A stretch of DNA of 64,000 nucleotides from positions 209,849 to 273,848 of the forward strand of contig JARFTX010000001.1 of the NCBI GenBank assembly GCA_029289265.1. Reading direction: 5' to 3'. The stretch comes from Gammaproteobacteria bacterium (GTDB taxonomy: Bacteria > Pseudomonadota > Gammaproteobacteria > Burkholderiales > Rhodocyclaceae). The notes under the pieces were generated by a model. The model saw only the letters and a program-made list of their open reading frames with translations. It searched no databases and had not been told where the DNA came from. A program made the translations under genes and the position numbers. Numbering within the stretch: position 1 is the stretch's first letter; each line of letters begins with the position of its first letter. Shown here piece after piece: positions 1 through 64,000 of this stretch.

Positions 1-819
1 CAGCGGCAGCAGCGCGGTCAGCGCGCTCGATTGCAGGAAGAACAGCCCGATGCGCACCAGCACCGAGCGCATCCGGGGCGACTGGACGACGTGTTGCAGG
101 CCCACCCGCATCGCGCCGAAGAAGCGCTCGCCCGGCAGCACGCTGGTCTTGGGCAGCGAGCGCCAGCGCGTGATCAGGAAGAAGGCGATCACCGCGAGCA
201 CTGCGTTGAGCAGGAACACGTAGTGGCTGCCGGCCGCGGCGAGCAGTGCGCCGGCGACGATCGGCCCGATCACGCGCGACATGTTCATCGCGATGCCGTT
301 CAGCGCGAGCGCCGCGGGCAACTGCTCGCGCGGCACGACGTCCGGGACGATCGCTGCGAAGACCGGCCAGCGCATCGCCATGCCGATGCCGTTGGCAAAA
401 GTGAGCGCGAGCAGCAGCGGCGCCGTGAGCCCGCCGACCAGCGCGAGCACGCCCAGCACGGTGGCGACGGCTGCGACGTAGAGCTGGGTGAAGGCGAAGA
501 AGCGCCGCCGGTCGACGATGTCGGCGAGCGCGCCGCTCGGCAGGCCGAGCACGAACACCGGCAGGGTCGAGGCCGCCTGTACCAGCGCGACCATCATCGC
601 GTTGTCGGTGAGCGTGGTCATCAGCCAGGCCGCCGCGACCTCGTTCATCCACATCGTCAGGTTGGCGGCAAGCCACGCCAGCCACAGCATGCGGAACACC
701 GGTCCGGAGAGCGGGGCAAGCGCAGACGGGGGTGGGGTCGAGTCGGCACCGTCCACCCAAGCGGGACGACTCTGGCTATGCTCTAGCCCGTCCGACTTAT
801 CAAACCCCTTTTTCTTCAT
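1..819 (-). CDS. MFS exporter, N-terminal part (runs off the window)
   Basis: Major facilitator superfamily permease, cut by the left edge, with about 270 residues visible. The frame opens with MKKKGFDK at 819 and reaches a first membrane segment (FRMLWLAWLAANLTMW). The MFS loop signature follows (GLPSGALADIVDRRRFF), then further hydrophobic helices. The overall look is of the EntS/MFS_3 type of drug or siderophore exporter, but the substrate cannot be read. The start is uncertain: ATG at 819 lies only 7 bp from the divergent epd start, leaving no promoter space. A later in-frame GTG (about 761 or 700) or the ATG near 690 may be used. The inner-membrane location is inferred from the helices. 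Confidence 0.8.
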   Translation of the reverse strand, partial: MKKKGFDKSDGLEHSQSRPAWVDGADSTPPPSALAPLSGPVFRMLWLAWLAANLTMWMNEVAAAWLMTTLTDNAMMVALVQAASTLPVFVLGLPSGALADIVDRRRFFAFTQLYVAAVATVLGVLALVGGLTAPLLLALTFANGIGMAMRWPVFAAIVPDVVPREQLPAALALNGIAMNMSRVIGPIVAGALLAAAGSHYVFLLNAVLAVIAFFLITRWRSLPKTSVLPGERFFGAMRVGLQHVVQSPRMRSVLVRIGLFFLQSSALTALLPL

Positions 820-826
820 TTATTCC

Positions 827-1855
827 ATGAGCTTTCGCATTGCCATCAATGGCTACGGGCGCATCGGGCGCTGCTTCCTCCGTGCGCTGCATGAATCGCC
901 TCTGCGCGAGACGCTGTCCATCGTCGCGATCAACGAGCCGGCCAACCTGGAAAGTATGGCCTATCTCACGCGCTTCGACTCCACGCACGGCAGTTTTCCG
1001 GGATCGGTCGCGGTGCGCGACGGGCACCTGGATGTGGCGGGCACGAGCATCGCAGTCTCGCATGCCACGGTGCCCGACGGCGTGGAGTGGCGGGCGCTGG
1101 ACATCGATCTGCTGGTCGAGGCCTCCGGCTGCTACCGCCGTCGCGACGAGTTCGAGACCTTCATCGCTGCCGGTTGCCCGCGCGTGCTGGTTTCGCATCC
1201 CGCCCACAGCGCCACCGACGTCGATCGCACGGTCGTCTTCGGCGTCAATGACGAGACCTTGCAGGGCGACGAGCGCATCGTCTCGGCCGCCTCCTGCACC
1301 ACCAACGCGGTCGTTCCGGTCCTCGCGATCCTCGACGCGACGTTCGGCATCGAGCACGCACTGACGACGACGCTGCATTCGGTGATGAACGACCAGCCGC
1401 TCATCGACGGCTACCATCACACCGATCTGCGCATGACGCGCTCGGCGATGCAGTCGATGATCCCCGTCGACACCGGTCTCGCCAAGGGCATCGCGCGCCT
1501 GCTGCCGGCGCTCGAAGGGCGCATCGCGGCCAAGGCGATCCGTGTCCCCGTGGTGAACGTGTCGGCGATCGACGTGGTCTTGACGCTCGGGCGCGGCACG
1601 ACCGCCGAAGAGATCAACGAGCTCCTGCGCCGCCGCGCCGCCGAAGACCCCCACGCGATCCTCGCCTACTCGGAGGGACCGCACGCCTCGATCGACTTCA
1701 ACCACAGCGCCCACTCGGCGATCGTCGACGGCAGCCAGACGCGCATGAGCGGCGACCGGCTCGCCAACCTCGTGCTGTGGTTCGACAACGAGTGGGCGTT
1801 CGCGCGCCGCATGGTCGACGTCGCCGCCCTCTGGGCGCACCGCCTGGGACGCTAG
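827..1855 (+). CDS. epd: D-erythrose-4-phosphate dehydrogenase (GAPDH family)
   Basis: Cytosolic NAD-dependent oxidation of erythrose 4-phosphate to 4-phosphoerythronate, the first step toward pyridoxal phosphate. The 342-residue protein starts with the Rossmann motif INGYGRIGR (residues 7-15). The active-site Cys157 is in SCTTN and the catalytic His184 in TTLHSVMND. Epd rather than glycolytic GAPDH is indicated by HSVMNDQPLID, MIPVDTGLAKGI, DFNHSAHSAIVDGSQTR and LVLWFDNEW, which closely track E. coli Epd. The frame stays open upstream to 488, but homology begins at ATG 827. No clear Shine-Dalgarno precedes it. The gene is monocistronic and divergent from the MFS gene. Confidence 0.88.
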   Translation: MSFRIAINGYGRIGRCFLRALHESPLRETLSIVAINEPANLESMAYLTRFDSTHGSFPGSVAVRDGHLDVAGTSIAVSHATVPDGVEWRALDIDLLVEASGCYRRRDEFETFIAAGCPRVLVSHPAHSATDVDRTVVFGVNDETLQGDERIVSAASCTTNAVVPVLAILDATFGIEHALTTTLHSVMNDQPLIDGYHHTDLRMTRSAMQSMIPVDTGLAKGIARLLPALEGRIAAKAIRVPVVNVSAIDVVLTLGRGTTAEEINELLRRRAAEDPHAILAYSEGPHASIDFNHSAHSAIVDGSQTRMSGDRLANLVLWFDNEWAFARRMVDVAALWAHRLGR

Positions 1856-2096
1856 GCGGCGTAGGGACCACGGGATCGGGATTCCCCGTATGCCGAACCC
1901 GGAGCGCCAGCGGCGGCGCAACGGACCGGCCGCGGTGGGCGGCGTCCTGGTCCGCCATCGATCCGGAGGGACCTATACTTACGGGACCCGGACGGTTACC
2001 GGCTCGACATCGTTCCGCGACCCGGGCGCAGCAAAGGGGCCCCTACGGGACGCTGCGAGCGGCCGCCAGTTTTCCCCCAACCTGGAGGAGTCTCGG

Positions 2097-2531
2097 ATGC
2101 CCACGCGAAAAGCCATCGAAGTCGTCGGCGACAAGCCTTGCGTCACTGCCGAGGCGGATGCCACCGTGCGCCAGGTGGCGCACCTGATGAAGGACCATCA
2201 CACCTCGGCCGTGCTGGTAATCGAGCAGGGCCGGCTGGTCGGGATCTGCACCGAGCGCGATCTGGTGATGAATGTGATCGCGGCCGACCGGGATCCCGCC
2301 CGCACCAAGGTCGGCACGATCATGACGCGCAACCCGCAAACGCTCGCCCCGGACAAGCCGTTCGGGCATGCGCTGCACCTGATGTTCGAGGGCGGGTTTC
2401 GCCATGTGCCCGTGGTCGATGCCGCAGGGCGGCCGCTCGGGTTGCTTGCGGCGCGCGATGCCCTCGGGCTGGAGGCGCTGCAACTCGACGCAGAACTCGT
2501 CCGGCGCGAAGAGATCACCGTCATCCTGTAG
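2097..2531 (+). CDS. Two-CBS-domain protein
   Basis: A 144-residue cytosolic protein made almost entirely of a CBS pair (Bateman module), which usually binds adenine nucleotides to sense energy state or regulate partners. Repeat 1 covers about residues 12-65 (ATVRQVAHLMKDH, VGICTERDLV). Repeat 2 covers about 75-130 (VGTIMTRNPQTL, FRHVPVVDAAGRPLGLLAARD). No effector domain is attached. The start has a good Shine-Dalgarno (ctggaggag, 6 bp upstream). A weak -10-like tatact lies near 1973 in the 241-bp gap behind epd. Neighbours give no hint of the partner. Confidence 0.85.
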   Translation: MPTRKAIEVVGDKPCVTAEADATVRQVAHLMKDHHTSAVLVIEQGRLVGICTERDLVMNVIAADRDPARTKVGTIMTRNPQTLAPDKPFGHALHLMFEGGFRHVPVVDAAGRPLGLLAARDALGLEALQLDAELVRREEITVIL

Positions 2532-2549
2532 CCGCCCGGACGGCCGCGC

Positions 2550-3788
2550 TCAGCCGAACTGTTCGGCGAGCCGCGTGATCAGCGCCTTGCGCTCCAGCTC
2601 CGCGGCGGCGCGCGCGGCGAAGATCCGGAACACCGCGTCGACCAGCATCCCGTCGTCCATCTCCTTTTGGTCGAGAAAGGCGAGGTGGCCGAGCACCTGG
2701 CCGTCGCGGCCGAAGATCGGTACGCCGAGGTAACTCTGGAAGCCGGCCTCGACCGGAAAGGTCGCCTCCAGCCCGCGGCGGTGCAGGCAGGTGCGGCCTT
2801 CGCGGATCACCGTCTCGCAAGGGGTGCCCGGCAGTTCGTACTCCATCGTGTCGAGAAAGCGCGGCGAGGACCAGAAGGCCAGGGTGCGGACCCGGGTCGG
2901 CGGTTGGTCGGCGCATTCGGTGATGAAGGCGCAGGGCACCTCGAGGGCTGCCGCGAAGTGCTGGACCAGGGCGTGGAAGAAGTCATCGCCATAGGTGCCG
3001 GCGGTGCCCTCGACCACCTGGGCGAGCACGTACTCGACCCGCTTGATCGCGCTCACGTCGGTATCCAGGCCGACGAAGCGGTAGGCGCGCCCGTTGGCGT
3101 GGCGCACCGCGTTGCCGCGCGACAGGATCCAGCGGTAGCGCCCGTCCTTGTGGCGCAGCCGCAACTGCCGCTCGTAGCGCGGCGCAAGGCCCCGCAGATG
3201 GGCCTCGAAGGCGCTCTCGGCGGCCGCGACGTCGTCCGGGTGCACGCATGCCCGCCACGCGTCGATGCGGTTCGGGAACTCGTCCTCGGCGTAGCCCAGC
3301 ATGCTCTTCCAGCGCGCCGACAGGAGCAGCGCCTGGTTTTCGAGATCGCGTTCCCATAAGCCGTCGTGGGATCCGCGCACGGCGAGCGCAAGCCGTTCCT
3401 CGCCGAGCTGTGCGGCCTGCTCGGCACGGGTGCGAGCCTGTGCGGCCTGGCGGAGCTCGGCCTCCAGCGCGTGGACGCGCGCGTGGAGCGCTCGGATGCC
3501 ATCGCCGATATTGGCCAGTTCCGTGGCGGTGGCCGGCACCGGTTCGCCCTCGGGTCCGAACGGCGCGCGCGCGACGCGACTCAGCGTGACCAGCGGGCGG
3601 CGGATCTGGCGGTCGACCGATACGCCGACCACGACCAGCACCAGGACCAACCCGATCGCGAGGGCAAGCAGCCGGCCATCGGGCTGCGCGTCGGCGCCGA
3701 TGCCCGGCAGCACCTCCAGCCCGGCTGCGGCGAGCAGCATCGTGGCCGCAACGACGGCCGGCAGCATCACTTTCCAGGTCACTCGCAT
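2550..3788 (-). CDS. Membrane PAS-GAF sensor without an output domain
   Basis: A 412-residue inner-membrane protein. Two hydrophobic segments (about 8-27 and 39-56) are followed by a short HAMP-like linker (IRRPLVTLSRV) and a heptad-rich coiled coil (about 100-130). A PAS domain of the PAS_3 type follows (about 133-250, with the PAC motif RHKDGRYRWILSRGNAV). A GAF domain ends the protein (about 260-405, FQSYLGVPIFGRDGQVLGHLAF). There is no histidine kinase, GGDEF, EAL or MCP module after the GAF, so it must act through a partner or be an orphan. The start is fixed by ggag 10 bp upstream of ATG 3788. The frame is open far upstream, but only as a shadow of the opposite gene. It is divergent from bufB. 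Confidence 0.8.
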   Translation of the reverse strand: MRVTWKVMLPAVVAATMLLAAAGLEVLPGIGADAQPDGRLLALAIGLVLVLVVVGVSVDRQIRRPLVTLSRVARAPFGPEGEPVPATATELANIGDGIRALHARVHALEAELRQAAQARTRAEQAAQLGEERLALAVRGSHDGLWERDLENQALLLSARWKSMLGYAEDEFPNRIDAWRACVHPDDVAAAESAFEAHLRGLAPRYERQLRLRHKDGRYRWILSRGNAVRHANGRAYRFVGLDTDVSAIKRVEYVLAQVVEGTAGTYGDDFFHALVQHFAAALEVPCAFITECADQPPTRVRTLAFWSSPRFLDTMEYELPGTPCETVIREGRTCLHRRGLEATFPVEAGFQSYLGVPIFGRDGQVLGHLAFLDQKEMDDGMLVDAVFRIFAARAAAELERKALITRLAEQFG

Positions 3789-4124
3789 CGCCGCTTCTCC
3801 TGTCTGCACACGGCGCGTGCGTGGCTCGGCGGGGGCGCCGCGGGTCGGCGCGACGCCGGGTTGGGGCCTGGCGGCCGCGCCCCGTCCCTCGTCGCGTCGC
3901 GAGTCTCGCGCCTTCGGGCAGTGCCGGCGAGCGCCCCATATACGGTGTCTAGCATGCATGCGTCGATTGAGCCAGCACTGCCTGCACGGCCACCGCCCGA
4001 TTCGGGGGGCTGCGGCCGGCGCTGCGACCAGCGCTTGATCGGGCCGTGACACTTTCGTGATCGTGGCGACGCACACTCGGCCCATCGCGCAGCCGCGACT
4101 GCGCCAACGGAACGAGGACAGGTC
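3789..4124. other. 336-bp divergent intergenic region
   Basis: Gap between the PAS-GAF gene (leftward) and bufB (rightward). The only structure I can support is the four-box promoter of bufB at 4024-4077, described separately. No coding potential, RNA gene or convincing minus-strand promoter is seen in 3789-4020. Confidence 0.6.
4024..4077 (+). promoter_or_regulatory. Four 11-bp-phased boxes and -10 upstream of bufB
   Basis: Boxes GCGA (4024), TTGA (4035), GTGA (4046) and GTGA (4057) follow one another at exactly 11 bp. A -10-like CACACT starts at 4072, 15 bp after the last box start. The box order equals that of the promoter at 9345-9398. Head-to-tail repeats with 11-bp period are the classic operator form of OmpR/PhoB-family regulators. 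The regulator encoded at 7412-8131 is the natural candidate. Binding is inferred, not shown. Confidence 0.6.
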
Positions 4125-4985
4125 ATGATCGACGCGTCGCCATTCGCTGCCGCCCCGGCGCGGATTCCGCCGCGCGCCGGCATCGGCCTGCGCGCACCCC
4201 ACTATCGCGAGCTGCTCGCCGAGCTGCCCGATGTCGGCTGGCTCGAGGTGCACAGCGAGAACTACTTCGGCGCCGGCGGCCAGCCCCTGCACTATCTCGA
4301 GCGCGCGCGCAGCCATTACCCGCTCAGCCTGCACGGAGTGGGGTTGTCGCTGGGCGCAGCCCACGCGCTCGATCGCAGCCACCTCGCGCGGCTTGCGGCA
4401 CTGGTGCGCCGTTTCGAACCCGATCTGGTGTCCGAGCACCTGAGCTGGGGCTCGGTGCCGGGCCGCCACCTCAACGATCTGCTGCCGCTGCCCTACACCG
4501 AGGAGGCGCTCGCGGTCGCCGCCGCACACGTCTCGCAGGTCCAGGACGCGCTCGGCCGGCAGATCCTGGTCGAGAACATCTCGAGCTACCTGCGCTTTGG
4601 CCATTCGACGCTCGGCGAGGCCGAGTTCATCGCCGCGCTCGCGGCCGAGACCGGCTGCGGGGTCCTGCTCGACGTGAACAACGTCTACGTGAGCGCGGTC
4701 AATCACGGCTTCGATCCCGCCACCTTCTTCGAGGCGATCCCGCCCGAAGCGGTCGGCGAGATCCACCTGGCCGGTTTCGACCGCGTCGGCGCACTCCTCA
4801 TCGACACCCACGGCACGCGCGTTGCCGCGCCGGTGTGGGCGCTCTACCGGCTCGCGCTCGAGCGCTACGGGCGCGTGCCGACGCTCATCGAGTGGGACAC
4901 CGACATCCCTGCGCTCGCCGTGCTGCTGGCCGAAGCGGCGACCGCCGAGTCCCTGATGGAGGCCCGCGATGCCTTCGCTGCGTGA
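4125..4985 (+). CDS. bufB: MNIO-family enzyme (DUF692), bufferin maturation
   Basis: A 286-residue member of DUF692, the multinuclear non-heme iron oxidases (MbnB, TglH and HvfB/BufB relatives). These modify cysteines of small precursor peptides in the cytosol. The TIM-barrel metal-ligand motifs are all visible: HSENYF (about 42-47), [31 protein letters not shown] followed by [15 protein letters not shown] and EWD. The start ATG has gaggac 7 bp upstream. The end overlaps bufC by 17 bp, so the two are translationally coupled, as is typical for DUF692-DUF2063 pairs. The likely substrate is the DUF2282 peptide encoded at 8363-8662, about 3.4 kb away rather than adjacent. The gene is probably controlled by the phased boxes at 4024-4077. 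Confidence 0.9.
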
Positions 4986-5742
4986 GCTGCAGGACGCCTT
5001 CGCCGCGGCCCTGCAGGAACCCTCGGACGAGCGGGTGCTGCCCTGGGTGGTCGCGGACCGGATCGCGCCGGCCGAGCGCCTCGCCGTGTACCGCAACAAC
5101 CTGCGGCACAACTACCGGGAGGCGCTGCGGGCGGTCTATCCGGTGGTCGAGCGCCTCGTCGGCGAGCGCTTCTTCGACCGCATGGCGGACCTGTACGCAC
5201 GCCGCCATCCGTCGACGAGCGGCGACATCCATGGCTTCGGCGGCCGGCTCGCGGCGTTTATCGCCGGCTTCGAGCCGGCCGCAGGAGTGCCCTACCTGCC
5301 CGACATGGCACGGCTCGAGTGGGCGATCCACGCGGTCTTTCACGCCGCCGAGCCGCCGGCCTTGCCGGTGGCGCGGCTGGCCGCGCTCGCCGACACCCGT
5401 CCCGAGGCGCTGCGCTTCGTCCCGAGTCCGGCCTGCCGCCTGATCGCCTCGCGCTGGCCGATCGCGCGCCTGTGGGCGCTCAATCAGCCCGACGCGGCGT
5501 GGGACGACGCGTTCGACATCGATGCGGGCGGCGAGCGGCTGCTGGTGCGCCGCAACGGCTTCGAGGTCGAGCTCGAGACCCTGGAGCCGGCCGAGTTCGA
5601 TCTCCTCGCGCGACTCTCCGGCGGCGAGGCGCTCGCCCCGGCGCTGGAGGCCGTGCGCGCGGTGGCGCCCGAGTTCGATCTGGCGGCGTTTCTCGGCCGC
5701 CACCTCCTGGCCACCACGCTGGCCGACTTCCGCGTCGAGTGA
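4969..5742 (+). CDS. bufC: DUF2063 protein, partner of the MNIO enzyme
   Basis: A 257-residue protein with an N-terminal DUF2063 domain (about 5-95: [38 protein letters not shown]). The C-terminal half is less conserved. In MNIO pathways such proteins are thought to bind and present the precursor peptide to the oxidase. ATG 4969 lies inside the 3' end of bufB (17-bp overlap), so stoichiometric expression with BufB is expected. There is no signal peptide or membrane segment, consistent with a cytosolic complex. The conserved patch [13 protein letters not shown] (about 86-98) is typical of the family. The next gene downstream has its own promoter. Confidence 0.88.
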
Positions 5743-5798
5743 GGGCGGGACGCGGCGCGCGCGCCGCACCGGTCTTGTCCGATGGCCCGCGCCGCGAC

Positions 5799-5852
5799 GT
5801 GACGAAATCGTGAAGTTCGGGCGATCCGGGCGTGAAAGTCGGTGCCGATACT
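5799..5852 (+). promoter_or_regulatory. Four 11-bp-phased boxes and -10 upstream of the CzcE-like gene
   Basis: GTGA (5799), GTGA (5810), GCGA (5821) and GTGA (5832) are spaced 11, 11 and 11 bp. A -10-like GATACT begins at 5847, 15 bp after the last box. The arrangement and much of the surrounding sequence match the bufA promoter at 8247-8300 almost base for base. This suggests duplication of a regulatory cassette and control by the same OmpR-type regulator. Confidence 0.65.
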
Positions 5853-5860
5853 GGGAACCA

Positions 5861-5884
5861 CGGATAGGCAATGACGCGTATCCG
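5861..5884 (+). promoter_or_regulatory. 5'-UTR hairpin of the CzcE-like gene
   Basis: CGGATA (5861-5866) can pair with TATCCG (5879-5884) in the leader between the -10 and the start codon. The same stem, one pair longer, is in the bufA leader at 8308-8332. Conservation in two leaders suggests an mRNA-level role (stability or translation), or simply common descent of the leader. Confidence 0.45.
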
Positions 5885-5910
5885 CCCCCCAACCTGATGG
5901 AGAGTGAATC

Positions 5911-6240
5911 ATGAACACCACACTGATCAGCCGCAGCGCAATCGCCGGCCTGCTCGTTCTCGGGCTCGCCGCGGGCGGACAAGCCCTCGCCGCCGTCAAG
6001 ATGCCTTACGGCTCGATGGCCAACGGCTCGGCGAGCCGCACCATCGTGATCGACAACGGCACGCGCCACGTCAACGTCGAGCGCTTCGAGACGGTGACGC
6101 TGCGCATCAACGGCCAGGATACGAACTGGACCTTCGGCACGCTGCGGACCGGAAGCTTTCCGCTCTCCGAGATCGTGCCGGGCGCCGACGGCGTGCGTGT
6201 CTACGTGCGGGAGAGCCCCCTCTATCAGGGCGGCAACTGA
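5911..6240 (+). CDS. CzcE-like periplasmic metal-binding protein
   Basis: A 109-residue precursor with a clear Sec signal peptide (about 1-27, ending GQALAA). The mature part of about 80 residues resembles the CzcE family of periplasmic copper-binding, metal-resistance proteins (IVIDNGTRHVNV, VTLRINGQDTNWTF, VRVYVRESPLYQGG). It contains no cysteine, so it is not an MNIO substrate, and any copper would be bound by His, Met or Asp residues. The signal peptide and leader resemble those of the DUF2282 gene at 8363. The Shine-Dalgarno is atggagag. The promoter has four phased boxes (5799-5852). It ends convergently with the sensor kinase gene across a strong hairpin. Function is inferred from family and neighbours. 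Confidence 0.72.
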   Translation: MNTTLISRSAIAGLLVLGLAAGGQALAAVKMPYGSMANGSASRTIVIDNGTRHVNVERFETVTLRINGQDTNWTFGTLRTGSFPLSEIVPGADGVRVYVRESPLYQGGN

Positions 6241-6302
6241 GGGCTCGTCGGGCCGGATCCGGCCGTCTGCGTCGGATCCGGACTGCGGCAAGTCCGATGC
6301 TT

Positions 6303-6343
6303 CGGCCCGGGTGCCCCCGCGCCTTCGCGGGGACCCGGGCCGG
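6303..6343. terminator. Long GC hairpin between convergent genes
   Basis: CGGCCCGGGT...ACCCGGGCCG encloses a second stem CCCCGCG/CGCGGGG with loop CCTT and a 2-base bulge, giving about 17 base pairs in total. It lies between the CzcE-like stop (6240) and the kinase stop (6346). It could stop transcription from both sides. There is no long T run, so Rho-independent function is likely but not certain. Confidence 0.55.
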
Positions 6344-6345
6344 CT

Positions 6346-7410
6346 TCATTGCGCGGCGCGGCCGAGCGGCAAGGTCACGACGAAGCGGGTCCCGCTGCCG
6401 GCGCCGCTCTCCACGGCGATCGTGCCGCCGTGCAGTTCGACGATGCGACGCGTGATCGCGAGCCCCAGCCCGGCATTGCCGGTGTCGCCGCGCTCGCCAC
6501 GGTCGATCCGATAGTAGCGGTCGAAGATGCTCGCCAGCTCCTCGGCGGCAATGCCCTGGCCGGTGTCGCTGACGGTGACGATCACGCCGCCGGGGTCGGG
6601 CCCCACGCCGAGCGCGACGGTGCCGCCCGGGGGCGTATAGCGCATCGCGTTCTCGATCAGGTTCTCCAGCACCCGCTCGATCATGCCGATGTCGGCGACG
6701 ATCGCGGGGGTCGCCGCGTCGATGTCGGTCACGAGCTGCTGGCGGGCATGGGCCGCGCGCAGCTCGAACTTCTGGGCGACGTCCTGAGCCAGCTCGGCGA
6801 TCGAGAAGGCCTCCGGACGGGCGCGGATCTCGTGCGCCTCGAGGCGTGTCAGGTCGAACAGGTCGCGCACCAGCAGGCCCAGCCGCTCGCAGTGGCGCGC
6901 GGCGATCAGCAGATAGCTGCGGCGCTCGTCCTGGGTGAGCTTGTCCTCCTGCAGCAGCAGGGTCTCGAGGTAGCCCTGCATCGACGCGAGCGGCGTGCGC
7001 AGGTCGTGCGAGACGTTGGCGAGCAGCTCGCGGCGGTGCGCGTCCACCTTTGCGAGGGCGTCGAGCTGGTCGACGATGCGCTCCGAAATCTCGGCAAAGG
7101 CGCAGGCGAGCCGGTCGATCTCGTCGCCGGCCGCGCCGGGTTCGTCGATCCGCACCGGCTGGGCGAAGCCGCTGGTGCGGAACGCGTCCACGGCTTCGGC
7201 CAGGGTGCGCAGGCGCCGCGTCAGGAAGTGGAACACGACCAGCGCCGCGAGCAGGCTGAAGGCGACGGCGCCGATGACGAGGTCGGTGGCGAGCACCAGC
7301 AGGCGGTCGCGCTCGAGCATGGTCTGGGTCGCGACGATCATCAGCCCGCCGACCGCGACGAACACCCCCATCAGCACGGCGGCGAGCCGGCTGTACAAGG
7401 TGCGGAACAT
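6346..7410 (-). CDS. Sensor histidine kinase with almost no periplasmic domain
   Basis: A 354-residue inner-membrane kinase. TM1 is about 8-28 and TM2 about 43-62, with only a short loop of about 14 residues between them. A HAMP linker (about 63-118), HisKA with phospho-accepting His135 in NVSHDLRTPL and HATPase_c with NLIENAMRYTPPGG, VSDTGQGI and GLGLAI follow. Copper or heavy-metal kinases such as CusS have a large periplasmic sensor, which this one lacks. It may sense within the membrane or through a partner. ATG 7410 lies 1 bp after the regulator stop (TGACATG), so the two genes are coupled. Its place inside the bufferin island suggests control of these genes. Confidence 0.88.
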   Translation of the reverse strand: MFRTLYSRLAAVLMGVFVAVGGLMIVATQTMLERDRLLVLATDLVIGAVAFSLLAALVVFHFLTRRLRTLAEAVDAFRTSGFAQPVRIDEPGAAGDEIDRLACAFAEISERIVDQLDALAKVDAHRRELLANVSHDLRTPLASMQGYLETLLLQEDKLTQDERRSYLLIAARHCERLGLLVRDLFDLTRLEAHEIRARPEAFSIAELAQDVAQKFELRAAHARQQLVTDIDAATPAIVADIGMIERVLENLIENAMRYTPPGGTVALGVGPDPGGVIVTVSDTGQGIAAEELASIFDRYYRIDRGERGDTGNAGLGLAITRRIVELHGGTIAVESGAGSGTRFVVTLPLGRAAQ

Positions 7411-7411
7411 G

Positions 7412-8131
7412 TCAGGGTGTGTCCGGCTTGCGCGTCGTGTCGCGGAACTTGTAACCCACCCCCCAGACGGTCTGGATGTACTCCGGCTGGTTCGGGTTGG
7501 CCTCGATCTTGGCGCGCAGGCGGTTGATGTGCGAATTGACCGTGTGCTCGTAGCCGCTGTGGCTGTAGCCCCACACCTGGTCGAGCAACTGGGTCCGGCT
7601 GAAGACGCGCCCCGGATGGCGGGCGAAATGCAGCAGCAAGTCGAACTCGGTGGCGGTGAGCTCCACCGGCCGGCCGTCGAGCGTGACCTCCCGGCGCACG
7701 ACGTCGATCGCCAGTGCGCCGCTCGCGATCGTCTGCTCCGACGCATCGGCGTGGCGCGCGAGGCTGTCGACGCGGCGAAAGATCGCCTTCACGCGGGCCA
7801 CGAACTCGAGCACGCTGAACGGCTTGGTGATGTAGTCGTCAGCGCCCATTTCCAGACCCAGCACGCGGTCGAGCTCGCCCGACTTGGCGGTCAGCATCAG
7901 GATCGGCGTGTAGCCCGGCCGCGCGCGGATGCGCCGGCACAGCTCCAGCCCGTCGATCCCCGGCAGCATCAGGTCGAGGATCACCAGATCGAAGGGCTTC
8001 GCCTCGAACGCGGCGAATCCGCTGGGACCGTCGGGCGCGAGCGTCACCGTACAGGAGAGCTCGCCGAGTTGCAGCTTGACGAGCCGGGCGATGTCCGGAT
8101 CGTCCTCGATCACAAGAACCTTGCGCGTCAT
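7412..8131 (-). CDS. OmpR/PhoB-family response regulator
   Basis: A 239-residue two-domain regulator. The receiver (about 1-120) has acidic residues in VIEDDPD, phospho-accepting Asp53 in VILDLMLPGIDG, and the conserved Lys in ITKPFS. The winged-helix DNA-binding domain (about 140-232) contains LTATEFDLLLHFARHPGRVF, VNSHINRLRAKIE and TVWGVGYKF. It is transcribed leftward with the kinase. This class binds head-to-tail direct repeats spaced 11 bp, exactly what is seen at the four plus-strand promoters of this island. It is therefore the best candidate regulator. A TATGAT -10 for its own operon may lie at 8192-8197 on the minus strand. Confidence 0.9.
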   Translation of the reverse strand: MTRKVLVIEDDPDIARLVKLQLGELSCTVTLAPDGPSGFAAFEAKPFDLVILDLMLPGIDGLELCRRIRARPGYTPILMLTAKSGELDRVLGLEMGADDYITKPFSVLEFVARVKAIFRRVDSLARHADASEQTIASGALAIDVVRREVTLDGRPVELTATEFDLLLHFARHPGRVFSRTQLLDQVWGYSHSGYEHTVNSHINRLRAKIEANPNQPEYIQTVWGVGYKFRDTTRKPDTP

Positions 8132-8246
8132 GGCGGCACCGGATGGCATGCGCCTGGGGGCAGGCGCGGGCCCGCGAGCGGGGGTGTTTGAATCATAGGC
8201 AAGCCCTCGTACCGGCGATAGGGCGACGCGCGGGCCGCGCCGGCGC

Positions 8247-8300
8247 GTGACGAAAGCGTGAGGATTGGGCGACGCGCGCGTGAAGTTCGAAGCCGACAGT
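8247..8300 (+). promoter_or_regulatory. Four 11-bp-phased boxes and -10 upstream of bufA
   Basis: GTGA (8247), GTGA (8258), GCGA (8269) and GTGA (8280) are spaced 11, 11 and 11 bp. A -10-like GACAGT starts at 8295, again 15 bp after the last box. This is the same box order as at 5799-5852. The site also sits between the divergent regulator gene and bufA, so it could serve autoregulation. Confidence 0.65.
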
Positions 8301-8307
8301 GCACTCC

Positions 8308-8332
8308 GCGGATAGGCGCATTGCGTATCCGC
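8308..8332 (+). promoter_or_regulatory. 5'-UTR hairpin of bufA
   Basis: GCGGATA (8308-8314) pairs perfectly with TATCCGC (8326-8332) over an 11-base loop. The equivalent stem occurs upstream of the CzcE-like gene (5861-5884) at nearly the same distance from the start codon. Confidence 0.45.
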
Positions 8333-8362
8333 ATCCCCACGACACGTAATGGAGAGCACATC

Positions 8363-8662
8363 ATGAAAACCGAACTGATGATCCGCGGTGCGATGGCGAG
8401 TTTGTTGGCCCTCGCGCTGGTCGCGGCCGGCGGCCAGGCCTTCGCCGCCAAAGGCGACGTCGAGAAGTGCGCCGGCATCGCCAAGGCCGGCAAGAACGAC
8501 TGCGGCACCTCGAAGAGCTCCTGCGCCGGCACCGCCACGGTCGACAACGACCCCGAGGCCTGGATTCTGGTGCCCAAGGGTACCTGCGAGAAGATCGCCG
8601 GCGGCATGGTCACCGACAAGGCCTACAACGCGCCCGGCGGCATGGCCGCGCTCAAGAAGTAA
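8363..8662 (+). CDS. bufA: DUF2282 bufferin precursor peptide
   Basis: A 99-residue precursor of the DUF2282 (BufA1/HvfA) family, a signal-peptide-bearing RiPP-type protein whose cysteines are modified by an MNIO enzyme so that it can bind copper in the periplasm. The Sec signal peptide is about residues 1-28 ([18 protein letters not shown]). Four cysteines are visible: Cys36, Cys47, Cys54 and Cys75, in the family pattern [19 protein letters not shown] and VPKGTCEKI. The Shine-Dalgarno is atggagag, 9 bp before ATG 8363; the frame is open further upstream but without family match. The partner genes bufB and bufC are 2.6-4 kb upstream, separated by the two-component genes. A DoxX gene follows, as usual for the family. 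Regulation is probably by the phased boxes at 8247-8300. Confidence 0.9.
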
Positions 8663-8738
8663 GCGCCCCGCGGCTTCGACGGCACCGGCCGCCTCGCGCG
8701 GCCGGCCCGCTCCCCCAACCCCGATTCCGGAGACCGAC

Positions 8739-9230
8739 ATGGATCTCGCAGCCCACCGTCCCGCGTCGATGCGCGCGGCCCATGGAGGCCGCGTCGCGCG
8801 GCTCGCTCAAGCCTTCGAAGCCGCCCGCGCCGGCCTCGTCCTTCTTACCCCGCTCCTCGACTTCGCGATCCGCCTGCTGGTCGCGAGCGTGTTCTTCAAG
8901 GCCGGCCTCGCCAAGATCGCGAGCTGGAGCGGCACGTTGCTGCTGTTCGAGTACGAGTACGCCGTGCCGCTGCTGCCGCCCGAACTCGCGGCCTGGCTCG
9001 GCACCGCCGCCGAGCTGACGCTGCCGGTGCTGCTGGTGCTCGGGCTCGGCACGCGCTTCGCCGCCTTGGCGCTGTTCGTGTTCAACATCGTCGCGGTGAT
9101 CTCCTACCCCGATCTCGGCGAGGTCGGCCTCAAGGATCACCAGTACTGGGGGATCCTGCTGCTCGTGACGCTGTTTCACGGGCCCGGCAAGCTCTCGCTC
9201 GATCATTTGATCAGCCGGCGGCTCGGCTGA
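8739..9230 (+). CDS. DoxX-family inner-membrane protein
   Basis: A 163-residue four-helix membrane protein of the DoxX family. The N-terminal 45 residues are polar. They are followed by helix 1 (AIRLLVASVFFKAGLAKI), then LLLFEYEYAVPLLPPELAAWLG, helices 2-3 (AAELTLPVLLVLGLGTRFAALALFVFNIVAVIS) and helix 4 (YWGILLLVTLFHGPGKLSLD). DoxX proteins accompany DUF2282-DUF692-DUF2063 genes in many proteobacteria (BufD/HvfD), where their role is not settled. The start ATG 8739 has cggag 7 bp upstream, 76 bp after bufA. No terminator lies between, so the two are likely co-transcribed. Confidence 0.85.
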   Translation: MDLAAHRPASMRAAHGGRVARLAQAFEAARAGLVLLTPLLDFAIRLLVASVFFKAGLAKIASWSGTLLLFEYEYAVPLLPPELAAWLGTAAELTLPVLLVLGLGTRFAALALFVFNIVAVISYPDLGEVGLKDHQYWGILLLVTLFHGPGKLSLDHLISRRLG

Positions 9231-9344
9231 GCGGCGGGGAGCGACGACCATGGGAGCTGCTTCCGCCCGTCTTCTCGTACCCGATCCGGGCCTCGGGTGC
9301 AGTCGCAACGGCCGAGGCGGATGCAACGGCCGCGGCGGGTGCCC

Positions 9345-9398
9345 GCGACCGAAGCTTGAACCGCCCGTGATCGCGCCGTGATCCTCGCCGCCGATACT
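9345..9398 (+). promoter_or_regulatory. Four 11-bp-phased boxes and -10 upstream of the gene at 9429
   Basis: GCGA (9345), TTGA (9356), GTGA (9367) and GTGA (9378) are spaced 11, 11 and 11 bp. GATACT starts at 9393, exactly 15 bp after the last box. The order equals that of the bufB promoter (4024-4077). This ties the two unknown genes downstream to the same regulon. Confidence 0.6.
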
Positions 9399-9428
9399 GG
9401 AATCGTGATCAGCGCAGAGGAGACGATC

Positions 9429-9857
9429 ATGAAAACCCCGACTTCCCGGCCGGCGCGCGAGGACACCGCTCGCCGCCACCCGCCCGAACCCGCCGTCAAT
9501 CGCGCAGGCCGAAGGATTCGTCGCCGCATTCCACGCACGCCGTTCGGCCGCCGCACGCTCGCCCGCGAGAACGCCTGCTTTCACGGGAGCGGCGGTGTGA
9601 GCGACGGCAACCGCGCCTTCGGCTTCCGGCCCGCCTTCCTCGACACCCAGACGCGGATCGTCTACCTGTCGTGCTTCGCCAACGGCGAGCCCGCGCCGTG
9701 CCATCTGCTCGACGGCCTGCCCGACGAACTGGTGGTGACGCGCGAGGCGGGCGGTCGCGTCACCGAGGTCAAGCCGACGCTCGTCTCCGGCTTCGTCCTC
9801 GACGGCTGCTTCTACGACCGCGAGGCGGCCGCACGCAAGGTCGCGGCCGAGCCATGA
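9429..9857 (+). CDS. Unknown protein in the bufferin island
   Basis: A 142-residue protein I do not recognise. The N-terminal 50 residues are strongly basic (RRIRRRIPRTPFGRR) without a hydrophobic signal. The C-terminal 80 look folded (AFLDTQTRIVYLSCFANG, HLLDGLPDELVVTREAGGRVTEV). Three cysteines are present. The start ATG 9429 has gaggag 6 bp upstream. A GTG near 9597 would give only the folded part, so the basic tail could be misannotated. It ends in an ATGA overlap with the next gene, and its promoter carries the same phased boxes as bufA and bufB. A metal-related role is inferred from this shared promoter only. Confidence 0.55.
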   Translation: MKTPTSRPAREDTARRHPPEPAVNRAGRRIRRRIPRTPFGRRTLARENACFHGSGGVSDGNRAFGFRPAFLDTQTRIVYLSCFANGEPAPCHLLDGLPDELVVTREAGGRVTEVKPTLVSGFVLDGCFYDREAAARKVAAEP

Positions 9858-10285
9858 TGCGCACCGCCCGTGGCTGGTTCGGGCGCTGGCGCCGCCTGGA
9901 CATTCGTCTGCCGGGTCCGCAGCTCGGCGACCGCGCGACGACCCCGGTATCGGCGAGCCCGCTCTACCGCCTGCTGTTTGCCCATTGCTGGCTCGCCTTC
10001 CTGCTCAAGGGCATCTGTTTCGTCGCATTCGGCGCGATCTCGCTCAATCTGGTGCAGTCCCTGGTCGCCAACTTCGAATTTCTCGGCCGCTTCGGCCTGG
10101 TCGCGGTGCGCGAAGGGGCGCTGCGCCAGCTCGTCGAGCTGGTGGCATCGGGCTACTCGGCAGCCGCTTTCTATCTGGGCTTCAAGCTTTGCGAGAAAGT
10201 GCTGATCGACCGGTTATGTGCGGCGCCCGTTTCGGCCGCAGCCACCTGCGCCGACCGCCCCGACGCAGCGAGCGAATCGCGTTGA
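9854..10285 (+). CDS. Unknown small membrane protein
   Basis: A 143-residue protein, start codon overlapping the upstream stop (ATGA), so translationally coupled. The N-terminal 40 residues are basic and Pro-rich. The middle holds two clear membrane segments: LLFAHCWLAFLLKGICFVAFGAISLNLVQSL split around 45-70, and LVASGYSAAAFYLGFKL around 98-115. The C-terminal tail is short and polar. Family unknown; it resembles accessory membrane proteins of transport or electron-transfer modules only in a general way. Together with the 9429 gene it forms a two-gene operon under the island's phased-box promoter. Confidence 0.55.
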   Translation: MMRTARGWFGRWRRLDIRLPGPQLGDRATTPVSASPLYRLLFAHCWLAFLLKGICFVAFGAISLNLVQSLVANFEFLGRFGLVAVREGALRQLVELVASGYSAAAFYLGFKLCEKVLIDRLCAAPVSAAATCADRPDAASESR

Positions 10286-10530
10286 GCGTTGCGGCCGCTG
10301 CGTTCCCGAGCGCTCTGCGCCCGTACCGCGGCAGACCCGTCGAAGCGGGCTGGACCCGGTCGATGACCTGACGGCGGTTCGTGTGCCCGATCCAAGGCAG
10401 GGGCGCCTTCGCAGCGAGCGCTGCGCGCGCGCCGCGGATCGACGAGCATGCGCACGCCGCCTACGTGGCGAGCAGGAACCCGAGCGGCCGTTCATCGCCC
10501 TGTAACGTCGCACTGTCACGCTGCCGGCTC

Positions 10531-11460
10531 ATGAAGGCAGTGCGATCGGTATTCCTCTCCGACATCCATCTCGGCACCCGGGCCTGTCAGGCCGAATGCT
10601 TGCTCGAGTTCCTGCGCGAGTATTCCTCGGAGCACCTGTTTCTCGTCGGCGACATCGTCGACTTCTGGGCGATGAGCCGCGGCATCTGCTGGACGCAGGC
10701 GCAGAACACCGTGGTGCAGAAGGTGCTGCGCCGCGCGCGCGGCGGCGATCGGGTGATCCTGGTGCCGGGCAACCACGACGAGGCGCTGCGCGACTATGTC
10801 GGCAGCGAATTCGGCAACATCCGCATCGAGTCCGAATGGGTGCATCGGGCGGCCGACGGTCGGCGCTACCTGATCGTGCATGGCGACGACTTCGATCAGG
10901 TCGCTCGCCATCATCGCTGGGTCGCGGTGCTGGGCGACGTCGCCTACAACCTGCTGGTCCGGCTCAATGTCACGCTGTCGTGGGTCCGGCGCCGGCTGGG
11001 ACGCCCCGGTTATTGGTCGCTCGCCGGCTACGCCAAGCGCCGCGTCAAGCGCGCTCTGGAGTTCATCTTCGATTTCGAGGACGCGGTGCTGCACGCGGCG
11101 CGCGAACGCGGCCTCGATGGCGTGATCTGCGGCCACATCCACTGGGCGAAGATTCGCGAGGCGGACGGGACGCAATACATCAATTGCGGCGACTGGGTCG
11201 ATTCCTGCACCGCGATCGTCGAGCACTTCGACGGCCGCATGGAACTGGTCGAGTGGAGCCTCGCCGGCCGTGTGGCGAGGCCCGATGCCGTGGCCGATGC
11301 CGTGGCCGACGACGAGGCGGACCTGCGCGGTGCGCTCGGGGCTGCGGCGCCGTCGCCGCCCGCGTTCGTGCGCCGGGGCTCGGTGGGATCCCAGCCGGCG
11401 CAGCCTCGGCCCAGCCAGGCAGCGCCGCTGCCGGCCTTGCTGCGCGGACCGGGCGCCTAG
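10531..11460 (+). CDS. plcP: PlcP-like metallophosphoesterase (LpxH superfamily)
   Basis: A 309-residue calcineurin-type phosphoesterase with all metal motifs: LSDIHLGTR (8-16), VGDIVDFW (38-45), PGNHDE (84-89), VHGDDFD and CGHIHWAKI. The arrangement LGTRACQAE, VVQKVLRRARGGDRV and YINCGDWVDSCTA fits the PlcP branch better than true LpxH. PlcP is a phospholipase C that strips phospholipid head groups during phosphate limitation to supply diacylglycerol for glycolipids. Two GT4 glycosyltransferases follow at once (1 bp, then an ATGA overlap), which supports that role. The last 55 residues are a low-complexity Ala/Pro tail. No good Shine-Dalgarno precedes ATG 10531, so the start is tentative. 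An LpxH-like pyrophosphatase is the alternative. Confidence 0.75.
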   Translation: MKAVRSVFLSDIHLGTRACQAECLLEFLREYSSEHLFLVGDIVDFWAMSRGICWTQAQNTVVQKVLRRARGGDRVILVPGNHDEALRDYVGSEFGNIRIESEWVHRAADGRRYLIVHGDDFDQVARHHRWVAVLGDVAYNLLVRLNVTLSWVRRRLGRPGYWSLAGYAKRRVKRALEFIFDFEDAVLHAARERGLDGVICGHIHWAKIREADGTQYINCGDWVDSCTAIVEHFDGRMELVEWSLAGRVARPDAVADAVADDEADLRGALGAAAPSPPAFVRRGSVGSQPAQPRPSQAAPLPALLRGPGA

Positions 11461-11461
11461 C

Positions 11462-12679
11462 ATGCCGACCCCGTCCCGGCCGCTGCGCGTCCTGATGGTC
11501 TCCGACGTCTATTTTCCGCGCGTCAATGGCGTGTCCACGTCGATGGAGACCTTTCGCAGCGCGCTCGCCGGCCTCGGGGTCGAACTGCGGCTGGTGGTGC
11601 CGCGCTACGGCGACGAGCCCGACTCGCCGGAGATCGTGCGCATTCCCGGACGCCCGGTGCCGGGCGACCCCGAGGACCGGCTGGTCGGCCGGCGCGCGAT
11701 GCGCGAAGCGGCGGTGCGGGAAGCCGCGCACTGCGACTTGGTCCATGTCCAGACGCCGTTCGTCGCCCATGGCGCAGGCGTCGCCGCGGCCCGGGCGCAC
11801 GGCCTGCCGCTGGTGTCCACTTATCACACCTTCTTCGAGGAATACCTGCACCACTACGCGCCGTGGTTGCCGGCGCGGCTCCTGCGGGCGCTGGCACGGC
11901 GCGTCTCGCGCAGCCAGTGCAACGCGATGGACGCGGTCGTCGTGCCTTCGACCGCGATGCGCGACCGGCTCGCGAGCTACGGTGTCGAGCGAACCATGCA
12001 CGTGCTGCCGACCGGGGTGCCGGCGCGCAGCTTCGCCGGCGGCGAGCGGCCGCGTTTTCGCGCCGCCCACGGCATCGACCCGGCGGCGCCAGTTGCGCTC
12101 TACGTCGGGCGCCTCGCCCACGAGAAAAATATCGGCTTCCTGCTCGAGGCCGCGGCGCGGCTCGCGCCGGAGTTGCCTGGCTTCGTCTTCGTCGTTGCCG
12201 GCGAAGGACCGGCGCGGGGCGCGCTCGAGCGCCAGGTCGCTGCGCTCGGATTGACCGGGACCGTTCGCTTCGTCGGTTATCTCGATCGCACCCGGGCGCT
12301 GCCCGACTGTTATGCCGCGGCCGACGCCTTCGTCTTCGCCTCCCGCACCGAGACCCAGGGCCTGGTGCTGGTCGAGGCCATGGCCGCCGGCTTGCCGGTG
12401 GTGGCGCTCGCCGAGATGGGCACGCGCGACATCCTCGCCGGCTGCCCTGCGGCGCGGGTGTCGGCCGCCTCGCCGGAGGCCTTTGCCCGCGCGCTGCTCG
12501 AGGTGCTGGGCGACGCCGATGTGCGGCGAACGCTCGCCGGCCACGCGCGCGCCGGCAGTACACGGTGGGACGACGTGGCGATGGCCGCGCGGCTTGCCGG
12601 GCTTTATCGCAGCCTCGCCGCGCGGGGCACGCCGGCTGCCGGCCCGGCGCCCGTCGAACAACTCTCGTCCGGCTCATGA
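11462..12679 (+). CDS. GT4 glycosyltransferase 1 of the plcP cluster
   Basis: A 405-residue GT-B fold retaining glycosyltransferase of family GT4. The N-terminal Rossmann half contains VSDVYFPRVNGVSTSMETF (11-29) and HVQTPFVAHGAG. The C-terminal nucleotide-sugar half has YVGRLAHEKNIGFLLEAA, GEGPARGALE, and the E-X7-E motif in SRTETQGLVLVEAMAAGLPVV. Related enzymes transfer sugars to lipid acceptors, including diacylglycerol (Agt-type). Sitting directly behind plcP, it probably glycosylates the diacylglycerol made by PlcP. Start ATG 11462 is 1 bp after the plcP stop. The sugar donor cannot be read from sequence. Confidence 0.82.
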   Translation: MPTPSRPLRVLMVSDVYFPRVNGVSTSMETFRSALAGLGVELRLVVPRYGDEPDSPEIVRIPGRPVPGDPEDRLVGRRAMREAAVREAAHCDLVHVQTPFVAHGAGVAAARAHGLPLVSTYHTFFEEYLHHYAPWLPARLLRALARRVSRSQCNAMDAVVVPSTAMRDRLASYGVERTMHVLPTGVPARSFAGGERPRFRAAHGIDPAAPVALYVGRLAHEKNIGFLLEAAARLAPELPGFVFVVAGEGPARGALERQVAALGLTGTVRFVGYLDRTRALPDCYAAADAFVFASRTETQGLVLVEAMAAGLPVVALAEMGTRDILAGCPAARVSAASPEAFARALLEVLGDADVRRTLAGHARAGSTRWDDVAMAARLAGLYRSLAARGTPAAGPAPVEQLSSGS

Positions 12680-13926
12680 AGATGCTCAAGCTCGCGCTCG
12701 TCACCGAAACCTATCCGCCCGAGATCAACGGCGTCGCGATGACCACCGGGCGCCTGGTCGCCGGCCTGCGTGCGCGGGGCCATCGGGTGCACGTACTGCG
12801 CCCGCGCCAGCACCGGGGCGACGACGGCGGCGTCGAGGAGACCGTGTTGTCGGGCCTGCCGGTGCCGGGCTATCCGGGGCTTGCCTTCGGCCTGCCGGCG
12901 CGCCGCCGGCTGCGCCACGCCTGGCGCGAGGCGCGGCCCGATCTCGTCCATGTCGTGACCGAAGGGCCGCTCGGCTGGTCGGCACTCGCGGCGGCGCGCG
13001 ATCTGGGCATTCCGGTGAGCACCGGCTACCACACCAACTTCGACCAGTGCAGCGTCCACTACGGCGCCGCGTGGCTGCGTCCGGCGGTCGCGGCCTATCT
13101 GCGCCGCTTCCATCGCCGCGCCGGCGCGACGATCGTGCCGACCGGCGCGCTGGCGCAGCGGCTCACGGCCGAGGGCGTTCCCGGGGTGCGCGTGGTGGGG
13201 CGCGGCGTGGACACCGCGCTCTTCAATCCGGCACGGCGCAGTCCGGGGCTGCGGCGCCGGCTCGGGATTACCGACGACGCGCTGCTGTGTCTCTACGTCG
13301 GGCGCATCGCCGCCGAGAAGAACCTCGAGACCGTGCTCGCAGCCTTCGCCGCGATCCGCGCGGCGCGCCCCGACGCGCGCATGCTGTGGGTCGGCGACGG
13401 GCCGCAGCGCAGCCGCGTCGAGGCCGAGCATTGCGACCACCTCTTCGTCGGCGTGCAGCGCGGCGAGGCGCTTGCCGAGTGCTTCGCCAGCGGCGACCTG
13501 CTGCTGTTCGCGAGCCTCACCGAAACCTACGGCAACGTGCTGGCCGAGGCGATGGCGAGCGGCGTGGCGGTGGTCGCCTACCGTTATGCGGCGGCCGCCG
13601 AGATCGTCGAGCACGATGCGAGCGGCTGCGCCGTGCCGCCCGGCGACGCGCGGGCCTACGTCGACGCCGCCGTGGCGCTCGCGCTCGACGATGCCCGTCG
13701 CGCCGAGATGGGCCTCCGGGCGCAGGCGGGGATGGCCGCGCGCGACTGGGGGCGGGTCGTGCTGAGCTTCGAGGAGGTCGTGCTCGACACGATCGCCGGC
13801 GGACGATGCAGCCGGGTCAGCCCTTGCCGAGATCCAGCGCGTGACGGATGCGCCCGCACAGATCCTCATGTGATTGCGAGATCACTTCCCTCCGGGACAG
13901 AGAACTTGCGGGTCAGCCGGCGATGA
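12676..13926 (+). CDS. GT4 glycosyltransferase 2 of the plcP cluster
   Basis: A 416-residue GT4 enzyme, start overlapping the upstream stop (ATGA). Motifs include LVTETYPPEINGVAMTTGRL (8-27), the acceptor-loop STGYHTNFDQC, YVGRIAAEKNLETVLAAF, VGDGPQRSRVE and SLTETYGNVLAEAMASGVAVV. It is close to MgtA/PimB-like mannosyl- or hexosyltransferases that act on diacylglycerol or phosphatidylinositol-like acceptors. Two successive GTs suggest a two-sugar glycolipid. The last 40 residues (after about 375) are Cys/Arg-rich and do not look like the family, so they may be a read-through tail. They overlap a small convergent ORF. Confidence 0.82.
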   Translation: MKMLKLALVTETYPPEINGVAMTTGRLVAGLRARGHRVHVLRPRQHRGDDGGVEETVLSGLPVPGYPGLAFGLPARRRLRHAWREARPDLVHVVTEGPLGWSALAAARDLGIPVSTGYHTNFDQCSVHYGAAWLRPAVAAYLRRFHRRAGATIVPTGALAQRLTAEGVPGVRVVGRGVDTALFNPARRSPGLRRRLGITDDALLCLYVGRIAAEKNLETVLAAFAAIRAARPDARMLWVGDGPQRSRVEAEHCDHLFVGVQRGEALAECFASGDLLLFASLTETYGNVLAEAMASGVAVVAYRYAAAAEIVEHDASGCAVPPGDARAYVDAAVALALDDARRAEMGLRAQAGMAARDWGRVVLSFEEVVLDTIAGGRCSRVSPCRDPARDGCARTDPHVIARSLPSGTENLRVSRR

Positions 13927-14042
13927 TCCTCGAAGCCGTACGACGCGATGAAGCGAGGCTCTTGGGCCGGCGTGGCGGCGGCAAAGTCCGAGGATGGCTT
14001 GCAGGGGCAGGAGGCCACCTGGATCGCAAGGCGCCCGTTCAT
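13866..14042 (-). CDS. Possible small protein coupled to the TraB gene
   Basis: A 58-codon ORF whose ATG overlaps the stop of the TraB-like gene (ATGA), the usual mark of translational coupling. The peptide is mixed polar with two early cysteines (ASCPCKP) and ends near GSDLAIT. It has no family I recognise. It overlaps the 3' end of the glycosyltransferase gene on the other strand by 61 bp, so one of the two 3' ends may be non-functional. Kept as tentative. Confidence 0.3.
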   Translation of the reverse strand: MNGRLAIQVASCPCKPSSDFAAATPAQEPRFIASYGFEDHRRLTRKFSVPEGSDLAIT

Positions 14043-15244
14043 CCGCCCCCGAACAAGTGCCCGAAGATGCGTGCCCCGCCGATGTAGGTGCCCATCGCCG
14101 ATCCCAGCGTCGTGAACAGGAACACCAGCAGCACGCGCGAGACGCGGTTGCGCCACCACCCCTTGGCCTGGGTGACGTCCTGGCGCAGGGTCGCGAAGTC
14201 GCCGACCTGCGGCTTGCGCAGCCACAGCTCGACCGCGCCGGCGACGAAGCCGATGCCGATGGTGGGATTGAGCGAGGTGAGCGGTGCGCCGAGCGCCGCG
14301 GTCACGATGGTGAGCGGGTGGGCGAGGGCGACGAGCCCCCCGATGGCCGCGAGCCCGCCGTTGATCAGCACCCAGTCGAGCACCATCTGCAGGCCCAGCT
14401 CGGTCTCGCGGGTGAAGCCGACGAAGAAGCCGGCGAGGATCACCGCGACGATCACCCACGGCAGCACCTTCGGCCAGCGCGCCTTGGGGGGTAGGCGCTC
14501 GAGCTCGCGCAGCGTCTCGTCGGGCGCCTTGTCGCTCTCGGCGAGATAGCGCTCGATGCCGGCGAGGTGGCCGGCGCCGACCACCGCCAGCACCCGCCGC
14601 GCGCCGCCCGACTCCGCCAGCTTGCGCAGCCGCGCCGCCATGTAGCGGTCGCGCTCGTCGATGATGGGGCGATAGAGCGCCTCGGACTGCTCGGCGAATT
14701 CGCTGAAGGTCGACTCCAGCATGTCGCCCTGCTTGAGGCGCTCGATCTCGGCCTCCTCGACCTTGTCCTTGCTGAGCACGCCCGCGAAGAGGCCGCCGAC
14801 GAGCTCCATGCGCCGCCACCACGGCACGGCGTTGTAGGTGCGGCGCAGCGTCAGGCCGATCTCGCGGTCGATCAGCACCAGCGTCAGGCCCTGGTCGAGC
14901 GCGCCGTCGATGGCGGCGCGCAGCTCGGCGCCGGGCTCGATGCCGTACTGCTCGGCGATGCGCTGCTGATAGGCGCCCAGCGCGAGGCTCGCGGCGACCA
15001 TCGGCGCCTGGCCGGAGCGGATCACGCTGAAGAGATCGAGCTTGCCGAGCGCGGCGGGGTCGAGCAGCGCGCGTTGGCGGCTCGCGCACAGCTCGATCGC
15101 GACGGTGTCGAAGGCGCACGTCTCGAGCAGCGCCTGGACCGCGCGCACGCTGGAGGGGGAGACATGGGCCGTGCCGAGCAGCGTGATCTCGGTGTCGCCG
15201 ATCGTGAGGATGCGGTGCGGTTCCTGGTCGAGCAGTTCTTGCAT
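14039..15244 (-). CDS. TraB/PrgY-family membrane protein
   Basis: A 401-residue protein of the TraB/PrgY/GumN superfamily. The N-terminal domain (about 1-230) shows the family signatures LLGTAHVSPSSV (21-32), IELCASRQ and VVGAGHLAGIERYL, which in Tiki-like relatives carry metal-dependent protease residues. The C-terminal 150 residues hold three to four membrane helices (LPWVIVAVILAGFFVGF, LVALAHPLTIVTAALGAPL, VLLVFLFTTLGSAMGTYIGG). PrgY of Enterococcus inactivates a peptide pheromone; the bacterial chromosomal forms are uncharacterised. The start is ATG 15244 by homology. It lies downstream of telA on the same strand with an 82-bp gap. Confidence 0.82.
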   Translation of the reverse strand: MQELLDQEPHRILTIGDTEITLLGTAHVSPSSVRAVQALLETCAFDTVAIELCASRQRALLDPAALGKLDLFSVIRSGQAPMVAASLALGAYQQRIAEQYGIEPGAELRAAIDGALDQGLTLVLIDREIGLTLRRTYNAVPWWRRMELVGGLFAGVLSKDKVEEAEIERLKQGDMLESTFSEFAEQSEALYRPIIDERDRYMAARLRKLAESGGARRVLAVVGAGHLAGIERYLAESDKAPDETLRELERLPPKARWPKVLPWVIVAVILAGFFVGFTRETELGLQMVLDWVLINGGLAAIGGLVALAHPLTIVTAALGAPLTSLNPTIGIGFVAGAVELWLRKPQVGDFATLRQDVTQAKGWWRNRVSRVLLVFLFTTLGSAMGTYIGGARIFGHLFGGG

Positions 15245-15326
15245 GGTGTTCCGGTCGGGAGGGTGGGGTGCGCCGATCGGGCGGCGCGCGCAAGGGGCGT
15301 CGGCGCCGTGTGGGCCGACTGCACGT

Positions 15327-16505
15327 TCACACGGGACTTTCGGGCTGGCTGCGGTTGCCCTGATCGAGGCGGGCGATCGCGGCTTCGCCTTGCGCGGCGA
15401 GCACATCGAGCCGGTCGATCTGGGCGTCGAGCTTCGGCAGCGCCTCGCGCCGGTAGCGTCCGACCTCGTCGATCGCGCCGATCACGTCGGCGAAGGCCTG
15501 CTCGAGTTTCTCCATGTCGAGCACGGTCGAGGCGGCGCGATTCTGGATGTCGACACCCTGGCTGCGCAAGGCCTTGGCGGTGCCGGCGATCAGTTCGGAG
15601 GTCGTGGTGTTGAGTGCCTCGACGCGGTCGAGCACGATGCGCTGGTTGGCGAGCGCGAGCGCCACGGTGACGGCGACGTTGAGCGCCGAGACCGTGACGT
15701 TGATCGCCCGGTCGACGCCGCGCATCAGCTCGCGGTTGTTGCGGATCACGACCTCGAGCGCGAGGATGCCCTGGTGGCTCACGGCCAGTTGCTGCTGCAG
15801 ATCGACGATGCGTTGGCGCAGCGGAAAGAGCAGTTCCTCTTCGACGTAGCGGCGCGAGTCGTCCCCGGCGGGGCGCGCGGCCGCGCTGTCGGCGAGCCGC
15901 CGGTCGATCAGCTTGCCCAACTCGATCTGGCGGGTGAGCCGATCCAGCACCGCACGCAGCGCCTGCTGGTCGTCGGCGAGCGTGAGGTTGTCGCGGCGCA
16001 GCATCTCCTTGCCGGACTCCAGGTCGCGCAGGATTGCATCGAGCGCGTCCTGGGCGCGCTCGTACTTGAGAAAGTAGCGCTGCAGGCCGGTGCCGACGCC
16101 GGGAATGAAGGACAGTGCGCGGGCGATTCCGCCCGTCGACAGCGTGTGGCGCGCGGGATCGAGCTCCTGCATCTGGCCGCGCAACGCGATCAACGCGTTG
16201 GCGACCGGTCCGCCTTCGTCGCCCTGGTGTGCGAGCTTGCGAATCGTGGCCTTGAGCATGCCGCTGCGGTGGGCAGCCTGGCGCTGGATCTCGATGCCCA
16301 TGTCGTCGACCGCCTGCCCGGCGGTAGCCGCCCGGGCTTCGCCGGCCGCGAGTGCATCCCGCACGAATGCGTCGGCCATCGTGGCAAGTTCGGCGTCCTC
16401 GCCGGCCGCCGCAGTGGGCTCGACTTCGGCGGCAATCTCCTCGACCGGGGGCAGCGACAGGCGCAGAGGCGAGGCGCCGGGGCCGGCGCCGGTGTCATCG
16501 GTCAT
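15327..16505 (-). CDS. telA: Toxic anion resistance protein TelA
   Basis: A 392-residue cytosolic, mostly alpha-helical TelA family protein (PF05816), associated with tellurite and other toxic-anion or cell-envelope stress tolerance by an unknown mechanism. Family marks include FIPGVGTGLQRYFLKYERAQ (about 129-148), RDNLTLADDQQ, LFPLRQRIVDLQQQLAVS and VIRNNRELMRGVDRAINVTV. The N-terminal 40 residues are acidic and Pro-rich. ATG 16505 overlaps the stop of the upstream membrane-protein gene (ATGA), so the pair forms a coupled operon. TelA is commonly found beside an XpaC-like or membrane partner. Confidence 0.88.
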   Translation of the reverse strand: MTDDTGAGPGASPLRLSLPPVEEIAAEVEPTAAAGEDAELATMADAFVRDALAAGEARAATAGQAVDDMGIEIQRQAAHRSGMLKATIRKLAHQGDEGGPVANALIALRGQMQELDPARHTLSTGGIARALSFIPGVGTGLQRYFLKYERAQDALDAILRDLESGKEMLRRDNLTLADDQQALRAVLDRLTRQIELGKLIDRRLADSAAARPAGDDSRRYVEEELLFPLRQRIVDLQQQLAVSHQGILALEVVIRNNRELMRGVDRAINVTVSALNVAVTVALALANQRIVLDRVEALNTTTSELIAGTAKALRSQGVDIQNRAASTVLDMEKLEQAFADVIGAIDEVGRYRREALPKLDAQIDRLDVLAAQGEAAIARLDQGNRSQPESPV

Positions 16506-17479
16506 GGGGCATCCTTGATCGGTTGGTCGGTGTTCGTGCGCCCGTATTGCGGGGCCTTTTCGATGAAGCGGCGCAATTCGTGCTGGGCCTGCTCGGCAGC
16601 GATCGAGGCCTGTGGTCGCCCGGTCTTTATCCCGGATACCGCCACCGCGGCATCATCGAGCGCCGTCAGCGCAGCCTCGTTGCGTGCCGAAAGCTCGCGC
16701 AGCCGGCGCTCCGTGTCATCGACGAGCTTGAGACGCCGTTCCAGCGCCATGCGTTCCTCGGCCGGCAGGCGCGCTGCCTCGCGCTGCAGCTTGCCGCGGA
16801 CGAACTCCGGGTCGATCCCGGTCACGCCGGCGGCAAGCGAGGCCATCGCGTCGAGGGTGTCGACCGCGCCGGCACAGACCTCGGTCACCAGACCGGTGAG
16901 GCGCTCGAAGGTCAGCTCGCGGGTGTCGAACTTGTCGTGCAGCAGGCGGGTGACGTGCGCATGGCGGGTATATACGCGGTCGGCCTGCGTCGCGAGATCC
17001 GGTCGGCGCGCTGCGAGGAGGGCGCGCTTCGCCTCCGCGAGCGAGCGGATGAGCGTGCCGGCATCGGCGGGCAGACGTTCGGGGTCGAGTACGAGGACGC
17101 CCGATTCGCGCTCGTTCCTCTCGAGGGCCGCGCGCCGCGCCGCGGTCTCGGCGTCGCGCCTCGATTCGCGCTCGAGTTCGTCACGTGCCGCGCGCCAGCG
17201 CCGCCAGCGGCGTTCGACGAAGATCTCGAGCGGAATCGCGGCAAGGCCTGCGAGCCATCCGGCGAGGTTCGCCCCGAGGCTGCCCCAGACGCTCACCGCA
17301 ATGAGGAAGGCGACCCATCCGGCGAAAGGCGCGGCCAGCCAGTAGCGCAGAAATACCTGCAAGCGGCCCGGCCGCTCGGTCGGTACCGCCTTGCGCGGAT
17401 CGATCATGCCGGCGACGAACCACGGCAGGCAGCTCAAGAGCAAGCCGTAGGCGAAACCCTGCAGGAAGCCCGCCATCAT
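16502..17479 (-). CDS. TelA-associated membrane/coiled-coil protein
   Basis: A 325-residue protein of unknown function, translationally coupled to telA (ATGA overlap). The N-terminus has three hydrophobic segments (about 5-25, 46-66 and 68-88: FAYGLLLSCLPWFVAGM, GWVAFLIAVSVWGSL, LAGWLAGLAAIPLEIFV). A long charged helical region (90-300) follows, rich in Arg, Glu and Ala. It includes RRWRRWRAARDELERESRRDAETAARR, split by helices that resemble XpaC-type partners of TelA. The likely role is at the inner membrane in the same stress response. No enzyme motif is visible. The spelling MMAG at the start leaves two possible ATGs. Confidence 0.7.
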   Translation of the reverse strand: MMAGFLQGFAYGLLLSCLPWFVAGMIDPRKAVPTERPGRLQVFLRYWLAAPFAGWVAFLIAVSVWGSLGANLAGWLAGLAAIPLEIFVERRWRRWRAARDELERESRRDAETAARRAALERNERESGVLVLDPERLPADAGTLIRSLAEAKRALLAARRPDLATQADRVYTRHAHVTRLLHDKFDTRELTFERLTGLVTEVCAGAVDTLDAMASLAAGVTGIDPEFVRGKLQREAARLPAEERMALERRLKLVDDTERRLRELSARNEAALTALDDAAVAVSGIKTGRPQASIAAEQAQHELRRFIEKAPQYGRTNTDQPIKDAP

Positions 17480-17527
17480 CGGTGGTCCGGGGGCACGGCC
17501 ATCATCGGATCGGGGTCGATACGCCCG

Positions 17528-18388
17528 TCAGCCGCATACGGCGTCGAGCACGTCCCTGCGGCTCTCGCTGACGGCCTGCATCAGGGCGTCGATCTGCTCT
17601 GGGGAGACGCCGGGCATGACGGCATCGGTCAGCGCAGGTCGGCGCAGGCCGAGGATATTGTCGAAGGGGTTGGGCGTGGTGCTCGCCAGCGAGGCGAGGA
17701 GCACCACGTCGGCGAGCGTCGCGGGGGGCCAGGAGCCGCCGTAGGGATCGTCGAACTGATGGCTCTCGACGATGGTGTCGGGGAGTCCGAAAGCCTCGAG
17801 AATGGCGCGGCTCACCGGCGCCTCCCAGGTGGTGACGAACTCGGCGAAGCGGTCGATGTTCGACTCCATCGCCGGATAGTCGGCGGCACGCGAGATCAGG
17901 AAGAACTGGCCGATGTCGATCATCATGCCGGCGAGCATGGCCGCATCGGGCGAGCCGGCCTTCTTGACCTCGCGGGCGATCGAATGGGCCCAGCAGGCGA
18001 CATCTACCGAATGCATCCAAAGTCCCGAGGCGATCAGCCGCATGTTGCGCGAGCGGTGATCCTGGGCGAGCTGCTCGGCCGAGACGGCAAAGGCCAGGCA
18101 GCGCAGCGACGAAAGTCCGATGCGGCGCACCGCGTCGGTCACCGTCGCGATCTGGGCGCCGTAGGGATTGAAGAGGATCGCATTGGCCATTCGTACGGCC
18201 TTGGCGCTCAGCACCGGTTCGGCGCGGACCACGCGGGCGATGTCCTCGAGCGACGAATCGGGATCGTCGGCAAGCTTCTTGATGCGCAGGGACACGTCGA
18301 GCGCGGTGGGGAAGTTGAGGCGTCCTTCCCTAAGCTCGTTCTCGATCTGCGAGCCGAAATCCTTGGCCTGGGATTCGAAATCTGTCAT
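17528..18388 (-). CDS. HDOD-domain signalling protein
   Basis: A 286-residue protein dominated by an HDOD domain (about 18-215), a catalytically inactive relative of HD phosphohydrolases used in signalling. Recognisable segments are LNFPTALDVSLRIKKLADDP, VVRAEPVLSAKAVRMANAI, VTDAVRRIGLSSLRCLAFAV and AAMLAGMMIDIGQFFLI. The canonical HD metal pair is absent, as in the family. There is no attached output domain. ATG 18388 is preceded by gaca-cttt with a weak Shine-Dalgarno. Role unknown; another HDOD protein fused to GGDEF lies at 32781-34739. Confidence 0.85.
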   Translation of the reverse strand: MTDFESQAKDFGSQIENELREGRLNFPTALDVSLRIKKLADDPDSSLEDIARVVRAEPVLSAKAVRMANAILFNPYGAQIATVTDAVRRIGLSSLRCLAFAVSAEQLAQDHRSRNMRLIASGLWMHSVDVACWAHSIAREVKKAGSPDAAMLAGMMIDIGQFFLISRAADYPAMESNIDRFAEFVTTWEAPVSRAILEAFGLPDTIVESHQFDDPYGGSWPPATLADVVLLASLASTTPNPFDNILGLRRPALTDAVMPGVSPEQIDALMQAVSESRRDVLDAVCG

Positions 18389-18453
18389 GAAAGTGTCCTT
18401 GTCCTCGAATGATTCGAATCAGGAATTGAATGCTCGCCGGTCGGCATGCTGGC

Positions 18454-18867
18454 TCAAAGCGTGTACTGCGCGCCGATTGCCAGGATGCCGGCACGGGCGA
18501 TCTGCGCATCTTCGCTCGCCTTGACGCCGGAGACGCCGACCGCGCCGATCACGTCGCCCTGGAAGACAATCATCTCGCCGCCTTCGATCGGCAGCACCGG
18601 CATGCGTACCGCGGCAAGGCGGCCGTTGTTGACGGCATCTTCCATGAACTTGCTCGCCTTGCGTGTCATCGCGCAGGTGCGGGCTTTTTCAGGGGCGACT
18701 TGAGCGCTCATCAGCGGCGCACCGTCCATGCGGTGCAGCCATAGCAGGTGGCCGCCGGCGTCGCAGACCGAGATGGTGACGGCCCAGCCGTTGCTGCGGG
18801 CCTCGGCCTCGGCCGCATCGGCGATCTGGCGGACGTCGGCAAGCGTCAGGGCATATTGGGTTCTCAT
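18454..18867 (-). CDS. GlcG/HbpS-family protein
   Basis: A 137-residue single-domain protein of the GlcG/HbpS (DUF336) family, whose characterised members bind haem or cobalamin, or act in glycolate and diol degradation as small accessory proteins. Family marks are LADVRQIADAAEAEA (9-23), VSICDAGGHLLWLHRMDGA (seen here as ISVCDAGG) and LPIEGGEMIVFQGDVIGAVGVSG (split around 90-112). There is no signal peptide, so this form is cytosolic. It is monocistronic, lying 65 bp upstream of the HDOD gene on the same strand. Substrate unknown. Confidence 0.82.
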   Translation of the reverse strand: MRTQYALTLADVRQIADAAEAEARSNGWAVTISVCDAGGHLLWLHRMDGAPLMSAQVAPEKARTCAMTRKASKFMEDAVNNGRLAAVRMPVLPIEGGEMIVFQGDVIGAVGVSGVKASEDAQIARAGILAIGAQYTL

Positions 18868-19128
18868 GGTGGGCTCTCGTGGGTCGATGACGATGGGGCC
18901 GGTTCACCCGGCGCCGGAACCGATAGTATGACGCGAAAGGGCGCCGGATTCCCAGTCCGGCCTCATTGGCGGACCGCCGGCAGGGCAGCGGCGCGACAGG
19001 GAGTCTCCCGGAACATCCAGGCGCGGCCGCGGTGTCGATCTCGCGCCGCCGGACGTGGCAGAATCGGGCCTCTGTGCGACGGGCCGATCGGCGTCCGTCC
19101 GATTGCATCCATGCCGCCGACATCCGGA

Positions 19129-19359
19129 ATGACTGCCGTGAAGCTCTCGAGACTGTTCCAGCCGCGCAATCCGCTCTTCTGGCTGATGCTGGTGCTCAAT
19201 GCTTTGTCCTCGGTCTTCAGTTATCTGCTGCATACGCGCGAGCTGACGACCGCGGTCACCCTGGTGGTCGCGCTCTTTGCGCTGGCCAATGCGATCATCG
19301 GCATCGGCATCGCCGTGCGGCTGATGCGCGACGACGGCACGAGCTCGCAACGCGGTTGA
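19129..19359 (+). CDS. Small two-helix membrane protein
   Basis: A 76-residue protein with a basic N-terminus (KLSRLFQPRNP) and two membrane helices (about 17-35, LFWLMLVLNALSSVFSYLL; about 42-66, AVTLVVALFALANAIIGIGI). A short polar tail ends in RG. An upstream in-frame ATG at 19111 would add six residues. I recognise no family. It lies alone between the GlcG-like gene (divergent) and the rubrerythrin promoter. A tagtat -10-like sequence occurs about 200 bp upstream near 18924. A role cannot be assigned. Confidence 0.55.
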   Translation: MTAVKLSRLFQPRNPLFWLMLVLNALSSVFSYLLHTRELTTAVTLVVALFALANAIIGIGIAVRLMRDDGTSSQRG

Positions 19360-19388
19360 CCCTTTCGGCACGCGCCGTCTGCTGCTTG

Positions 19389-19425
19389 ATAGAACTCATC
19401 TATGGCGACATTAGCGAAACGCAAT
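19389..19425 (+). promoter_or_regulatory. OxyR-type operator upstream of rubrerythrin
   Basis: ATAG-N7-CTAT-N7-TTAG-N7-CAAT matches the OxyR tetrad (ATAG-N7-CTAT repeated) at 14 of 16 positions; the first pair is perfect. The last half-site falls where the -35 of a TACGAT -10 (19446-19451) would be, the geometry used for activation. This fits a peroxide-responsive rubrerythrin operon. Confidence 0.6.
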
Positions 19426-19525
19426 TTCCCTAATCGCCCTCTATGTACGATAAACAAGCGAGCAGGCCGGCAGATCTGGCCGGCGTGCGTTCGTTCGCCA
19501 ATACAACGAGTGACAGGAGACAACG

Positions 19526-19948
19526 ATGCCGCAACTGAAAGGATCCAAGACCGAGCAATGTCTCAAGGACGCCTTCGCGGGCGAATCCCAGGCCAACCGC
19601 CGCTATCTGTACTTCGCCAACAAGGCCGACGTCGAAGGGCAGAACGACGTCTCGGCGCTGTTCCGCTCCACGGCCGAGGGGGAGACCGGCCATGCACACG
19701 GGCATCTGGAGTTTCTCGAGGCCTCCGGCGACCCGGCTACCGGCATGAAAATCGGCGGCACGCGCGACAACCTCGCCTCGGCGATCGCCGGCGAGACCCA
19801 CGAATACACCGACATGTACCCGGGCATGGCCAAGACCGCCCGGGACGAAGGCTTCGACGAGATCGCCGACTGGTTCGAGACGCTCGCGAAGGCCGAGCGT
19901 TCTCACGCCAACCGTTTCCAGAAGGCGCTCGATCAGCTCGTAGACTGA
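19526..19948 (+). CDS. Rubrerythrin lacking the rubredoxin domain
   Basis: A 140-residue ferritin-like diiron protein. The four-helix core carries carboxylate and His ligands in [13 protein letters not shown] (about 16-28), [22 protein letters not shown] and [10 protein letters not shown]. The usual C-terminal rubredoxin CXXC pairs are missing, so electrons must come from a separate donor. Rubrerythrins reduce hydrogen peroxide. The next two genes (GlpC-like Fe-S protein, DUF3501) form a conserved trio with this type. A good ggag Shine-Dalgarno precedes ATG 19526. An OxyR-like operator lies 100-137 bp upstream. Confidence 0.92.
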
Positions 19949-19963
19949 GCCGCCCGACTCGCG

Positions 19964-19988
19964 CCCGCCGCGCCGACGGGGCGGCGGG
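19964..19988 (+). other. Stem-loop between rubrerythrin and the Fe-S gene
   Basis: CCCGCCGC (19964-19971) and GCGGCGGG (19981-19988) form a perfect 8-bp stem with a 9-base loop and no T run. It may reduce read-through or protect the rubrerythrin message, giving more of it than of the downstream genes. Confidence 0.35.
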
Positions 19989-20060
19989 TGCGACCCACGC
20001 GCTGCGCGCGGCGTGCAGCGCGCACGATCGATTCCTCGACGACGAAAGGAAGGAGGGGCG

Positions 20061-21398
20061 ATGAGCGTACGCGAAGGCAACCTCGAAGCGCCGACCCGGC
20101 ATCCGCTGGACTGGAAGAATCCTGAGTTCTACGACGAAGAGAAGCTGACCCAGGAACTCGAGCGCGTCTTCGACATCTGCCACGGCTGCCGACGCTGCCT
20201 GAGCCTCTGCGGTTCGTTTCCGACGCTGTTCGACCTGGTCGATGCGACCGACGAGGGCGAGGTCGAGGGCGTCGCCAAGAAGGACTTCTGGAAGGTCGTC
20301 GACCAATGCTACCTGTGCGACGTCTGCTACATGACGAAGTGCCCCTACGTGCCGCCGCACCCCTGGAATCTCGACTTCCCGCACCTGATGCTGCGCGCGA
20401 AGGCGGTGCGCCACAAGAAGGGCGAGACGACCTGGCGCGACAAGCTCTTGTCTTCGACGGACGCGCTGGGCACGTTCGCCGGCATCCCCATCGTCACGCC
20501 CACCGTCAATGCCGTGAATCGCACCAAGCCGATGCGTGCGGCGATGGAGGCGGGCCTCGGCGTGGACCGCAAGGCGTGGATTCCCGGCTACGCGACCCGC
20601 AAGTTCCGGTCGATTGCGGGTGAATCCAGCGCCAGCAAGGTCGTCGACGGCGAGCGGACCCCCGGCAAGGTGGTGGTCTACGGCACCTGCTACATCAACT
20701 ACAACGAGCCGGGCATCGGCCGCGATCTGCTCGCCGTGCTGCGCCACAACGATATCCCCTTTGTGCTGATCGAGAAGGAGGCCTGCTGCGGCATGCCCAA
20801 GCTCGAGTTGGGCGACCTCGAGGCGGTGGCGCGGAACAAGGACATCAACGTCCCGCAACTCGCCCGCTACGCGCGCGAGGGCTACGCCATTCTCACGCCC
20901 ATCCCGTCCTGCACGCTGATGTTCAAGCAGGAGCTGCCGCTGATGTTCCCCGACTGTGTCGACACGCTGGCGGTGCAGGAAGCGATGTGGGATCCGTTCG
21001 AGTACTTCGTCGCGCGCAATCGCGACGGGCTGCTCAAGACCGACTTCAAGAACACGCTCGGCAAGGTGAGCTATCACGTGCCGTGCCACGCGCGCGTACA
21101 GAATGTCGGCAAGAAGACGGCCGACCTGCTGCAGATCGTCCCCGGCACTGAACTCAAGGTGGTCGAGCGCTGCTCCGGCCACTCGGGCACCTGGGGCGTG
21201 AAGAAGCAATTCCATGCGCAGGCGATGAAGATCGGCAAGCCGGTGTTTCGCGCGATGGGCGAAGCCGAGCCGGACTACATCAGCTCGGACTGCCAGCTTG
21301 CCGGCCACCACATCGCGCAGGGCATGGAGGAGGGCGGCATGAAGGCGGCGCAACTCGCCCATCCGCTCTCGCTGCTCGCCAAAGCCTACGGAATCTGA
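20061..21398 (+). CDS. GlpC/HdrB-like Fe-S oxidoreductase
   Basis: A 445-residue protein with two N-terminal ferredoxin-type clusters, [15 protein letters not shown] (about 39-53) and [17 protein letters not shown]-domain half follows ([28 protein letters not shown]). The second CCG is altered to CSG, so the cysteine-rich site is not canonical. Such proteins shuttle electrons from a membrane or flavin donor. Adjacent to a rubrerythrin lacking its rubredoxin, it may be the electron supplier. ATG 20061 has a strong aaggagg 5 bp upstream, while the longer frame has none. The gene lies 112 bp after rubrerythrin and 88 bp before DUF3501. Confidence 0.85.
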
Positions 21399-21486
21399 GG
21401 CGGGCCGACTGTCGGCCGGGTCGCGACCCTCCGCCCACCGGACGAATACTGGAAGCCGAACGACTGAAGAACGGATTCATCCAACC

Positions 21487-22077
21487 ATGACTGCCAAGAT
21501 CACCCCCGATTCGCTGCTTTCCCTCGAGGCCTACCACAAGGCGCGGCCGGACCTGCGCGCACGCGCGATCGCCCTGCGAAAGCTGCGCAGCGTGCGCCTG
21601 GGCGAGCACATCACGCTGATCTTCGAGAACGAGGCGCTGATGCGCTACCAGATCCAGGAGATGCTGCGCGTCGAGCGCATCTTCGAGCCCGAGGCGATCC
21701 AGGACGAGATCGATGCCTACCAGCCGCTGGTGCCGGACGGCAGCAACTTCAAGGTCACGATGATGATCGAGTACACCGTGGAGTCCGAGCGGCGCAAGGC
21801 CTTGCGCGAGATGCGCGGCGTCGAGGACCGGGTGTTCGTCGAAGTCGAGGGCCAGCCGCGCGTGTATGCGATCGCCGACGAGGACCTCGAGCGCACCACG
21901 GCCGAGAAGACATCCGCGGTGCATTTCCTGCGCTTCGAGCTGACCCCGGCGATGCGTCGTGCGCTCAAGTCGGGCGCGCAGATGAAAGTCGGCTGCGACC
22001 ATCGCGCCTATCCGATGCATCTCGACAGCCTGCCGCCGGAGACGCTCGCCGAGCTCATCGGCGACCTGGCCGATTGA
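21487..22077 (+). CDS. DUF3501 family protein
   Basis: A 196-residue cytosolic protein of DUF3501, nearly always encoded next to rubrerythrin and a GlpC-like Fe-S protein. Typical segments are SLLSLEAYHKARPDLRARAI, LRSVRLGEHITLIFEN, RYQIQEMLRVERIF and VGCDHRAYPMH. No cofactor motif or membrane helix is visible. The function is unknown. Operon conservation suggests a role in peroxide reduction or in assembly of the diiron system. Start ATG 21487 lies in an 88-bp gap with no promoter I can defend. Confidence 0.85.
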   Translation: MTAKITPDSLLSLEAYHKARPDLRARAIALRKLRSVRLGEHITLIFENEALMRYQIQEMLRVERIFEPEAIQDEIDAYQPLVPDGSNFKVTMMIEYTVESERRKALREMRGVEDRVFVEVEGQPRVYAIADEDLERTTAEKTSAVHFLRFELTPAMRRALKSGAQMKVGCDHRAYPMHLDSLPPETLAELIGDLAD

Positions 22078-22143
22078 GCCGTCTTCGGCGGCGCGGCCCG
22101 GTCGTGGCAACGGCCCAATCGGTTTGCCACGCGGCGCCGTGTC

Positions 22144-23955
22144 TCAGTCCACCGCCTTGCCGCCGCGCCCGAGCAACGTGTCGAGCCGCGCCCGTATGCC
22201 GCGGGTACCGTGCCGGGGCGGGCGCACATAGGCCGAGGGTCGGTCGTCCTGGTAGAGCGCAAGCCCCACCTCGGTGATCTTCGTGCCCTGATAGACGTGC
22301 CGGACCACGAGATCGACCGGTCCGAGCGAGACGCGGTCGCCGACCACCGGGTGGCTGCCGAGTTCGCGCGCCATGAACTCGGCGATGGACTGGTCCGGCG
22401 CCAGGTCCTCGCCGGGCCGCAGATCGTAGGCGGCGAGCAGTTCGCCGATGCGCCCGTCCGGATTGACCACAAATTGGCCGAAGAACGCCTTGTCGTTGCG
22501 GTCGGGGCTGCGCGGCTGGGCGAACAGGTGGTCGAGCAGCGGCACGTACTCCGGCGGCGCGAACAGATAGACCAGGTCACCGGGCTGCAACGGGCCGGAG
22601 TCCTCGTAGCGAAGCGAACGCCCGCTCCGGACCACCAGCGACGGGCTGGCCCAGCGCGGCAGGCGCTCGCCGGCGATCAGCGGGCTGTCGTCGAGCACGC
22701 GGTAGATCAGCAGCTCCTGCTTGGCGGTGCCCGGCAGCTCGAGCTCGATGCGCTCGAGCGGCCCGGAGCGTGAGGGCACGATCAGCTTGAGCCAGCGCGC
22801 GGCCGGCTTGATTGTCCAGCCTTGCACCAGCAATGACGTGACCACCATGATGAAGGCGACGTCGAGGTAGAGGTCGGCGCCCTCGACGCCCATGACCGCC
22901 GGCAGGATACCGAGCAGGATCGAGACTGCGCCGCGCAGCCCGACCCAGGCGTTGAACGCCACGGCCTGGCGGTCGAGGCGGAAGGGCAGCAGGCAGAGCA
23001 CGACGGCGAGGGGGCGGCCGACCAGCATCAGGAAGAGCCCCAGGGCGATCGCCGGGAGAATCACCGGCCCGAACTCGGAAGGCGTCACCAGCAGGCCGAG
23101 CACGAGGAACATCACGATCTGCGCGAGCCAGGTCATGCCCTGCTGGTATCGGCGCAGCGTCGCCGCTCCCTTCATCGAGCGGTTGCCGGCGACGATGCCG
23201 GCGACGTAGACGGCGAGAAAGCCGCTGCCGCCAAAATGGCCGGTGACGCCGAACACGCAAAGCGCGCAGGCCATGACGAGAATCGGGTAGAGTGCCTCTT
23301 CCAGGTGCACGCGGTTCACGATCTCGACGATCAGGATGCCGCCGATCAGGCCCACGAGCGCGCCGAGCCCCATCTGCTGGCCGAAGCCGGACGCGAAGCT
23401 CGCGGCGAGGCTGCCGCGCGTCTCGGCGAGGATCAGTTCGATGAAGAGCAGGGTCAGGAAGATCGCCATCGGGTCGTTAGAGCCTGACTCGACCTCCAGC
23501 ACGGAACGCACCCGCTTGTAGATCTTGATGCCGCCGGCGCGCAGCAGGAAGAACACCGCCGCCGCGTCGGTCGAGCTGATGATCGCCCCCATCAGCAGCG
23601 CGTAGAGCCAGGGCAGATCGAACAGGATTCGGGCGGCCGCGCCGACGAACAACGTCGTCAACAGCACGCCCAGCGTCGCCAGCAGGAAGGCGGGGGCGGC
23701 TGCGCGCCGCAGCGTCTGCATGCGGGTGCCGAAGCCGGAGTCGAAGAGGATCACCGCCAGCGCGAGACTGCCGAGGAAGTAGGCGAGCTCGGCATCGTCG
23801 AACATCAGTCCCAGGCCGTCCTCGCCGGCGATCAGGCCGATGCCGAGGAACACCAGCAGCAGCGGCGCGCCGAAGCGGAAGGCGAGCACGCTCGTGAGGA
23901 CTGACACGGCGATCAGCCCCGCCCCGACGAGGATCAAGACGAACATCGAGTCCAT
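22144..23955 (-). CDS. CPA1-type K+/H+ antiporter (CvrA/NhaP2-like)
   Basis: A 603-residue inner-membrane exchanger. About 12-13 helices (1-395) carry the cation/proton antiporter signatures DSGFGTRM, IISSTDAAAVF and VESGSNDPMAIFL, the last two containing the ion-binding Asp pair. A cytosolic TrkA_C-type domain (about 410-485, RVLDDSPLIAGERLPRW) and a CorC-like or CvrA C-terminal domain (about 490-575) follow. This layout matches CvrA/NhaP2, which expels potassium under osmotic or pH stress. It ends 66 bp from DUF3501, convergent. A PII-like gene lies 133 bp upstream on the same strand and may modulate it. Confidence 0.88.
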   Translation of the reverse strand: MDSMFVLILVGAGLIAVSVLTSVLAFRFGAPLLLVFLGIGLIAGEDGLGLMFDDAELAYFLGSLALAVILFDSGFGTRMQTLRRAAAPAFLLATLGVLLTTLFVGAAARILFDLPWLYALLMGAIISSTDAAAVFFLLRAGGIKIYKRVRSVLEVESGSNDPMAIFLTLLFIELILAETRGSLAASFASGFGQQMGLGALVGLIGGILIVEIVNRVHLEEALYPILVMACALCVFGVTGHFGGSGFLAVYVAGIVAGNRSMKGAATLRRYQQGMTWLAQIVMFLVLGLLVTPSEFGPVILPAIALGLFLMLVGRPLAVVLCLLPFRLDRQAVAFNAWVGLRGAVSILLGILPAVMGVEGADLYLDVAFIMVVTSLLVQGWTIKPAARWLKLIVPSRSGPLERIELELPGTAKQELLIYRVLDDSPLIAGERLPRWASPSLVVRSGRSLRYEDSGPLQPGDLVYLFAPPEYVPLLDHLFAQPRSPDRNDKAFFGQFVVNPDGRIGELLAAYDLRPGEDLAPDQSIAEFMARELGSHPVVGDRVSLGPVDLVVRHVYQGTKITEVGLALYQDDRPSAYVRPPRHGTRGIRARLDTLLGRGGKAVD

Positions 23956-24088
23956 CGGGCTTTCTGTCCTCTCAGTCGTTCATCGCGGGGGTCACGGATA
24001 CTGCCGTGGGCAGGCCCGCACGCGCGGGCGCACTCAGGATGCGGGCGCGCTGGCAGGAGGCGGCAAGCCGGCCAGGCAGCCCCATGCG

Positions 24089-24418
24089 TCAGGGTGTCGG
24101 CTGGCCGATGCGCGTGGGGTCGAGGCCGTAAAGCTTATCGATGCTCAGCGTGAGCGCCAGGCCCTGTTTCGGAGAATCGAGGTCGAGTTGGTTCCGCAGC
24201 GCCAGGGCGGTGCGGTTGGCGACGTCGCTCTGGGCGATCCAGAACAGCAGCGTCATGGGCGCCTGGAAGGTGAGGCCGAAGAAGGTCTTGGGTGCCGGAT
24301 GGCCGATGCCGCTGGCAGGCACGATGGTGGCGCCGCGGATGCCTTCGCGCTCGGCAATGCCGAGCGCCTTGTCCGAGATGTCCTCGGTCACGATAGCGAT
24401 GAGAAGCGATGTCGTCAT
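24089..24418 (-). CDS. PII-like (GlnB-fold) protein next to the antiporter
   Basis: A 109-residue protein with the double beta-alpha-beta pattern of PII-fold regulators: LLIAIVTEDISDKALGIAERE, GATIVPASG (T-loop start), KTFFGLTF, MTLLFWIAQSDVANRTALAL and ALTLSIDKLYGLD. The uridylylated Tyr and B/C-loop signatures of GlnB are not seen, so it is a PII-like variant rather than a nitrogen PII. PII-like proteins often lie beside the transporter they gate. Here the potassium/proton antiporter is directly downstream in the same direction, which suggests it as the partner. The ligand is unknown. Confidence 0.72.
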   Translation of the reverse strand: MTTSLLIAIVTEDISDKALGIAEREGIRGATIVPASGIGHPAPKTFFGLTFQAPMTLLFWIAQSDVANRTALALRNQLDLDSPKQGLALTLSIDKLYGLDPTRIGQPTP

Positions 24419-24694
24419 GGTCGAGTTGGTTGGGTGTTTACCGTGGATGTCGCGCCCCGCAACAGCCAGCTCAGGACCGGCCGCTAGGTGCTCTCAGCGC
24501 ATCCATTGGGCGCGGGCCGCTCCGGGCCGTTTCCCGATTCGAGAATGCTAGCACAGCGCCTGCCGGGCTCGTCCGCGGGCTGCGATTTCACGTATCATCG
24601 CGGCACGACGCAGGCGGAGGGATGTGCCGCGCGCCCCTCGCTGGGTGTCGCTGCGACTCCGCTGCATTGTACACGACGCACCCATGGAGCCGCT

Positions 24695-24934
24695 ATGCCG
24701 CTGACGCCCGATCTGGTCGAAGAGATCCGGATACTCACCCTCTTCGATCCGTCCACGACCCTTGCCGGCATCAAGGTGCACAGCTCGACAGCCGAGCCGG
24801 CCGCGGTGGTGGCGGCGCGCCGGCTTCATGACAAGGGGTTGGTCACGCTGCCCGATGGCGGCTATCTGACCGAGCGCGGCCAGGAGGCCGCCGAACACGC
24901 CCGCGCGTTGTTCGCGCTGCTCGCCGCGCATTAG
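24695..24934 (+). CDS. TIGR02647-type small conserved protein
   Basis: A 79-residue protein matching, from memory, the conserved hypothetical family TIGR02647 (MPLTPDLVEEIRILTLF, GIKVHSSTAEPAAVVAARRL, GLVTLPDGGYLTERGQEAAEHA). The pattern looks like a compact winged-helix, so DNA binding is possible but unproven. ATG 24695 fits the family start; the frame is open further upstream without similarity. It is monocistronic, between the PII-like gene (divergent) and an MFS gene. Confidence 0.7.
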   Translation: MPLTPDLVEEIRILTLFDPSTTLAGIKVHSSTAEPAAVVAARRLHDKGLVTLPDGGYLTERGQEAAEHARALFALLAAH

Positions 24935-25128
24935 CCGGTCGGCCGCGCGCAGTACGCGCGGCCACTTCGCCGAGCGCGGAGCTTGTCGCGCCGGGTTGGC
25001 TCGGAGGCCCCGATTGGTGCGGTGGCGGGTGCGGGGTCTTCGGCTCGCGTGCCGTCGTATCCCGGGCATTCGCCGTTCAGGCGAGCCGATCTTGCGCCGT
25101 GCGCCGCATTCCGGAATTGCCCGTACTC

Positions 25129-26394
25129 ATGCATCGATCGAATCTTCCTCCGGTCACCGAGCCCGATGAGTCGGGGCTCCTCGACGCCGGGACCCTGCAG
25201 TTTCGACGCGCCAATCTCGCAATGTTCGTCGGTGGCTTCGCGACCTTTGCGATGCTCTACGGCACGCAACCGCTCTTGCCGTTGCTGTCGCGTACCTTCG
25301 AGGTGACCCCGGCCGAAGCGAGCCTGTCGGTGTCGCTCGGCACCGCGGCGCTTGCGCTGATGCTGGTGCCGGCCAGCATCGTCTCCGATCGATTCGGCCG
25401 GCAAGCCCTGATGAAGACGACCTTGGTGCTCGCGGCGGTGATCGCGACCGCATCGGCCTTCGTCACCGATTTCACCCAATTGCTGGTCCTGCGGGCGCTG
25501 CTCGGTGCGGTGCTGGCGGGGCTGCCGGCCGCGGCGATGGCCTGGCTCGGCGAAGAGATCACGCCGAGCGCGCAGGGACAGGCGATGGGGCTCTATATCG
25601 CCGGGAATGCGCTGGGCGGCATGAGCGGGCGATTCATCGCCGCGGCGATCACGGATTTCAGCTCGTGGCGCGTCGCGCTGGCGGCACTCGGGCTCCTCGG
25701 TGCGCTCGCTGCGGCGGTCTTCTGGCGGCAATTGCCGCCGTCGCGGCACTTTAGGCCGCGCGCCGCCGCACCCTCGCGCATCTTCGCCGATATGCGCGTG
25801 ATCTACTCCGACGCCGGCCTGCCGTGGTTGTTCCTGACGGCCTTCCTCATGATGGGTGCCTTCGTCGGCCTCTACAACTTCCTGGGTTTTCGGCTCGAGG
25901 CCCCGCCGTTCTCATTGGGCCAGACCGCGCTCGGGGCGCTCTTCCTGCTCTACCTGCTGGGCACCTGGTCGTCGGCCTGGGCGGGCCGGCTTGCCGACCG
26001 CTTCGGTCGTCGCAACGTGCTCTGGATCATGGTCGTCACCACCGGGGCCGGCCTGGCTGCGACGCTCGCCGACCAGCTTTCGGTGGTGATCGCCGGCGTT
26101 GCGCTCTTCACCTTCGGCTATTTCGGCGCCCATACCACCGCGAGCGGCTGGGTCGGTCGCCGCGCCCAGGAGCGCCGCGCGCTCGCCGCCGCCCTCTACC
26201 TCTGCAGTTATTACTTCGGGGCGAGCGTCATCGGCACTCTCTCGGGCATGGCGTGGAAGGCGGGCGGCTGGACCGGCCTGCTCGCGATGCTCGGAGCCTG
26301 CATCGCCGGTTCGCTGGCACTGGCCTTGTGGCTGCGCCGCATTCCGGCGATTCCTGGCGTTCCGTCGACGCGGGCCGGCTTCTCCGGTCCCTGA
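25129..26394 (+). CDS. MFS transporter (YnfM-like)
   Basis: A 12-helix major facilitator, 421 residues from ATG 25129; a GTG at 25099 would add ten. The first loop has IVSDRFGRQALMKT and the middle loop GRLADRFGRRNVLW, both good MFS motif A. The order of helices and the sequences TQPLLPLLSRTFEV and AAALYLCSYYFGASVIG resemble YnfM-like drug-efflux permeases. Substrate unknown; location is the inner membrane. No Shine-Dalgarno clearly separates the possible starts. It ends 22 bp before a convergent lipoprotein gene. Confidence 0.85.
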   Translation: MHRSNLPPVTEPDESGLLDAGTLQFRRANLAMFVGGFATFAMLYGTQPLLPLLSRTFEVTPAEASLSVSLGTAALALMLVPASIVSDRFGRQALMKTTLVLAAVIATASAFVTDFTQLLVLRALLGAVLAGLPAAAMAWLGEEITPSAQGQAMGLYIAGNALGGMSGRFIAAAITDFSSWRVALAALGLLGALAAAVFWRQLPPSRHFRPRAAAPSRIFADMRVIYSDAGLPWLFLTAFLMMGAFVGLYNFLGFRLEAPPFSLGQTALGALFLLYLLGTWSSAWAGRLADRFGRRNVLWIMVVTTGAGLAATLADQLSVVIAGVALFTFGYFGAHTTASGWVGRRAQERRALAAALYLCSYYFGASVIGTLSGMAWKAGGWTGLLAMLGACIAGSLALALWLRRIPAIPGVPSTRAGFSGP

Positions 26395-26416
26395 AGCGCG
26401 GTCGCGGCCCGGAACG

Positions 26417-26680
26417 TCAGCGAATGTTTTCGGCGTGGAACACGACGACCTGGTCGGATACGAAGCTCACGCTGATGTAGCGTCGCTCGCTACCCCATGT
26501 GCAGGTGCGCATCACCAGCACGTCGCTGCACTGCGTCGGCGCGCCGAGGATGGCTTTGACCTCCTCGTAGCGCATGCCGACGCGCAGTCGGTCGTAGTTT
26601 TCCATCGTCACCTGGGTGCAGGCAGAGAGCACCACGGTCGCGAGGGCGACGGCGCAGAACCGGATCATCGCGCCCGTCAT
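26417..26680 (-). CDS. Small BamE-like lipoprotein
   Basis: An 87-residue lipoprotein precursor. The signal peptide ends in the lipobox LSAC, with lipidated Cys21. The mature part (ENYDRLRVGMRYEEVKAILGAP, then TWGSERRYISVSFVSDQVV) has the short beta-alpha fold of SmpA/BamE-like proteins (DUF3862 type). Position +2 is Thr rather than Asp, so outer-membrane sorting is expected. ATG 26680 overlaps the stop of the FMN reductase gene (ATGA). An internal Met (MIRF) four codons later would also give a normal signal peptide. Function unknown. Confidence 0.75.
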   Translation of the reverse strand: MTGAMIRFCAVALATVVLSACTQVTMENYDRLRVGMRYEEVKAILGAPTQCSDVLVMRTCTWGSERRYISVSFVSDQVVVFHAENIR

Positions 26681-27264
26681 CCCTGCAACCGCTGCGCAAG
26701 CCGGACGACCGCGGCGCCGACGCCTTCAGCCGCCTTGCGCAGCCGCTCGTCGGTGAGCGCGCCGGCCGCGTCGAAAGCCTTGTCGGCGTGCGGGATGCCG
26801 ATCTGCTCGGGGGCGAGCAGAAAGCCGAGGTTCGACAGGTACTGGCGAGTGTGCTGAAGCGCGCGGATGCCGCCCAATGCTCCGGGTGAAGCCGAGGCGA
26901 TGCCCGCCGGCTTGCCGCGCACGTGGATCGTGCCGGGGCGCCCCGAGCCGTCGGGCAGCGGCCGCGACAGCCAGTCCAGCGTGTTCTTCACCAGTGGCGG
27001 AAAGAACCCGTTGTACTCCGGTGTCGCGAGCAGAAAGCCGTCGTGCGCGGCAAAGAGTCCCTGCAGCCGGGCCGCGGCGGGCGGCAGCCCCTCGGTCTCT
27101 TCGAGATCGCCATGGTAGAGCGGCATGGGATGATCGTTGGGCTCGAACACGCTGACCTCGGCGCCCGCCTGCTCGGCGCCGGCGATCATCACGCGCAGCA
27201 GGCGCCGATTGTGCGAAGCCCGGCGCGCGCTGCCGGGCATGGCGAGAATACGGACGGTCGGCAT
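26677..27264 (-). CDS. NAD(P)H-dependent FMN reductase
   Basis: A 195-residue flavodoxin-fold reductase. FMN-phosphate loop PGSARRASHNRRLL (about 8-21), the ring-binding ATPEYNGFFPPLVKNTLDWLS (split about 78-98) and SASPGALGG are visible. Family members reduce quinones, azo dyes or chromate using NAD(P)H. The start is ATG 27264 with gaggag 8 bp upstream; an earlier ATG (27282) lacks this. It is coupled downstream to a small lipoprotein gene. Confidence 0.88.
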   Translation of the reverse strand: MPTVRILAMPGSARRASHNRRLLRVMIAGAEQAGAEVSVFEPNDHPMPLYHGDLEETEGLPPAAARLQGLFAAHDGFLLATPEYNGFFPPLVKNTLDWLSRPLPDGSGRPGTIHVRGKPAGIASASPGALGGIRALQHTRQYLSNLGFLLAPEQIGIPHADKAFDAAGALTDERLRKAAEGVGAAVVRLAQRLQG

Positions 27265-27423
27265 CGGCAATCTCCTCGGCATGGAACAGACAGCTTACCG
27301 CGTTGCCGGCCCGTGTGCAGCCGCGCGTGAGGGGTCGAGGCTGTCGGTGCCCGGCGTGCAAGGACTTTGGTGGAGCACTATCATTGCGAAAAAGCCTGCG
27401 ATAGAAATAGGAGTCACCCCGAC

Positions 27424-28647
27424 ATGGCAGCATCCGGCGCCCCGTCGCGCGACCTCGGCATCATAGCCGTGGTCGGCTTCGCGCACGGCACCTCGCACTT
27501 CTTCCACCTGCTGTTGCCGGCACTCTATCCGTGGCTGATGCCCGAGTTCGACCTGAGCTTCGCGCGCATCGGCCTGACGATGACTGCATTCTTCGTCGTG
27601 TCGGGTGTCGGCCAGGCGGTCGCCGGCTTTGCGGTGGACCGCTTCGGCGCGCGCCAGGTGCTGCTCGCGGGTGTCGGCCTGCTCGGGGCCGGCGCCCTGG
27701 TCCTCGCCGCAGCGAATGGCTTTCCCGCGCTGATGCTGGCCGCGGTGCTCGCGGGGCTCGGCAACGCAGTGTTCCACCCGGCCGATTTCAGCATTCTCAA
27801 TCGCCACGTGTCGCAACGCCGGCTCGGACATGCGTTCTCGGTGCATGGACTGTCCGGCTATCTCGGCTGGGCGCTGGCGCCGGTCTTCCTTGCCGGGCTT
27901 GCGGCCTGGGGCGGCTGGCGGGTGGCTGCGCTCGGCGCGGCAGGGCTTGCGGCGGCGAGCCTGATCGCACTGATTGCCGGCCGGCGCTGGTTGCCGGATG
28001 CGCCGACACACAGCGAGGACGGGCAGGTCCGCACGTCCTCGTTCGAGTTCCTGAAGGTCGGGGCGGTGTGGCTGTGTTTTCTGTTTTTCTTCTTCCTGAC
28101 ACTTGCCTTCGGTGCCTTCCAGGGGTTCGGCGTGCCGCTGTTGCAGGCGCACTTCGGACTGAGCCTGCCGCTCGCGGCCACCGGACTCACGACCTTCCTG
28201 CTTGCCGGCGCGGGTGGGATGGTGATCGGCGGCATCCTGGCGAGCCGCAGCGCTGGCCACGAGAATCTGATTGCGATCTTTCTTGCCTTGGCTGCTGGAA
28301 TCGCGGTGCTGCTCGCACTCGGACTCGTGCCGGGTTGGGCGGCGGTGCCGGCGTTCGGCGCGATCGGCCTGTGCACCGGCATGGCCGGACCCTCGCGCGA
28401 CATCCTGGTGCGGCGCGCCGCAGCGGCGCGCTTCGGCGCCGCGGCCTATGGCCGCATCTACGGGCTGGTTTACTCGGGCCTCGACGCCGGGCTCGCACTT
28501 TCGCCGCTGGTGTTCGGCCCGCTGATGGATGTCGGCGCCTTTGCAACCGTGCTTGCGATCATCGCCGTGCTCAAGATTCTGGCCGTGGCCGCGGCGGTTG
28601 CTGCTTCGCGCAGCTCATTGCCGGCAGCGCGTCCTGTGACGATTTGA
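27424..28647 (+). CDS. MFS transporter (Fsr-like)
   Basis: A 407-residue major facilitator with 12 helices. The N-terminal VVGFAHGTSHFFHLLLPALYP (14-34), the loop AVDRFGARQVLL and the segment LGNAVFHPADFSILNRHVSQ resemble the Fsr (fosmidomycin-resistance) branch of MFS carriers. Substrate unknown. Start ATG 27424 has ataggag 8 bp upstream. A 5-bp inverted repeat CTATC/GATAG (near 27378-27405) lies just before it. It is convergent with the chromate-transporter operon, separated by 152 bp containing a GCCCGC/GCGGGC stem. Confidence 0.85.
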   Translation: MAASGAPSRDLGIIAVVGFAHGTSHFFHLLLPALYPWLMPEFDLSFARIGLTMTAFFVVSGVGQAVAGFAVDRFGARQVLLAGVGLLGAGALVLAAANGFPALMLAAVLAGLGNAVFHPADFSILNRHVSQRRLGHAFSVHGLSGYLGWALAPVFLAGLAAWGGWRVAALGAAGLAAASLIALIAGRRWLPDAPTHSEDGQVRTSSFEFLKVGAVWLCFLFFFFLTLAFGAFQGFGVPLLQAHFGLSLPLAATGLTTFLLAGAGGMVIGGILASRSAGHENLIAIFLALAAGIAVLLALGLVPGWAAVPAFGAIGLCTGMAGPSRDILVRRAAAARFGAAAYGRIYGLVYSGLDAGLALSPLVFGPLMDVGAFATVLAIIAVLKILAVAAAVAASRSSLPAARPVTI

Positions 28648-28799
28648 GAGAAGGCGTGCCCGCTGTGCGCGGGCGAAGGGCGCGTGGGGGTTCTTCCGAG
28701 CCTGCCGCATCGCGGCACCTCGTTTGCACTTGCACGTCCGGATCGCCGATGCAGGCCGGCTCGGTCGGGCAGGCGCGCCGCCCGGACGCATGGCGTGGC

Positions 28800-29351
28800 C
28801 TACACCCAACCCATTGCGCCGACCGCCGCGCCGACCGCAATCAGCCAGATCGGTGCGAGCCGCGTCGCGAGCATCGCCCAGACGGTCAGGGCGATCAGCG
28901 CGATGGCCCCGAGCCGATGGTCGGGTTCGCGCACGAAGGGCAGGGCGAGGAGCCATCCGGCGGTAAACAGCAGCGCGATCGTCATCGGCGCGAGCCCGGC
29001 GGTAAAGGCCCGCACGCCCGGTGTCTCGCGGCGCTTGCTGCCCCACCGGCTCACCCCGAGCGAGAGCAGGGTCGAAGGCAGCAAAATGCCCACCAGGGCC
29101 GCGGCGGCGCCGAGCCAGCCGGCCACCTGGAAGCCCAGCACCGGAACGAACAGCACGTTGGGGCCCGGCGCGGCCTGCGCGAGCGCGATTGCGGTGGTGA
29201 ACTCGGCGTCCTCGAGCCAGCCGCGCTGGCCGACGAGATAGCGGTGCATCTCGGGCGCGGTCGACATCGCCCCGCCGATGGAGAGCAGGGACAGCATCAG
29301 AAAGCGCAGAAAGAAATCCGGCAGATCGGCCAGGACGAAAGCGGAAGTCAT
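28800..29351 (-). CDS. chrA: Chromate transporter, half-size subunit 2
   Basis: A 183-residue CHR-family membrane protein, half the size of classic two-domain ChrA. Six hydrophobic segments are visible, with SIGGAMSTAPEMHRYLV and the CHR signature ALAQAAPGPNVLFVPVLGF. It pairs with the half-size gene just upstream, and its ATG 29351 overlaps that stop (ATGA). Split CHR proteins work as pairs with opposite topology to export chromate in known cases. Here, co-transcription with purine and nucleotide genes leaves the real substrate open. Confidence 0.87.
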   Translation of the reverse strand: MTSAFVLADLPDFFLRFLMLSLLSIGGAMSTAPEMHRYLVGQRGWLEDAEFTTAIALAQAAPGPNVLFVPVLGFQVAGWLGAAAALVGILLPSTLLSLGVSRWGSKRRETPGVRAFTAGLAPMTIALLFTAGWLLALPFVREPDHRLGAIALIALTVWAMLATRLAPIWLIAVGAAVGAMGWV

Positions 29352-29929
29352 CGCGTGAGCCCGGTCCTCGCGATGCGCCAGCGCGCCCATGACCAGCCGG
29401 CGAGTCCGAGCGAGGGGACGACCCACAGCAGGGGCAGGCGCAGGACCCCGACGAGCACGAGCGTCACCAGCGCGAGCAGCGCGCAGGCGATCGGCCCCAT
29501 GGGATTCGCGCGCAGTGCCCCGACCAGCTTGAACGACATCGCGATCATCAGTCCGGCTGCAACCGCGCCCATGCCGCGCAGCGCGCCGGCCACCTGGGGG
29601 TGGTCGGCGAACTGGTTATAGCCTGCGGCGAGCGCGATCACGATGAGGAGCGGCCCGAGCACCATGCCGGTGAGCGCCGCGAGCGCCCCGCGCCAACCGA
29701 AGAAGCGGTCGCCGAGCATCAGCGACAGATTCACGACGTTGGGGCCGGGCAGCAGTTGGGCGAGCGAGTAGGCCTCGACGAACTCTTCGCGAGTGAGCCA
29801 GCCCTTGCGATCGACGAGTTCGCGTTGGGCCACCGCCAGCACCCCGCCGAAACCTTGCAGCGCGAGAATGGAAAAGGTGAGGAACAGATCCAGTGGGGAG
29901 CGCGGGACGCGCTTTGTGGAGGGGGTCAT
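29348..29929 (-). CDS. chrA: Chromate transporter, half-size subunit 1
   Basis: A 193-residue CHR-domain membrane protein with the motifs LQGFGGVLAVAQRELVDRKG (about 24-43), the signature SLAQLLPGPNVVNLSLMLG and hydrophobic helices to the end (LRLPLLWVVPSLGLAGWSWA). Its ATG 29929 overlaps the guanine deaminase stop, and its stop overlaps the next chrA start, so four genes (NUDIX, guaD, chrA, chrA) are one translationally linked operon. Confidence 0.87.
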   Translation of the reverse strand: MTPSTKRVPRSPLDLFLTFSILALQGFGGVLAVAQRELVDRKGWLTREEFVEAYSLAQLLPGPNVVNLSLMLGDRFFGWRGALAALTGMVLGPLLIVIALAAGYNQFADHPQVAGALRGMGAVAAGLMIAMSFKLVGALRANPMGPIACALLALVTLVLVGVLRLPLLWVVPSLGLAGWSWARWRIARTGLTR

Positions 29930-31269
29930 GAGCTCCCGCCGCCGTCGCGGGACCAGGCCGGTTCGCCCAGCAGGTAGGTCTCCGCGACGGCCCGGTCGTC
30001 GCCCAGGGTCATCAACGCGAAGAGCCGCTCCTCCAGAGAGGTTGCGGCCGCGAGACGGCGCGCGAGGAGCGGCGTCGCCTGCGGGTCGAGGACGACGAAG
30101 TCGGCCTCCTTGCCGGGCTCGAAGTTGCCGATGCGCGCATCCAGGTACAGGCTGCGCGCGCCGCCCAAGGTGCCGAGATAGAAGCCGTCGTGCGCCGTCA
30201 GGGCCTGACCGTTGAGACGCAAGACCTTGTACGCGTCGGCGAGGGTGCGCAGCAGCGACGGGCTGGTGCCGGCGCCGATGTCGGTGCCGAGGCCGACGCG
30301 CACGCCGAAGGCGCGAGCGCGCTCGAGGTCGAACAGTCCCGAGCCGAGGAACAGGTTGGAACTCGGGCAGAAGCTCATCGCAGCCCCGGTCGCGGCCATA
30401 CGAGAGCGATCGGCATCGTCGAGCCAGAGGCAGTGCGCGAAGACCGCGCGCGCGCCGAGTTGCCCGTGGCGATCGTAGATGTCGAGATAGCTGCGGGCGC
30501 CGGGGTAGAGCTCGGACGCCCAGGCGGTCTCCGCGCGCGTCTCGGCGAGATGGGATTGCAGGTAGACCCCGGGGTGATCGGCGAACAGGCGGCCGGCGAG
30601 CTCCATCTGCGCAGGGGTCGAGGTCGGCGCGAATCGAGGCGTCACGGCATAGGCGAGTCTGTCGACGCCGTGCCAGCGCTCGATCAGCGCGAGGGAATCG
30701 GTATAGCTGGAGGTGGCATCGTCGCGCAGATAGTCCGGGCAGTTGCGGTCCATCATCACCTTGCCGGTGATGAGTCGCATGCGCCGCTCGCGCGCCGAGG
30801 CGAAGAGCGCATCGACCGAGACGGGCTGCGCGCTGGCGAAGGCGAGCACGGTGGTCGTGCCGTTGCGCAGCAGCTCGTCGCAGTAGAAGGCTGCGACCTC
30901 GGCAGCATGGCGGGCGTCGGAAAAAGCGCGTTCGGCGGGATAGGTGTGGTGCGTGAGCCAGTCGAGGAGCGAGTTGCCGTCGCTCGCGATGATGTCCGTC
31001 TGGACGTAGTGGCTGTGGGTGTCCACGAAGCCGGGGACGATGAGGCGACCGCTGTGGTCGTGATGGGTGACGTCCGCGGGCAACTTCGGAAGGATCTGGG
31101 TGGCGGGACCGCATTCGGCGACCCGCCCATCGCGCACCAGCAGCAAGCCGTCCTCGAAATGTTCGAAGGCGCGTGGCCCGGCTGCAGCCGGATCGTCCAC
31201 GTAGTGAAGAATCGACGCGCGAAACGCCGCGAGCGTCGATGTCGCACGGCCGCTCGTCTCGCGCACCAT
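29926..31269 (-). CDS. guaD: Guanine deaminase
   Basis: A 447-residue amidohydrolase converting guanine to xanthine and ammonia in purine salvage. Zinc-site motifs run in order: PGFVDTHSHYVQTDI, QSHLAETRAET, FAHCLWLDD and GLGTDIGAGTSPSLLRT. The guanine-deaminase marker NCPDYLRD is present. ATG 31269 follows the NUDIX stop by 4 bp. The frame is open further upstream but lacks family similarity. It is coupled to a half-size chrA gene downstream (ATGA). Confidence 0.93.
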   Translation of the reverse strand: MVRETSGRATSTLAAFRASILHYVDDPAAAGPRAFEHFEDGLLLVRDGRVAECGPATQILPKLPADVTHHDHSGRLIVPGFVDTHSHYVQTDIIASDGNSLLDWLTHHTYPAERAFSDARHAAEVAAFYCDELLRNGTTTVLAFASAQPVSVDALFASARERRMRLITGKVMMDRNCPDYLRDDATSSYTDSLALIERWHGVDRLAYAVTPRFAPTSTPAQMELAGRLFADHPGVYLQSHLAETRAETAWASELYPGARSYLDIYDRHGQLGARAVFAHCLWLDDADRSRMAATGAAMSFCPSSNLFLGSGLFDLERARAFGVRVGLGTDIGAGTSPSLLRTLADAYKVLRLNGQALTAHDGFYLGTLGGARSLYLDARIGNFEPGKEADFVVLDPQATPLLARRLAAATSLEERLFALMTLGDDRAVAETYLLGEPAWSRDGGGSS

Positions 31270-31273
31270 CGAG

Positions 31274-31837
31274 TCAGGTCCGAGCCGCCGTCGAGCGCGG
31301 CAGGACTGCGGGTTCCAGGTCGCAGGTGTGGAAGGCGAAGCGTCCCGCCCGACGGTCCGCGAAGAAATGCCTGAGGGTGAGGCCGATCGTGCGAAAGGCA
31401 ATCTCGTCCCAAGGGATCTCGTCTTCGCCGAACAAGGCCACTTCGAGTGATTCTTCGCCTGGCCGGAAGTCGAGGTCGATCAGGTCCGCCAAATGCACGA
31501 TATGCACCTGGCTGATGTGCGGCACATTGATGAGCGTGAACATCTCTCCGACCACGATGCGGGCGCACGCTTCTTCGAGTGTCTCCCGCGCCGCGCCCGC
31601 GGCCGTCGTCTCGGCGTTTTCCATGAACCCAGCCGGCAGCGTCCAGTACCCGAGCCGCGGCTCGATCGCCCGCCGGCACAACAGGATGCGGTCGCCCCAG
31701 CGCGGAATCGCGCCGACCACGACTTTGGGATTCTGATAATGGATCGTGCCGCAGGCGTCACAGACGTGGCGCGGCAACGCATCGCCCGGCGGAATGCGGA
31801 AGTCGACCCGTGCGCCGCAGTTCGAGCAGAAATTCAT
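31274..31837 (-). CDS. NUDIX hydrolase with zinc ribbon
   Basis: A 187-residue NUDIX enzyme with an N-terminal zinc ribbon (CSNCG at 4-8, CDACG about 27-31). The NUDIX box reads GFMENAETTAAGAARETLEEACA (split; the key REXXEE is intact). It is similar to NrdM/NADH-pyrophosphatase-like enzymes that cleave nucleoside diphosphate derivatives. First gene of the operon with guaD and the paired chrA. ATG 31837 is the homology-based start; a promoter is not obvious. Confidence 0.87.
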   Translation of the reverse strand: MNFCSNCGARVDFRIPPGDALPRHVCDACGTIHYQNPKVVVGAIPRWGDRILLCRRAIEPRLGYWTLPAGFMENAETTAAGAARETLEEACARIVVGEMFTLINVPHISQVHIVHLADLIDLDFRPGEESLEVALFGEDEIPWDEIAFRTIGLTLRHFFADRRAGRFAFHTCDLEPAVLPRSTAART

Positions 31838-32047
31838 CGGATGTCGGGCGTGAACGCGATGCGAAGATTCTAGCCCGCATTTCGCATGCCGTCGCGTCGC
31901 GCGGGCGGGCGTCGCAGGCATCAGCCCGGGCGCATTCCACACGGCTCCGCAGCCACGGTCCGGAACGGGGAATCGCGATGCGCACAGGCGACACGTGCGG
32001 GTGCGCGCAGCGGTAACATTGGGCATTCGAGAAAGGGGGAGGGAGCC

Positions 32048-32653
32048 ATGATCGCGGACGAGAGTCGCTTCAACGATGCCATTGCGCGCTTCGATGCCGC
32101 CAATGCCGAGGATCCGAACCAGGAGATCGTCGACGGCGTGGCGTGGCCGCGCGAGCTGCTCTACGCACAGCGCATGAGCGAGATGCTCGAACGCTTCGAT
32201 CCGGAGGCGCCCGAGTCGGTGCGGCTTGCCGTGAGGGCGCAGCACATCCAGCGTTGGAAGACGCCGCGCGAGAGCTACCCGATGGACCGGCAGGGCTATC
32301 TGCAGTGGCGCACCGGACTGTATGCCTTCCATGCCGACACCGCGGCACGGCTGATGCGCGAGGCGGGTTACGACGATGAGATGATCGAGCGGGTCAAGGC
32401 GGCCGTCGGCAAGAAGGGCCTCAAGCTCAATCCCGAGACCCAGTTGCTCGAGGATGTCGTGGATCTCGTCTTCATCGAGCACTACATGTCGGGCTTTGCG
32501 GGCCGCCATGCCGATTATGATGAGGAAAAATGGCTCGGCATCATTCGCAAGACCTGGCAGAAGATGTCGTCCCGGGCGAGGGAGTTCGCGTTGTCGGGGG
32601 CCATCCGCTTGCCCGAGCCGCTTGTCCCGCTGATCCTGAAGGCGATCGGCTGA
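32048..32653 (+). CDS. DUF4202 protein
   Basis: A 201-residue cytosolic protein of DUF4202. Its conserved segments are RFNDAIARFDAANAEDPN (7-24), YAQRMSEMLERF, LAVRAQHIQRWKTPRESYPM and DVVDLVFIEHYMSGFA. The many conserved His, Glu and Asp resemble an HD-type helical fold that may bind a metal, but no activity is known to me. The start has ggggagggagcc just before ATG 32048. It is monocistronic. Confidence 0.85.
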   Translation: MIADESRFNDAIARFDAANAEDPNQEIVDGVAWPRELLYAQRMSEMLERFDPEAPESVRLAVRAQHIQRWKTPRESYPMDRQGYLQWRTGLYAFHADTAARLMREAGYDDEMIERVKAAVGKKGLKLNPETQLLEDVVDLVFIEHYMSGFAGRHADYDEEKWLGIIRKTWQKMSSRAREFALSGAIRLPEPLVPLILKAIG

Positions 32654-32780
32654 CCGCACGCGGGGCGATCACTGCCGCTGGCGCGCTGGGCGAGGGCGCG
32701 CTAAAGTAACCGGCAGGCCGGCGGCAGGATATGCCGAGAGTGATAGTGATAACGACTTCGAGGCGCATCTCCGTTGGCCA

Positions 32781-34739
32781 ATGATTAGCAGGAAATACGA
32801 CGAACTCAAGGCTGCAGGAAGCCTGCCTTCGCCGAAGGGCGTCGCGCTCGCCATCATCAGGCTGACGCAGCAGGATGAGGTCTCGATGGCCGAGTTGGCG
32901 CGCGCGATCGGCGGCGATCCTGCCTTCGTCGGGCGGCTGATCAAGGCCGCCAATGGGCTGATCGCCTTCAATCGGCGCCCGGTCGGCTCGGTGCGCGAGG
33001 CGTTGATGGTCCTCGGGCTGCCCGCCGTGCGTTCGATGGCGCTCGGCTTCTCGCTGCTATCCGACTACCGCAAGGGCGCCTGCCGTGGCTTCGATTACGA
33101 TCGCTACTGGTCGCATTCGCTGCTGATGGCGCTGGCCATGCAGGTGATCGCCCAGCGCAACCACGCTGCGGCGCCCGACGAATTGTTCAGCGTGGGGCTG
33201 CTTGCGCGGGTTGGCGAGCTCGCGCTGGCGACCGCCCATCCCCGCGAGTACGCCGAACTGCTGGCCGAGTGCCGGCGTTACCCCGAGCGCCGGCTTGTCG
33301 AGCTCGAACGCCGCACGCTCGCCATCACGCACTCGGAGCTGGCGGGTGCACTGATGCAGGACTGGGGGCTGCCGCGAGTCTTCGTGGATCTGGTCGCCGG
33401 TTTCGATGCCCTGGACGGCCATGTGCATGCCGAAGGGACGCGCCAGTACATTCTTCACCAGTCGCTGCTCACCGCGCGGGCGATCGCCGATACCTGCCTC
33501 GCGGCGAACGGGGATCGGGTCGCGCTGCTGCATGCCCTGTTCGGGCAGGCCGGGCAGATCGGCTTCGGCCGCGACGAGGTCATCGCCGACTGCGAGCGCA
33601 TCTTCGCGCTGTGGAGCGATTGGGGTGCATCGCTCGCGCTCGATGTGCCGGAGTGGCCCTCGTTTGCCGATCTGGTGCTGGGCGGCACGGCCGGCAGCGG
33701 CGAGGAGGAGGTCGCTTCAGCCGATCAGTCGCTTGCCGTTCAGCGGCCTCAGCCGGATGGCGCGGGATCGTCGGCCGACGCCGAGCTCTTGCGGATGCTG
33801 GTGGCGGACTCCGGGCCGGATACGGAAGCCGCGGTCAACGCGGCGTTGCACGACGATCTGCCCGACCTGGCTGCGGCGCACGATGCGCGCTCCGCACTCG
33901 ACAAGGCACTGGAACTTCAACCGCAGCTCATCGTGATCGGTGCTTCGTTCCCGCCTGGCGAGGGATTGGATCTCGTCCGGGCCCTGCGCAGGACGCGCAT
34001 CGGGGAGCGGATCTACGTGCTGCTGCTGAGCGCTGCCGATAGCGATGAGCGCCTGGTCGAAGCCTTCGATGCGGGGGTCGACGACCTCGTGGTCGCGCCG
34101 GTGCGAACGCCCGTGTTTGCCGCGCGCCTGCGCGCCGGTGTGCGCGTGATCCGTCTGCAGCAGGCGCTCGAGCGCGAACGCGAGGAACTGCGCCACTTCG
34201 CTGCCGAGCTTGCGGTGACCAACCGGCGTCTGCACGAGGCGGCGCTGACCGACGTCCTCACCGGTTTCCGCAATCGTCGATATGCGCACGAGCGCATGGA
34301 GCAGGAATGGGCTGCGGCGGTGCGCACGGGCCGGCCGCTGGCCTGCATGATCATCGACTTCGACGGGCTCAAGCCGCTCAACGACACCTTCGGGCACGAG
34401 GCGGGCGATCTCGCGCTGACCCAGGCTGCCGCCGCCTTGCGCAAGGCACTGCGCGGGCAGGACGTGATATGCCGCATTGGCGGTGACGAGTTCCTCGCCA
34501 TCTGTCCGGGGTCCGATCTCTCGGCCGCGCTCAAGTGCGCAGAGCGGCTGCGTCAGGCCGTGAGCGCCATTGCCCTGGATCTTTCCAGCCGCAGCGTGCC
34601 CTTGTCGGTAAGCATCGGGGTCGCCGAGAAGGACCGCTCCACCGAGAACCCCGACATGCTGATGAAGGTCGCCGATCGCGGCGCCTATCTCGCCAAGCAG
34701 CGAGGGCGAAACGGCGTCGCAACGGTTCAGAATAGCTGA
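32781..34739 (+). CDS. HDOD-degenerate receiver-GGDEF diguanylate cyclase
   Basis: A 652-residue cytosolic signalling protein. The HDOD domain is about 10-210 (VALAIIRLTQQDEVSMAELARAIGGDP, LIKAANGLIAF). The middle domain, about 330-450, folds like a receiver but lacks phosphorylation residues: the acceptor segment reads LIVIGASFPPGEG with no Asp, and the Lys position reads VAPVRT. The GGDEF domain (about 485-650) is intact (DVLTGFRNRRYA, DFDGLKPLNDTFGH, CRIGGDEFLAI), so cyclic-di-GMP synthesis is likely. It sits just upstream of flhDC, which hints at a motile-to-sessile switch. ATG 32781 is the first in frame. Confidence 0.87.
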   Translation: MISRKYDELKAAGSLPSPKGVALAIIRLTQQDEVSMAELARAIGGDPAFVGRLIKAANGLIAFNRRPVGSVREALMVLGLPAVRSMALGFSLLSDYRKGACRGFDYDRYWSHSLLMALAMQVIAQRNHAAAPDELFSVGLLARVGELALATAHPREYAELLAECRRYPERRLVELERRTLAITHSELAGALMQDWGLPRVFVDLVAGFDALDGHVHAEGTRQYILHQSLLTARAIADTCLAANGDRVALLHALFGQAGQIGFGRDEVIADCERIFALWSDWGASLALDVPEWPSFADLVLGGTAGSGEEEVASADQSLAVQRPQPDGAGSSADAELLRMLVADSGPDTEAAVNAALHDDLPDLAAAHDARSALDKALELQPQLIVIGASFPPGEGLDLVRALRRTRIGERIYVLLLSAADSDERLVEAFDAGVDDLVVAPVRTPVFAARLRAGVRVIRLQQALEREREELRHFAAELAVTNRRLHEAALTDVLTGFRNRRYAHERMEQEWAAAVRTGRPLACMIIDFDGLKPLNDTFGHEAGDLALTQAAAALRKALRGQDVICRIGGDEFLAICPGSDLSAALKCAERLRQAVSAIALDLSSRSVPLSVSIGVAEKDRSTENPDMLMKVADRGAYLAKQRGRNGVATVQNS

Positions 34740-34884
34740 TCGGCAGGTGGCCGCGGACGCGCGTGTCGCATCGGCCGCGCGAGGGCGGGGCGCGCACGAG
34801 GCGGTGACGGAGCCCTGTCCGACTGTTATATCCATACCACAGTCACGGTAATCGGATTTGCAATTCCTTACAATCTACTTTAAG

Positions 34885-34905
34885 TTCAGGGCCGTTGTCC
34901 CTGAA
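34885..34905 (+). promoter_or_regulatory. Inverted repeat at the flhD start codon
   Basis: TTCAGGG (34885-34891) and CCCTGAA (34899-34905) form a perfect 7-bp stem with a 7-base loop, ending in the A of ATG 34905. It could limit translation from that ATG. A TACAAT -10 lies at 34869-34874, so the transcript may start very near the stem. If the real start is ATG 34929, the hairpin is only a leader element. Confidence 0.4.
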
Positions 34906-35264
34906 TGCCGAGCCTGAAGATCCATCCGATGAAGCGCCACGACTTCCAGGAAGAAATCAAGGAACTCAATCTGGCGTACCTGATGCTTGCGCAGCACATG
35001 CTGCGCGAGGACCGGGAAACGGCCATGTTCCGCCTCGGTATCGGGAAGGAGATCGCCGACCTGATCGAAGGCCTGTCCGGCGCCAAGCTGGTCAGGATGG
35101 CCTCTGGCCAGATGCTGCTGCCGACCTTCCGTTTCGACGATGCGTTGCTCGCCGGCCTGGTGGCCGGCGAAGGCAAGAGTCCTGCCACAGCGGGCATTCA
35201 CGCTGCGATCGTCGCAGCGGCCCGCCCGGTCAAGGATCTCGCCAAGGGAGAAGAAGAGAAATGA
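34905..35264 (+). CDS. flhD: Flagellar master regulator subunit FlhD
   Basis: A 119-residue FlhD, the non-DNA-binding half of the FlhD4C2 activator that turns on class II flagellar genes. Diagnostic parts are EEIKELNLAYLMLAQHMLREDRETAMFRLGI (split around 16-46) and LLPTFRFDDALLAGL. The first ATG 34905 gives nine residues before MKRHDFQEE; ATG 34929 is an equally good start by comparison with shorter FlhD proteins. It overlaps flhC by ATGA. Confidence 0.92.
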   Translation: MPSLKIHPMKRHDFQEEIKELNLAYLMLAQHMLREDRETAMFRLGIGKEIADLIEGLSGAKLVRMASGQMLLPTFRFDDALLAGLVAGEGKSPATAGIHAAIVAAARPVKDLAKGEEEK

Positions 35265-35824
35265 AGAACAAGAGCGTGATCCGCGAAGCGGAAGACATCC
35301 AGCGTGCCGCCGAGATGGTGCGACTGGGCGCGCGCATGCAGATGCTCGAGGCCGAGACGGCGCTGAGCCGAGAGCGCCTGCTCAAGATCTACAAGGAAGT
35401 GCGCGGCATGTCGCCCCCCAAGGGCATGCTGCCGTTCTCGACCGACTGGTTCATGTCGTGGCAGCCGAACGTGCACTCGTCGCTCTTCATGAGCTTCTAC
35501 ACGTTCTTCCAGCGGCACTCCGAACTGCCGGCGCTGGATGCCATTCTCAAGGCCTACCACCTCTATCTCGACCACGTCGAGGCCGAGGCCGGCGAACCGG
35601 TCCTGAGCCTGACGCGAGCCTGGACGCTGGTGCGCTTCTACGACGCGGATCTGCTCCAGTCCGCCACCTGCACCTGCTGCGGCGGAGCGTTCGTGGCCCA
35701 TGCCTACGACCCCACTCACAGTTATGTGTGCGGCCTGTGCAACGTGCCGTCGCGGGCCGGCAAGGGCAAGAAGGCGCAGCGCGCCGTGCGACCCACGCGC
35801 AGCCGTACCGCGCGCATCGACTGA
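35261..35824 (+). CDS. flhC: Flagellar master regulator subunit FlhC
   Basis: A 187-residue FlhC, the DNA-binding subunit of the FlhDC activator. The four zinc cysteines are present as CTCC (about 139-142) and CGLC (about 159-162). Other family segments are EMVRLGARMQMLEAETALSRERL and GMLPFSTDWFMSWQPNVHSSLFM. The last 25 residues are Arg/Lys-rich. Start ATG 35261 overlaps the flhD stop. A strong stem-loop terminator follows at 35846. Confidence 0.94.
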   Translation: MKNKSVIREAEDIQRAAEMVRLGARMQMLEAETALSRERLLKIYKEVRGMSPPKGMLPFSTDWFMSWQPNVHSSLFMSFYTFFQRHSELPALDAILKAYHLYLDHVEAEAGEPVLSLTRAWTLVRFYDADLLQSATCTCCGGAFVAHAYDPTHSYVCGLCNVPSRAGKGKKAQRAVRPTRSRTARID

Positions 35825-35845
35825 ACCTGTCTTCGCAGGGTTTCC

Positions 35846-35878
35846 GGGTGGCCGCTTGCATGGACGGCCGCCCGTTTT
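35846..35878 (+). terminator. Terminator after flhDC
   Basis: GGGTGGCCG (35846-35854) pairs with CGGCCGCCC (35865-35873), with one G-U pair, over a 10-base loop, and is followed by GTTTTCG. It sits 22 bp after the flhC stop. It separates the regulator operon from motAB. Confidence 0.7.
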
Positions 35879-35920
35879 CGCGTCGACCTCGCGTGTCGTG
35901 ACTCCCCCCCTGACTTGCCG

Positions 35921-35990
35921 GCGCAATCCACGGGCAGCGCAATCCACGGGCAGCGCAATCCACGGGCAGCGCAATCCACGGGCAGCGCAA
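35921..35990. repeat. Four perfect 16-bp tandem repeats upstream of motA
   Basis: The unit GCGCAATCCACGGGCA occurs four times without a mismatch (35921-35984), plus a partial fifth of six bases (35985-35990). It lies in the 304-bp gap between flhC and motA; the rest of that gap holds the flhDC terminator and, at 36066-36071, a TACAAT -10-like sequence before motA. The function is unknown. Copy number could vary between strains. Confidence 0.9.
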
Positions 35991-36128
35991 ACCTCCCTGG
36001 GCGCACGACATCCCTCATCGGCGGCCCATTTTCCCGTCAAGTTTCGCCGGCCGGCGACGTTAACCTACAATGCGCGTTTCCTGATTTCTTGAAGATGTCC
36101 CGGGTGCCCGGGGCGACAGAGGTGGCCG

Positions 36129-36983
36129 GTGCTTGTCCTCGTTGGTTATGTAATCGTACTGCTTGCGTCGATCGGTACCTATGCGATGCACGGCAGCCTG
36201 ATGGCCCTGTGGGTGCCGCTCGAGTATCTGGCCATCGTCGGTCTGATGATCGGCGGATTCGTGGCCGGCAACGGCAACAAGGCGATGAACGCGACCTTCA
36301 AGGCGCTCCCCGGGGCGCTCAAGTCCTCGCCTTACAACAAGGCCTTGTACATGGAGTTGCTCGCGCTGATGTACGAGCTCCTCGCCAAGGTGCGCAAGGA
36401 AGGGCTGATGTCGATCGAGAGCGACGTCGAGAACCCCGAATCCAGCCCCGTCTTTTCCAAGTACCCGAGCGTGATGGCCGACCACCATGCCATCGAGTTC
36501 ATGACCGACTACCTCCGGCTGATGGTCGGAGGAAACCTGAATGCCTTCGAGATCGAGGGCCTGATGGATGCGGAAATCGAGACCCATCATCAGGAAGCTC
36601 ACCTCGGCCCCCACGTCGTCGCCAAGGTCGGCGATGCGCTGCCGGCGTTCGGCATCGTTGTCGCGGTCATGGGGGTCGTCAACGTCATGGGCTCGGTCGG
36701 TCAGCCGCCGGCCGTGCTCGGCAAGATGATCGGTGGGGCGCTGGTCGGCACCTTCCTCGGCATTCTGCTCTCCTACGGCTTCGTCCAGCCGATCGCCGGC
36801 CAGCTCGAACAGAGGGCCGACGAGAGCGGGCGCATCTACCAGTGCATCAAGGTGGTCCTGCTCGCCAGCATGAACGGCTACGCGCCGCAGATCGCCGTCG
36901 AATTCGGTCGCAAGGTGCTCTACAGCACCGACCGCCCGAGCTTCCTCGAGCTCGAGGCCGACATCAAGAGCCGCAAGCGTTGA
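36129..36983 (+). CDS. motA: Flagellar stator protein MotA
   Basis: A 284-residue inner-membrane stator subunit; with MotB it forms the proton channel that drives the flagellar motor. Helices are at about 1-20 and 28-48, and the pair GIVVAVMGVVNVMGS / VGTFLGILLSYGFVQPI at about 175-225. Rotor-contacting charged loop residues lie between (YMELLALMYELLAKVRKEG). The C-terminal NGYAPQIAVEFGRKVLYS matches E. coli MotA closely. The start is GTG 36129 with agaggtgg just upstream. It lies 102 bp before motB. Confidence 0.95.
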   Translation: MLVLVGYVIVLLASIGTYAMHGSLMALWVPLEYLAIVGLMIGGFVAGNGNKAMNATFKALPGALKSSPYNKALYMELLALMYELLAKVRKEGLMSIESDVENPESSPVFSKYPSVMADHHAIEFMTDYLRLMVGGNLNAFEIEGLMDAEIETHHQEAHLGPHVVAKVGDALPAFGIVVAVMGVVNVMGSVGQPPAVLGKMIGGALVGTFLGILLSYGFVQPIAGQLEQRADESGRIYQCIKVVLLASMNGYAPQIAVEFGRKVLYSTDRPSFLELEADIKSRKR

Positions 36984-37084
36984 TGGACGACTGGGCGATG
37001 CACGAGCGCGAAAAATTCGGGTCGGCGTGGCATGCGGCCGTGTGCCGCATGTCCCGGTCCATGCGGGTATAAGAGGCCGGGGCC

Positions 37085-38056
37085 GTGAGCGACGATACCC
37101 AGCAACCGATCATCGTCAAACGCATCAAGAAGGGCGGCGGCGGCCACCACGGCGGTGCCTGGAAGATCGCCTATGCGGACTTCGTCACCGCGATGATGGC
37201 GTTCTTCCTGATGATGTGGCTGCTGGGATCGACCGCGCAGGGCGATCTCGAAGGCATTGCCGAGTTCTTCCAGAACCCGCTCAAGGTTTCGATGCAAGGC
37301 GGCAGTGGCGCCGGCGACAGTTCCAGCATCATTCCCGGCGGCGGCGAGGATCTCACTCGCTCCCTCGGCCAGGTCAAGCGTGGCGACGTCGACGGCCGAC
37401 GCACCATCAACCTCGACGCGGCCAAGGGGCGCCAGCGCGCCGCAGCCGACTACGAGGCCGAATTGCGTGAGCGCGGCCGGCTGATGGATCTGATGGGGCG
37501 GCTCGAGGCGATCATCGAGGCCGATCCGCAGCTGCGCAGCTTCAAGAACCAGATCCTCATCGACATCACCTCCGAGGGCCTGCGCATCCAGATCGTCGAC
37601 GAGCACAACCGCCCGATGTTCGCGAGCGCCAGCGCCGAGCTTCAAACCTATACGCGGGTGATTCTGCGGGCGATCGGGCGGGCCCTGAACGACGTGCCCA
37701 ACCGCCTGAGCCTTTCCGGCCACACCGATGCCGCACCCTTCGTCGGCGGCGACCGCGGCTTCTCGAACTGGGAGCTGTCGGCCAACCGCGCGAACGCCTC
37801 GCGCCGCGAGTTGATTGCCGGCGGTCTGGAACCGGGCAAGGTGATCCGCGTTGTGGGGCTGGCCGAGACCATCCCCTTCAACGAAGACGACCCCCTCGAT
37901 CCGGCCAACCGCCGCATCAGCATCATCGTCATGAACAAGAAGACCGAGCAGGCCGTGCGCGGCCAGGGGGCCGGGGAAGTCGCGCTCGATGGCGAAGAGT
38001 TCGACGACGATGCGCTGCGCCGCGGCATCGAACTCAATCTCCCGGCACGCAACTGA
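37085..38056 (+). CDS. motB: Flagellar stator protein MotB
   Basis: A 323-residue stator protein. The single N-terminal membrane helix carries the proton-binding Asp in AYADFVTAMMAFFLMMWLL (about 29-47, Asp32). The plug/linker region (50-140) contains a Gly/Ser-rich stretch. The OmpA-like peptidoglycan-binding domain (about 165-290) has the motifs LSLSGHTDAAPF (split) and NWELSANRANASRREL. Start GTG 37085 is 101 bp after motA. It ends with a 330-bp gap before the Aer-like gene. Confidence 0.95.
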   Translation: MSDDTQQPIIVKRIKKGGGGHHGGAWKIAYADFVTAMMAFFLMMWLLGSTAQGDLEGIAEFFQNPLKVSMQGGSGAGDSSSIIPGGGEDLTRSLGQVKRGDVDGRRTINLDAAKGRQRAAADYEAELRERGRLMDLMGRLEAIIEADPQLRSFKNQILIDITSEGLRIQIVDEHNRPMFASASAELQTYTRVILRAIGRALNDVPNRLSLSGHTDAAPFVGGDRGFSNWELSANRANASRRELIAGGLEPGKVIRVVGLAETIPFNEDDPLDPANRRISIIVMNKKTEQAVRGQGAGEVALDGEEFDDDALRRGIELNLPARN

Positions 38057-38386
38057 ACGTCATCGAGGCGTCGGCGTTCGCACACGACCGCTGCGAGCGT
38101 CCGGCGCCATGCATGTCGCATCACACCGGTTGGCGAGGGCGCCCCGGCCGCCACCTTGCGAGTTCCCAAGCTGGGCAGTCGTGCCTTGGAGCCGTCCAGA
38201 GGCGGAATCGTCAGCAGGGTGCCGCAGGTTATACTCGGTCTAAAGCAGGATTCCAAATCGTCGCAGGGTCAGGGCTGGTCGCAGGCGCGCAGCGTCGGGT
38301 GGATGCCTCGGGCAGGGGCGGAGGTCGGCGCCTGCGCGCCAGAATGGATGTTGAAGCAATGCCGTCGATTTCGGGTCGCAACAATC
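38057..38386. other. 330-bp intergenic region before the Aer-like gene
   Basis: No gene is supported here. The frame of the downstream gene stays open to 38156, but the extra 77 codons have no PAS or other similarity. A tatact -10-like site occurs at 38230-38235. A partial sigma-28 half (TAAAG at 38241) has a poor second half, so I do not call it. Confidence 0.5.
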
Positions 38387-39682
38387 ATGAGATCACCGAG
38401 CGTGACGACTTACAGAGAGATTGAAGTTCCGGCGGCAGCGTCCATCGTGCTCAAGACCGACCTGGACGGTGTGATCACCCATGCCAGCGGCGATCTTTGC
38501 CGCTTGAGCGGTTATGGCGAAGCGGAACTGGTCGGTTCCCCCGAAACGATCCTCCGCCACCCGGACATGCCCGAGGCCGCATACGAGGATCTCTGGCGCG
38601 ATGCCGCGGCCGGCCGCACCTGGTCGGCGGCCTTGCAGTGCCGGTGCCGCAATGGCGAGCACTTCTGGATGGTTGCCGACGTTATCCCGGTGGAGCGTCA
38701 GGGCGTCATCACCGGGCTCATGTGGTCGGGCAGAAGAGCCCTGCGCTACGAAATCGACCGTGCGCGCATCGGTTACCGCCGCTTGCGCGAGCGCCTGCCC
38801 GGCGGGCCGGTGATGTTGCACGGGCGGGTCGTGTCGAATCGCTTCATGGGTGGCGTCCGGCAGTGGTTTCGCAATCTGAGATTTGCCGGCCGATTGTCGT
38901 TGCTCGGTGCGCCCATTGCGCTGCTGGTGCTCGTCTATGGGCTGATTCACGAGCAATCGATCGAGCATGCCAGTGGCCCACTCAAGGACGTCTTGCCCGA
39001 GGCGTTGACGATGCTCGGGGCGGTCATGCTGTTCGTCGCCGTCAGCGTCTTCATGACCACGCGTTCCGTGACGCGGCCGCTGCGGGAGGTGGACCGGGCG
39101 ATTCGATCGATGGCCGAGGGCAACTTCAATACGCGCGTGGATGGCCGCCGCAACGACGAGGTCGGGCGGTTGTTGCAGAACCTCAAGAAGCTCCAGGTTC
39201 GCATGGGCTACGACGTGGAGCGTATGGTGTTCGGGGGTTTCGAGCGAGAGACCGTGCCTCCATATTCCGATGCCGAGGCGGGTGCGACAAGGCGCGCCGC
39301 GCCAAGGCCGAGCCGCGGGGTGAGCCATGGGCGGGTGACGAACCCGAATCCGGTGCTCAGGCCCCGACCCGCTGCGGCAGGTGGCAGCCGTGCGCCTACG
39401 GCGGCAGAGCCATTGCCTCCAACTCGTGACGAAGTTGGCAGATCCCTGCCGCAAGGCGAGGCGATCGAAACCTCGGCTGCGGCCGACATCGTCTATACTC
39501 CGGCCGCGGCCTGCCTGCCGCGCCCTGCCGACGGCGGGGTTTCGGACGCCTTCAGCGAAGCGTTCGCCGCGCATACGGTGCGCGGTGCACGCCGAGTCGT
39601 TGCGGCGCCGGTGCCCAAGGTCGGGCACAAGGGTCGCGGGCAGTCCCCTCTGCTGGATGAGTGGAACGATATCGGCGCATGA
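38387..39682 (+). CDS. Aer-like PAS-TM-HAMP protein without the MCP signalling domain
   Basis: A 431-residue membrane protein whose N-terminal part is like the aerotaxis sensor Aer: YREIEVP (9-15), a PAS domain of about 20-115 with RLSGYGEAELVGSPETILRHPDMPEA (split), an F1-like linker, two close membrane segments (about 170-190 and 210-232), and HAMP (about 233-285). Aer normally continues into a methyl-accepting, CheA-contacting domain. Here a disordered Pro/Ala/Arg-rich tail of 140 residues follows instead. The end overlaps cheR by ATGA, so truncation by the window or a frameshift is unlikely. The PAS probably binds FAD or another cofactor. It may modulate another receptor. Confidence 0.8.
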   Translation: MRSPSVTTYREIEVPAAASIVLKTDLDGVITHASGDLCRLSGYGEAELVGSPETILRHPDMPEAAYEDLWRDAAAGRTWSAALQCRCRNGEHFWMVADVIPVERQGVITGLMWSGRRALRYEIDRARIGYRRLRERLPGGPVMLHGRVVSNRFMGGVRQWFRNLRFAGRLSLLGAPIALLVLVYGLIHEQSIEHASGPLKDVLPEALTMLGAVMLFVAVSVFMTTRSVTRPLREVDRAIRSMAEGNFNTRVDGRRNDEVGRLLQNLKKLQVRMGYDVERMVFGGFERETVPPYSDAEAGATRRAAPRPSRGVSHGRVTNPNPVLRPRPAAAGGSRAPTAAEPLPPTRDEVGRSLPQGEAIETSAAADIVYTPAAACLPRPADGGVSDAFSEAFAAHTVRGARRVVAAPVPKVGHKGRGQSPLLDEWNDIGA

Positions 39683-40596
39683 CTTCGGAGGATCGGTTTC
39701 GCCCACCGGGCAGTCCCGCCAAGGGACTGGCCGGTGAGATGGCGCGCCTGCTGGGCGCCCAGTCGGCCTCTGCCCGCGGCGATGCCGGGCGCGAGTTCGC
39801 CTTCTCGGCGCAGGACTTCGAACGGGTGCGCAAGCTCATCCACGAGCATGCCGGCATCGTCCTCGCCCCCTCCAAGCAGGACATGGTCTATAGCCGCCTC
39901 ACGCGGCGGCTGCGCGCCTGCGGGCTGCGCGATTTCTCCGAGTATCTCGATCGCATCCGACGGGATCGCAGCGAGTGGGAGGCCTTCGTCAATGCCCTCA
40001 CCACCAATCTCACCTCGTTCTTCCGCGAGTCCCACCATTTCGACATACTTGCCGATCATTTCCGCCGCCTGGGTAGTGGCCGCACGCTCAATGTCTGGTG
40101 CTGCGCCGCGTCGACCGGCGAGGAACCCTATTCACTGGCGATCACCGCCTGCGAAGCGTTCAACACCCTGAGCCCGCCAGTACGCATTCTCGCGAGTGAC
40201 GTCAATACCGAGGTGCTCGCCCACGCCCAGCACGGGCGCTACACCAGCGAGCGGGTCGGGTTGCTCAAGGGCGCGCGGCTCGAGCGCTACTTCACAAGAC
40301 ACGTCGACGGGCGTGAGGATGGGTATCAGGTGCGGCCCGAGCTTCAGCGCCTGCTGACGTTCCGCCGGGTCAATCTGCTCGATCCGGTCTGGTCGGTGCC
40401 GGGCGGCGTGGATGCGATATTCTGTCGCAACGTCATGATTTATTTCGACAAACCCACCCAGTACGCGATTCTCAAACGCTTCGCGCCGCTGCTGCGCGAC
40501 GATGGTCTGCTGTTCGCGGGGCACTCCGAAAGCTTCTTCCACGCGGCCGACCTTTTTCGGCCGCTCGGCAAGACGGTGTATAGGCGTGCCGGCTGA
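39679..40596 (+). CDS. cheR: Chemoreceptor methyltransferase CheR
   Basis: A 305-residue SAM-dependent methyltransferase that methylates glutamates of chemoreceptors. The N-terminal helical domain is about 40-110 ([32 protein letters not shown], split). The SAM motif is [15 protein letters not shown] (about 140-154), followed by [19 protein letters not shown] and [15 protein letters not shown]. It starts on the stop of the Aer-like gene (ATGA) and overlaps the cheB-like gene by 11 bp. The N-terminal 40 residues are an unstructured extension. Confidence 0.95.
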
Positions 40597-41182
40597 GTGG
40601 AGCCTGGCCGGGGCGGTTGTCTTCATCGGCGCCTCGACCGGCGGCACCGAGGCGATCAAGGCCGTGCTGCAATGCCTGCCCGCCGCGATGCCCCCCATCC
40701 TCATCGCCCAGCACATGCCCGAACACTTCACCGAGGCCTTTGCCCGCAGACTCGACAGTCTCTGCGCGATGAACGTCAAGGAGGCCGAGGATGGCGAGCC
40801 GGTGACCTTCGGCACGGCCTACGTCGCGCCCGGTCACTCCCACCTGACGATCGCCCGGACGGGGCACGAGTTGCGTTGTCGCCTGCGGCGTGAGCCGCCG
40901 CACAATCGTCACCGGCCCTCGGTCGACCTGCTTTTCCAGTCCGCCGCCGAGCAACTCGGGCGCCGTGCCGTGGGTGTGCTCCTGACAGGCATGGGCAAGG
41001 ACGGGGCGCAAGGGCTGCTGCAAATGCGCGAGGCGGGCGCCTGGACGATCGCCCAGCATCAGGATTCATGCGTGGTCTATGGGATGCCGCGCGAGGCCGT
41101 CGCCGTCGGTGCGGTGCGCGAGATCTTGCCTCTGAACGAGATTGCCGCCGGGATCCAGCGTCGTGCCGCTCAGCCCCGGTGA
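40586..41182 (+). CDS. CheB methylesterase catalytic domain, no receiver domain
   Basis: A 198-residue stand-alone CheB methylesterase. The catalytic triad is visible as Ser17 (FIGASTGG), His43 (IAQHMP) and Asp139 (GMGKDGA). [27 protein letters not shown] is the family core (split in the text). Full CheB proteins begin with a receiver domain that keeps the esterase off until phosphorylated; this one has none. Start GTG 40586 overlaps cheR by 11 bp, so no room exists for a receiver. It probably demethylates or deamidates receptors constitutively or through another control. Confidence 0.9.
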
Positions 41183-41498
41183 CAATCGCCGAACGGCTTG
41201 CCGCTCGGTCGGACGACGGGTCCGATTTGCCCTAAAGAATACCGAGTTCGAGGCCGATACCAATAGTGCAGGGGGCCACGGTCGGCTAGCACCTTCGGCC
41301 GGTGGCTCTACGCTTGGGCGGAGAAGGCATGCATGGCTCGCGGGCGCCGGCGGTATTTCGAGTGAGTGATGAGTAAGAAGAAAGCTATAGAATTGCAGGC
41401 TGCTGACGGGGTGCTGACCATCGCGGCCAGCGGCAATCGACCGCCTTTCCAGCCGACCCGAATGAATCCCGACGTTTTCGCGTCTCGCGGAGTTCCAA
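41183..41498. other. 316-bp intergenic region before cheV
   Basis: Holds the sigma-28-type promoter at 41233-41260. A 45-codon ORF (41369-41506, starting MSKKKAIELQ) overlaps the cheV start by 8 bp, but coding is not supported beyond its open frame. No other structure is seen. Confidence 0.55.
41233..41260 (+). promoter_or_regulatory. Sigma-28 (FliA) type promoter upstream of cheV
   Basis: TAAAGAAT (41233-41240) and GCCGATAC (41253-41260) match the FliA consensus TAAAGTTT-N11-GCCGATAA, with one extra spacer base and matching cores TAAA and GCCGATA. It would place cheV-cheV-cheY-cheZ-cheA in the late class of flagellar genes. The leader to cheV would be about 235 bases. Confidence 0.6.
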
Positions 41499-42470
41499 AT
41501 GTCTGAACTGTTCAAGAATATCGACGCCCGGTCGCGGCTTGCCGGCACGAACAAGCTGGAGATTCTGCTGTTTAGCCTCGGCGAGGACGCACGCACGGGC
41601 CGCCGCGAGATCTTCGGCATCAACGTGTTCAAGGTCCGCGAGGTGATGCGCACCGCGGCCATCACGGCGGCACCCGAAATGCCCGACTGTGTGGTGGGCA
41701 TGGTGAGCCTGCGCGGGGCGCTCGTGCCGGTCGTCGACCTGGCGCGTTATGCCGGAATCGATGCCGAGACCGAGCGCAACATCATGATCGTGACCGAATA
41801 CAACGGCCACACCCAGGGCTTCCTGGTCGAGGCGGTCGATACCATTCTGCGCCTCGATTGGTCGCAGATGCGGGTGCCGCCGGAAATGCTCACGTCCAAG
41901 CTCGGCGGCCTGGTGACGGCTGTGACCGAGTTGCCCGGCAACAAGCTGGTGATGATGCTCGACGTCGAGAAGGTGCTCTCCGAGACCACCCGCTACGACG
42001 AGGATCTGCTCTTCAAGGGCATCGAACCGATCAAGGACGAGGAGCGGCTGGTTGTGTTTGCCGACGATTCGTCGGTGGCGCGCCGCCAGATCGAGCGCAC
42101 CCTCGAGTCGCTGGGCGTGCCGTTCCGCGGCGCGATCAATGGACGGGTCGCCTGGGCGGAGTTGCAGCAGTTGGCCGACCAGGCGCAGGCGGCCGGGCGG
42201 ACGGTGGCCGATCTCGTCAGTCTGGTGCTCACCGACGTCGAGATGCCGGAAATGGACGGCTACATCCTTACCAAGTCGATCAAGTCCGACCCGCGCTTCG
42301 AGGGTATCCCGGTCATCATGCATTCGTCGCTGTCGGGCATGTCGAACCAGCAACTCGGGCGCTCGGTGGGCGTAGACGAGTACGTGGCCAAGTTCGAGCC
42401 CCAGAAACTGGCGGAAACCCTGCGACGCCGGCTCAAGCAGCGCGCCGCGGGTGGTTCGGAAGAAAATTGA
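41499..42470 (+). CDS. cheV: CheW-receiver hybrid CheV (copy 1)
   Basis: A 323-residue adaptor. The CheW domain is about 15-165 (LEILLFSLG, FGINVFKVREVMRT, LPGNKLVMMLDVEKVL). The receiver is about 185-310 with acidic pair ADDSS, phospho-Asp in LTDVEMPEMDGYIL and Lys in VAKFEP. CheV couples receptors to CheA and can be phosphorylated for adaptation. An unusually long insert (about 212-232, LADQAQAAGRTVADLVSLV) occurs within the receiver. A second cheV with the same layout follows 10 bp later. Probably transcribed from the FliA promoter at 41233. Confidence 0.93.
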   Translation: MSELFKNIDARSRLAGTNKLEILLFSLGEDARTGRREIFGINVFKVREVMRTAAITAAPEMPDCVVGMVSLRGALVPVVDLARYAGIDAETERNIMIVTEYNGHTQGFLVEAVDTILRLDWSQMRVPPEMLTSKLGGLVTAVTELPGNKLVMMLDVEKVLSETTRYDEDLLFKGIEPIKDEERLVVFADDSSVARRQIERTLESLGVPFRGAINGRVAWAELQQLADQAQAAGRTVADLVSLVLTDVEMPEMDGYILTKSIKSDPRFEGIPVIMHSSLSGMSNQQLGRSVGVDEYVAKFEPQKLAETLRRRLKQRAAGGSEEN

Positions 42471-42480
42471 GAGGTTGCCT

Positions 42481-43437
42481 ATGTCGCTGATGAATGCCCC
42501 TGAGGGCACCTTGTTCGATCGGGTCGATGGTCGGGCCAGTCTGGTCGGTTCGAACCGGATGGAGATTCTGCTGTTCTCCCTCGGGACCAACGAGACTTTC
42601 GGCATCAACGTGTTCAAGGTGCGCGAGGTGTCGGCGACGCCGTTCATCACCCGCGCGCCCAACATGCCCAAGGGCGTGGAGGGGTTGATCTCGCTGCGGG
42701 GCAACGTGATTCCGGTGCTGTCCCTTTCCCGGGTGCTGGGCCTCGCACAGCCCGACGACGCGCTCGGCGGCTCGATGATGGTCACCGAATACAGCAAGCG
42801 CACGCTCGGTTTTCTGGTCGAAGGCGTGGATCGTATCGTCCGTGTCGAGTGGGACAAGGTCCGTGCCCCGGATAACGTCGCGAGCGGCGGCAACAACTTC
42901 ATCACCGCAATCACCGAATTGCCCGACGGGCGCCTGGTGTCGATCCTCGACGTCGAAACCGTGCTTGCCACGACGTTCGGCGAAACTGCGATCGGCGCGA
43001 TCGCCCCCATCGCCGGCGCGCACGAGATGAACGTCTTCTTCGTCGATGATTCGGCGGTTGCGCGCAAGAAGATCACCGAAGTCCTCGACAAGCTCGGCGT
43101 CAAGCACAAGCACGCGGTCAATGGGCTGGAGGCCTGGAACCGCCTCGAGGCGATGGCCGGCTATGCCCAGCAGTCCGGTCGCCATGTCGGCGAGGAAGTC
43201 GATGTGATCCTCGTCGATGCCGAGATGCCCGAGATGGACGGCTACGTGCTGACCCGCAAGATCAAGGCGGACTCGCGCTTCCACGGCATTCCGGTGGTGA
43301 TGCACTCGTCGCTCTCGTCCGAAGCCAACCGCGCGATGGGCAAGCAGGTGGGGGTCGATGCCTACGTGGCAAAATTCGACGCGGATGTGCTGGCCGACAC
43401 GCTTCGGCCAATGCTGATGCGGGGACACTCCGCGTAG
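42481..43437 (+). CDS. cheV: CheW-receiver hybrid CheV (copy 2)
   Basis: A 318-residue CheV with the same arrangement as the copy upstream. The CheW domain is about 24-165 (MEILLFSLGTNETFGINVFKVRE, split; VEGLISLRGNVIPVLSL). The receiver is about 180-310 with VDDSAVARKK, VDAEMPEMDGYVL and VAKFDADVL. The receiver insert (MAGYAQQSGRHVGEEVDVI) is also shared, so the pair arose by tandem duplication. Sequence divergence in the CheW half suggests that they serve different receptors. ATG 42481 has gagaggttgcct upstream; the frame is open earlier but overlaps copy 1. Confidence 0.93.
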   Translation: MSLMNAPEGTLFDRVDGRASLVGSNRMEILLFSLGTNETFGINVFKVREVSATPFITRAPNMPKGVEGLISLRGNVIPVLSLSRVLGLAQPDDALGGSMMVTEYSKRTLGFLVEGVDRIVRVEWDKVRAPDNVASGGNNFITAITELPDGRLVSILDVETVLATTFGETAIGAIAPIAGAHEMNVFFVDDSAVARKKITEVLDKLGVKHKHAVNGLEAWNRLEAMAGYAQQSGRHVGEEVDVILVDAEMPEMDGYVLTRKIKADSRFHGIPVVMHSSLSSEANRAMGKQVGVDAYVAKFDADVLADTLRPMLMRGHSA

Positions 43438-43469
43438 CCGGTGTCCTCGAGGTCAAAACGGAGAAATAA

Positions 43470-43862
43470 ATGTCCGACCCCAAGATGAAGTTCCTCGTCG
43501 TCGACGATTTTTCGACCATGCGCCGCATCGTGCGCAATCTGCTCAAGGAACTGGGATTCACCAACGTCGAAGAGGCCGAGGACGGCGCGGTCGCCCTGCA
43601 GAAACTCGAAGCGGGCCAGTTCGATTTTGTCGTGACCGACTGGAACATGCCCAACATGGACGGGCTGACGCTGCTGCAGCGCGTGCGGCAGTCGCCGCAG
43701 TTGCGGCATCTGCCGGTGCTGATGATCACCGCCGAAGCGAAGAAGGAAAACATCATCGCCGCCGCCCAGTCGGGTGCCAGCGGATACATCGTGAAGCCCT
43801 TCACCGCTGCGACGCTGTCGGAGAAGCTCGAAAAAATCTTCGAGAAGATGGGCAAGAAGTGA
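43470..43862 (+). CDS. cheY: Chemotaxis response regulator CheY
   Basis: A 130-residue single-domain receiver that binds the flagellar switch when phosphorylated. Key residues are [14 protein letters not shown] (Asp pair), phospho-Asp in [12 protein letters not shown], Thr in [12 protein letters not shown], and Lys in [11 protein letters not shown]. The length and the sequence [19 protein letters not shown] match enterobacterial CheY. Shine-Dalgarno cggagaaataa precedes ATG 43470. It is 45 bp upstream of cheZ. Confidence 0.96.
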
Positions 43863-43906
43863 CCGACCCGACGCAGCGGTGACCCGTTGCGAGCAGGAGC
43901 CTGAAT

Positions 43907-44764
43907 ATGACCAAGAAGCAAAGACTCGACTCGGCCAGCGATAACGACGAACTGCAAGCGCTGTTCGACAGCATTGCCGGTGCGGCGGTCGAATCGAAGC
44001 CAGCCGTCGTCGCCGCGCCCAAGGCGGGCGCAAGCGAAGGTGACGACGACGAACTGCAGGCATTGTTCGACGCGGTTGCGGCCGAGTTCGATGGCGGCGA
44101 GGCCGCGGCGGAGATCGATATCGAAGCCGCCGACGCGAGCTCCGGCGAGGAGGTCGTGGCGGAGAACGTGTTTACCCGCATCGGCCAGATGACCCGGCAG
44201 GTGCACGACACCTTGCGCGTGCTCGGTTGCGACGGCGTGCTGCGCGAAGCGGTGGAGGCCATTCCCGACGCCCGCCAGCGCCTCAATTACATCACCCAGA
44301 TGACCGAGCAGGCCGCGAGCCGCGTGCTCAACGCCACCGATATCGCCAAGCCGATCCAGGACAAGGTGCACGCCGACGCGCAGAGCCTCCAGCGCCGTTG
44401 GGATCAGCTCTTCGCCAATCGGCTCTCGACCGAGGAGTTCAAGGTGCTCGCCGGCGACACGCGCGGCTTTCTCGGCGAGGTCGAACGCAGCAGCGCGGCG
44501 ACCAACCAGCAGCTGCTCGAGATCATGATGGCGCAGGATTTCCAGGATCTTACCGGCCAGGTCATCAAGAAGGTGGTCGATCTCGCGCAGGCGCTCGAGA
44601 CCGAGCTGCTGCAGGTGCTGCTGGAGGTCACTCCGCCCGAGAAGCGGGCAGCGCAAAAGCCCGAGGGCCTGCTCAACGGGCCGGTCGTCAATGCCGCCGG
44701 GCGCGAGGACGTCGTGAGCACCCAGGAGCAGGTGGACGAGCTGCTCGACAGCCTCGGATTTTGA
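43907..44764 (+). CDS. cheZ: CheY phosphatase CheZ
   Basis: A 285-residue CheZ that dephosphorylates CheY-P. The long helical hairpin (about 90-240) includes FTRIGQMTRQVHDTLRVLG and the catalytic-Gln helix IMMAQDFQDLTGQVIKKVV. The C-terminal CheY-binding peptide is QEQVDELLDSLGF. The N-terminus has two copies of DELQALFD (about 13-20 and 47-54), resembling the C-terminal CheY-binding motif, so extra CheY contacts are possible. The total is longer than E. coli CheZ (214) because of this N-terminal part. It is 78 bp before cheA. Confidence 0.93.
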   Translation: MTKKQRLDSASDNDELQALFDSIAGAAVESKPAVVAAPKAGASEGDDDELQALFDAVAAEFDGGEAAAEIDIEAADASSGEEVVAENVFTRIGQMTRQVHDTLRVLGCDGVLREAVEAIPDARQRLNYITQMTEQAASRVLNATDIAKPIQDKVHADAQSLQRRWDQLFANRLSTEEFKVLAGDTRGFLGEVERSSAATNQQLLEIMMAQDFQDLTGQVIKKVVDLAQALETELLQVLLEVTPPEKRAAQKPEGLLNGPVVNAAGREDVVSTQEQVDELLDSLGF

Positions 44765-44842
44765 ACATGCAGCCGGCACGGACGCCGGTGCGGACCGACG
44801 CCATGCGGATGCCGGGCGTCAACTCGATGAAGCGAGAAAGAC

Positions 44843-46729
44843 ATGACTGATTTCGCCGGCATGGAAGACCTGCTGCAGGACTTCCTGGTCGAAGCACAGG
44901 ACCTGCTCTCAGGGGTGGACAACAAACTCGTCGATCTCGAGCATGCGCCCGACGATGTCGGGCTGCTCAACGACATCTTCCGAGGATTCCACACCATCAA
45001 GGGCGGTGCCGGCTTCCTCAACGCGACCGAACTCGTGACCCTTTGCCACTTGACCGAGAACCTTTTCGACAAGCTGCGCAATCGGGATCTCACCGTCGGC
45101 CCCTCGGTCATGGACGTCATCCTCGAGGCGACTGCCTCGGTGCGGCAGATGTTCGATGCGCTCGAGCAGGGCGTGCAGCCGGGTGCTGCGGACGACGATC
45201 TGATCGACCGGCTCAAGCAGGCCATTGCCGGCGAGCTGACCGAAGCGGCCGCCTCGCCGGCAGCCGTCGCCTCGGCCAAGGACGCGGGCAAGGACGCGGG
45301 CAAGGGCGGGGAGCCTGAGTGGGAGCTTCTGCATCGCGCCGTGGCGGCGCTGCCTGCAGCGCAGAAAGCGGTGGCCGAGGCGGCAAAGTCGACGGGGGTC
45401 GTTCCCGCAAAGGGGCCGGAAGAGATCATCAAGGCCGCGATCGGACGTCGCGAAACCGACAAGCCCGGCTCGACCGCCCCGGTGGGCCGGCGTGAAAGCG
45501 AGCGGCAGCGCGACACCTCGATCCGTGTCGACACCGCGCGGCTCGACCAGGTGCTGAACCTCTCCGGGGAGATCGGCCTTACCAAGAACCGCCTCAACGC
45601 GCTGCGCAGCGACATCCTCAGCGGCCGTAACGACAGCGAGACGCTGCACGCGCTCGACCTGGCGGTGAGCCAGCTCGACCTGCTCGTCTCCGACCTGCAG
45701 AACGCGGTCATGAAGACGCGGATGCAGCCGATCGGCCGGTTGTTCCAGAAATATCCGCGTATCGCCCGCGACCTTGCGCGCAGCCTCGGCAAGGATGTCG
45801 AGCTGGTGCTGGAGGGCGAGGAGACCGAGATCGACAAGACGATGATCGAGGACCTCGCCGACCCGATCATCCACCTCATCCGCAACGCCGTGGACCACGG
45901 AATCGAGGATCCGGTCGAGCGGGCCGCCTCAGGCAAGTCCAAGAAGTGCATGGTCAAGCTCTCGGCGCAGCAGGAGGGCGATCACATCCTGATCCAGGTC
46001 GCCGACGATGGGCGGGGCATGAACGCCGAACGACTGCGCGCCAAGGCACTCGAGAAGGGCCTCATCACCGAGGAAGAGGCGAGTGCGATGGACGACCGTC
46101 AGAGCTTCAATCTGATCTTCCTGCCGGGCTTCTCGCTCGCTGCCAAGGTCTCCGACGTCTCCGGCCGTGGCGTCGGCATGGACGTCGTGCGCACCAACAT
46201 CCAGAAGCTCAACGGCAGCGTCGAGATCCGTTCGCAGCCGAAGAAGGGCACCACCTTCGTCATCAGCCTGCCGCTCACGCTCGCGATCCTGCCGGTGCTG
46301 CTCGTGCGCCTGGGTGAGCAGCCGTTCGCCGTGCCGCTGTCGATGGTGCGCGAGATCCTGCCGATCCAGCCCGACGACGTCAAGGAAGTGGGCGGCCGCG
46401 CCACCGTGGTGATCCGCGGCGAGGTCCTGCCGGTACTGCCGCTCGCGACCCTTCTGGGCTGGCCGCTCGAGCGTCCGCCGGCCTTCGGCGTGCTGATGCA
46501 AAGCGCCGAGCTGTCGTTCGTGCTCGCCTTCGACAGCTTCGCCGGGCGCGAGGATGCGGTGATCAAGTCGCTCGACGACTTCCGGCCCAAGGGCGTCGCA
46601 GGCGTCACGACGCTCGCCAACGGGCAGATCGTGCTGATCCTCGACATGAAGGAACTGCTCGGCAGCATCGGCGATCAGTTCGGCGTCTCACGCCGCAACC
46701 TGATCGGCAAGGCGAAGGCCGCCGCCTGA
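44843..46729 (+). CDS. cheA: Chemotaxis histidine kinase CheA
   Basis: A 628-residue CheA. P1 (about 1-105) has phospho-His50 in GFHTIKGGAGF. A linker of about 130-225, with GKDAGKDAGKGG, stands where P2 should be; no CheY-binding P2 fold is apparent. P3 is the dimerisation helix pair (about 228-290, DTARLDQVLNLSGEIGLTKN). P4 ATPase has HLIRNAVDHGIED, VADDGRGM and VSGRGVGMDVV. P5 is CheW-like (about 490-620, VRLGEQPFAVPLSMVREIL). cheW is not next to it, so the CheW proteins of the window are the two CheV. It ends convergently with tal. Confidence 0.95.
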   Translation: MTDFAGMEDLLQDFLVEAQDLLSGVDNKLVDLEHAPDDVGLLNDIFRGFHTIKGGAGFLNATELVTLCHLTENLFDKLRNRDLTVGPSVMDVILEATASVRQMFDALEQGVQPGAADDDLIDRLKQAIAGELTEAAASPAAVASAKDAGKDAGKGGEPEWELLHRAVAALPAAQKAVAEAAKSTGVVPAKGPEEIIKAAIGRRETDKPGSTAPVGRRESERQRDTSIRVDTARLDQVLNLSGEIGLTKNRLNALRSDILSGRNDSETLHALDLAVSQLDLLVSDLQNAVMKTRMQPIGRLFQKYPRIARDLARSLGKDVELVLEGEETEIDKTMIEDLADPIIHLIRNAVDHGIEDPVERAASGKSKKCMVKLSAQQEGDHILIQVADDGRGMNAERLRAKALEKGLITEEEASAMDDRQSFNLIFLPGFSLAAKVSDVSGRGVGMDVVRTNIQKLNGSVEIRSQPKKGTTFVISLPLTLAILPVLLVRLGEQPFAVPLSMVREILPIQPDDVKEVGGRATVVIRGEVLPVLPLATLLGWPLERPPAFGVLMQSAELSFVLAFDSFAGREDAVIKSLDDFRPKGVAGVTTLANGQIVLILDMKELLGSIGDQFGVSRRNLIGKAKAAA

Positions 46730-46734
46730 CCCGG

Positions 46735-46752
46735 GCGCGGCTCAGTCCGCGC
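46735..46752. other. Stem-loop between cheA and tal
   Basis: GCGCGG (46735-46740) pairs with CCGCGC (46747-46752) over a 6-base loop in the 23-bp gap between two convergent genes. No T run is seen. A shared end signal is possible. Confidence 0.35.
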
Positions 46753-47829
46753 TCACGCCGTCAGCGCGAGCAATTTGGCGAAGGCGGTTTTGAACTGCTC
46801 CAGGCCATCAGCCTGGAGTTGCTCGCCGGCGGCGTTGAGATCGATGCCCAGTCCCGCGAGTGCCTGGAGCTGGGACCGTGCGCTCTCGACGTCGTGCTCG
46901 AGCGTCGCAGCGACTTGGCCGTGGTCGCGCAGCGCCGCGAGCGTCGCATCCGGAAGCGTATTGACTGTCCCCGGCCCGATCAGCGGTTCGACGTAGAGCA
47001 GGTCGCTGTATTCCGGATTTTTCGTGCCCGTACTCGCCCACAGCATCGCCTGCGGCCGTGCGCCTTGCGCCCGCAGCGAGGCAAATTCCGCACCCCCGAA
47101 ACGCTCGCGCCACTGCTGATAGGCCATCTTCGCCAGGGCGACCGCGCTGCGGCCGCGCCGCGCCGTCGCATCGCCGCCGATTTGTTCGAGGCGGCTGTCG
47201 ACCAGGGTGTCCACGCGGCTCAAGAACAGGCTCGCCACCGAGCGGACCCGCGAAAGATCGCCGCCGTCGGCGGCCAGGCGCCGGAGACCGCGCAGGTATG
47301 CCTCGCCGACCGAGGCGACATGCGCGAGCGAAAACATCAGCGTGACATTGACGCTCACACCCCGTCCGATCAACTGTTCGATCGCCTCCAGCCCCGCGCG
47401 TGTGGCCGGCACCTTGATCAGCAGGTTGTGCCGGCCGACCGCCTCGCGCAGGCGCACGCCCGCCGCTACGGTCGCGGGTGCGTCGTCGGCGAGGTCCGGA
47501 GACACTTCCAGGCTCACGAATCCGGCATTGCCGCCGCTGCGGTCGTAGAGCGGCGCCAGCAGATCACAGGCGCGCTGCACGTCGGGGATCACCAGACGCT
47601 CATAGCGGGCCTCGGCGTCGAGGTCCAGGCGCTTGAGTGCGGCAAGGTCGTCCTCGTAATAGCGCCCGTCGGCAATCGCCTTGTGAAAGATGGCCGGATT
47701 GGTGGTGACGCCGGAGACGCCGTCCTCGGCGATCATGCGCGCAAGGTGGCCGTCGTTGAGCAGGGTGCGGGAGAGGTTGTCGAGCCAGATCTGCTGGCCG
47801 AGCGCGCTGACCTGAAGCAGGGGATTCAT
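46753..47829 (-). CDS. tal: Transaldolase
   Basis: A 358-residue class I aldolase of the pentose phosphate pathway, exchanging a three-carbon unit between sugar phosphates. The start region NPLLQVSALGQQIWLDNLSR, GVSGVTTNPAIFHKAI and SLEVSPDLADDAP are typical. The Schiff-base Lys is in NLLIKVPATRAGLEAI. VNVTLMFSLAHVASVGEAYLRGL follows, and ASTGTKNPEYSDLLYVEPLIGPGTVNT ends the barrel (split). Homology starts at ATG 47829; an ATG 36 bp upstream is also possible. Convergent with cheA. Confidence 0.93.
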   Translation of the reverse strand: MNPLLQVSALGQQIWLDNLSRTLLNDGHLARMIAEDGVSGVTTNPAIFHKAIADGRYYEDDLAALKRLDLDAEARYERLVIPDVQRACDLLAPLYDRSGGNAGFVSLEVSPDLADDAPATVAAGVRLREAVGRHNLLIKVPATRAGLEAIEQLIGRGVSVNVTLMFSLAHVASVGEAYLRGLRRLAADGGDLSRVRSVASLFLSRVDTLVDSRLEQIGGDATARRGRSAVALAKMAYQQWRERFGGAEFASLRAQGARPQAMLWASTGTKNPEYSDLLYVEPLIGPGTVNTLPDATLAALRDHGQVAATLEHDVESARSQLQALAGLGIDLNAAGEQLQADGLEQFKTAFAKLLALTA

Positions 47830-47921
47830 CGTCGGGATCTTCTGCGGGTTGTACCGAACGAACATTCTGCTATGAAACCGCGACTCGGGATAGGGCGCCG
47901 GCGCCTATCGATGAAGCGGGT

Positions 47922-48656
47922 TCATGACCCGTCGCCACCACCGAGGGTCCAGCCGAGGCCGCTCACGACGTTCAGGAAGTCCTGCGTCGGTCTGGCGCGC
48001 AGATCGAGCGGGTCGCCGTTGACCGGGTGACGCAAGCGCAGCGCCACGCACGCGAGCAACAGCCGATCGACGCCGAAGAGTTTGGTGAACAGCCGGTTGT
48101 GGCGCCCCTTGCCGAAGGTCGCATCGCCAATGATGGGGTGCGAGATGTGCTTGAGGTGCCGGCGCAACTGGTGGCGCCGTCCTGTCTCGGGACGCAACTC
48201 GACCAGCGCGTAGCGGCTCGTGGGGTAGCGGTCGACGCGGTGCGGCAATTCTGCCGTGGCGAGGCGGCGAAATCCGGTTCGAGCCTCCTGCGCGCCGACG
48301 CCTTGCGCATCGGGGTGGACTTCGAGGCGGTCGACTCGGCGCTCGAGGGGATGGTCGATTACGCCGGCCTCGGGGGGATGGCCCCGCACGATCGCAAGAT
48401 AGGTCTTGAGCACCTCCTGCGCCTCGAAGGCGCGTCCAAGCGTTGCAGCCGTGAGCGGATCGAGCGCGAAGAGCAGAATGCCGGAGGTGCCCTTGTCGAG
48501 TCGATGGGCGGGATACACGCGCTGTCCGATCTGGTCGCGCAGCATCTGCACGGCAAAGCGTGTCTCGTGCCGATCGAGCATCGAGCGGTGCACGAGCAGC
48601 CCCGAGGGTTTGTGCACCGCGATCAGCCATTCGTCGCGATAGAGAATTTCGAGCAT
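47922..48656 (-). CDS. truC: TruC-like RNA pseudouridine synthase
   Basis: A 244-residue RluA-family pseudouridine synthase, close to TruC, which modifies U65 of some tRNAs. The catalytic Asp is in HRLDKGTSGILLFAL (about 51-65). KTYLAIVRGHPPEAG and LVELRPETGRRHQLRRHLKHI are family motifs. ATG 48656 lies only 5 bases after a perfect 10-bp hairpin (48662-48685), and the only Shine-Dalgarno-like AAGGGG is inside it. sodB lies upstream on the same strand. Confidence 0.9.
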   Translation of the reverse strand: MLEILYRDEWLIAVHKPSGLLVHRSMLDRHETRFAVQMLRDQIGQRVYPAHRLDKGTSGILLFALDPLTAATLGRAFEAQEVLKTYLAIVRGHPPEAGVIDHPLERRVDRLEVHPDAQGVGAQEARTGFRRLATAELPHRVDRYPTSRYALVELRPETGRRHQLRRHLKHISHPIIGDATFGKGRHNRLFTKLFGVDRLLLACVALRLRHPVNGDPLDLRARPTQDFLNVVSGLGWTLGGGDGS

Positions 48657-48661
48657 GAAGA

Positions 48662-48685
48662 CAATGACCCCTTGCGGGGTCATTG
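48662..48685 (-). terminator. Perfect 10-bp hairpin between sodB and truC
   Basis: CAATGACCCC pairs with GGGGTCATTG over the loop TTGC (read on plus). It lies 24 bp after the sodB stop and 5 bp before the truC ATG. It may terminate sodB transcripts. Because it buries the truC ribosome site it may also control truC translation. Confidence 0.55.
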
Positions 48686-48709
48686 GACTAGCTAGGCGAA
48701 ACGGACTGC

Positions 48710-49297
48710 TCAGGCGGCGAAGTTCGCGGCCGCGAAGTCCCAGTTCGCCAGATGATTCAGGAAGGTCGCGACGTAGTCGGGGCGACGGTTCCGGAAGTCG
48801 ATGTAATAGGCATGCTCCCAGACGTCGATACAGAGCAGCGCCTTGTCGCTGGTGGTAAGCGGGGTGCCGGCCGCGCCGGTATTGACGATGTCCACCGAAC
48901 CGTCGGGCTTCTTCACCAGCCAGGTCCAGCCCGAACCGAAGTTGCCGACGGCGGAGGCCGTAAAGGCCTTCTTGAAGTCCTCGAAGCTGCCCCACTTGGC
49001 CTGGATCGCCTGGCCGAGCGCGCCGGTGGGTTCGCCGCCGCCCTTGGGCTTCATGCTGTTCCACAGGAAGGTGTGGTTCCAGACCTGGGCGGCGTTGTTA
49101 TAGAGGCCGCCCGCCGGGGCTCTGCGCACGATATCCTCGAGCGCGGCGTTCTCGAACTCCGTGCCCTTGATGAGGTTGTTCAGGTTCGTCACGTAGGCTT
49201 GGTGGTGCTTGCCGTAATGGTATTCGAGCGTCTCGGCCGAGATATGGGGCGTCAGTGCATCCTTGGGGTAGGGCAATTGCGGCAGGGTATGTTCCAT
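48710..49297 (-). CDS. sodB: Iron superoxide dismutase
   Basis: A 195-residue cytosolic Fe-type SOD. Metal ligands: His27 ([13 protein letters not shown] region), the second His in NHTFLWNSM, and the pair [11 protein letters not shown]. The iron form is suggested by [13 protein letters not shown] and FGSGWTWLV. Length and order match FeSOD. Strong Shine-Dalgarno aggaga 8 bp before ATG 49297. A TTGTCA/TAGAAT promoter overlaps an IscR-like palindrome just upstream. Confidence 0.95.
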
Positions 49298-49334
49298 GCG
49301 TCTCTCCTGGTCGGTTATGGGTTGGAGTTAAAAG

Positions 49335-49371
49335 CCTGACTATTCTAGTCGGGATTAGTTCTCGATGACAA
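49335..49371 (-). promoter_or_regulatory. sodB promoter with IscR type-1-like operator
   Basis: On the minus strand TTGTCA (49366-49371) and TAGAAT (49342-49347) are spaced 18 bp. The -10 lies within CCTGACTATTCTAGTCGGG (49335-49353, plus-strand reading), which matches the IscR type-1 consensus SYYGACTRWWWYAGTCRRS at 18 of 19 positions. Bound regulator would block the -10. It overlaps the last codons of xseA. Confidence 0.5.
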
Positions 49372-50761
49372 TCCCGTCGTCCTCATCGACCTGGCGTTCC
49401 GTCACGGTCGCGCCGAGCCGTCCCGTAGCGAGTTGTACCCCGATCCGCGCACCGCAGGCAACCTGGGCGGCCGAACGCAGGATGTGTCCATCCGCATCGC
49501 GGGTGATGCTGTAGCCGCGTGCGAGCACCGCCTGCGGGCCAAGATGCTCGAGATGGGCAGCCAGCGAGGCGAGGCGCTGCGCCCGGTCTTGCAGGAGCCC
49601 GTGACCGAGCGCGCGCAGCCGCTCCGCCAGGGTCGTGCAGCGCCCGGTCGGCCGTTCGAGCCGCGGGCGCCCAGCCTGCAGGCGCAGTGCCAGAACGCGG
49701 GTGGCGCTGGCGGCGCGTTCGAGCCGCCTTTCGATCGCCGCGTCCAGGCGTTCGGCGAGGCGCCCGAGCGCGGCCTCCGACTGCCGCAGGCGTTCGCGAG
49801 GGTGGATCAGGCGCAGTCCCGCACGATCCACCCGCTGCGCTGCAGCGTTGAGCCGCCCCTCGATGGCGCGGGCGAACATGCGCTGGAGCACCGCGAGTCG
49901 GGCGGCCGCTTCGTGGTAGCCGGCCGTGACAAGCTCGGCCGCCCCGGTCGGGGTGGCTGCCCGCAGGTCGGCGGCGAAATCGGCGATCGTGAAATCCGTC
50001 TCGTGGCCGACGCCGCTCACCACCGGAATCGGGCAGCGGCGGATCGCCCGGGCGAGGCGCTCGTCGTTGAAGCCCCACAGGTCCTCGAGGCTGCCGCCGC
50101 CTCGCACCAGCAGCAGCACGTCCACATGGTCTGTGCCGGCGCGCGCTGCGGCCGATTCGACGGCCTCGACGAGGCTCGTGCCGGCGTCGACACCCTGGAC
50201 GCTTGCAGCATAGAGCACGACGCCGAGGTGGGGTGCGCGCCGTCGCAGCGTCGCGAGCACGTCCTGATAGGCCGCCGCAGCGGGCGAAGTCACGATGCCA
50301 ATGCGGCGCGGAAAGCGCGGCAATGCCCGTTTTGCCGCCGGGTCGAACAGGCCCTCCGTGGCGAGCTTGTCCTTCAGCCGCAGGAAAGCCTCGAACAGGC
50401 TGCCGCGTCCGGCCTGGACGAGCGCTTCGACATTGAGCTGGAAATCGCCGCGCGCCTCGTACAGGGTGACGGCGGCGCGGGCTTCGACCCGCATGCCGTT
50501 CTCGGGCCGGAACGGCAGCAGTGCGGCCTTGCCGCGCCACATCGTGCAGCGCACCTGCGCCTGAGCATCCTTGAGGGTGAAATACAGGTGGCCGGACGCC
50601 GCCCAGGTGAGGTTGGAGATCTCGCCGACCACGCACAACGACGGCCACTCCGACTCGAGCAGGCGTCTGGCGAGCCTGTTGAGTTCGGAGACGGTCAGGA
50701 TGTCGTCAGGAGCGGGCGAGTGCTCCGTACGAGCGGGAAACCCGGGCAAGTCGGCCGACAT
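49355..50761 (-). CDS. xseA: Exodeoxyribonuclease VII large subunit
   Basis: A 468-residue nuclease subunit that, with XseB, degrades single-stranded DNA. An N-terminal OB fold is about 20-115 (LTVSELNRLARRLLESEWPSLCVVGEISNL, split; SGHLYFTLKDAQAQVRC). The catalytic core is about 120-330 (PAAKRALPRFPRRIGIVTSPAAAA, LLLVRGGGSLEDLWGFNDE, PVVSGVGHETDFTIADF). A long coiled coil follows. Homology begins at ATG 50761; an ATG at 50869 would add 36 codons. The start region adjoins a 532-bp AT-rich gap. Confidence 0.94.
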   Translation of the reverse strand: MSADLPGFPARTEHSPAPDDILTVSELNRLARRLLESEWPSLCVVGEISNLTWAASGHLYFTLKDAQAQVRCTMWRGKAALLPFRPENGMRVEARAAVTLYEARGDFQLNVEALVQAGRGSLFEAFLRLKDKLATEGLFDPAAKRALPRFPRRIGIVTSPAAAAYQDVLATLRRRAPHLGVVLYAASVQGVDAGTSLVEAVESAAARAGTDHVDVLLLVRGGGSLEDLWGFNDERLARAIRRCPIPVVSGVGHETDFTIADFAADLRAATPTGAAELVTAGYHEAAARLAVLQRMFARAIEGRLNAAAQRVDRAGLRLIHPRERLRQSEAALGRLAERLDAAIERRLERAASATRVLALRLQAGRPRLERPTGRCTTLAERLRALGHGLLQDRAQRLASLAAHLEHLGPQAVLARGYSITRDADGHILRSAAQVACGARIGVQLATGRLGATVTERQVDEDDGIVIEN

Positions 50762-50916
50762 GGCGCCGATTCTACTGCGAACCGGGCCTCGGACGCGGGG
50801 AATCGGGGCGATTGAATCGAGTCCAATCCACAGCGCGCCAATCTTGTCAAGATTCGGCGGTAAATCCATGATGCGTCGAGTGTAATTCTTAAGGTGCTGA
50901 ATTTAATGGATAAATA

Positions 50917-51020
50917 TATTGCACAAAATTGCAGCGCTGCAGGGGAGTACTTGTTGCGCGGGCGATTCGGCGCTACTTCCTTGATTAATCCACAAAGATA
51001 TCCACAGAATTTGTGGATAC
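50917..51020. promoter_or_regulatory. Cluster of DnaA-box-like 9-mers
   Basis: TATTGCACA (50917), TAATCCACA (50986), ATATCCACA (50998) and, inverted, TGTGGATAC (51012-51020) each match TTWTNCACA at 8 of 9. The last two form the palindrome TATCCACA-N5-TGTGGATA. The cluster sits beside an AT-rich stretch (AATTTAATGGATAAATATATT, two sides). DnaA titration, a DnaA-controlled promoter or an origin-like site are possible. Confidence 0.45.
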
Positions 51021-51059
51021 CCATGGTGCGGCACAGCAGGGCCGTCTGGCCGGTGGCAG

Positions 51060-51116
51060 GGCAGGGGCTTGGAAGCGCGTTCGGGCAGGGGCTTGGAAGC
51101 GCGTTCGGGCAGGGGC
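51060..51116. repeat. 24-bp tandem direct repeat
   Basis: Two perfect copies of a 24-bp unit (51060-51083 and 51084-51107), beginning GGCAGGGGCTTGG, and a third partial of 9 bases (51108-51116). Period and sequence are unambiguous. The function is unknown. Copy number may vary between isolates. Confidence 0.9.
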
Positions 51117-51293
51117 GCCCGATGTGGGCCGCATCGCCTGCGGGGCCATTGGTCCGGCGCTCTGACCGTTGCCGCGGAGACCGAGCCGTGCGGGTCGCCT
51201 CGTGGCGAAGCTTTGGTATAGTCACGGTAGTCCCCTCGGGGGCGGAAGAACAATGCGAGATGCAACCATAAACATAACGGAGGAGATTCCGAC

Positions 51294-52256
51294 ATGCGTC
51301 TGAAAACAGCGCTCTGCGCGGCGGCACTCGTGCTGGCCGCGCCCCTGGCAGTCGCCCAACAACAACTCTCCATCGCCACCGGCGGCACCGGCGGGGTCTA
51401 CTACCCCTATGGCGGGGGCTTGGCCGAACTGATCAATCGCCACGTCGCCGGCCATTCGGCAGTGGCCGAAGTCACCGGCGCCTCCGTCGAGAACATGGGC
51501 CTGATCGCGCGCGGCGATTCCGATCTCGCGCTGGCGTTGGCCGACACGGTGTACCAGGCCTGGAAGGGCGAGGGTCGCTTCGAGGGACGGCGCATCGAGA
51601 AGGTGCGTGCGCTTGCCTCGATCTACCCGAACGCGGTGCAGATCGTCACGATGGCCGGCTCCGGCATCAGTTCGCTGCAGGATCTCAAGGGCAAGCGGGT
51701 TTCGGTGGGGGCGCCCGGCAGCGGCACCGAGGTCAACGCCAAGGCCCTGCTCGAGGCCAACGGCATCAGCTACGACGACATCCGGGTGCAGCGGCTGAAC
51801 TTCAACGAGACGGCCGATGCCTTGCGCGACGGCGACATCGATGCCGGTTTCTGGAGCGTCGGGCCCCCGACCAGTTCCATCCTCAACCTCGCGGTGACGC
51901 GTGACATCGCCTTGGTCTCGATCACGCCGGAAGAGATCGAGAACGCGCGCAAGGTCGAGCCCGTGTTCGCCCCGTACACGCTGCGCGCCGGCACCTACGA
52001 CAAGGTGAACGACCCGGTGAACACCATAAGCATCCCCAACGTGCTGGTGGTGAACGCCGACATGCCCGATGAACTCGCCTACAACATCACCAAGGTGCTG
52101 TTCGAGAAGACCGCCGAGCTGATCGCAATCCACCCGGCGGCCAACGACACGACGGTCGAGTTCAGCCTGACCTCGACGCCCGTGCCGTTGCACCCAGGCG
52201 CGGTGCGCTACTACGAGGAGATCGGCGCCAAGGTGCCGGACGCGCTGAAGCCCTGA
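51294..52256 (+). CDS. TAXI-type TRAP transporter substrate-binding protein
   Basis: A 320-residue periplasmic solute receptor. The signal peptide is about 1-21 (ALVLAAPLAVA). The mature protein starts QQQLSIATGGTGGVYYPYGGGLAELINR, with the TAXI signature GGTGGVYYPYG. Later family segments are LKGKRVSVGAPGSGTEVNAKALLEANG and YEEIGAKVPDALKP. It feeds the fused permease at 52882, with a DUF1850 protein between. TAXI systems import organic acids such as glutamate or other substrates; the substrate cannot be read here. Shine-Dalgarno cggaggag is strong. Confidence 0.92.
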   Translation: MRLKTALCAAALVLAAPLAVAQQQLSIATGGTGGVYYPYGGGLAELINRHVAGHSAVAEVTGASVENMGLIARGDSDLALALADTVYQAWKGEGRFEGRRIEKVRALASIYPNAVQIVTMAGSGISSLQDLKGKRVSVGAPGSGTEVNAKALLEANGISYDDIRVQRLNFNETADALRDGDIDAGFWSVGPPTSSILNLAVTRDIALVSITPEEIENARKVEPVFAPYTLRAGTYDKVNDPVNTISIPNVLVVNADMPDELAYNITKVLFEKTAELIAIHPAANDTTVEFSLTSTPVPLHPGAVRYYEEIGAKVPDALKP

Positions 52257-52274
52257 CGACCGGGTGCGCGTGCC

Positions 52275-52754
52275 ATGCGCGCAGTGAGAGCGGTCCGCGG
52301 CCTCGCCGTGCTGTGCGCGGCGGGGTTTGCGGTCGTTGCGGGTGACCAGGCCGCCGCCGAGGCGCGGCTCGAGGTGCTCGAGTCCGATGGGACGGTGATG
52401 CTCGCCTTTCCGGTAACGGCCGACGAGCCCTGGTGCCTGCTGTGGAATCACTCGGTCGTGGGTTTCGAGGTGCACGACTGCTTCGTCCTGCGCGGCGGCC
52501 GCATGGTGCTCGACAGCAGCCGGCAACCCGATTTCGCGGCAGGCCTGGGCCATGTCCCCGGCCGCGGCCGGCTGCGCGGGGACGGACAGGGCGGCTATCT
52601 GATCGAGGGCATCGACGAACCCGTCCCCGGCAACCGGCTGACGTTGCGCGTCGGCGCTTCGGCGGTCAATCACCGGCTGCGCCATGGCAGAAACGAGTAT
52701 GCCCTCGGGGCATCGGGGGCCGGACGGCGCGTCGAGATGAGATTGCTGCCATGA
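52275..52754 (+). CDS. DUF1850 protein of the TAXI TRAP system
   Basis: A 159-residue exported protein with signal peptide (about 1-29). Its mature part is of the DUF1850 family (FPVTADEPWCLLWNHSVVGFEVHDCF, NRLTLRVGASAVNHRLRHGRNEYAL, split). DUF1850 proteins are nearly always placed between a TAXI receptor and a fused TRAP permease, so they probably help the transporter at the periplasmic side. Two Cys could form a disulfide. It lies 18 bp after the TAXI gene. Confidence 0.85.
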   Translation: MRAVRAVRGLAVLCAAGFAVVAGDQAAAEARLEVLESDGTVMLAFPVTADEPWCLLWNHSVVGFEVHDCFVLRGGRMVLDSSRQPDFAAGLGHVPGRGRLRGDGQGGYLIEGIDEPVPGNRLTLRVGASAVNHRLRHGRNEYALGASGAGRRVEMRLLP

Positions 52755-52881
52755 CGCGATCGCGTCGGCGCGCGCGTCCTGACCCTACATTGCCCAGGCC
52801 GGGCGCCGGCATGGGGCGATGCGTGAACACCCGGCGGACCAGATCGATCCAGGCTGTGAATCAACCACCCTCGAGGTGTGC

Positions 52882-54906
52882 ATGAACGAAGCAGAACAAC
52901 CACGTCCGTCCCTGCTCGGCGCCTCGGGCCCGCATCCGCGCGTGATCCTGTGGCTCATCACGCTGCTCGCGATCGGACTGTCGCTGTTTCAGCTCTATTC
53001 GGCGGGCATCCAGCAGCTCGGGCTGTTCTATCAGCGCAGCATCCACATCGCGCTGATCATGATGCTCGCCTTCCTGATGTTCCCGGCCTTCGGCCCCACA
53101 CGGCGGCGAGGTCCGATCGCGTGGATCATCGACATCGCCTTCTTCGCCGGAGCCTTCCTGACCGGCTTCTACCTCGCCTTCTACCTTGACGAGATCATCG
53201 ACCGGGCCGGGTTCTGGAGCCGCACCGACATCATTGTCGGCTGCATTGCCATCGTCACCGTTCTGGAGGCCTGCCGGCGCGCGGTCGGCATCGGCCTGAC
53301 CGTGATCGGCGCAGTGGCGATCGTCTACGCCTTCGCCGGCCCGCGCGGCGAGCTGCCGTGGCTGGGCGAGTTCCTGCCGGGCATTCTCGCCCACCGCGGC
53401 TACAACCTCGACCGCGTCGTCGGCCAGCTCTACCTCGGACAGGAGGGCCTGTTCGGCCTGCCGCTGGGCGTCGCGGCGACCTTCATCTTCGTCTTCGTGC
53501 TGTTCGGCGCGATGCTCGAGGTGACCGGCGCCGGCAAATTCTTCATCGATCTTGCCTACGCGGCGACCGGCCGGCAGCGCGGCGGCCCGGCCAAGGCAGC
53601 GGTGATCGCTTCGGCCGGCATGGGGTCGATCTCCGGAAGCGCGATCGCCAACGTCGTGACCACCGGCGCCTTCACGATCCCGCTGATGAAGCGGCTCGGC
53701 TACCGCCCCGCCCAGGCGGGCGGCATCGAGGCGGCGGCGAGCACCGGCGGGCAGATCATGCCGCCGCTGATGGGGGCGGGCGCCTTTCTGATCGCCGAGT
53801 ACACCGGTGTTCCCTATCTCGAGATCGTCAAGGTCAGCATCCTGCCGGCGCTGATGTACTTCGGCACGGTGTACCTGTTCGTGCACATCATCGCGATCAA
53901 GCAGGGCATGCAGGGCATGGCGGCTTCGGAGCTGCCCTCGGTGCGGCAGGTCATGCGCGAGGGCTGGCACTTCCTGGTGCCGCTTGCGGTGCTGATCTGG
54001 CTGTTGGCGATGCACATGTCGCCGATGCGGGTGGGCTACTACGCGGTGGTGTCGATGGTCGTCGTGGCGATGCTGCGCCATCTCGTCTGGTTCTTCGTCT
54101 TCGCGCCACGCCACGGCGAGCCGGTGACCGCTGCGCGCTTCGGTCGCTTGTGCCAGAGCGGGTTGACCCGGCTCGCCGAAGGGCTGTCGCTGGGGGCGCG
54201 CAATGCGGTGGCGGTCAGCATCGCCTGTGCGGTTGCGGGCCTCATCGTCGGGGTGGTCGGGCTGACCGGGCTGGGGCTGAAGTTCTCGGCGATGATGCTG
54301 GCGTTCTCGGGGGGCAACATCGTGCTCGCGCTCGTCATGGTCATCATCGCGAGCCTGGTCCTCGGCATGGGTCTGCCGGTGACCGCCGCCTACATCGTGC
54401 TGATCGTGCTGGTCGGCCCCGCGCTGACGCTCGAGTTCGGCATTCCGCTGCTGATCGCGCACCTGGTCGTGTTCTGGTACTCGCAGGATTCGAACGTCAC
54501 GCCGCCCGTGGCGCTCGCGGGCTTCGCCGGCGCAGCGATAGCCGGCAGCAAGCCGATGGAGACGAGCTTTCAGGCCTGGAAGTTCGCGAAGGGGCTGTAC
54601 CTGATCCCCGTGTTCATGGTGTTCAATCCGGAGCTCATCCTCGGCGGCCCGCCGCTCGTGGTCGCCTGGAATGTGCTGATCGCGTTCGCCGCGCTCGCGG
54701 CCTTCGCCGCGGCGCTCGAGGGCTATCTGTTCGCCCGCATGGGGGTGTTGTCGCGCCTGCTGATCGTGCCGGCGACGGTGGCGGTGTTCTACCCGAACTT
54801 TGCGGTCGAGGCGGCCGGACTCGCAACCTTGCTGCTGGTGCTGGCAGCGAACTGGTGGACGGGCCGGCGCGAGCATTCGCCATCCGGGCTGACGACGACG
54901 CGATAG
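52882..54906 (+). CDS. Fused TRAP permease (DctQM type)
   Basis: A 674-residue inner-membrane protein of the 4TM/12TM TRAP fusion. The N-terminal small-subunit helices are about 20-180 and the large subunit about 190-660. Typical motifs are AVIASAGMGSISGSAIANVVTTGAFTIPLMKRLGY, ASTGGQIMPPLMGAGAFLIAEYTGVPYLEIVK and VLGMGLPVTAAYIVL (each split here). Sodium-driven import with the TAXI receptor is expected. Homology begins at ATG 52882 (gagg just upstream), although an ATG at 52819 is in frame. Confidence 0.9.
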   Translation: MNEAEQPRPSLLGASGPHPRVILWLITLLAIGLSLFQLYSAGIQQLGLFYQRSIHIALIMMLAFLMFPAFGPTRRRGPIAWIIDIAFFAGAFLTGFYLAFYLDEIIDRAGFWSRTDIIVGCIAIVTVLEACRRAVGIGLTVIGAVAIVYAFAGPRGELPWLGEFLPGILAHRGYNLDRVVGQLYLGQEGLFGLPLGVAATFIFVFVLFGAMLEVTGAGKFFIDLAYAATGRQRGGPAKAAVIASAGMGSISGSAIANVVTTGAFTIPLMKRLGYRPAQAGGIEAAASTGGQIMPPLMGAGAFLIAEYTGVPYLEIVKVSILPALMYFGTVYLFVHIIAIKQGMQGMAASELPSVRQVMREGWHFLVPLAVLIWLLAMHMSPMRVGYYAVVSMVVVAMLRHLVWFFVFAPRHGEPVTAARFGRLCQSGLTRLAEGLSLGARNAVAVSIACAVAGLIVGVVGLTGLGLKFSAMMLAFSGGNIVLALVMVIIASLVLGMGLPVTAAYIVLIVLVGPALTLEFGIPLLIAHLVVFWYSQDSNVTPPVALAGFAGAAIAGSKPMETSFQAWKFAKGLYLIPVFMVFNPELILGGPPLVVAWNVLIAFAALAAFAAALEGYLFARMGVLSRLLIVPATVAVFYPNFAVEAAGLATLLLVLAANWWTGRREHSPSGLTTTR

Positions 54907-55053
54907 CGCCCAGGGCACGGCAGGCCGCGCCCTTGCGCCACCGGGCGGTCCGGCGTGGGCGTGGGGCGCAGTCGCGCTGGGGCCCCTCCACGCTTGCCCT
55001 CGGCATGGTCGGGCGCTAGAGTTCGATCTTTTCGCATCGGGGAGAGCCCTCGC

Positions 55054-55662
55054 GTGTTCGCCATCATTCAGGCGTCGGGGTGGCCGATCTGGCCGCTCTT
55101 GTTTGCATCCGTCATTGCGGTGGCGTTGATCGTCGAGCGCTCGATGACCTTGCGGCGCTCGCGCGTCGTGCCGTCGGGACTGCTCGAGGAGGTTCTGGCC
55201 GAGCTGCGCAACCACGGCGTGACCGCCGACATGGCCAACGCGGTGGCCGCCCATTCTCCGCTCGGTCGCGTGCTTGCCGCGGGGTTGCGCAATGTCGGGA
55301 GTTCGCGCGAGGTCATGAAGGAAGCGATCGAAGAGACCGGCCGCGCCGTCGCGCACGAGCTGGAACGCTTCCTCACGACGCTCGGCACCATCGCCGCGAT
55401 CAGCCCGCTGCTGGGACTCTTCGGCACCATCGTCGGCATGATCGACATCTTCGCCTCGCAGGGGGTGGCCGGCGCAAATCCGCAGCAGCTCGCCCAGGGC
55501 ATCTCGATCGCGCTCAATACGACCGGGCTGGGCCTCATCATCGCGATTCCCGCGACCATCTTCTGGCGCCATTTCCGCGCGCTGATCGACGGCTTCGTCA
55601 TCGACATGGAGCAGCAGGCGGTGAAGCTGGTCGAGGTCGTGCATGGCGAGCGGCGCGGCTGA
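55054..55662 (+). CDS. exbB: ExbB/TolQ-type proton-channel protein
   Basis: A 202-residue inner-membrane proton channel with three helices (about 8-28, 115-135 and 155-178). Motifs: GWPIWPLLFASVIAVALIVERS, LERFLTTLGTIAAISPLLGLFGTIVGMIDIF and SIALNTTGLGLIIAIPATIFWRHF (split). With ExbD it energises TonB-dependent outer-membrane transport; TonB is not in this window. Start GTG 55054 has ggggagag 7 bp before. The stop is 3 bp before exbD. Confidence 0.9.
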   Translation: MFAIIQASGWPIWPLLFASVIAVALIVERSMTLRRSRVVPSGLLEEVLAELRNHGVTADMANAVAAHSPLGRVLAAGLRNVGSSREVMKEAIEETGRAVAHELERFLTTLGTIAAISPLLGLFGTIVGMIDIFASQGVAGANPQQLAQGISIALNTTGLGLIIAIPATIFWRHFRALIDGFVIDMEQQAVKLVEVVHGERRG

Positions 55663-55665
55663 GCG

Positions 55666-56091
55666 ATGAACTTCCAGCGCGGCGCCCGGCGCCAGGCCGA
55701 ACCCGAGGTCAATCTGATCCCGCTGATCGATGTCGTGCTCGTCATCATCATCTTCCTGATGTTGACGACCACCTTCACCAAGATCGCCGGCCTCGAGATC
55801 AACCTGCCGGTCGCCGAGGCCGACCCGAGCCAGGCGACGCCCGACGAGATCACGGTGGTCGTCACCGCCGGGGGCGACATCATCATCAACGGCAATCCGG
55901 TGGGCGCGCGCGAAGTTTCGGCAATCGCGGCCGCGTTGGGCCGGGCCCGGCCGACCGGTGACAGGGAGCCTGTCGTCGTCATCAACGCCGACGCGCAAGC
56001 CGCGCACCAGAGCGTGATCGACGTGATGCAGGCAGCCCAGCGGGCAGGGCTCGCTCACATCACCTTCGCCATCCAGAACCCGCCGTCCTGA
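55666..56091 (+). CDS. exbD: ExbD/TolR-type protein
   Basis: A 141-residue single-helix protein anchored in the inner membrane. The essential membrane Asp is in LIPLIDVVLVIIIFLMLTT (about 19-37). The periplasmic domain is about 50-138 (VVVTAGGDIIINGNPV, VVINADAQAAHQSVIDVM). It partners with ExbB 3 bp upstream, and its stop lies 31 bp before lpxK. ExbBD genes upstream of lpxK are a common arrangement in proteobacteria. Confidence 0.92.
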   Translation: MNFQRGARRQAEPEVNLIPLIDVVLVIIIFLMLTTTFTKIAGLEINLPVAEADPSQATPDEITVVVTAGGDIIINGNPVGAREVSAIAAALGRARPTGDREPVVVINADAQAAHQSVIDVMQAAQRAGLAHITFAIQNPPS

Positions 56092-56122
56092 TGTGCGGCA
56101 GCCTCGCACGGAGTCACCGGCC

Positions 56123-57136
56123 GTGAGCCGGCATGCCCCGGCGTTCTGGCGGAGGCGATCGGCGGCAGCTTGCGCGCTGTGGCCGATTGCCGCGCTGTTC
56201 GCCGGAGGCGTCGCGCTCCGTCGCGCCCTTTACCGACTCGGCCTGTGCTCTGCCGTACGTCTGCCCGTGCCCGTCGCGGTGGTTGGCAATGTCGCCGTCG
56301 GTGGCAGCGGCAAGACGCCGGTGGTGGAGTGGCTCGTCGGCCGACTCCGCGATGCGGGCTTCACCCCCGGCATCGTCAGTCGAGGCTACGGGGGCAGGGT
56401 CCGCGGCGTCGCGCTGGTGCCGCCGGATGGTGATCCTGGTCTGTTCGGCGACGAGCCGGTGCTGCTCGCGCGGCTCACCGGCTGCCCGGTCGCGGTCGGC
56501 GCCAACCGGCCGGCTGCGGCAAGGGCGCTGCTCTCGACCCATCCGGGCTGCGATGTGATCGTCTCCGACGACGGCCTGCAGCACTATCGGCTCGGTCGCG
56601 ACGTGGAGATCGCCGTGGTCGACGAGGCGACGCTCGGCAACCGCTGGCCGCTGCCTGCGGGGCCCCTGCGCGAGGGGTTGGGGCGCCTGCGCGAGGTCGA
56701 TCTGGTGATTGCCCACGGTGCTCTGTCGGCGTCGCTTGCGCGTCGGCTGCAGGGCGTCGCAATCTCGGACATGGCGCTGGAAGGCGACCGGCTGCGCGCC
56801 GTGCGCGAGCCCGCCCGCTCGATTCCGCTCGCTGCGCTGCGCGGCCGCCGGGTGCACGCGGTGGCCGGCATCGGCCGTCCCGAGCGCTTCTTTGCCCAAC
56901 TCGAAGCGGCCGGGCTGGACGTCGTACGCCACCCCTTGCCCGATCATCACCGCTTCGCGCCCGGCGACCTCGACTTTCCCGGTGGCGGGCCGGTCGTCGT
57001 GACCGCCAAGGATGCGGTAAAATGCGCGGCTATCGCGCCCGCCGATACCTGGGTCTTCCCGGTCGAGGCGCGCATCGCCCCCGGGGCGGCCGAACGAATA
57101 CTGGAGAGACTGACGCATGGACGCCCGGTTGCTTGA
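56123..57136 (+). CDS. lpxK: Tetraacyldisaccharide 4'-kinase LpxK
   Basis: A 337-residue inner-membrane-associated kinase of lipid A synthesis that phosphorylates the 4' position. The P-loop is [19 protein letters not shown] (about 54-72). The typical SRGYGG and [22 protein letters not shown] follow, and VTAKDAVKC is near the end. Start GTG 56123 has ggag 8 bp upstream; a GTG at 56093 is the alternative. The end overlaps the Trm112-like gene by 20 bp. Confidence 0.92.
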
Positions 57137-57308
57137 GATCCTCGTGTGCCCGTTGTGCAAGGGTCCGCTCGACTACCTGAAGGACCGACAGGAGCTCGTC
57201 TGCAAGGCCGACCGGCTGGCGTTTCCGATCCGTGACGGCATTCCCGTGATGCTCGAGGACGAGGCGCGCGCGATCGAGGCTGCCGAGGTCGAGGCGCTGA
57301 GGCGTTGA
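57117..57308 (+). CDS. Trm112-family zinc protein
   Basis: A 63-residue Trm112/UPF0434 protein (YcaR-like). The motif [10 protein letters not shown] (about 8-17) holds the first zinc pair; the second has a single Cys in [21 protein letters not shown]. Eukaryotic Trm112 stabilises methyltransferases; the bacterial role is unclear. It sits in the usual lpxK-trm112-kdsB order. The start overlaps lpxK by 20 bp, and the stop overlaps the kdsB start by one base (TGATG). Confidence 0.92.
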
Positions 57309-58084
57309 TGACGGCGTTCAAGGTCGTCATCCCCGCCCGTTTCGCCTCGACGCGCCTTCCGGGCAAGCCGCTCGCCGATATCGGCGGCAAGGCGATGATC
57401 GTCCGGGTGCTGGAGCGTGCGCGCGAGGCTGGCGCCGCAGGCGTGTGGGTCGCCACCGATCACCAAGCCGTGCTGGATGCCGTGCTGGCCGAGGGAGGCG
57501 ATGCGCTGATGACGCGTGCCGATCACCCCAGCGGCACCGACCGGCTCGCCGAGGTGGTGACCGCGCTCGGCTGGTCCGACGATGAGATCGTCGTCAACGT
57601 CCAGGGAGACGAGCCGCTGATCGATCCCGAGCTCATCGCCGCGGTCGCGGAAACCCTCGCCGCCGCGACCGATGCCGCCGTGGCGACCGCCGCACATCCG
57701 ATCCACGACGCGGCCGATTTCTTCAATCCGAACGTCGTCAAGGTCGTCTGCGACGCACGCGGACACGCGCTGTACTTCTCGCGCGCACCGATTCCGTGGG
57801 CACGCGATGCGCTGGCGGCCAGTCGCGAGCGACTGCCGACGGGATTGCCCGTCTTGAGGCATGTCGGTCTCTACGCCTACCGCGTCGGATTTCTCCGGCG
57901 TTATGCCGCACTTGCTCCTTCGCCGTTGGAGCACTGGGAGGCGCTCGAGCAATTGCGGGTCCTTTGGCACGGCGAGCGCATCGCGGTGCGGGTCATCGAC
58001 GTGGCGCCGCCCGCCGGCGTGGACACGGCTGAGGACCTGGAGCGAGTGCGCAGCGTGTTTGACCGGGCGCAACGAGTCGAGTAA
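57308..58084 (+). CDS. kdsB: CMP-Kdo synthetase
   Basis: A 258-residue cytosolic enzyme activating Kdo with CTP for lipopolysaccharide core assembly. Motifs: [20 protein letters not shown] (6-25), [58 protein letters not shown] and [22 protein letters not shown]. All are typical. ATG 57308 overlaps the upstream TGA (TGATG), so it is coupled to lpxK and trm112. Confidence 0.95.
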
Positions 58085-58136
58085 GTTTCGGGATCGTCAT
58101 AAACCGGGCGGCTGGACACGGCTGCCCGACTCTTAG

Positions 58137-58805
<669 letters not shown>

Positions 58806-58823
58806 TCGCCGGTGCAGGATCGC

Positions 58824-58863
58824 GGCGCGGCTCGTCCATCGTGGTGAGCCGCGCCTTTTCTTT
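58824..58863 (+). terminator. Rho-independent terminator of adk
   Basis: GGCGCGGCTC (58824-58833) pairs perfectly with GAGCCGCGCC (58846-58855) over a 12-base loop, followed by TTTTCTTT. It lies 18 bp after the adk stop and is the clearest terminator in the window. Confidence 0.88.
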
Positions 58864-58880
58864 CAGGGGCCCTCGAAGCG

Positions 58881-60140
58881 ATGCGCAAGGCCAATCTCCT
58901 GTATGCCCAGTCCGGCGGCGTGACCGCCGTCATCAACGCCACCGCGGCGAGCGTGATCGAGACCGCGCGCGAGCACGCCGGGTCGATCGGAACGGTGCTG
59001 GCGGCACGGCACGGCATCCTCGGTGCGCTGGGCGAGGACCTGATCGACACCTTGGCACTGTCCGCCGAGGAGCTGCGGGCACTCGCGCACACGCCTGGCG
59101 GCGCCTTCGGTTCTTGCCGCTTCGACCTCGACGCGCCGGAGGCGAACCCGACACAGTACGACCGGCTGTTCGACGTGTTCGACGCCCACGACATCCGCTA
59201 CTTCCTCTACAACGGCGGCAACGGCTCGATGGATGCGGTCGCCAAGCTGGCGGCCGCTGCGCGCGGGCGCGGCTACCCGCTCGTGTCGATCGGCGTGCCC
59301 AAGACAGTGGACAACGATCTCGTGGGCACGGACTGCTGCCCCGGCTTCGGCTCGGCGGCGAAATATGTCGCCCTCGCCATGCTCGAAGCCGGACTCGACC
59401 TGGCGGCCATGACGAGCCGTATCGGGCGGGTGTTCGTGCTCGAGGTCATGGGTCGCAACGCCGGCTGGCTGGCCGCTGCGACGGCGCTCGCGGCACGAAC
59501 TCCCGACGAGCCGCCGCACATCGTGCTGATGCCCGAGGTGCCGTTCGAGGAAGAACCGTTCATCGAGCGCGTCCGCGCAACCGTCGAGCGCCTGGGTTAC
59601 TGCGCCGTGACGGTCTCCGAGGGCATCCGCCGCGCCGACGGCTCGCTGGTGATGGAGCAAGCGCACGACCGCAAGGGCCACGTCCAGCTCGGCGGAGCGG
59701 GGCAGCAAATCTCCCGCCTGATCCACGCGCGGCTGAGCTACAAGCACCACTGGGCGATCCCCGACTACCTGCAGCGCGCCGCCGGCCACCTGGTCTCGGC
59801 GACCGACCACGCCCAGGCGCGCGCGGTGGGGCGCGCCGCGGTCGAATTCGCGCTCGCGGGGCACGACGGCATCATGGCGGCGATCCGCCGCATGGCCGAC
59901 GCCCCCTACGCGTGGTCGATCGAGCCGATCGACGTCGCGCCGATCGCGAATCTCGAGCGGCTGGTGCCGCGCGAGTTCATCCGCGCCGACGGCCTGCACG
60001 TCACCGATGCGGCGCGCCGCTACCTGAGGCCGCTGATCGAAGGCGAGATCGTGCCGCCCTTCGCGGGTGGGCTGCCCGACTACCCACGCCTCCAGTTGGT
60101 GCCGGTGCCGCGTCGGCTGGCGGCGTACGCGGTGCGCTGA
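58881..60140 (+). CDS. Phosphofructokinase, PPi-type clade with mixed specificity residues
   Basis: A 419-residue phosphofructokinase, likely the pyrophosphate-dependent type that interconverts fructose 6-phosphate and fructose 1,6-bisphosphate. The phosphate-donor loop is YNGGNGSMD (about 110-118). The active-site segment is GVPKTVDNDLVGTD (about 138-151, catalytic Asp144). VMGRNAGWLAAATALAAR and PEVPFEEEPF follow. The Lys of PKTVDND is the PPi-type residue, but the Gly after Asn in GGNG is ATP-like (PPi enzymes usually have Asp there). It starts just after the adk terminator; the start is ATG 58881. Confidence 0.85.
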   Translation: MRKANLLYAQSGGVTAVINATAASVIETAREHAGSIGTVLAARHGILGALGEDLIDTLALSAEELRALAHTPGGAFGSCRFDLDAPEANPTQYDRLFDVFDAHDIRYFLYNGGNGSMDAVAKLAAAARGRGYPLVSIGVPKTVDNDLVGTDCCPGFGSAAKYVALAMLEAGLDLAAMTSRIGRVFVLEVMGRNAGWLAAATALAARTPDEPPHIVLMPEVPFEEEPFIERVRATVERLGYCAVTVSEGIRRADGSLVMEQAHDRKGHVQLGGAGQQISRLIHARLSYKHHWAIPDYLQRAAGHLVSATDHAQARAVGRAAVEFALAGHDGIMAAIRRMADAPYAWSIEPIDVAPIANLERLVPREFIRADGLHVTDAARRYLRPLIEGEIVPPFAGGLPDYPRLQLVPVPRRLAAYAVR

Positions 60141-60299
60141 GGGGCGGGGCTTCCGCGCTGCCGCGCAGCCGTCGTTCCGTCGCGTTCCATCGCAGCCCCA
60201 CGGGCGCCGGTTCCGGGCGGCCTATGCCGCGACCCCGTGCGCTGCCGCAGGCACTCGTGGCGGCCGCGTGCATCCAAGAACTGCCGGGAGGTGTGTGAC

Positions 60300-62045
60300 A
60301 TGAGTTTACTGACAAGGATGCGGTCGATTGCGGCGCTGTTCTTCGCCTGCGCCGTCCTCGTGCCGGCGTTCGCGCAGGTGCCGGCCCAGCCCGAGCCGGC
60401 TACCGGCTTCGCGCCCACGCCTTCGGTCTTTGCGCGCGAGGCGATCGCGGTGACCGCCAACCCACACGCGACCGATGCGGCGCTGGCGATGTTGCGTGGC
60501 GGCGGCAGCGCGGTCGATGCGGCGATCGCTGCAGTGCTGGTACTCAATGTCGTCGAGCCGCAATCTTCGGGCATCGGTGGCGGCGGCTTTCTGGTCGCCT
60601 ACGAGGCGGCGAGTGGACGCGTGACGGCCTGGGACGGGCGCGAGACCGCACCCGCTGCAATCGACGAGACGCTCTTCCTCGCGGCCGACGGCGTACCGAT
60701 GGGATTCCACGACGCAGTCGTCGGCGGTCGTGCGGTCGGGGTGCCGGGGCTGTTGCGCATGCTCGCCCAAGCCCATTCGCGCCACGGCAAGCTGTCGTGG
60801 CCGCGGCTGTTCGAGCCGGCGATCGCACTGGCCGAAGGCGGCTTTCCGGTCTCGCCGCGGCTACACGCACTGATCGCGCGCGACCGCTTCCTCGCCTCCG
60901 ACCCGCTCGCCCGCGCGCTGTTCTTCGACGCCGACGGCCGCCCGCTCACGATCGGCGCGACGCTGCGCAATCCCGAGCTTGCGGCCGTGCTGCGCGAGGT
61001 CGCGGATCGCGGTGTGGATGCTTTCTACCGCGGCGCCATCGCCCGTGACATCGTCGCGGCGGTGGCCGCCGAGCCCAATCCCGGAATGCTGGCGACCAAA
61101 GACCTGGCTGGCTACCGCGCGGTCGAGCGCGAGCCGCTGTGCGGCGCTTACCGCGGCCACCGCGTCTGCGGCATGCCGCCGCCCAGCTCCGGCGCCGGGA
61201 CGGTGCTCGCGCTGCTGGGCGTGCTCGAGCGTTTCCGGCTCGGCGAGCTCGATCCCGATTCGGCCTTTGCCGCCCACCTCTTCAGCGAGGCGGGCCGCCT
61301 CGCCTTTGCCGATCGCGATGCCTGGTATGGCGATCCGGCGGCGATGCCGATCGAGCCGGCGCAGCTGCTCACGCCCGACTACCTGCACCGGCGCGCCACC
61401 GCACTGAGCCCGGTGCGCAGTCTCGGCCGCGCCGAGGCGGGCAATCCGCTGCCCGGCCGGGCGCAGCCGGGCGCGGCGCTCGCGATCGAGCGCGCGGCCA
61501 CGACCCACCTCTCCATTGTCGATGCCGAGGGCAACGCATTGGCGCTGACCGCCTCGATCGAGGATGCTTTCGGCAGCCGCCGCATGGTTCGCGGCTTTCT
61601 GCTCAACAACCAGCTCACCGACTTTTCCTTCCGTCCAGCCGACGCACGCGGCCTGCATCCGAACCGGCCCGGCCCGAACAAGCGGCCCCGCAGCTCGATG
61701 GCGCCCACGCTGGTGTTCGACGCCGAGGGGCGGCTCGCCGCGGTGACCGGCTCGCCGGGCGGCAGCCAGATCATCAACTACGTCGCGGCCAGCATCGTCG
61801 CCCGGGTCGACTGGAACATGGCCCCCGATGAACTGGTCGCCCGCACGCATGCCGGTAGCCGCAACGGCCCCACCGAGATCGAGGACACGCCGGCCGGACG
61901 GGCGCTCGCCGAGCGGCTCGCGCTGTTCGGCCACGAGCCGGTGCTGCGCGACCTCACGAGCGGGCTCGCCGTCATCGTCCGTGACGGCGAGGGCTGGCGC
62001 GGTGCGGCCGACCCGCGCCGCGAAGGTTCCGCCGCGGGTTACTGA
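60300..62045 (+). CDS. ggt: Gamma-glutamyltransferase
   Basis: A 581-residue periplasmic enzyme of glutathione breakdown and transpeptidation, made as a self-cleaving precursor. The signal peptide is about 1-26 (AALFFACAVLVPAFA). The large subunit has VTANPHATDAALAMLRGGGSAVDAAIA and GIGGGGFLVAY. Autocleavage is before the Thr of TTHLSIVDAEGNAL (about 401). SSMAPTLVFDAEG and GSPGGSQIINYV lie in the small subunit. ATG 60300 has gggaggtg 6 bp upstream; the frame is open earlier. Confidence 0.93.
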   Translation: MSLLTRMRSIAALFFACAVLVPAFAQVPAQPEPATGFAPTPSVFAREAIAVTANPHATDAALAMLRGGGSAVDAAIAAVLVLNVVEPQSSGIGGGGFLVAYEAASGRVTAWDGRETAPAAIDETLFLAADGVPMGFHDAVVGGRAVGVPGLLRMLAQAHSRHGKLSWPRLFEPAIALAEGGFPVSPRLHALIARDRFLASDPLARALFFDADGRPLTIGATLRNPELAAVLREVADRGVDAFYRGAIARDIVAAVAAEPNPGMLATKDLAGYRAVEREPLCGAYRGHRVCGMPPPSSGAGTVLALLGVLERFRLGELDPDSAFAAHLFSEAGRLAFADRDAWYGDPAAMPIEPAQLLTPDYLHRRATALSPVRSLGRAEAGNPLPGRAQPGAALAIERAATTHLSIVDAEGNALALTASIEDAFGSRRMVRGFLLNNQLTDFSFRPADARGLHPNRPGPNKRPRSSMAPTLVFDAEGRLAAVTGSPGGSQIINYVAASIVARVDWNMAPDELVARTHAGSRNGPTEIEDTPAGRALAERLALFGHEPVLRDLTSGLAVIVRDGEGWRGAADPRREGSAAGY

Positions 62046-62083
62046 GGTTCCCGGAAAGGGGCGGCAGAGCAGTCGCCGGCGGG

Positions 62084-62707
62084 TCAGACGGTGGGGTTGA
62101 GACTGTACTCGCCGATATGGCGGGCCTCGGCCAGCACATGGCCTTCGATGGTCTTCAACACCTCGGCGCCGCCGAATCGACCCTCGACCGGGCATCGCTC
62201 GAGGTCGAGTGCGTAGAGCGTGAAAACGTAGTGGTGCAAGCGCTCATCGTTCCAAGGCGGGCAGGGGCCGTCGTAGCCGTGGTAGTCACCCCGCATCGAC
62301 TCGTCGCCCGCGAACCAGGCGGTGTAGTCGTTCACGCCCTGACGGGTGCCCAGCGGTCCGCCCGGTCCGGCCTTGCCCCCGGGGGTGACCCCATCCGAAA
62401 AGGCGCCCGCGGCAATCTGGCGGCAGTCTGCGGGCAGGTCGACGAGCACCCAGTGAAAGAAATCCACACGCGGCAGGTCGAGCGGGATCACGCGGCCTTC
62501 CTGATTGACGTCGTCACCGCGGCTCGGTACATCGGGATCGTGGCAGATCAGCACGAAGGAGCGCGTACCTTCGGGGGCGTCGTGCCAGTCGAACTGGGGA
62601 TTGCGGTTCTTGCCGAGGCAGACGTGGGCTTGTTCGGCGGGGATGCAGAACGCGAATTCGCCGGGAATGCGGGCGCCGTTGCCGAAGCTCTCGCTGGTCA
62701 ATTTCAT
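62084..62707 (-). CDS. PEBP-family protein (YbhB/YbcL-like)
   Basis: A 207-residue phosphatidylethanolamine-binding-protein-like cytosolic protein. Motifs: LTSESFGNGARIPGEFAF, SFVLICHDPDVPSR, DFFHWVLVDLPAD, GYDGPCPPWNDERLHHYVFTLYAL. Bacterial members are of unknown function, possibly small-molecule or kinase modulators. It is somewhat longer than YbhB (158) from inserts such as the NRNPQFDWHDA region. It is convergent with ggt and lies downstream of murJ on the same strand. Confidence 0.88.
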   Translation of the reverse strand: MKLTSESFGNGARIPGEFAFCIPAEQAHVCLGKNRNPQFDWHDAPEGTRSFVLICHDPDVPSRGDDVNQEGRVIPLDLPRVDFFHWVLVDLPADCRQIAAGAFSDGVTPGGKAGPGGPLGTRQGVNDYTAWFAGDESMRGDYHGYDGPCPPWNDERLHHYVFTLYALDLERCPVEGRFGGAEVLKTIEGHVLAEARHIGEYSLNPTV

Positions 62708-62825
62708 GGCGTGGGTCTCCTCGTGCAGGTCTGCGGAATGAATCCTGATTCTAGCTGGATAAAGCCTGTCGTCGCAGCGCAGGTCCGGTGATGCCGACAA
62801 CGCCGGGGGCGGGGACCGCCTTCCC

Positions 62826-64000
62826 TCACTCGAGCCCGCGCTTGCGAAAATCGCGCAGCCGGAACCCGAGGGCAAAGAGCGTCGTGAAATAGACGGCCAT
62901 TCCGCCGGCGACCAGCAGCGCCAGCTTTCCGATGCGCTCGCCCGCTCCGTACTCGAGCCACGCGGCTTGCGACCCCATGCCGTACCAGAGCGCAAGGCCG
63001 AGCGCCCCGAGCGCGATCGCAAGCCGCCAGCCGAATCCACCCCAGCCCGTTAGTGGCCGATAGACGCCGCGGGCACGCAGTCCGCGGTAGAGCAGTGCGG
63101 CGTTGAGCAGCGATGCGAGCCCGATCGAGAGCGCCAGGCCTGCATGTTTGAACGGGATGATGAAGGCAAGGTTCATGAGCTGCGTTGCGGCCAGCGTGAT
63201 CAGCGCGAATTTGACCGGCGTGCGGATGTCCTGACGCGCATAAAAGCCCGGCGCGAGAATCTTGACCAGAATCAGACCGGTCAGGCCGACGCTGTAGGCG
63301 ATCAGCGCGAGCCGCGTCTGCAGCACGTCGGTTGCACTGAAGGCGCCGTGGAAGAACAGCGTCGAGATCAGGGGCACGGCCAGCACGGCGAGCGCGAGCG
63401 CGGCCGGCAGCGTCAGCATCAGCGTGAGCCGCAAGCCCCAGTCGAGCATCGCCGAAAACTCCTCGCGGCGCTCGTCGGCGTGCAGCCGCGACAAGGTCGG
63501 CAGCAGGATGGTGCCGAGCGCGACCCCCAGCAGCCCGGCCGGAAACTCCATCAGCCGGTCGGCGTAATAAAGCCACGACACGCTGCCGCTTTGCAGGAAG
63601 GACGCGAAGATGGTGTTGATGAGCAGCGACACCTGGGCGACCGACACGCCCAGCATGGCCGGCGCCATCAGACGCAGCACGCGGCGCACGCCCGGATCGG
63701 ACGGCGCGAAGTCGAAGCGCAGGCGCACACCGATCTTCGCGAGCGGCCGCAGTTGGAGCGCGAGCTGCAGCAAGCCGCCGATGAAGACCGCCCAGGCGAG
63801 CGCGAGGACCGGCGGATCGAAGTAGGGCGCGGCGAAAAGCGCCATGCCGATGAACGAGAGGTTCAGCAGCACCGGCGTGAAGGCCGGGATCGCGAAACGG
63901 CTCCAGGTGTTGAGCACGCCGCCGGCGAGCGCGACCAGCGACATGAAGAGGATGTAGGGAAAGGTGATGCGGGTCAGTTCGACCGTCAGCGCGAACTTGT
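62826..64000 (-). CDS. murJ: Lipid II flippase MurJ, C-terminal part (runs off the window)
   Basis: The 3' 391 codons of MurJ (MviN), which flips lipid II across the inner membrane for peptidoglycan synthesis. The visible segments are [75 protein letters not shown] and [18 protein letters not shown]. About ten membrane helices are visible. The start and first helices lie beyond the right edge. Confidence 0.94.

Follow-up and report, generated by a model that had tools for sequence, protein, structure and literature searches.

In a 64,000-nucleotide window, by which we mean the whole stretch of DNA analysed, a czcE-like gene (ATG 5911) and the bufferin precursor gene bufA (ATG 8363) are headed by one homologous stretch, which runs from four 11-bp-spaced GTGA boxes through a -10 element, a leader hairpin and a Shine-Dalgarno sequence into the signal peptide. 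We consider it likely that the block of bufA was copied to head a CzcE domain within a two-component-controlled regulon, with the hairpin stabilising the mRNA and the signal peptide exporting CzcE. The features of the cluster are given below; array scores come from a scheme into which the 11-bp box spacing and the fixed N12 to the -10 element are built, with a maximum of 21.

2550-3788, minus strand: PAS-GAF membrane protein, transcribed divergently from bufB and lacking any match to a kinase domain (Pfam PAS_3 E 4.9e-24, GAF E 1.2e-6)
4024-4077, plus strand: four-box array and -10 before bufB (GCGA/TTGA/GTGA/GTGA, N12, ACACT; score 18/21)
4125-4985, plus strand: bufB, MNIO bufferin maturase (NCBIfam MNIO_BufB 381 bits, cut-off 310)
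4969-5742, plus strand: bufC-like gene, DUF2063 partner protein (PF09836 E 4.3e-25)
5799-5852, plus strand: four-box array and -10 of the czcE-like gene (boxes 5799, 5810, 5821, 5832; ATACT 5848-5852; score 20/21)
5861-5884, plus strand: leader hairpin of the czcE-like mRNA (fold; compensated changes among nine family leaders)
5899-5904, plus strand: Shine-Dalgarno ggagag of the czcE-like gene (sequence)
5911-5994, plus strand: bufA-type signal peptide of the czcE-like gene (36.5 bits, E 6.6e-10, HMM of 58 DUF2282 signal peptides)
5911-6240, plus strand: chimeric czcE-like gene, product without Cys (PF16986 E 4e-22; matches 2wto at E 4.7e-9)
6346-7410, minus strand: sensor histidine kinase, HK (HisKA and HATPase_c)
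7412-8131, minus strand: OmpR/PhoB-family response regulator, RR, candidate reader of the arrays (Response_reg and Trans_reg_C)
8247-8300, plus strand: four-box array and -10 of bufA (boxes 8247, 8258, 8269, 8280; ACAGT 8296-8300; score 18/21)
8308-8332, plus strand: leader hairpin of the bufA mRNA (fold; compensated changes in family leaders)
8351-8356, plus strand: Shine-Dalgarno ggagag of bufA (sequence)
8363-8449, plus strand: bufA signal peptide (alignment with the czcE-like signal peptide)
8363-8662, plus strand: bufA, DUF2282 bufferin precursor with four Cys (PF10048 E 3.8e-25)
8739-9230, plus strand: DoxX/HvfX-like membrane protein (PF07681 E 2.3e-17; HvfX 59 bits, below the cut-off of 80)
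9345-9398, plus strand: four-box array and -10 before orf8, leader 30 nt (score 19/21)
9429-9857, plus strand: orf8, protein without a Pfam match at E 1 (Pfam search)

The 5' block and the chimeric czcE-like gene

The original prediction held that the two upstream regions match closely from the first GTGA box to the start codon, and the alignment bears this out: positions 5741-5940 and 8191-8392 align locally over about 150 bases with a score of 98, against a maximum of 40 among about 2000 pairs of random 200-base windows, which rules out chance similarity. An assembly duplicate can be rejected by reasoning, because the blocks have diverged at 28% of positions and both lie within a single 326-kb contig. 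Folding placed the stems exactly where they had been proposed (5861-5884 and 8308-8332), and the ggagag Shine-Dalgarno sequences and ATGAA starts are as first described. While the GTGA boxes are real, their description had to be corrected to four boxes per array (GTGA-N7-GTGA-N7-GCGA-N7-GTGA), followed by N12 and an ATACT-like -10. The -10 of bufA (ACAGT) is a poor one.

The mature proteins are indeed unrelated, CzcE (PF16986) having no cysteine after residue 30 and BufA (DUF2282, PF10048) having four. The CzcE domain scores 78.6 bits, above the Pfam gathering score (cut-off 30); BufA reaches only 22.6 bits with NCBIfam BufA2, below the cut-off of 60. The signal peptides, MNTTLISRSAIAGLLVLGLAAGGQALAA in the czcE-like product and the 29 residues of BufA, had been described as alike and are 60% identical in the alignment. 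By its sequence, the window CzcE is a chimera with a bufA-type signal peptide. When the DUF2282 signal-peptide HMM was run over 3841 ORF starts in the loci compared, the only strong matches outside DUF2282 were CzcE (36.5 bits) and a protein X of genome G132 (44.9 bits); the next such score was 18.7 bits, leaving aside L030, which is DUF2282-like (23.2 bits) and was missed by the Cys pattern. Signal peptides of other CzcE proteins scored at most 13.9 bits. None of 71 other CzcE genes from named genomes has a DUF2282-type signal peptide (best pairwise score 46); that of the window CzcE scores 68 with the window bufA and 64 with the bufA of G017. Likewise, no array was found within 400 nt upstream of these 71 genes (best 14/21 vs 20 in the window), nor any match to bufA, bufB, bufC or DoxX in their flanks of up to 8 kb a side, often less. 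One array in L074 (score 17, at 6751) was taken as chance, as it lies about 1250 nt before czcE with no ORF found behind it. Besides, a match to CzcE is present in 13 plasmid records, in no case over 80% of the query; the ten listed begin at residue 32 or 33.

The window protein resembles the CzcE family, known from the periplasmic protein of C. metallidurans that binds copper (PDB 2wto/2wtp), in its CzcE domain at residues 33-106, with residues 23-108 aligning to 40-131 of 2wto. It differs in its bufA-type promoter, in the absence of the HEDYSE..HW stretch found in many homologues, and in its bufA-type N-terminus, which is unlike that of other CzcE proteins (the N-terminus does not define the Pfam domain).

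History of the copying

Of the original proposal that a 5' cassette was copied to bring both proteins under one control, the copying finds support, and the signal peptide, which is of DUF2282 type and foreign to CzcE, gives its direction. Shared control alone, however, would not require a complete block, because bufB and orf8 make do with an array (at 4024 and 9345), without a related leader or signal peptide. The block, comprising array, -10, 5' hairpin, leader, Shine-Dalgarno sequence and signal peptide, would belong originally to bufA; in an ancestor of the window genome, a copy probably landed behind bufC, where it now heads the CzcE domain as a chimeric gene.

A block of the same kind precedes X in G132, which has no cysteine after residue 30 and stands in tandem with bufA; a paralogue of X in that genome has an ordinary signal peptide (10.7 bits). 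One ancient copy common to CzcE and X was ruled out by the AU test (p-AU 5e-26, for a grouping named after seeing the tree). Together, these sequences support copying of the 5' block at least twice, onto unrelated cysteine-free proteins, and since G132 repeats such copying on another protein, the block may be a reusable module and not an accident.

In the block tree, that of czcE branches outside the bufA blocks of the window and of its closest relative, G358 (support 82/82), and the czcE copy may be older than the split from G358 (AU p 0.051). G358 itself has no room for a gene between bufC and HK, with bufC running to 8462 and the match to HK extending to 8476. The gap between bufC and HK in G187 and G151 was considered as a further chimera and holds a minus-strand ORF instead. 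In G017, G366, G377 and G094, a bufA with its own array lies directly behind bufC, the place that czcE takes in the window. Both this placement and the branching order, as well as the tandem of X and bufA in G132, are in keeping with a special case of block copying to which we give nearly an even chance, namely that, in an ancestral second bufA located behind bufC, a CzcE domain took the place of the BufA body while the front end stayed, as opposed to the transfer of a front end to a czcE already present. Yet intact bufA at both places was seen in none of the loci opened, and the branch support (82/82) is weak.

Box arrays, two-component system and leader hairpin

Promoters of the PhoB/OmpR type carry tandem direct repeats at 11 bp beside the -10 element. 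The boxes of the window look like such a regulator array, being 11-bp direct repeats next to a -10 with an OmpR-family RR encoded alongside, although they are GTGA boxes rather than a pho box and binding of the RR is putative here. The window holds four arrays scoring at least 17/21, all within the bufferin cluster and beside the OmpR/PhoB-type RR, while 200 first-order Markov sequences gave none; a search of the genome for two boxes and ATACT, allowing one mismatch, hit four places, three of them inside the cluster. Among the matches listed, 16 of 68 bufA genes have an array scoring at least 15, each 112-125 nt before the ATG, and the other 52 score 14 or less; these 68 are the rows kept from the loci listed, and at least one known copy, a second bufA of G088 (L057, ATG 8467, array of 16 about 200 nt upstream), is not among them. 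An RR of at least 70% identity is present in nine of 395 family genomes, each with an array-bearing bufA. The C-terminal stretch YEHTVN[SAT]HINRLR is found in 13 of the 14 RR proteins compared, including that of the window (the exception is L063), and homologues of the PAS-GAF membrane protein in seven of the 12 other loci with an RR match. Conversely, no RR was detected near the array-bearing loci L057 (G088), L058 (G097) and L059 (G094), none was found at E 1e-80 in G126, and in G023 the RR and the array-bearing bufA are on different contigs. From anatomy and co-occurrence, we infer control by the neighbouring RR, some relatives' arrays lying far from any detected RR.

A family-wide scan for GTGA-N7-GTGA-N7-GNGA-N7-GTGA gave matches in 46 of 395 genomes. 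Judged by eye, the listed ones are mostly other things, namely 11-bp tandem repeats and GTGAGGAAAG and GTGACCAAAC series, with bufA-type matches in G000, G358, G187, G151, G132, G023 and G136; of the other places, a minority was opened. No sigma-70 or terminator hit came from a scan of 5700-8800. As we picture the regulon, HK and RR would probably respond to a periplasmic metal signal, and the RR, binding the four boxes as two tandem dimers beside the -10, would switch on bufB-bufC, czcE, bufA-doxX and orf8 together.

Stem-loops at the 5' terminus, of the ompA/papA type, stabilise mRNA. The hairpin described here resembles them in its position near the predicted mRNA 5' end, and differs in being part of a copied block and in having a start site that is only predicted; it would most likely guard these mRNAs from 5'-end-dependent decay. 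Neither of the outcomes that the original prediction named as refuting it came about, since leaders of bufA genes in the family resemble each other and stem changes are mostly compensated: in an alignment of nine leaders (A5, eight bufA and czcE; alignment A4 is without G377), 75 of 81 hairpin cells are paired (92.6%, against at most 42.5% in slid versions) and three pairs have changed on both sides. These compensated changes, which preserve the outer stem within the family, speak against the hairpin being a regulatory switch or an incidental inverted repeat, which we regard as a serious possibility while leaning towards the stabiliser. In favour of the switch or incidental repeat, Rfam found nothing over 3900-9500, and fold z-scores of 16 array-bearing leaders do not differ from those of 52 array-less ones (p 0.11, windows set from the ATG). 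Moreover, stems fold in the bufB and orf8 leaders too (at nt 5 and nt 4, respectively), which leaves position by itself with little weight. Two of five shuffle measures for the hairpin were ordinary (55 and 272 of 500 shuffles), for four of the 16 bufA leaders about a tenth or more of the shuffled versions fold at least as well, and RNAalifold gave no consensus on 16 leaders. Applied to held-out leaders, the structure model reached significance with G377 alone, whose sequence is almost the same as training rows; L170 (E 0.088) and L059 (E 0.94) fell short.

A possible recognition tag and known bufferin systems

Export of CzcE would be one function of the copied signal peptide, which may also be read by BufB-BufC. 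Preliminary results reported in PMC12452194 make the bufferin signal peptide part of the sequence recognised by BufB-BufC; as it is reported to double as their leader, a further role of the copied block may be that of a recognition tag. That it serves chiefly as such, with the cysteine-free CzcE (and X) as clients, escorts or decoys of the maturation complex, appears unlikely to us. Both chimeras keep the DUF2282 signal-peptide motif, and pN is below pS in both (0.21 vs 0.53; 0.16 vs 0.54). However, a pN/pS test on only about 28 codons cannot be firm, pN in the chimeras exceeds that between bufA genes (0.14 and 0.00), Sec export alone constrains sequence too, and the cysteines that bufferin-type enzymes modify are absent. 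We regard as speculative the wider notion of a RiPP leader as a movable module, put at least twice on cysteine-free periplasmic proteins that are co-made with the metallophore, bind BufB-BufC via the leader and play an escort, decoy or timing role in the maturation and export of bufferins. Convergence, meaning that similar promoters arose independently in one regulon and that the signal peptides are alike only as all Sec signals are, is hardly credible: arrays do arise or spread alone, as those before bufB and orf8 indicate, but the DNA similarity is continuous from the array through leader and Shine-Dalgarno sequence into the coding region, and the signal peptide of the window CzcE stands far above those of other CzcE proteins in the DUF2282 HMM.

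With copying of the bufA block as the preferred reading, the cluster can be set beside Buf1 (DUF2282) clusters, including gigPABT of Cupriavidus metallidurans. According to passages of PMC12452194 and PMC10304878, these share the DUF2282 precursor with a Sec signal peptide, the MNIO maturase, the DUF2063 partner and DoxX genes; the window cluster differs in its two-component system and the added CzcE chimera, and copper binding and Cys modification are putative for its BufA, the cluster being assigned from genes alone. The regulator genes named in these passages are ECF sigma and anti-sigma factors, and the terms 'two-component', 'response regulator', 'histidine kinase' and 'CzcE' are absent from the main text of the bufferin census (PMC12452194). 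The bufferin-domain fusions it describes (MerC-Buf1, Buf1-cytochrome c) also join bufferin parts to metal-related domains, yet there the bufferin domain is fused, whereas here promoter, leader and signal peptide occur without the bufferin body. Neither a CzcE-bufferin chimera nor a two-component bufferin regulon was found in the literature searched, most subscription papers lying outside its scope.

In summary, the block represents a clear bacterial case in which a promoter, an mRNA hairpin and an export or leader peptide have travelled together as a unit from one protein to another, unrelated one, and have done so twice. The cluster also suggests that bufferins have a two-component regulon, in addition to the sigma-factor genes already described. 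As both keep the leader and lack cysteines, CzcE and X may serve as two natural test proteins for the reading of a Sec signal peptide by BufB-BufC.

The 5′ regions of bufA and the czcE-like gene

The 5′ regions of the czcE-like gene (start codon at 5911) and of bufA (start codon at 8363) are homologous, as the original prediction had claimed: their local alignment scores 98 (maximum of 40 in ∼2000 random pairs of 200-base windows) and starts ∼16 bp upstream of the first box, reaching as far as the signal-peptide region. The hairpin positions, Shine-Dalgarno sequence, start codon and signal-peptide likeness noted there were likewise borne out on inspection, and the products are indeed unrelated (a CzcE-domain protein without cysteine versus a DUF2282 bufferin precursor with four). 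We refer to the common box array, −10 element, leader hairpin, Shine-Dalgarno sequence and signal peptide as the block.

By sequence comparison, the window CzcE is a chimera with a bufA-type front end. Its signal peptide scored 68 against that of its own bufA and 64 against the bufA of genome G017. Among 71 other CzcE genes from named genomes, none had a bufA-like signal peptide (best score, 46), an array within 400 nt upstream (best score, 14 versus 20 of 21 in the window), or a bufferin gene nearby in the flanking DNA examined. When an HMM built from 58 DUF2282 signal peptides was run on 3841 ORF starts of the compared loci, two non-DUF2282 proteins stood out: protein X of genome G132 (44.9 bits) and the window CzcE (36.5 bits). 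A match at locus L030 (23.2 bits) was a DUF2282-like protein missed by the Cys pattern; the next score was 18.7 bits, and other CzcE proteins reached at most 13.9.

X is a Cys-free protein of 115 aa without a Pfam match at E 1, and its family (L170 2858-2397, minus strand) shows YxxAFxG-like repeats and no Cys. In G132, a divergent response regulator gene is followed by array, hairpin, signal peptide and X, and then by array, hairpin, signal peptide and bufA. A paralogue of X elsewhere in this genome (L242), 48% identical to it, carries a signal peptide of the ordinary kind (10.7 bits in the HMM). G023, of the same genus, matched X solely via its bufA signal peptide. In a tree of 16 blocks, the X block grouped with the bufA blocks of G132 and G023 (100/99), and the czcE block with those of the window and its closest relative, G358 (82/82). 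Forcing the czcE and X blocks into one group was rejected (p-AU 5e-26), as was grouping X with the G132 bufA alone (p-AU 0.0099); forcing czcE with the window bufA alone was not (p-AU 0.051). Given these placements and the rejected czcE-X grouping, the block was copied at least twice. Together with the alignment and the HMM, this second case makes copying of a 5′ cassette between bufA and the czcE-like gene, as originally proposed, well supported.

Box arrays and the local two-component system

The two genes are surrounded by bufB, a DUF2063 partner gene and DoxX, and a histidine kinase/response regulator pair lies between them on the opposite strand. This cluster is a variant of known bufferin loci, new in form. 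Each array comprises four boxes (GTGA, GTGA, GCGA, GTGA) at 11-bp steps, 12 bases and an ATACT-like −10 element; boxes and −10 were scored out of 21, and four arrays in the window reached at least 18.

Arrays and regulator genes in the window
4024: array upstream of bufB, score at least 18/21
5799: array upstream of the czcE-like gene, score 20/21
8247: array upstream of bufA, score at least 18/21
9345: array upstream of orf8, score at least 18/21, with ATACT
6346-7410, minus strand: histidine kinase
7412-8131, minus strand: response regulator

No array of at least 17 occurred in 200 Markov sequences. Across the whole genome, a pair of boxes followed by ATACT, with one mismatch allowed, occurred at four places, three within this cluster; the bufA array, whose −10 is poorer, is not among the four. 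The geometry agrees with binding by tandem dimers of a regulator of the OmpR/PhoB family, and a gene for such a regulator sits between the czcE-like gene and bufA. Among the 14 proteins compared, a stretch of the regulator's DNA-binding domain is almost the same in 13. We infer that the local two-component system likely regulates both genes jointly, which keeps the single control of the original prediction as a likely reading.

Response regulator matches of E 1e-80 or better occurred in 13 of 395 family genomes; all nine with at least 70% identity have an array-bearing bufA, with the two on separate contigs in G023. G126 and G132 carry an array-bearing bufA and no such match, although in G132 a regulator gene starts beside the array and is truncated by the contig end. 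Arrays without a nearby match were found in G088, G097 and G094, from other families of the order. Of the 68 bufA rows retained, 16 had an array of at least 15, always 112-125 nt upstream of the start codon, and 52 scored at most 14. In G358 (response regulator 84%, bufA 86%), the order is bufB-bufC, kinase and regulator on the opposite strand, and array-bufA-doxX; the space between bufC and the kinase gene is too small for any gene.

Several neighbouring features were also observed. In the stretch 9345-10285, the fourth array and its ATACT precede the gene for a 142-aa protein, orf8, which is followed by orf9; neither had a Pfam match, and neither was among the tblastn matches listed for locus L153 of G358. 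Divergent from bufB lies the gene of a PAS-GAF membrane protein (2550-3788, minus strand) in which no kinase domain was matched; homologues occur in 7 of the 12 other regulator-bearing loci, and the protein is perhaps an extra sensor. A GC-rich inverted repeat seen by eye between the convergent czcE and kinase genes (6304-6345) is perhaps their common terminator; the terminator scan did not list it. In other genomes, similar arrays precede EF-hand proteins with N-terminal signal-like stretches (G088, L057 10509, same as L021 933; G097, L058 4336) and, in G094 (L059 12531, minus strand), a small Cys-rich protein upstream of a second bufA, by eye like EGKCG/oxazolin-type precursors.

The leader stem

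A predicted stem starts 5-11 nt after the −10 in all 16 array-bearing bufA leaders and in the czcE leader. Its position alone says little, since the leaders of bufB (at nt 5) and orf8 (at nt 4) fold a stem too. Compared with shuffled versions of themselves, 12 of the 16 bufA leaders gave a fraction of at most 0.063, the others being G547, G136, G151 and G187. In nine family leaders (eight bufA and czcE), the named 9-pair stem was 92.6% paired, whereas slid versions reached at most 42.5%, and in three of its pairs both sides had changed; three of five shuffle measures beat all 500 shuffles and two were ordinary (55 and 272 of 500). Across all 16 rows of an alignment leaving out G377, the stem was 74.1% paired versus at most 39.4%, and RNAalifold found no consensus on these leaders. 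A structure model, run beside a sequence-only model, gave 50-66 bits for its training rows and G377, a near copy of them, and no significant match to the other held-out leaders; z-scores did not distinguish array-bearing from array-less leaders (p 0.11). We regard the putative stem as conserved in the family; a role as a 5′-terminal stabiliser is a reasonable guess.

The signal peptide as a possible tag

According to preliminary results mentioned in one report, the sequence that BufB-BufC recognises includes the bufferin signal peptide (PMC12452194). HvfBC is described as poorly modifying HvfA lacking its signal sequence (PMC13419390), and the same article cites a 2026 paper according to whose title the Sec signal peptide doubles as a leader in bufferin biosynthesis. 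On this basis, the block that was copied may include a recognition tag. As CzcE and X lack Cys, they could be clients solely for binding, export timing or competition, and we consider it unlikely that the copied signal peptide tags them for BufB-BufC in any of these ways. In both chimeric signal peptides pN was below pS (0.21/0.53 and 0.16/0.54), with lower constraint than between bufA signal peptides (0.14/0.51 and 0.00/0.25). What gives the finding moderate to good interest is that the copying recurs and that the leader question becomes testable.
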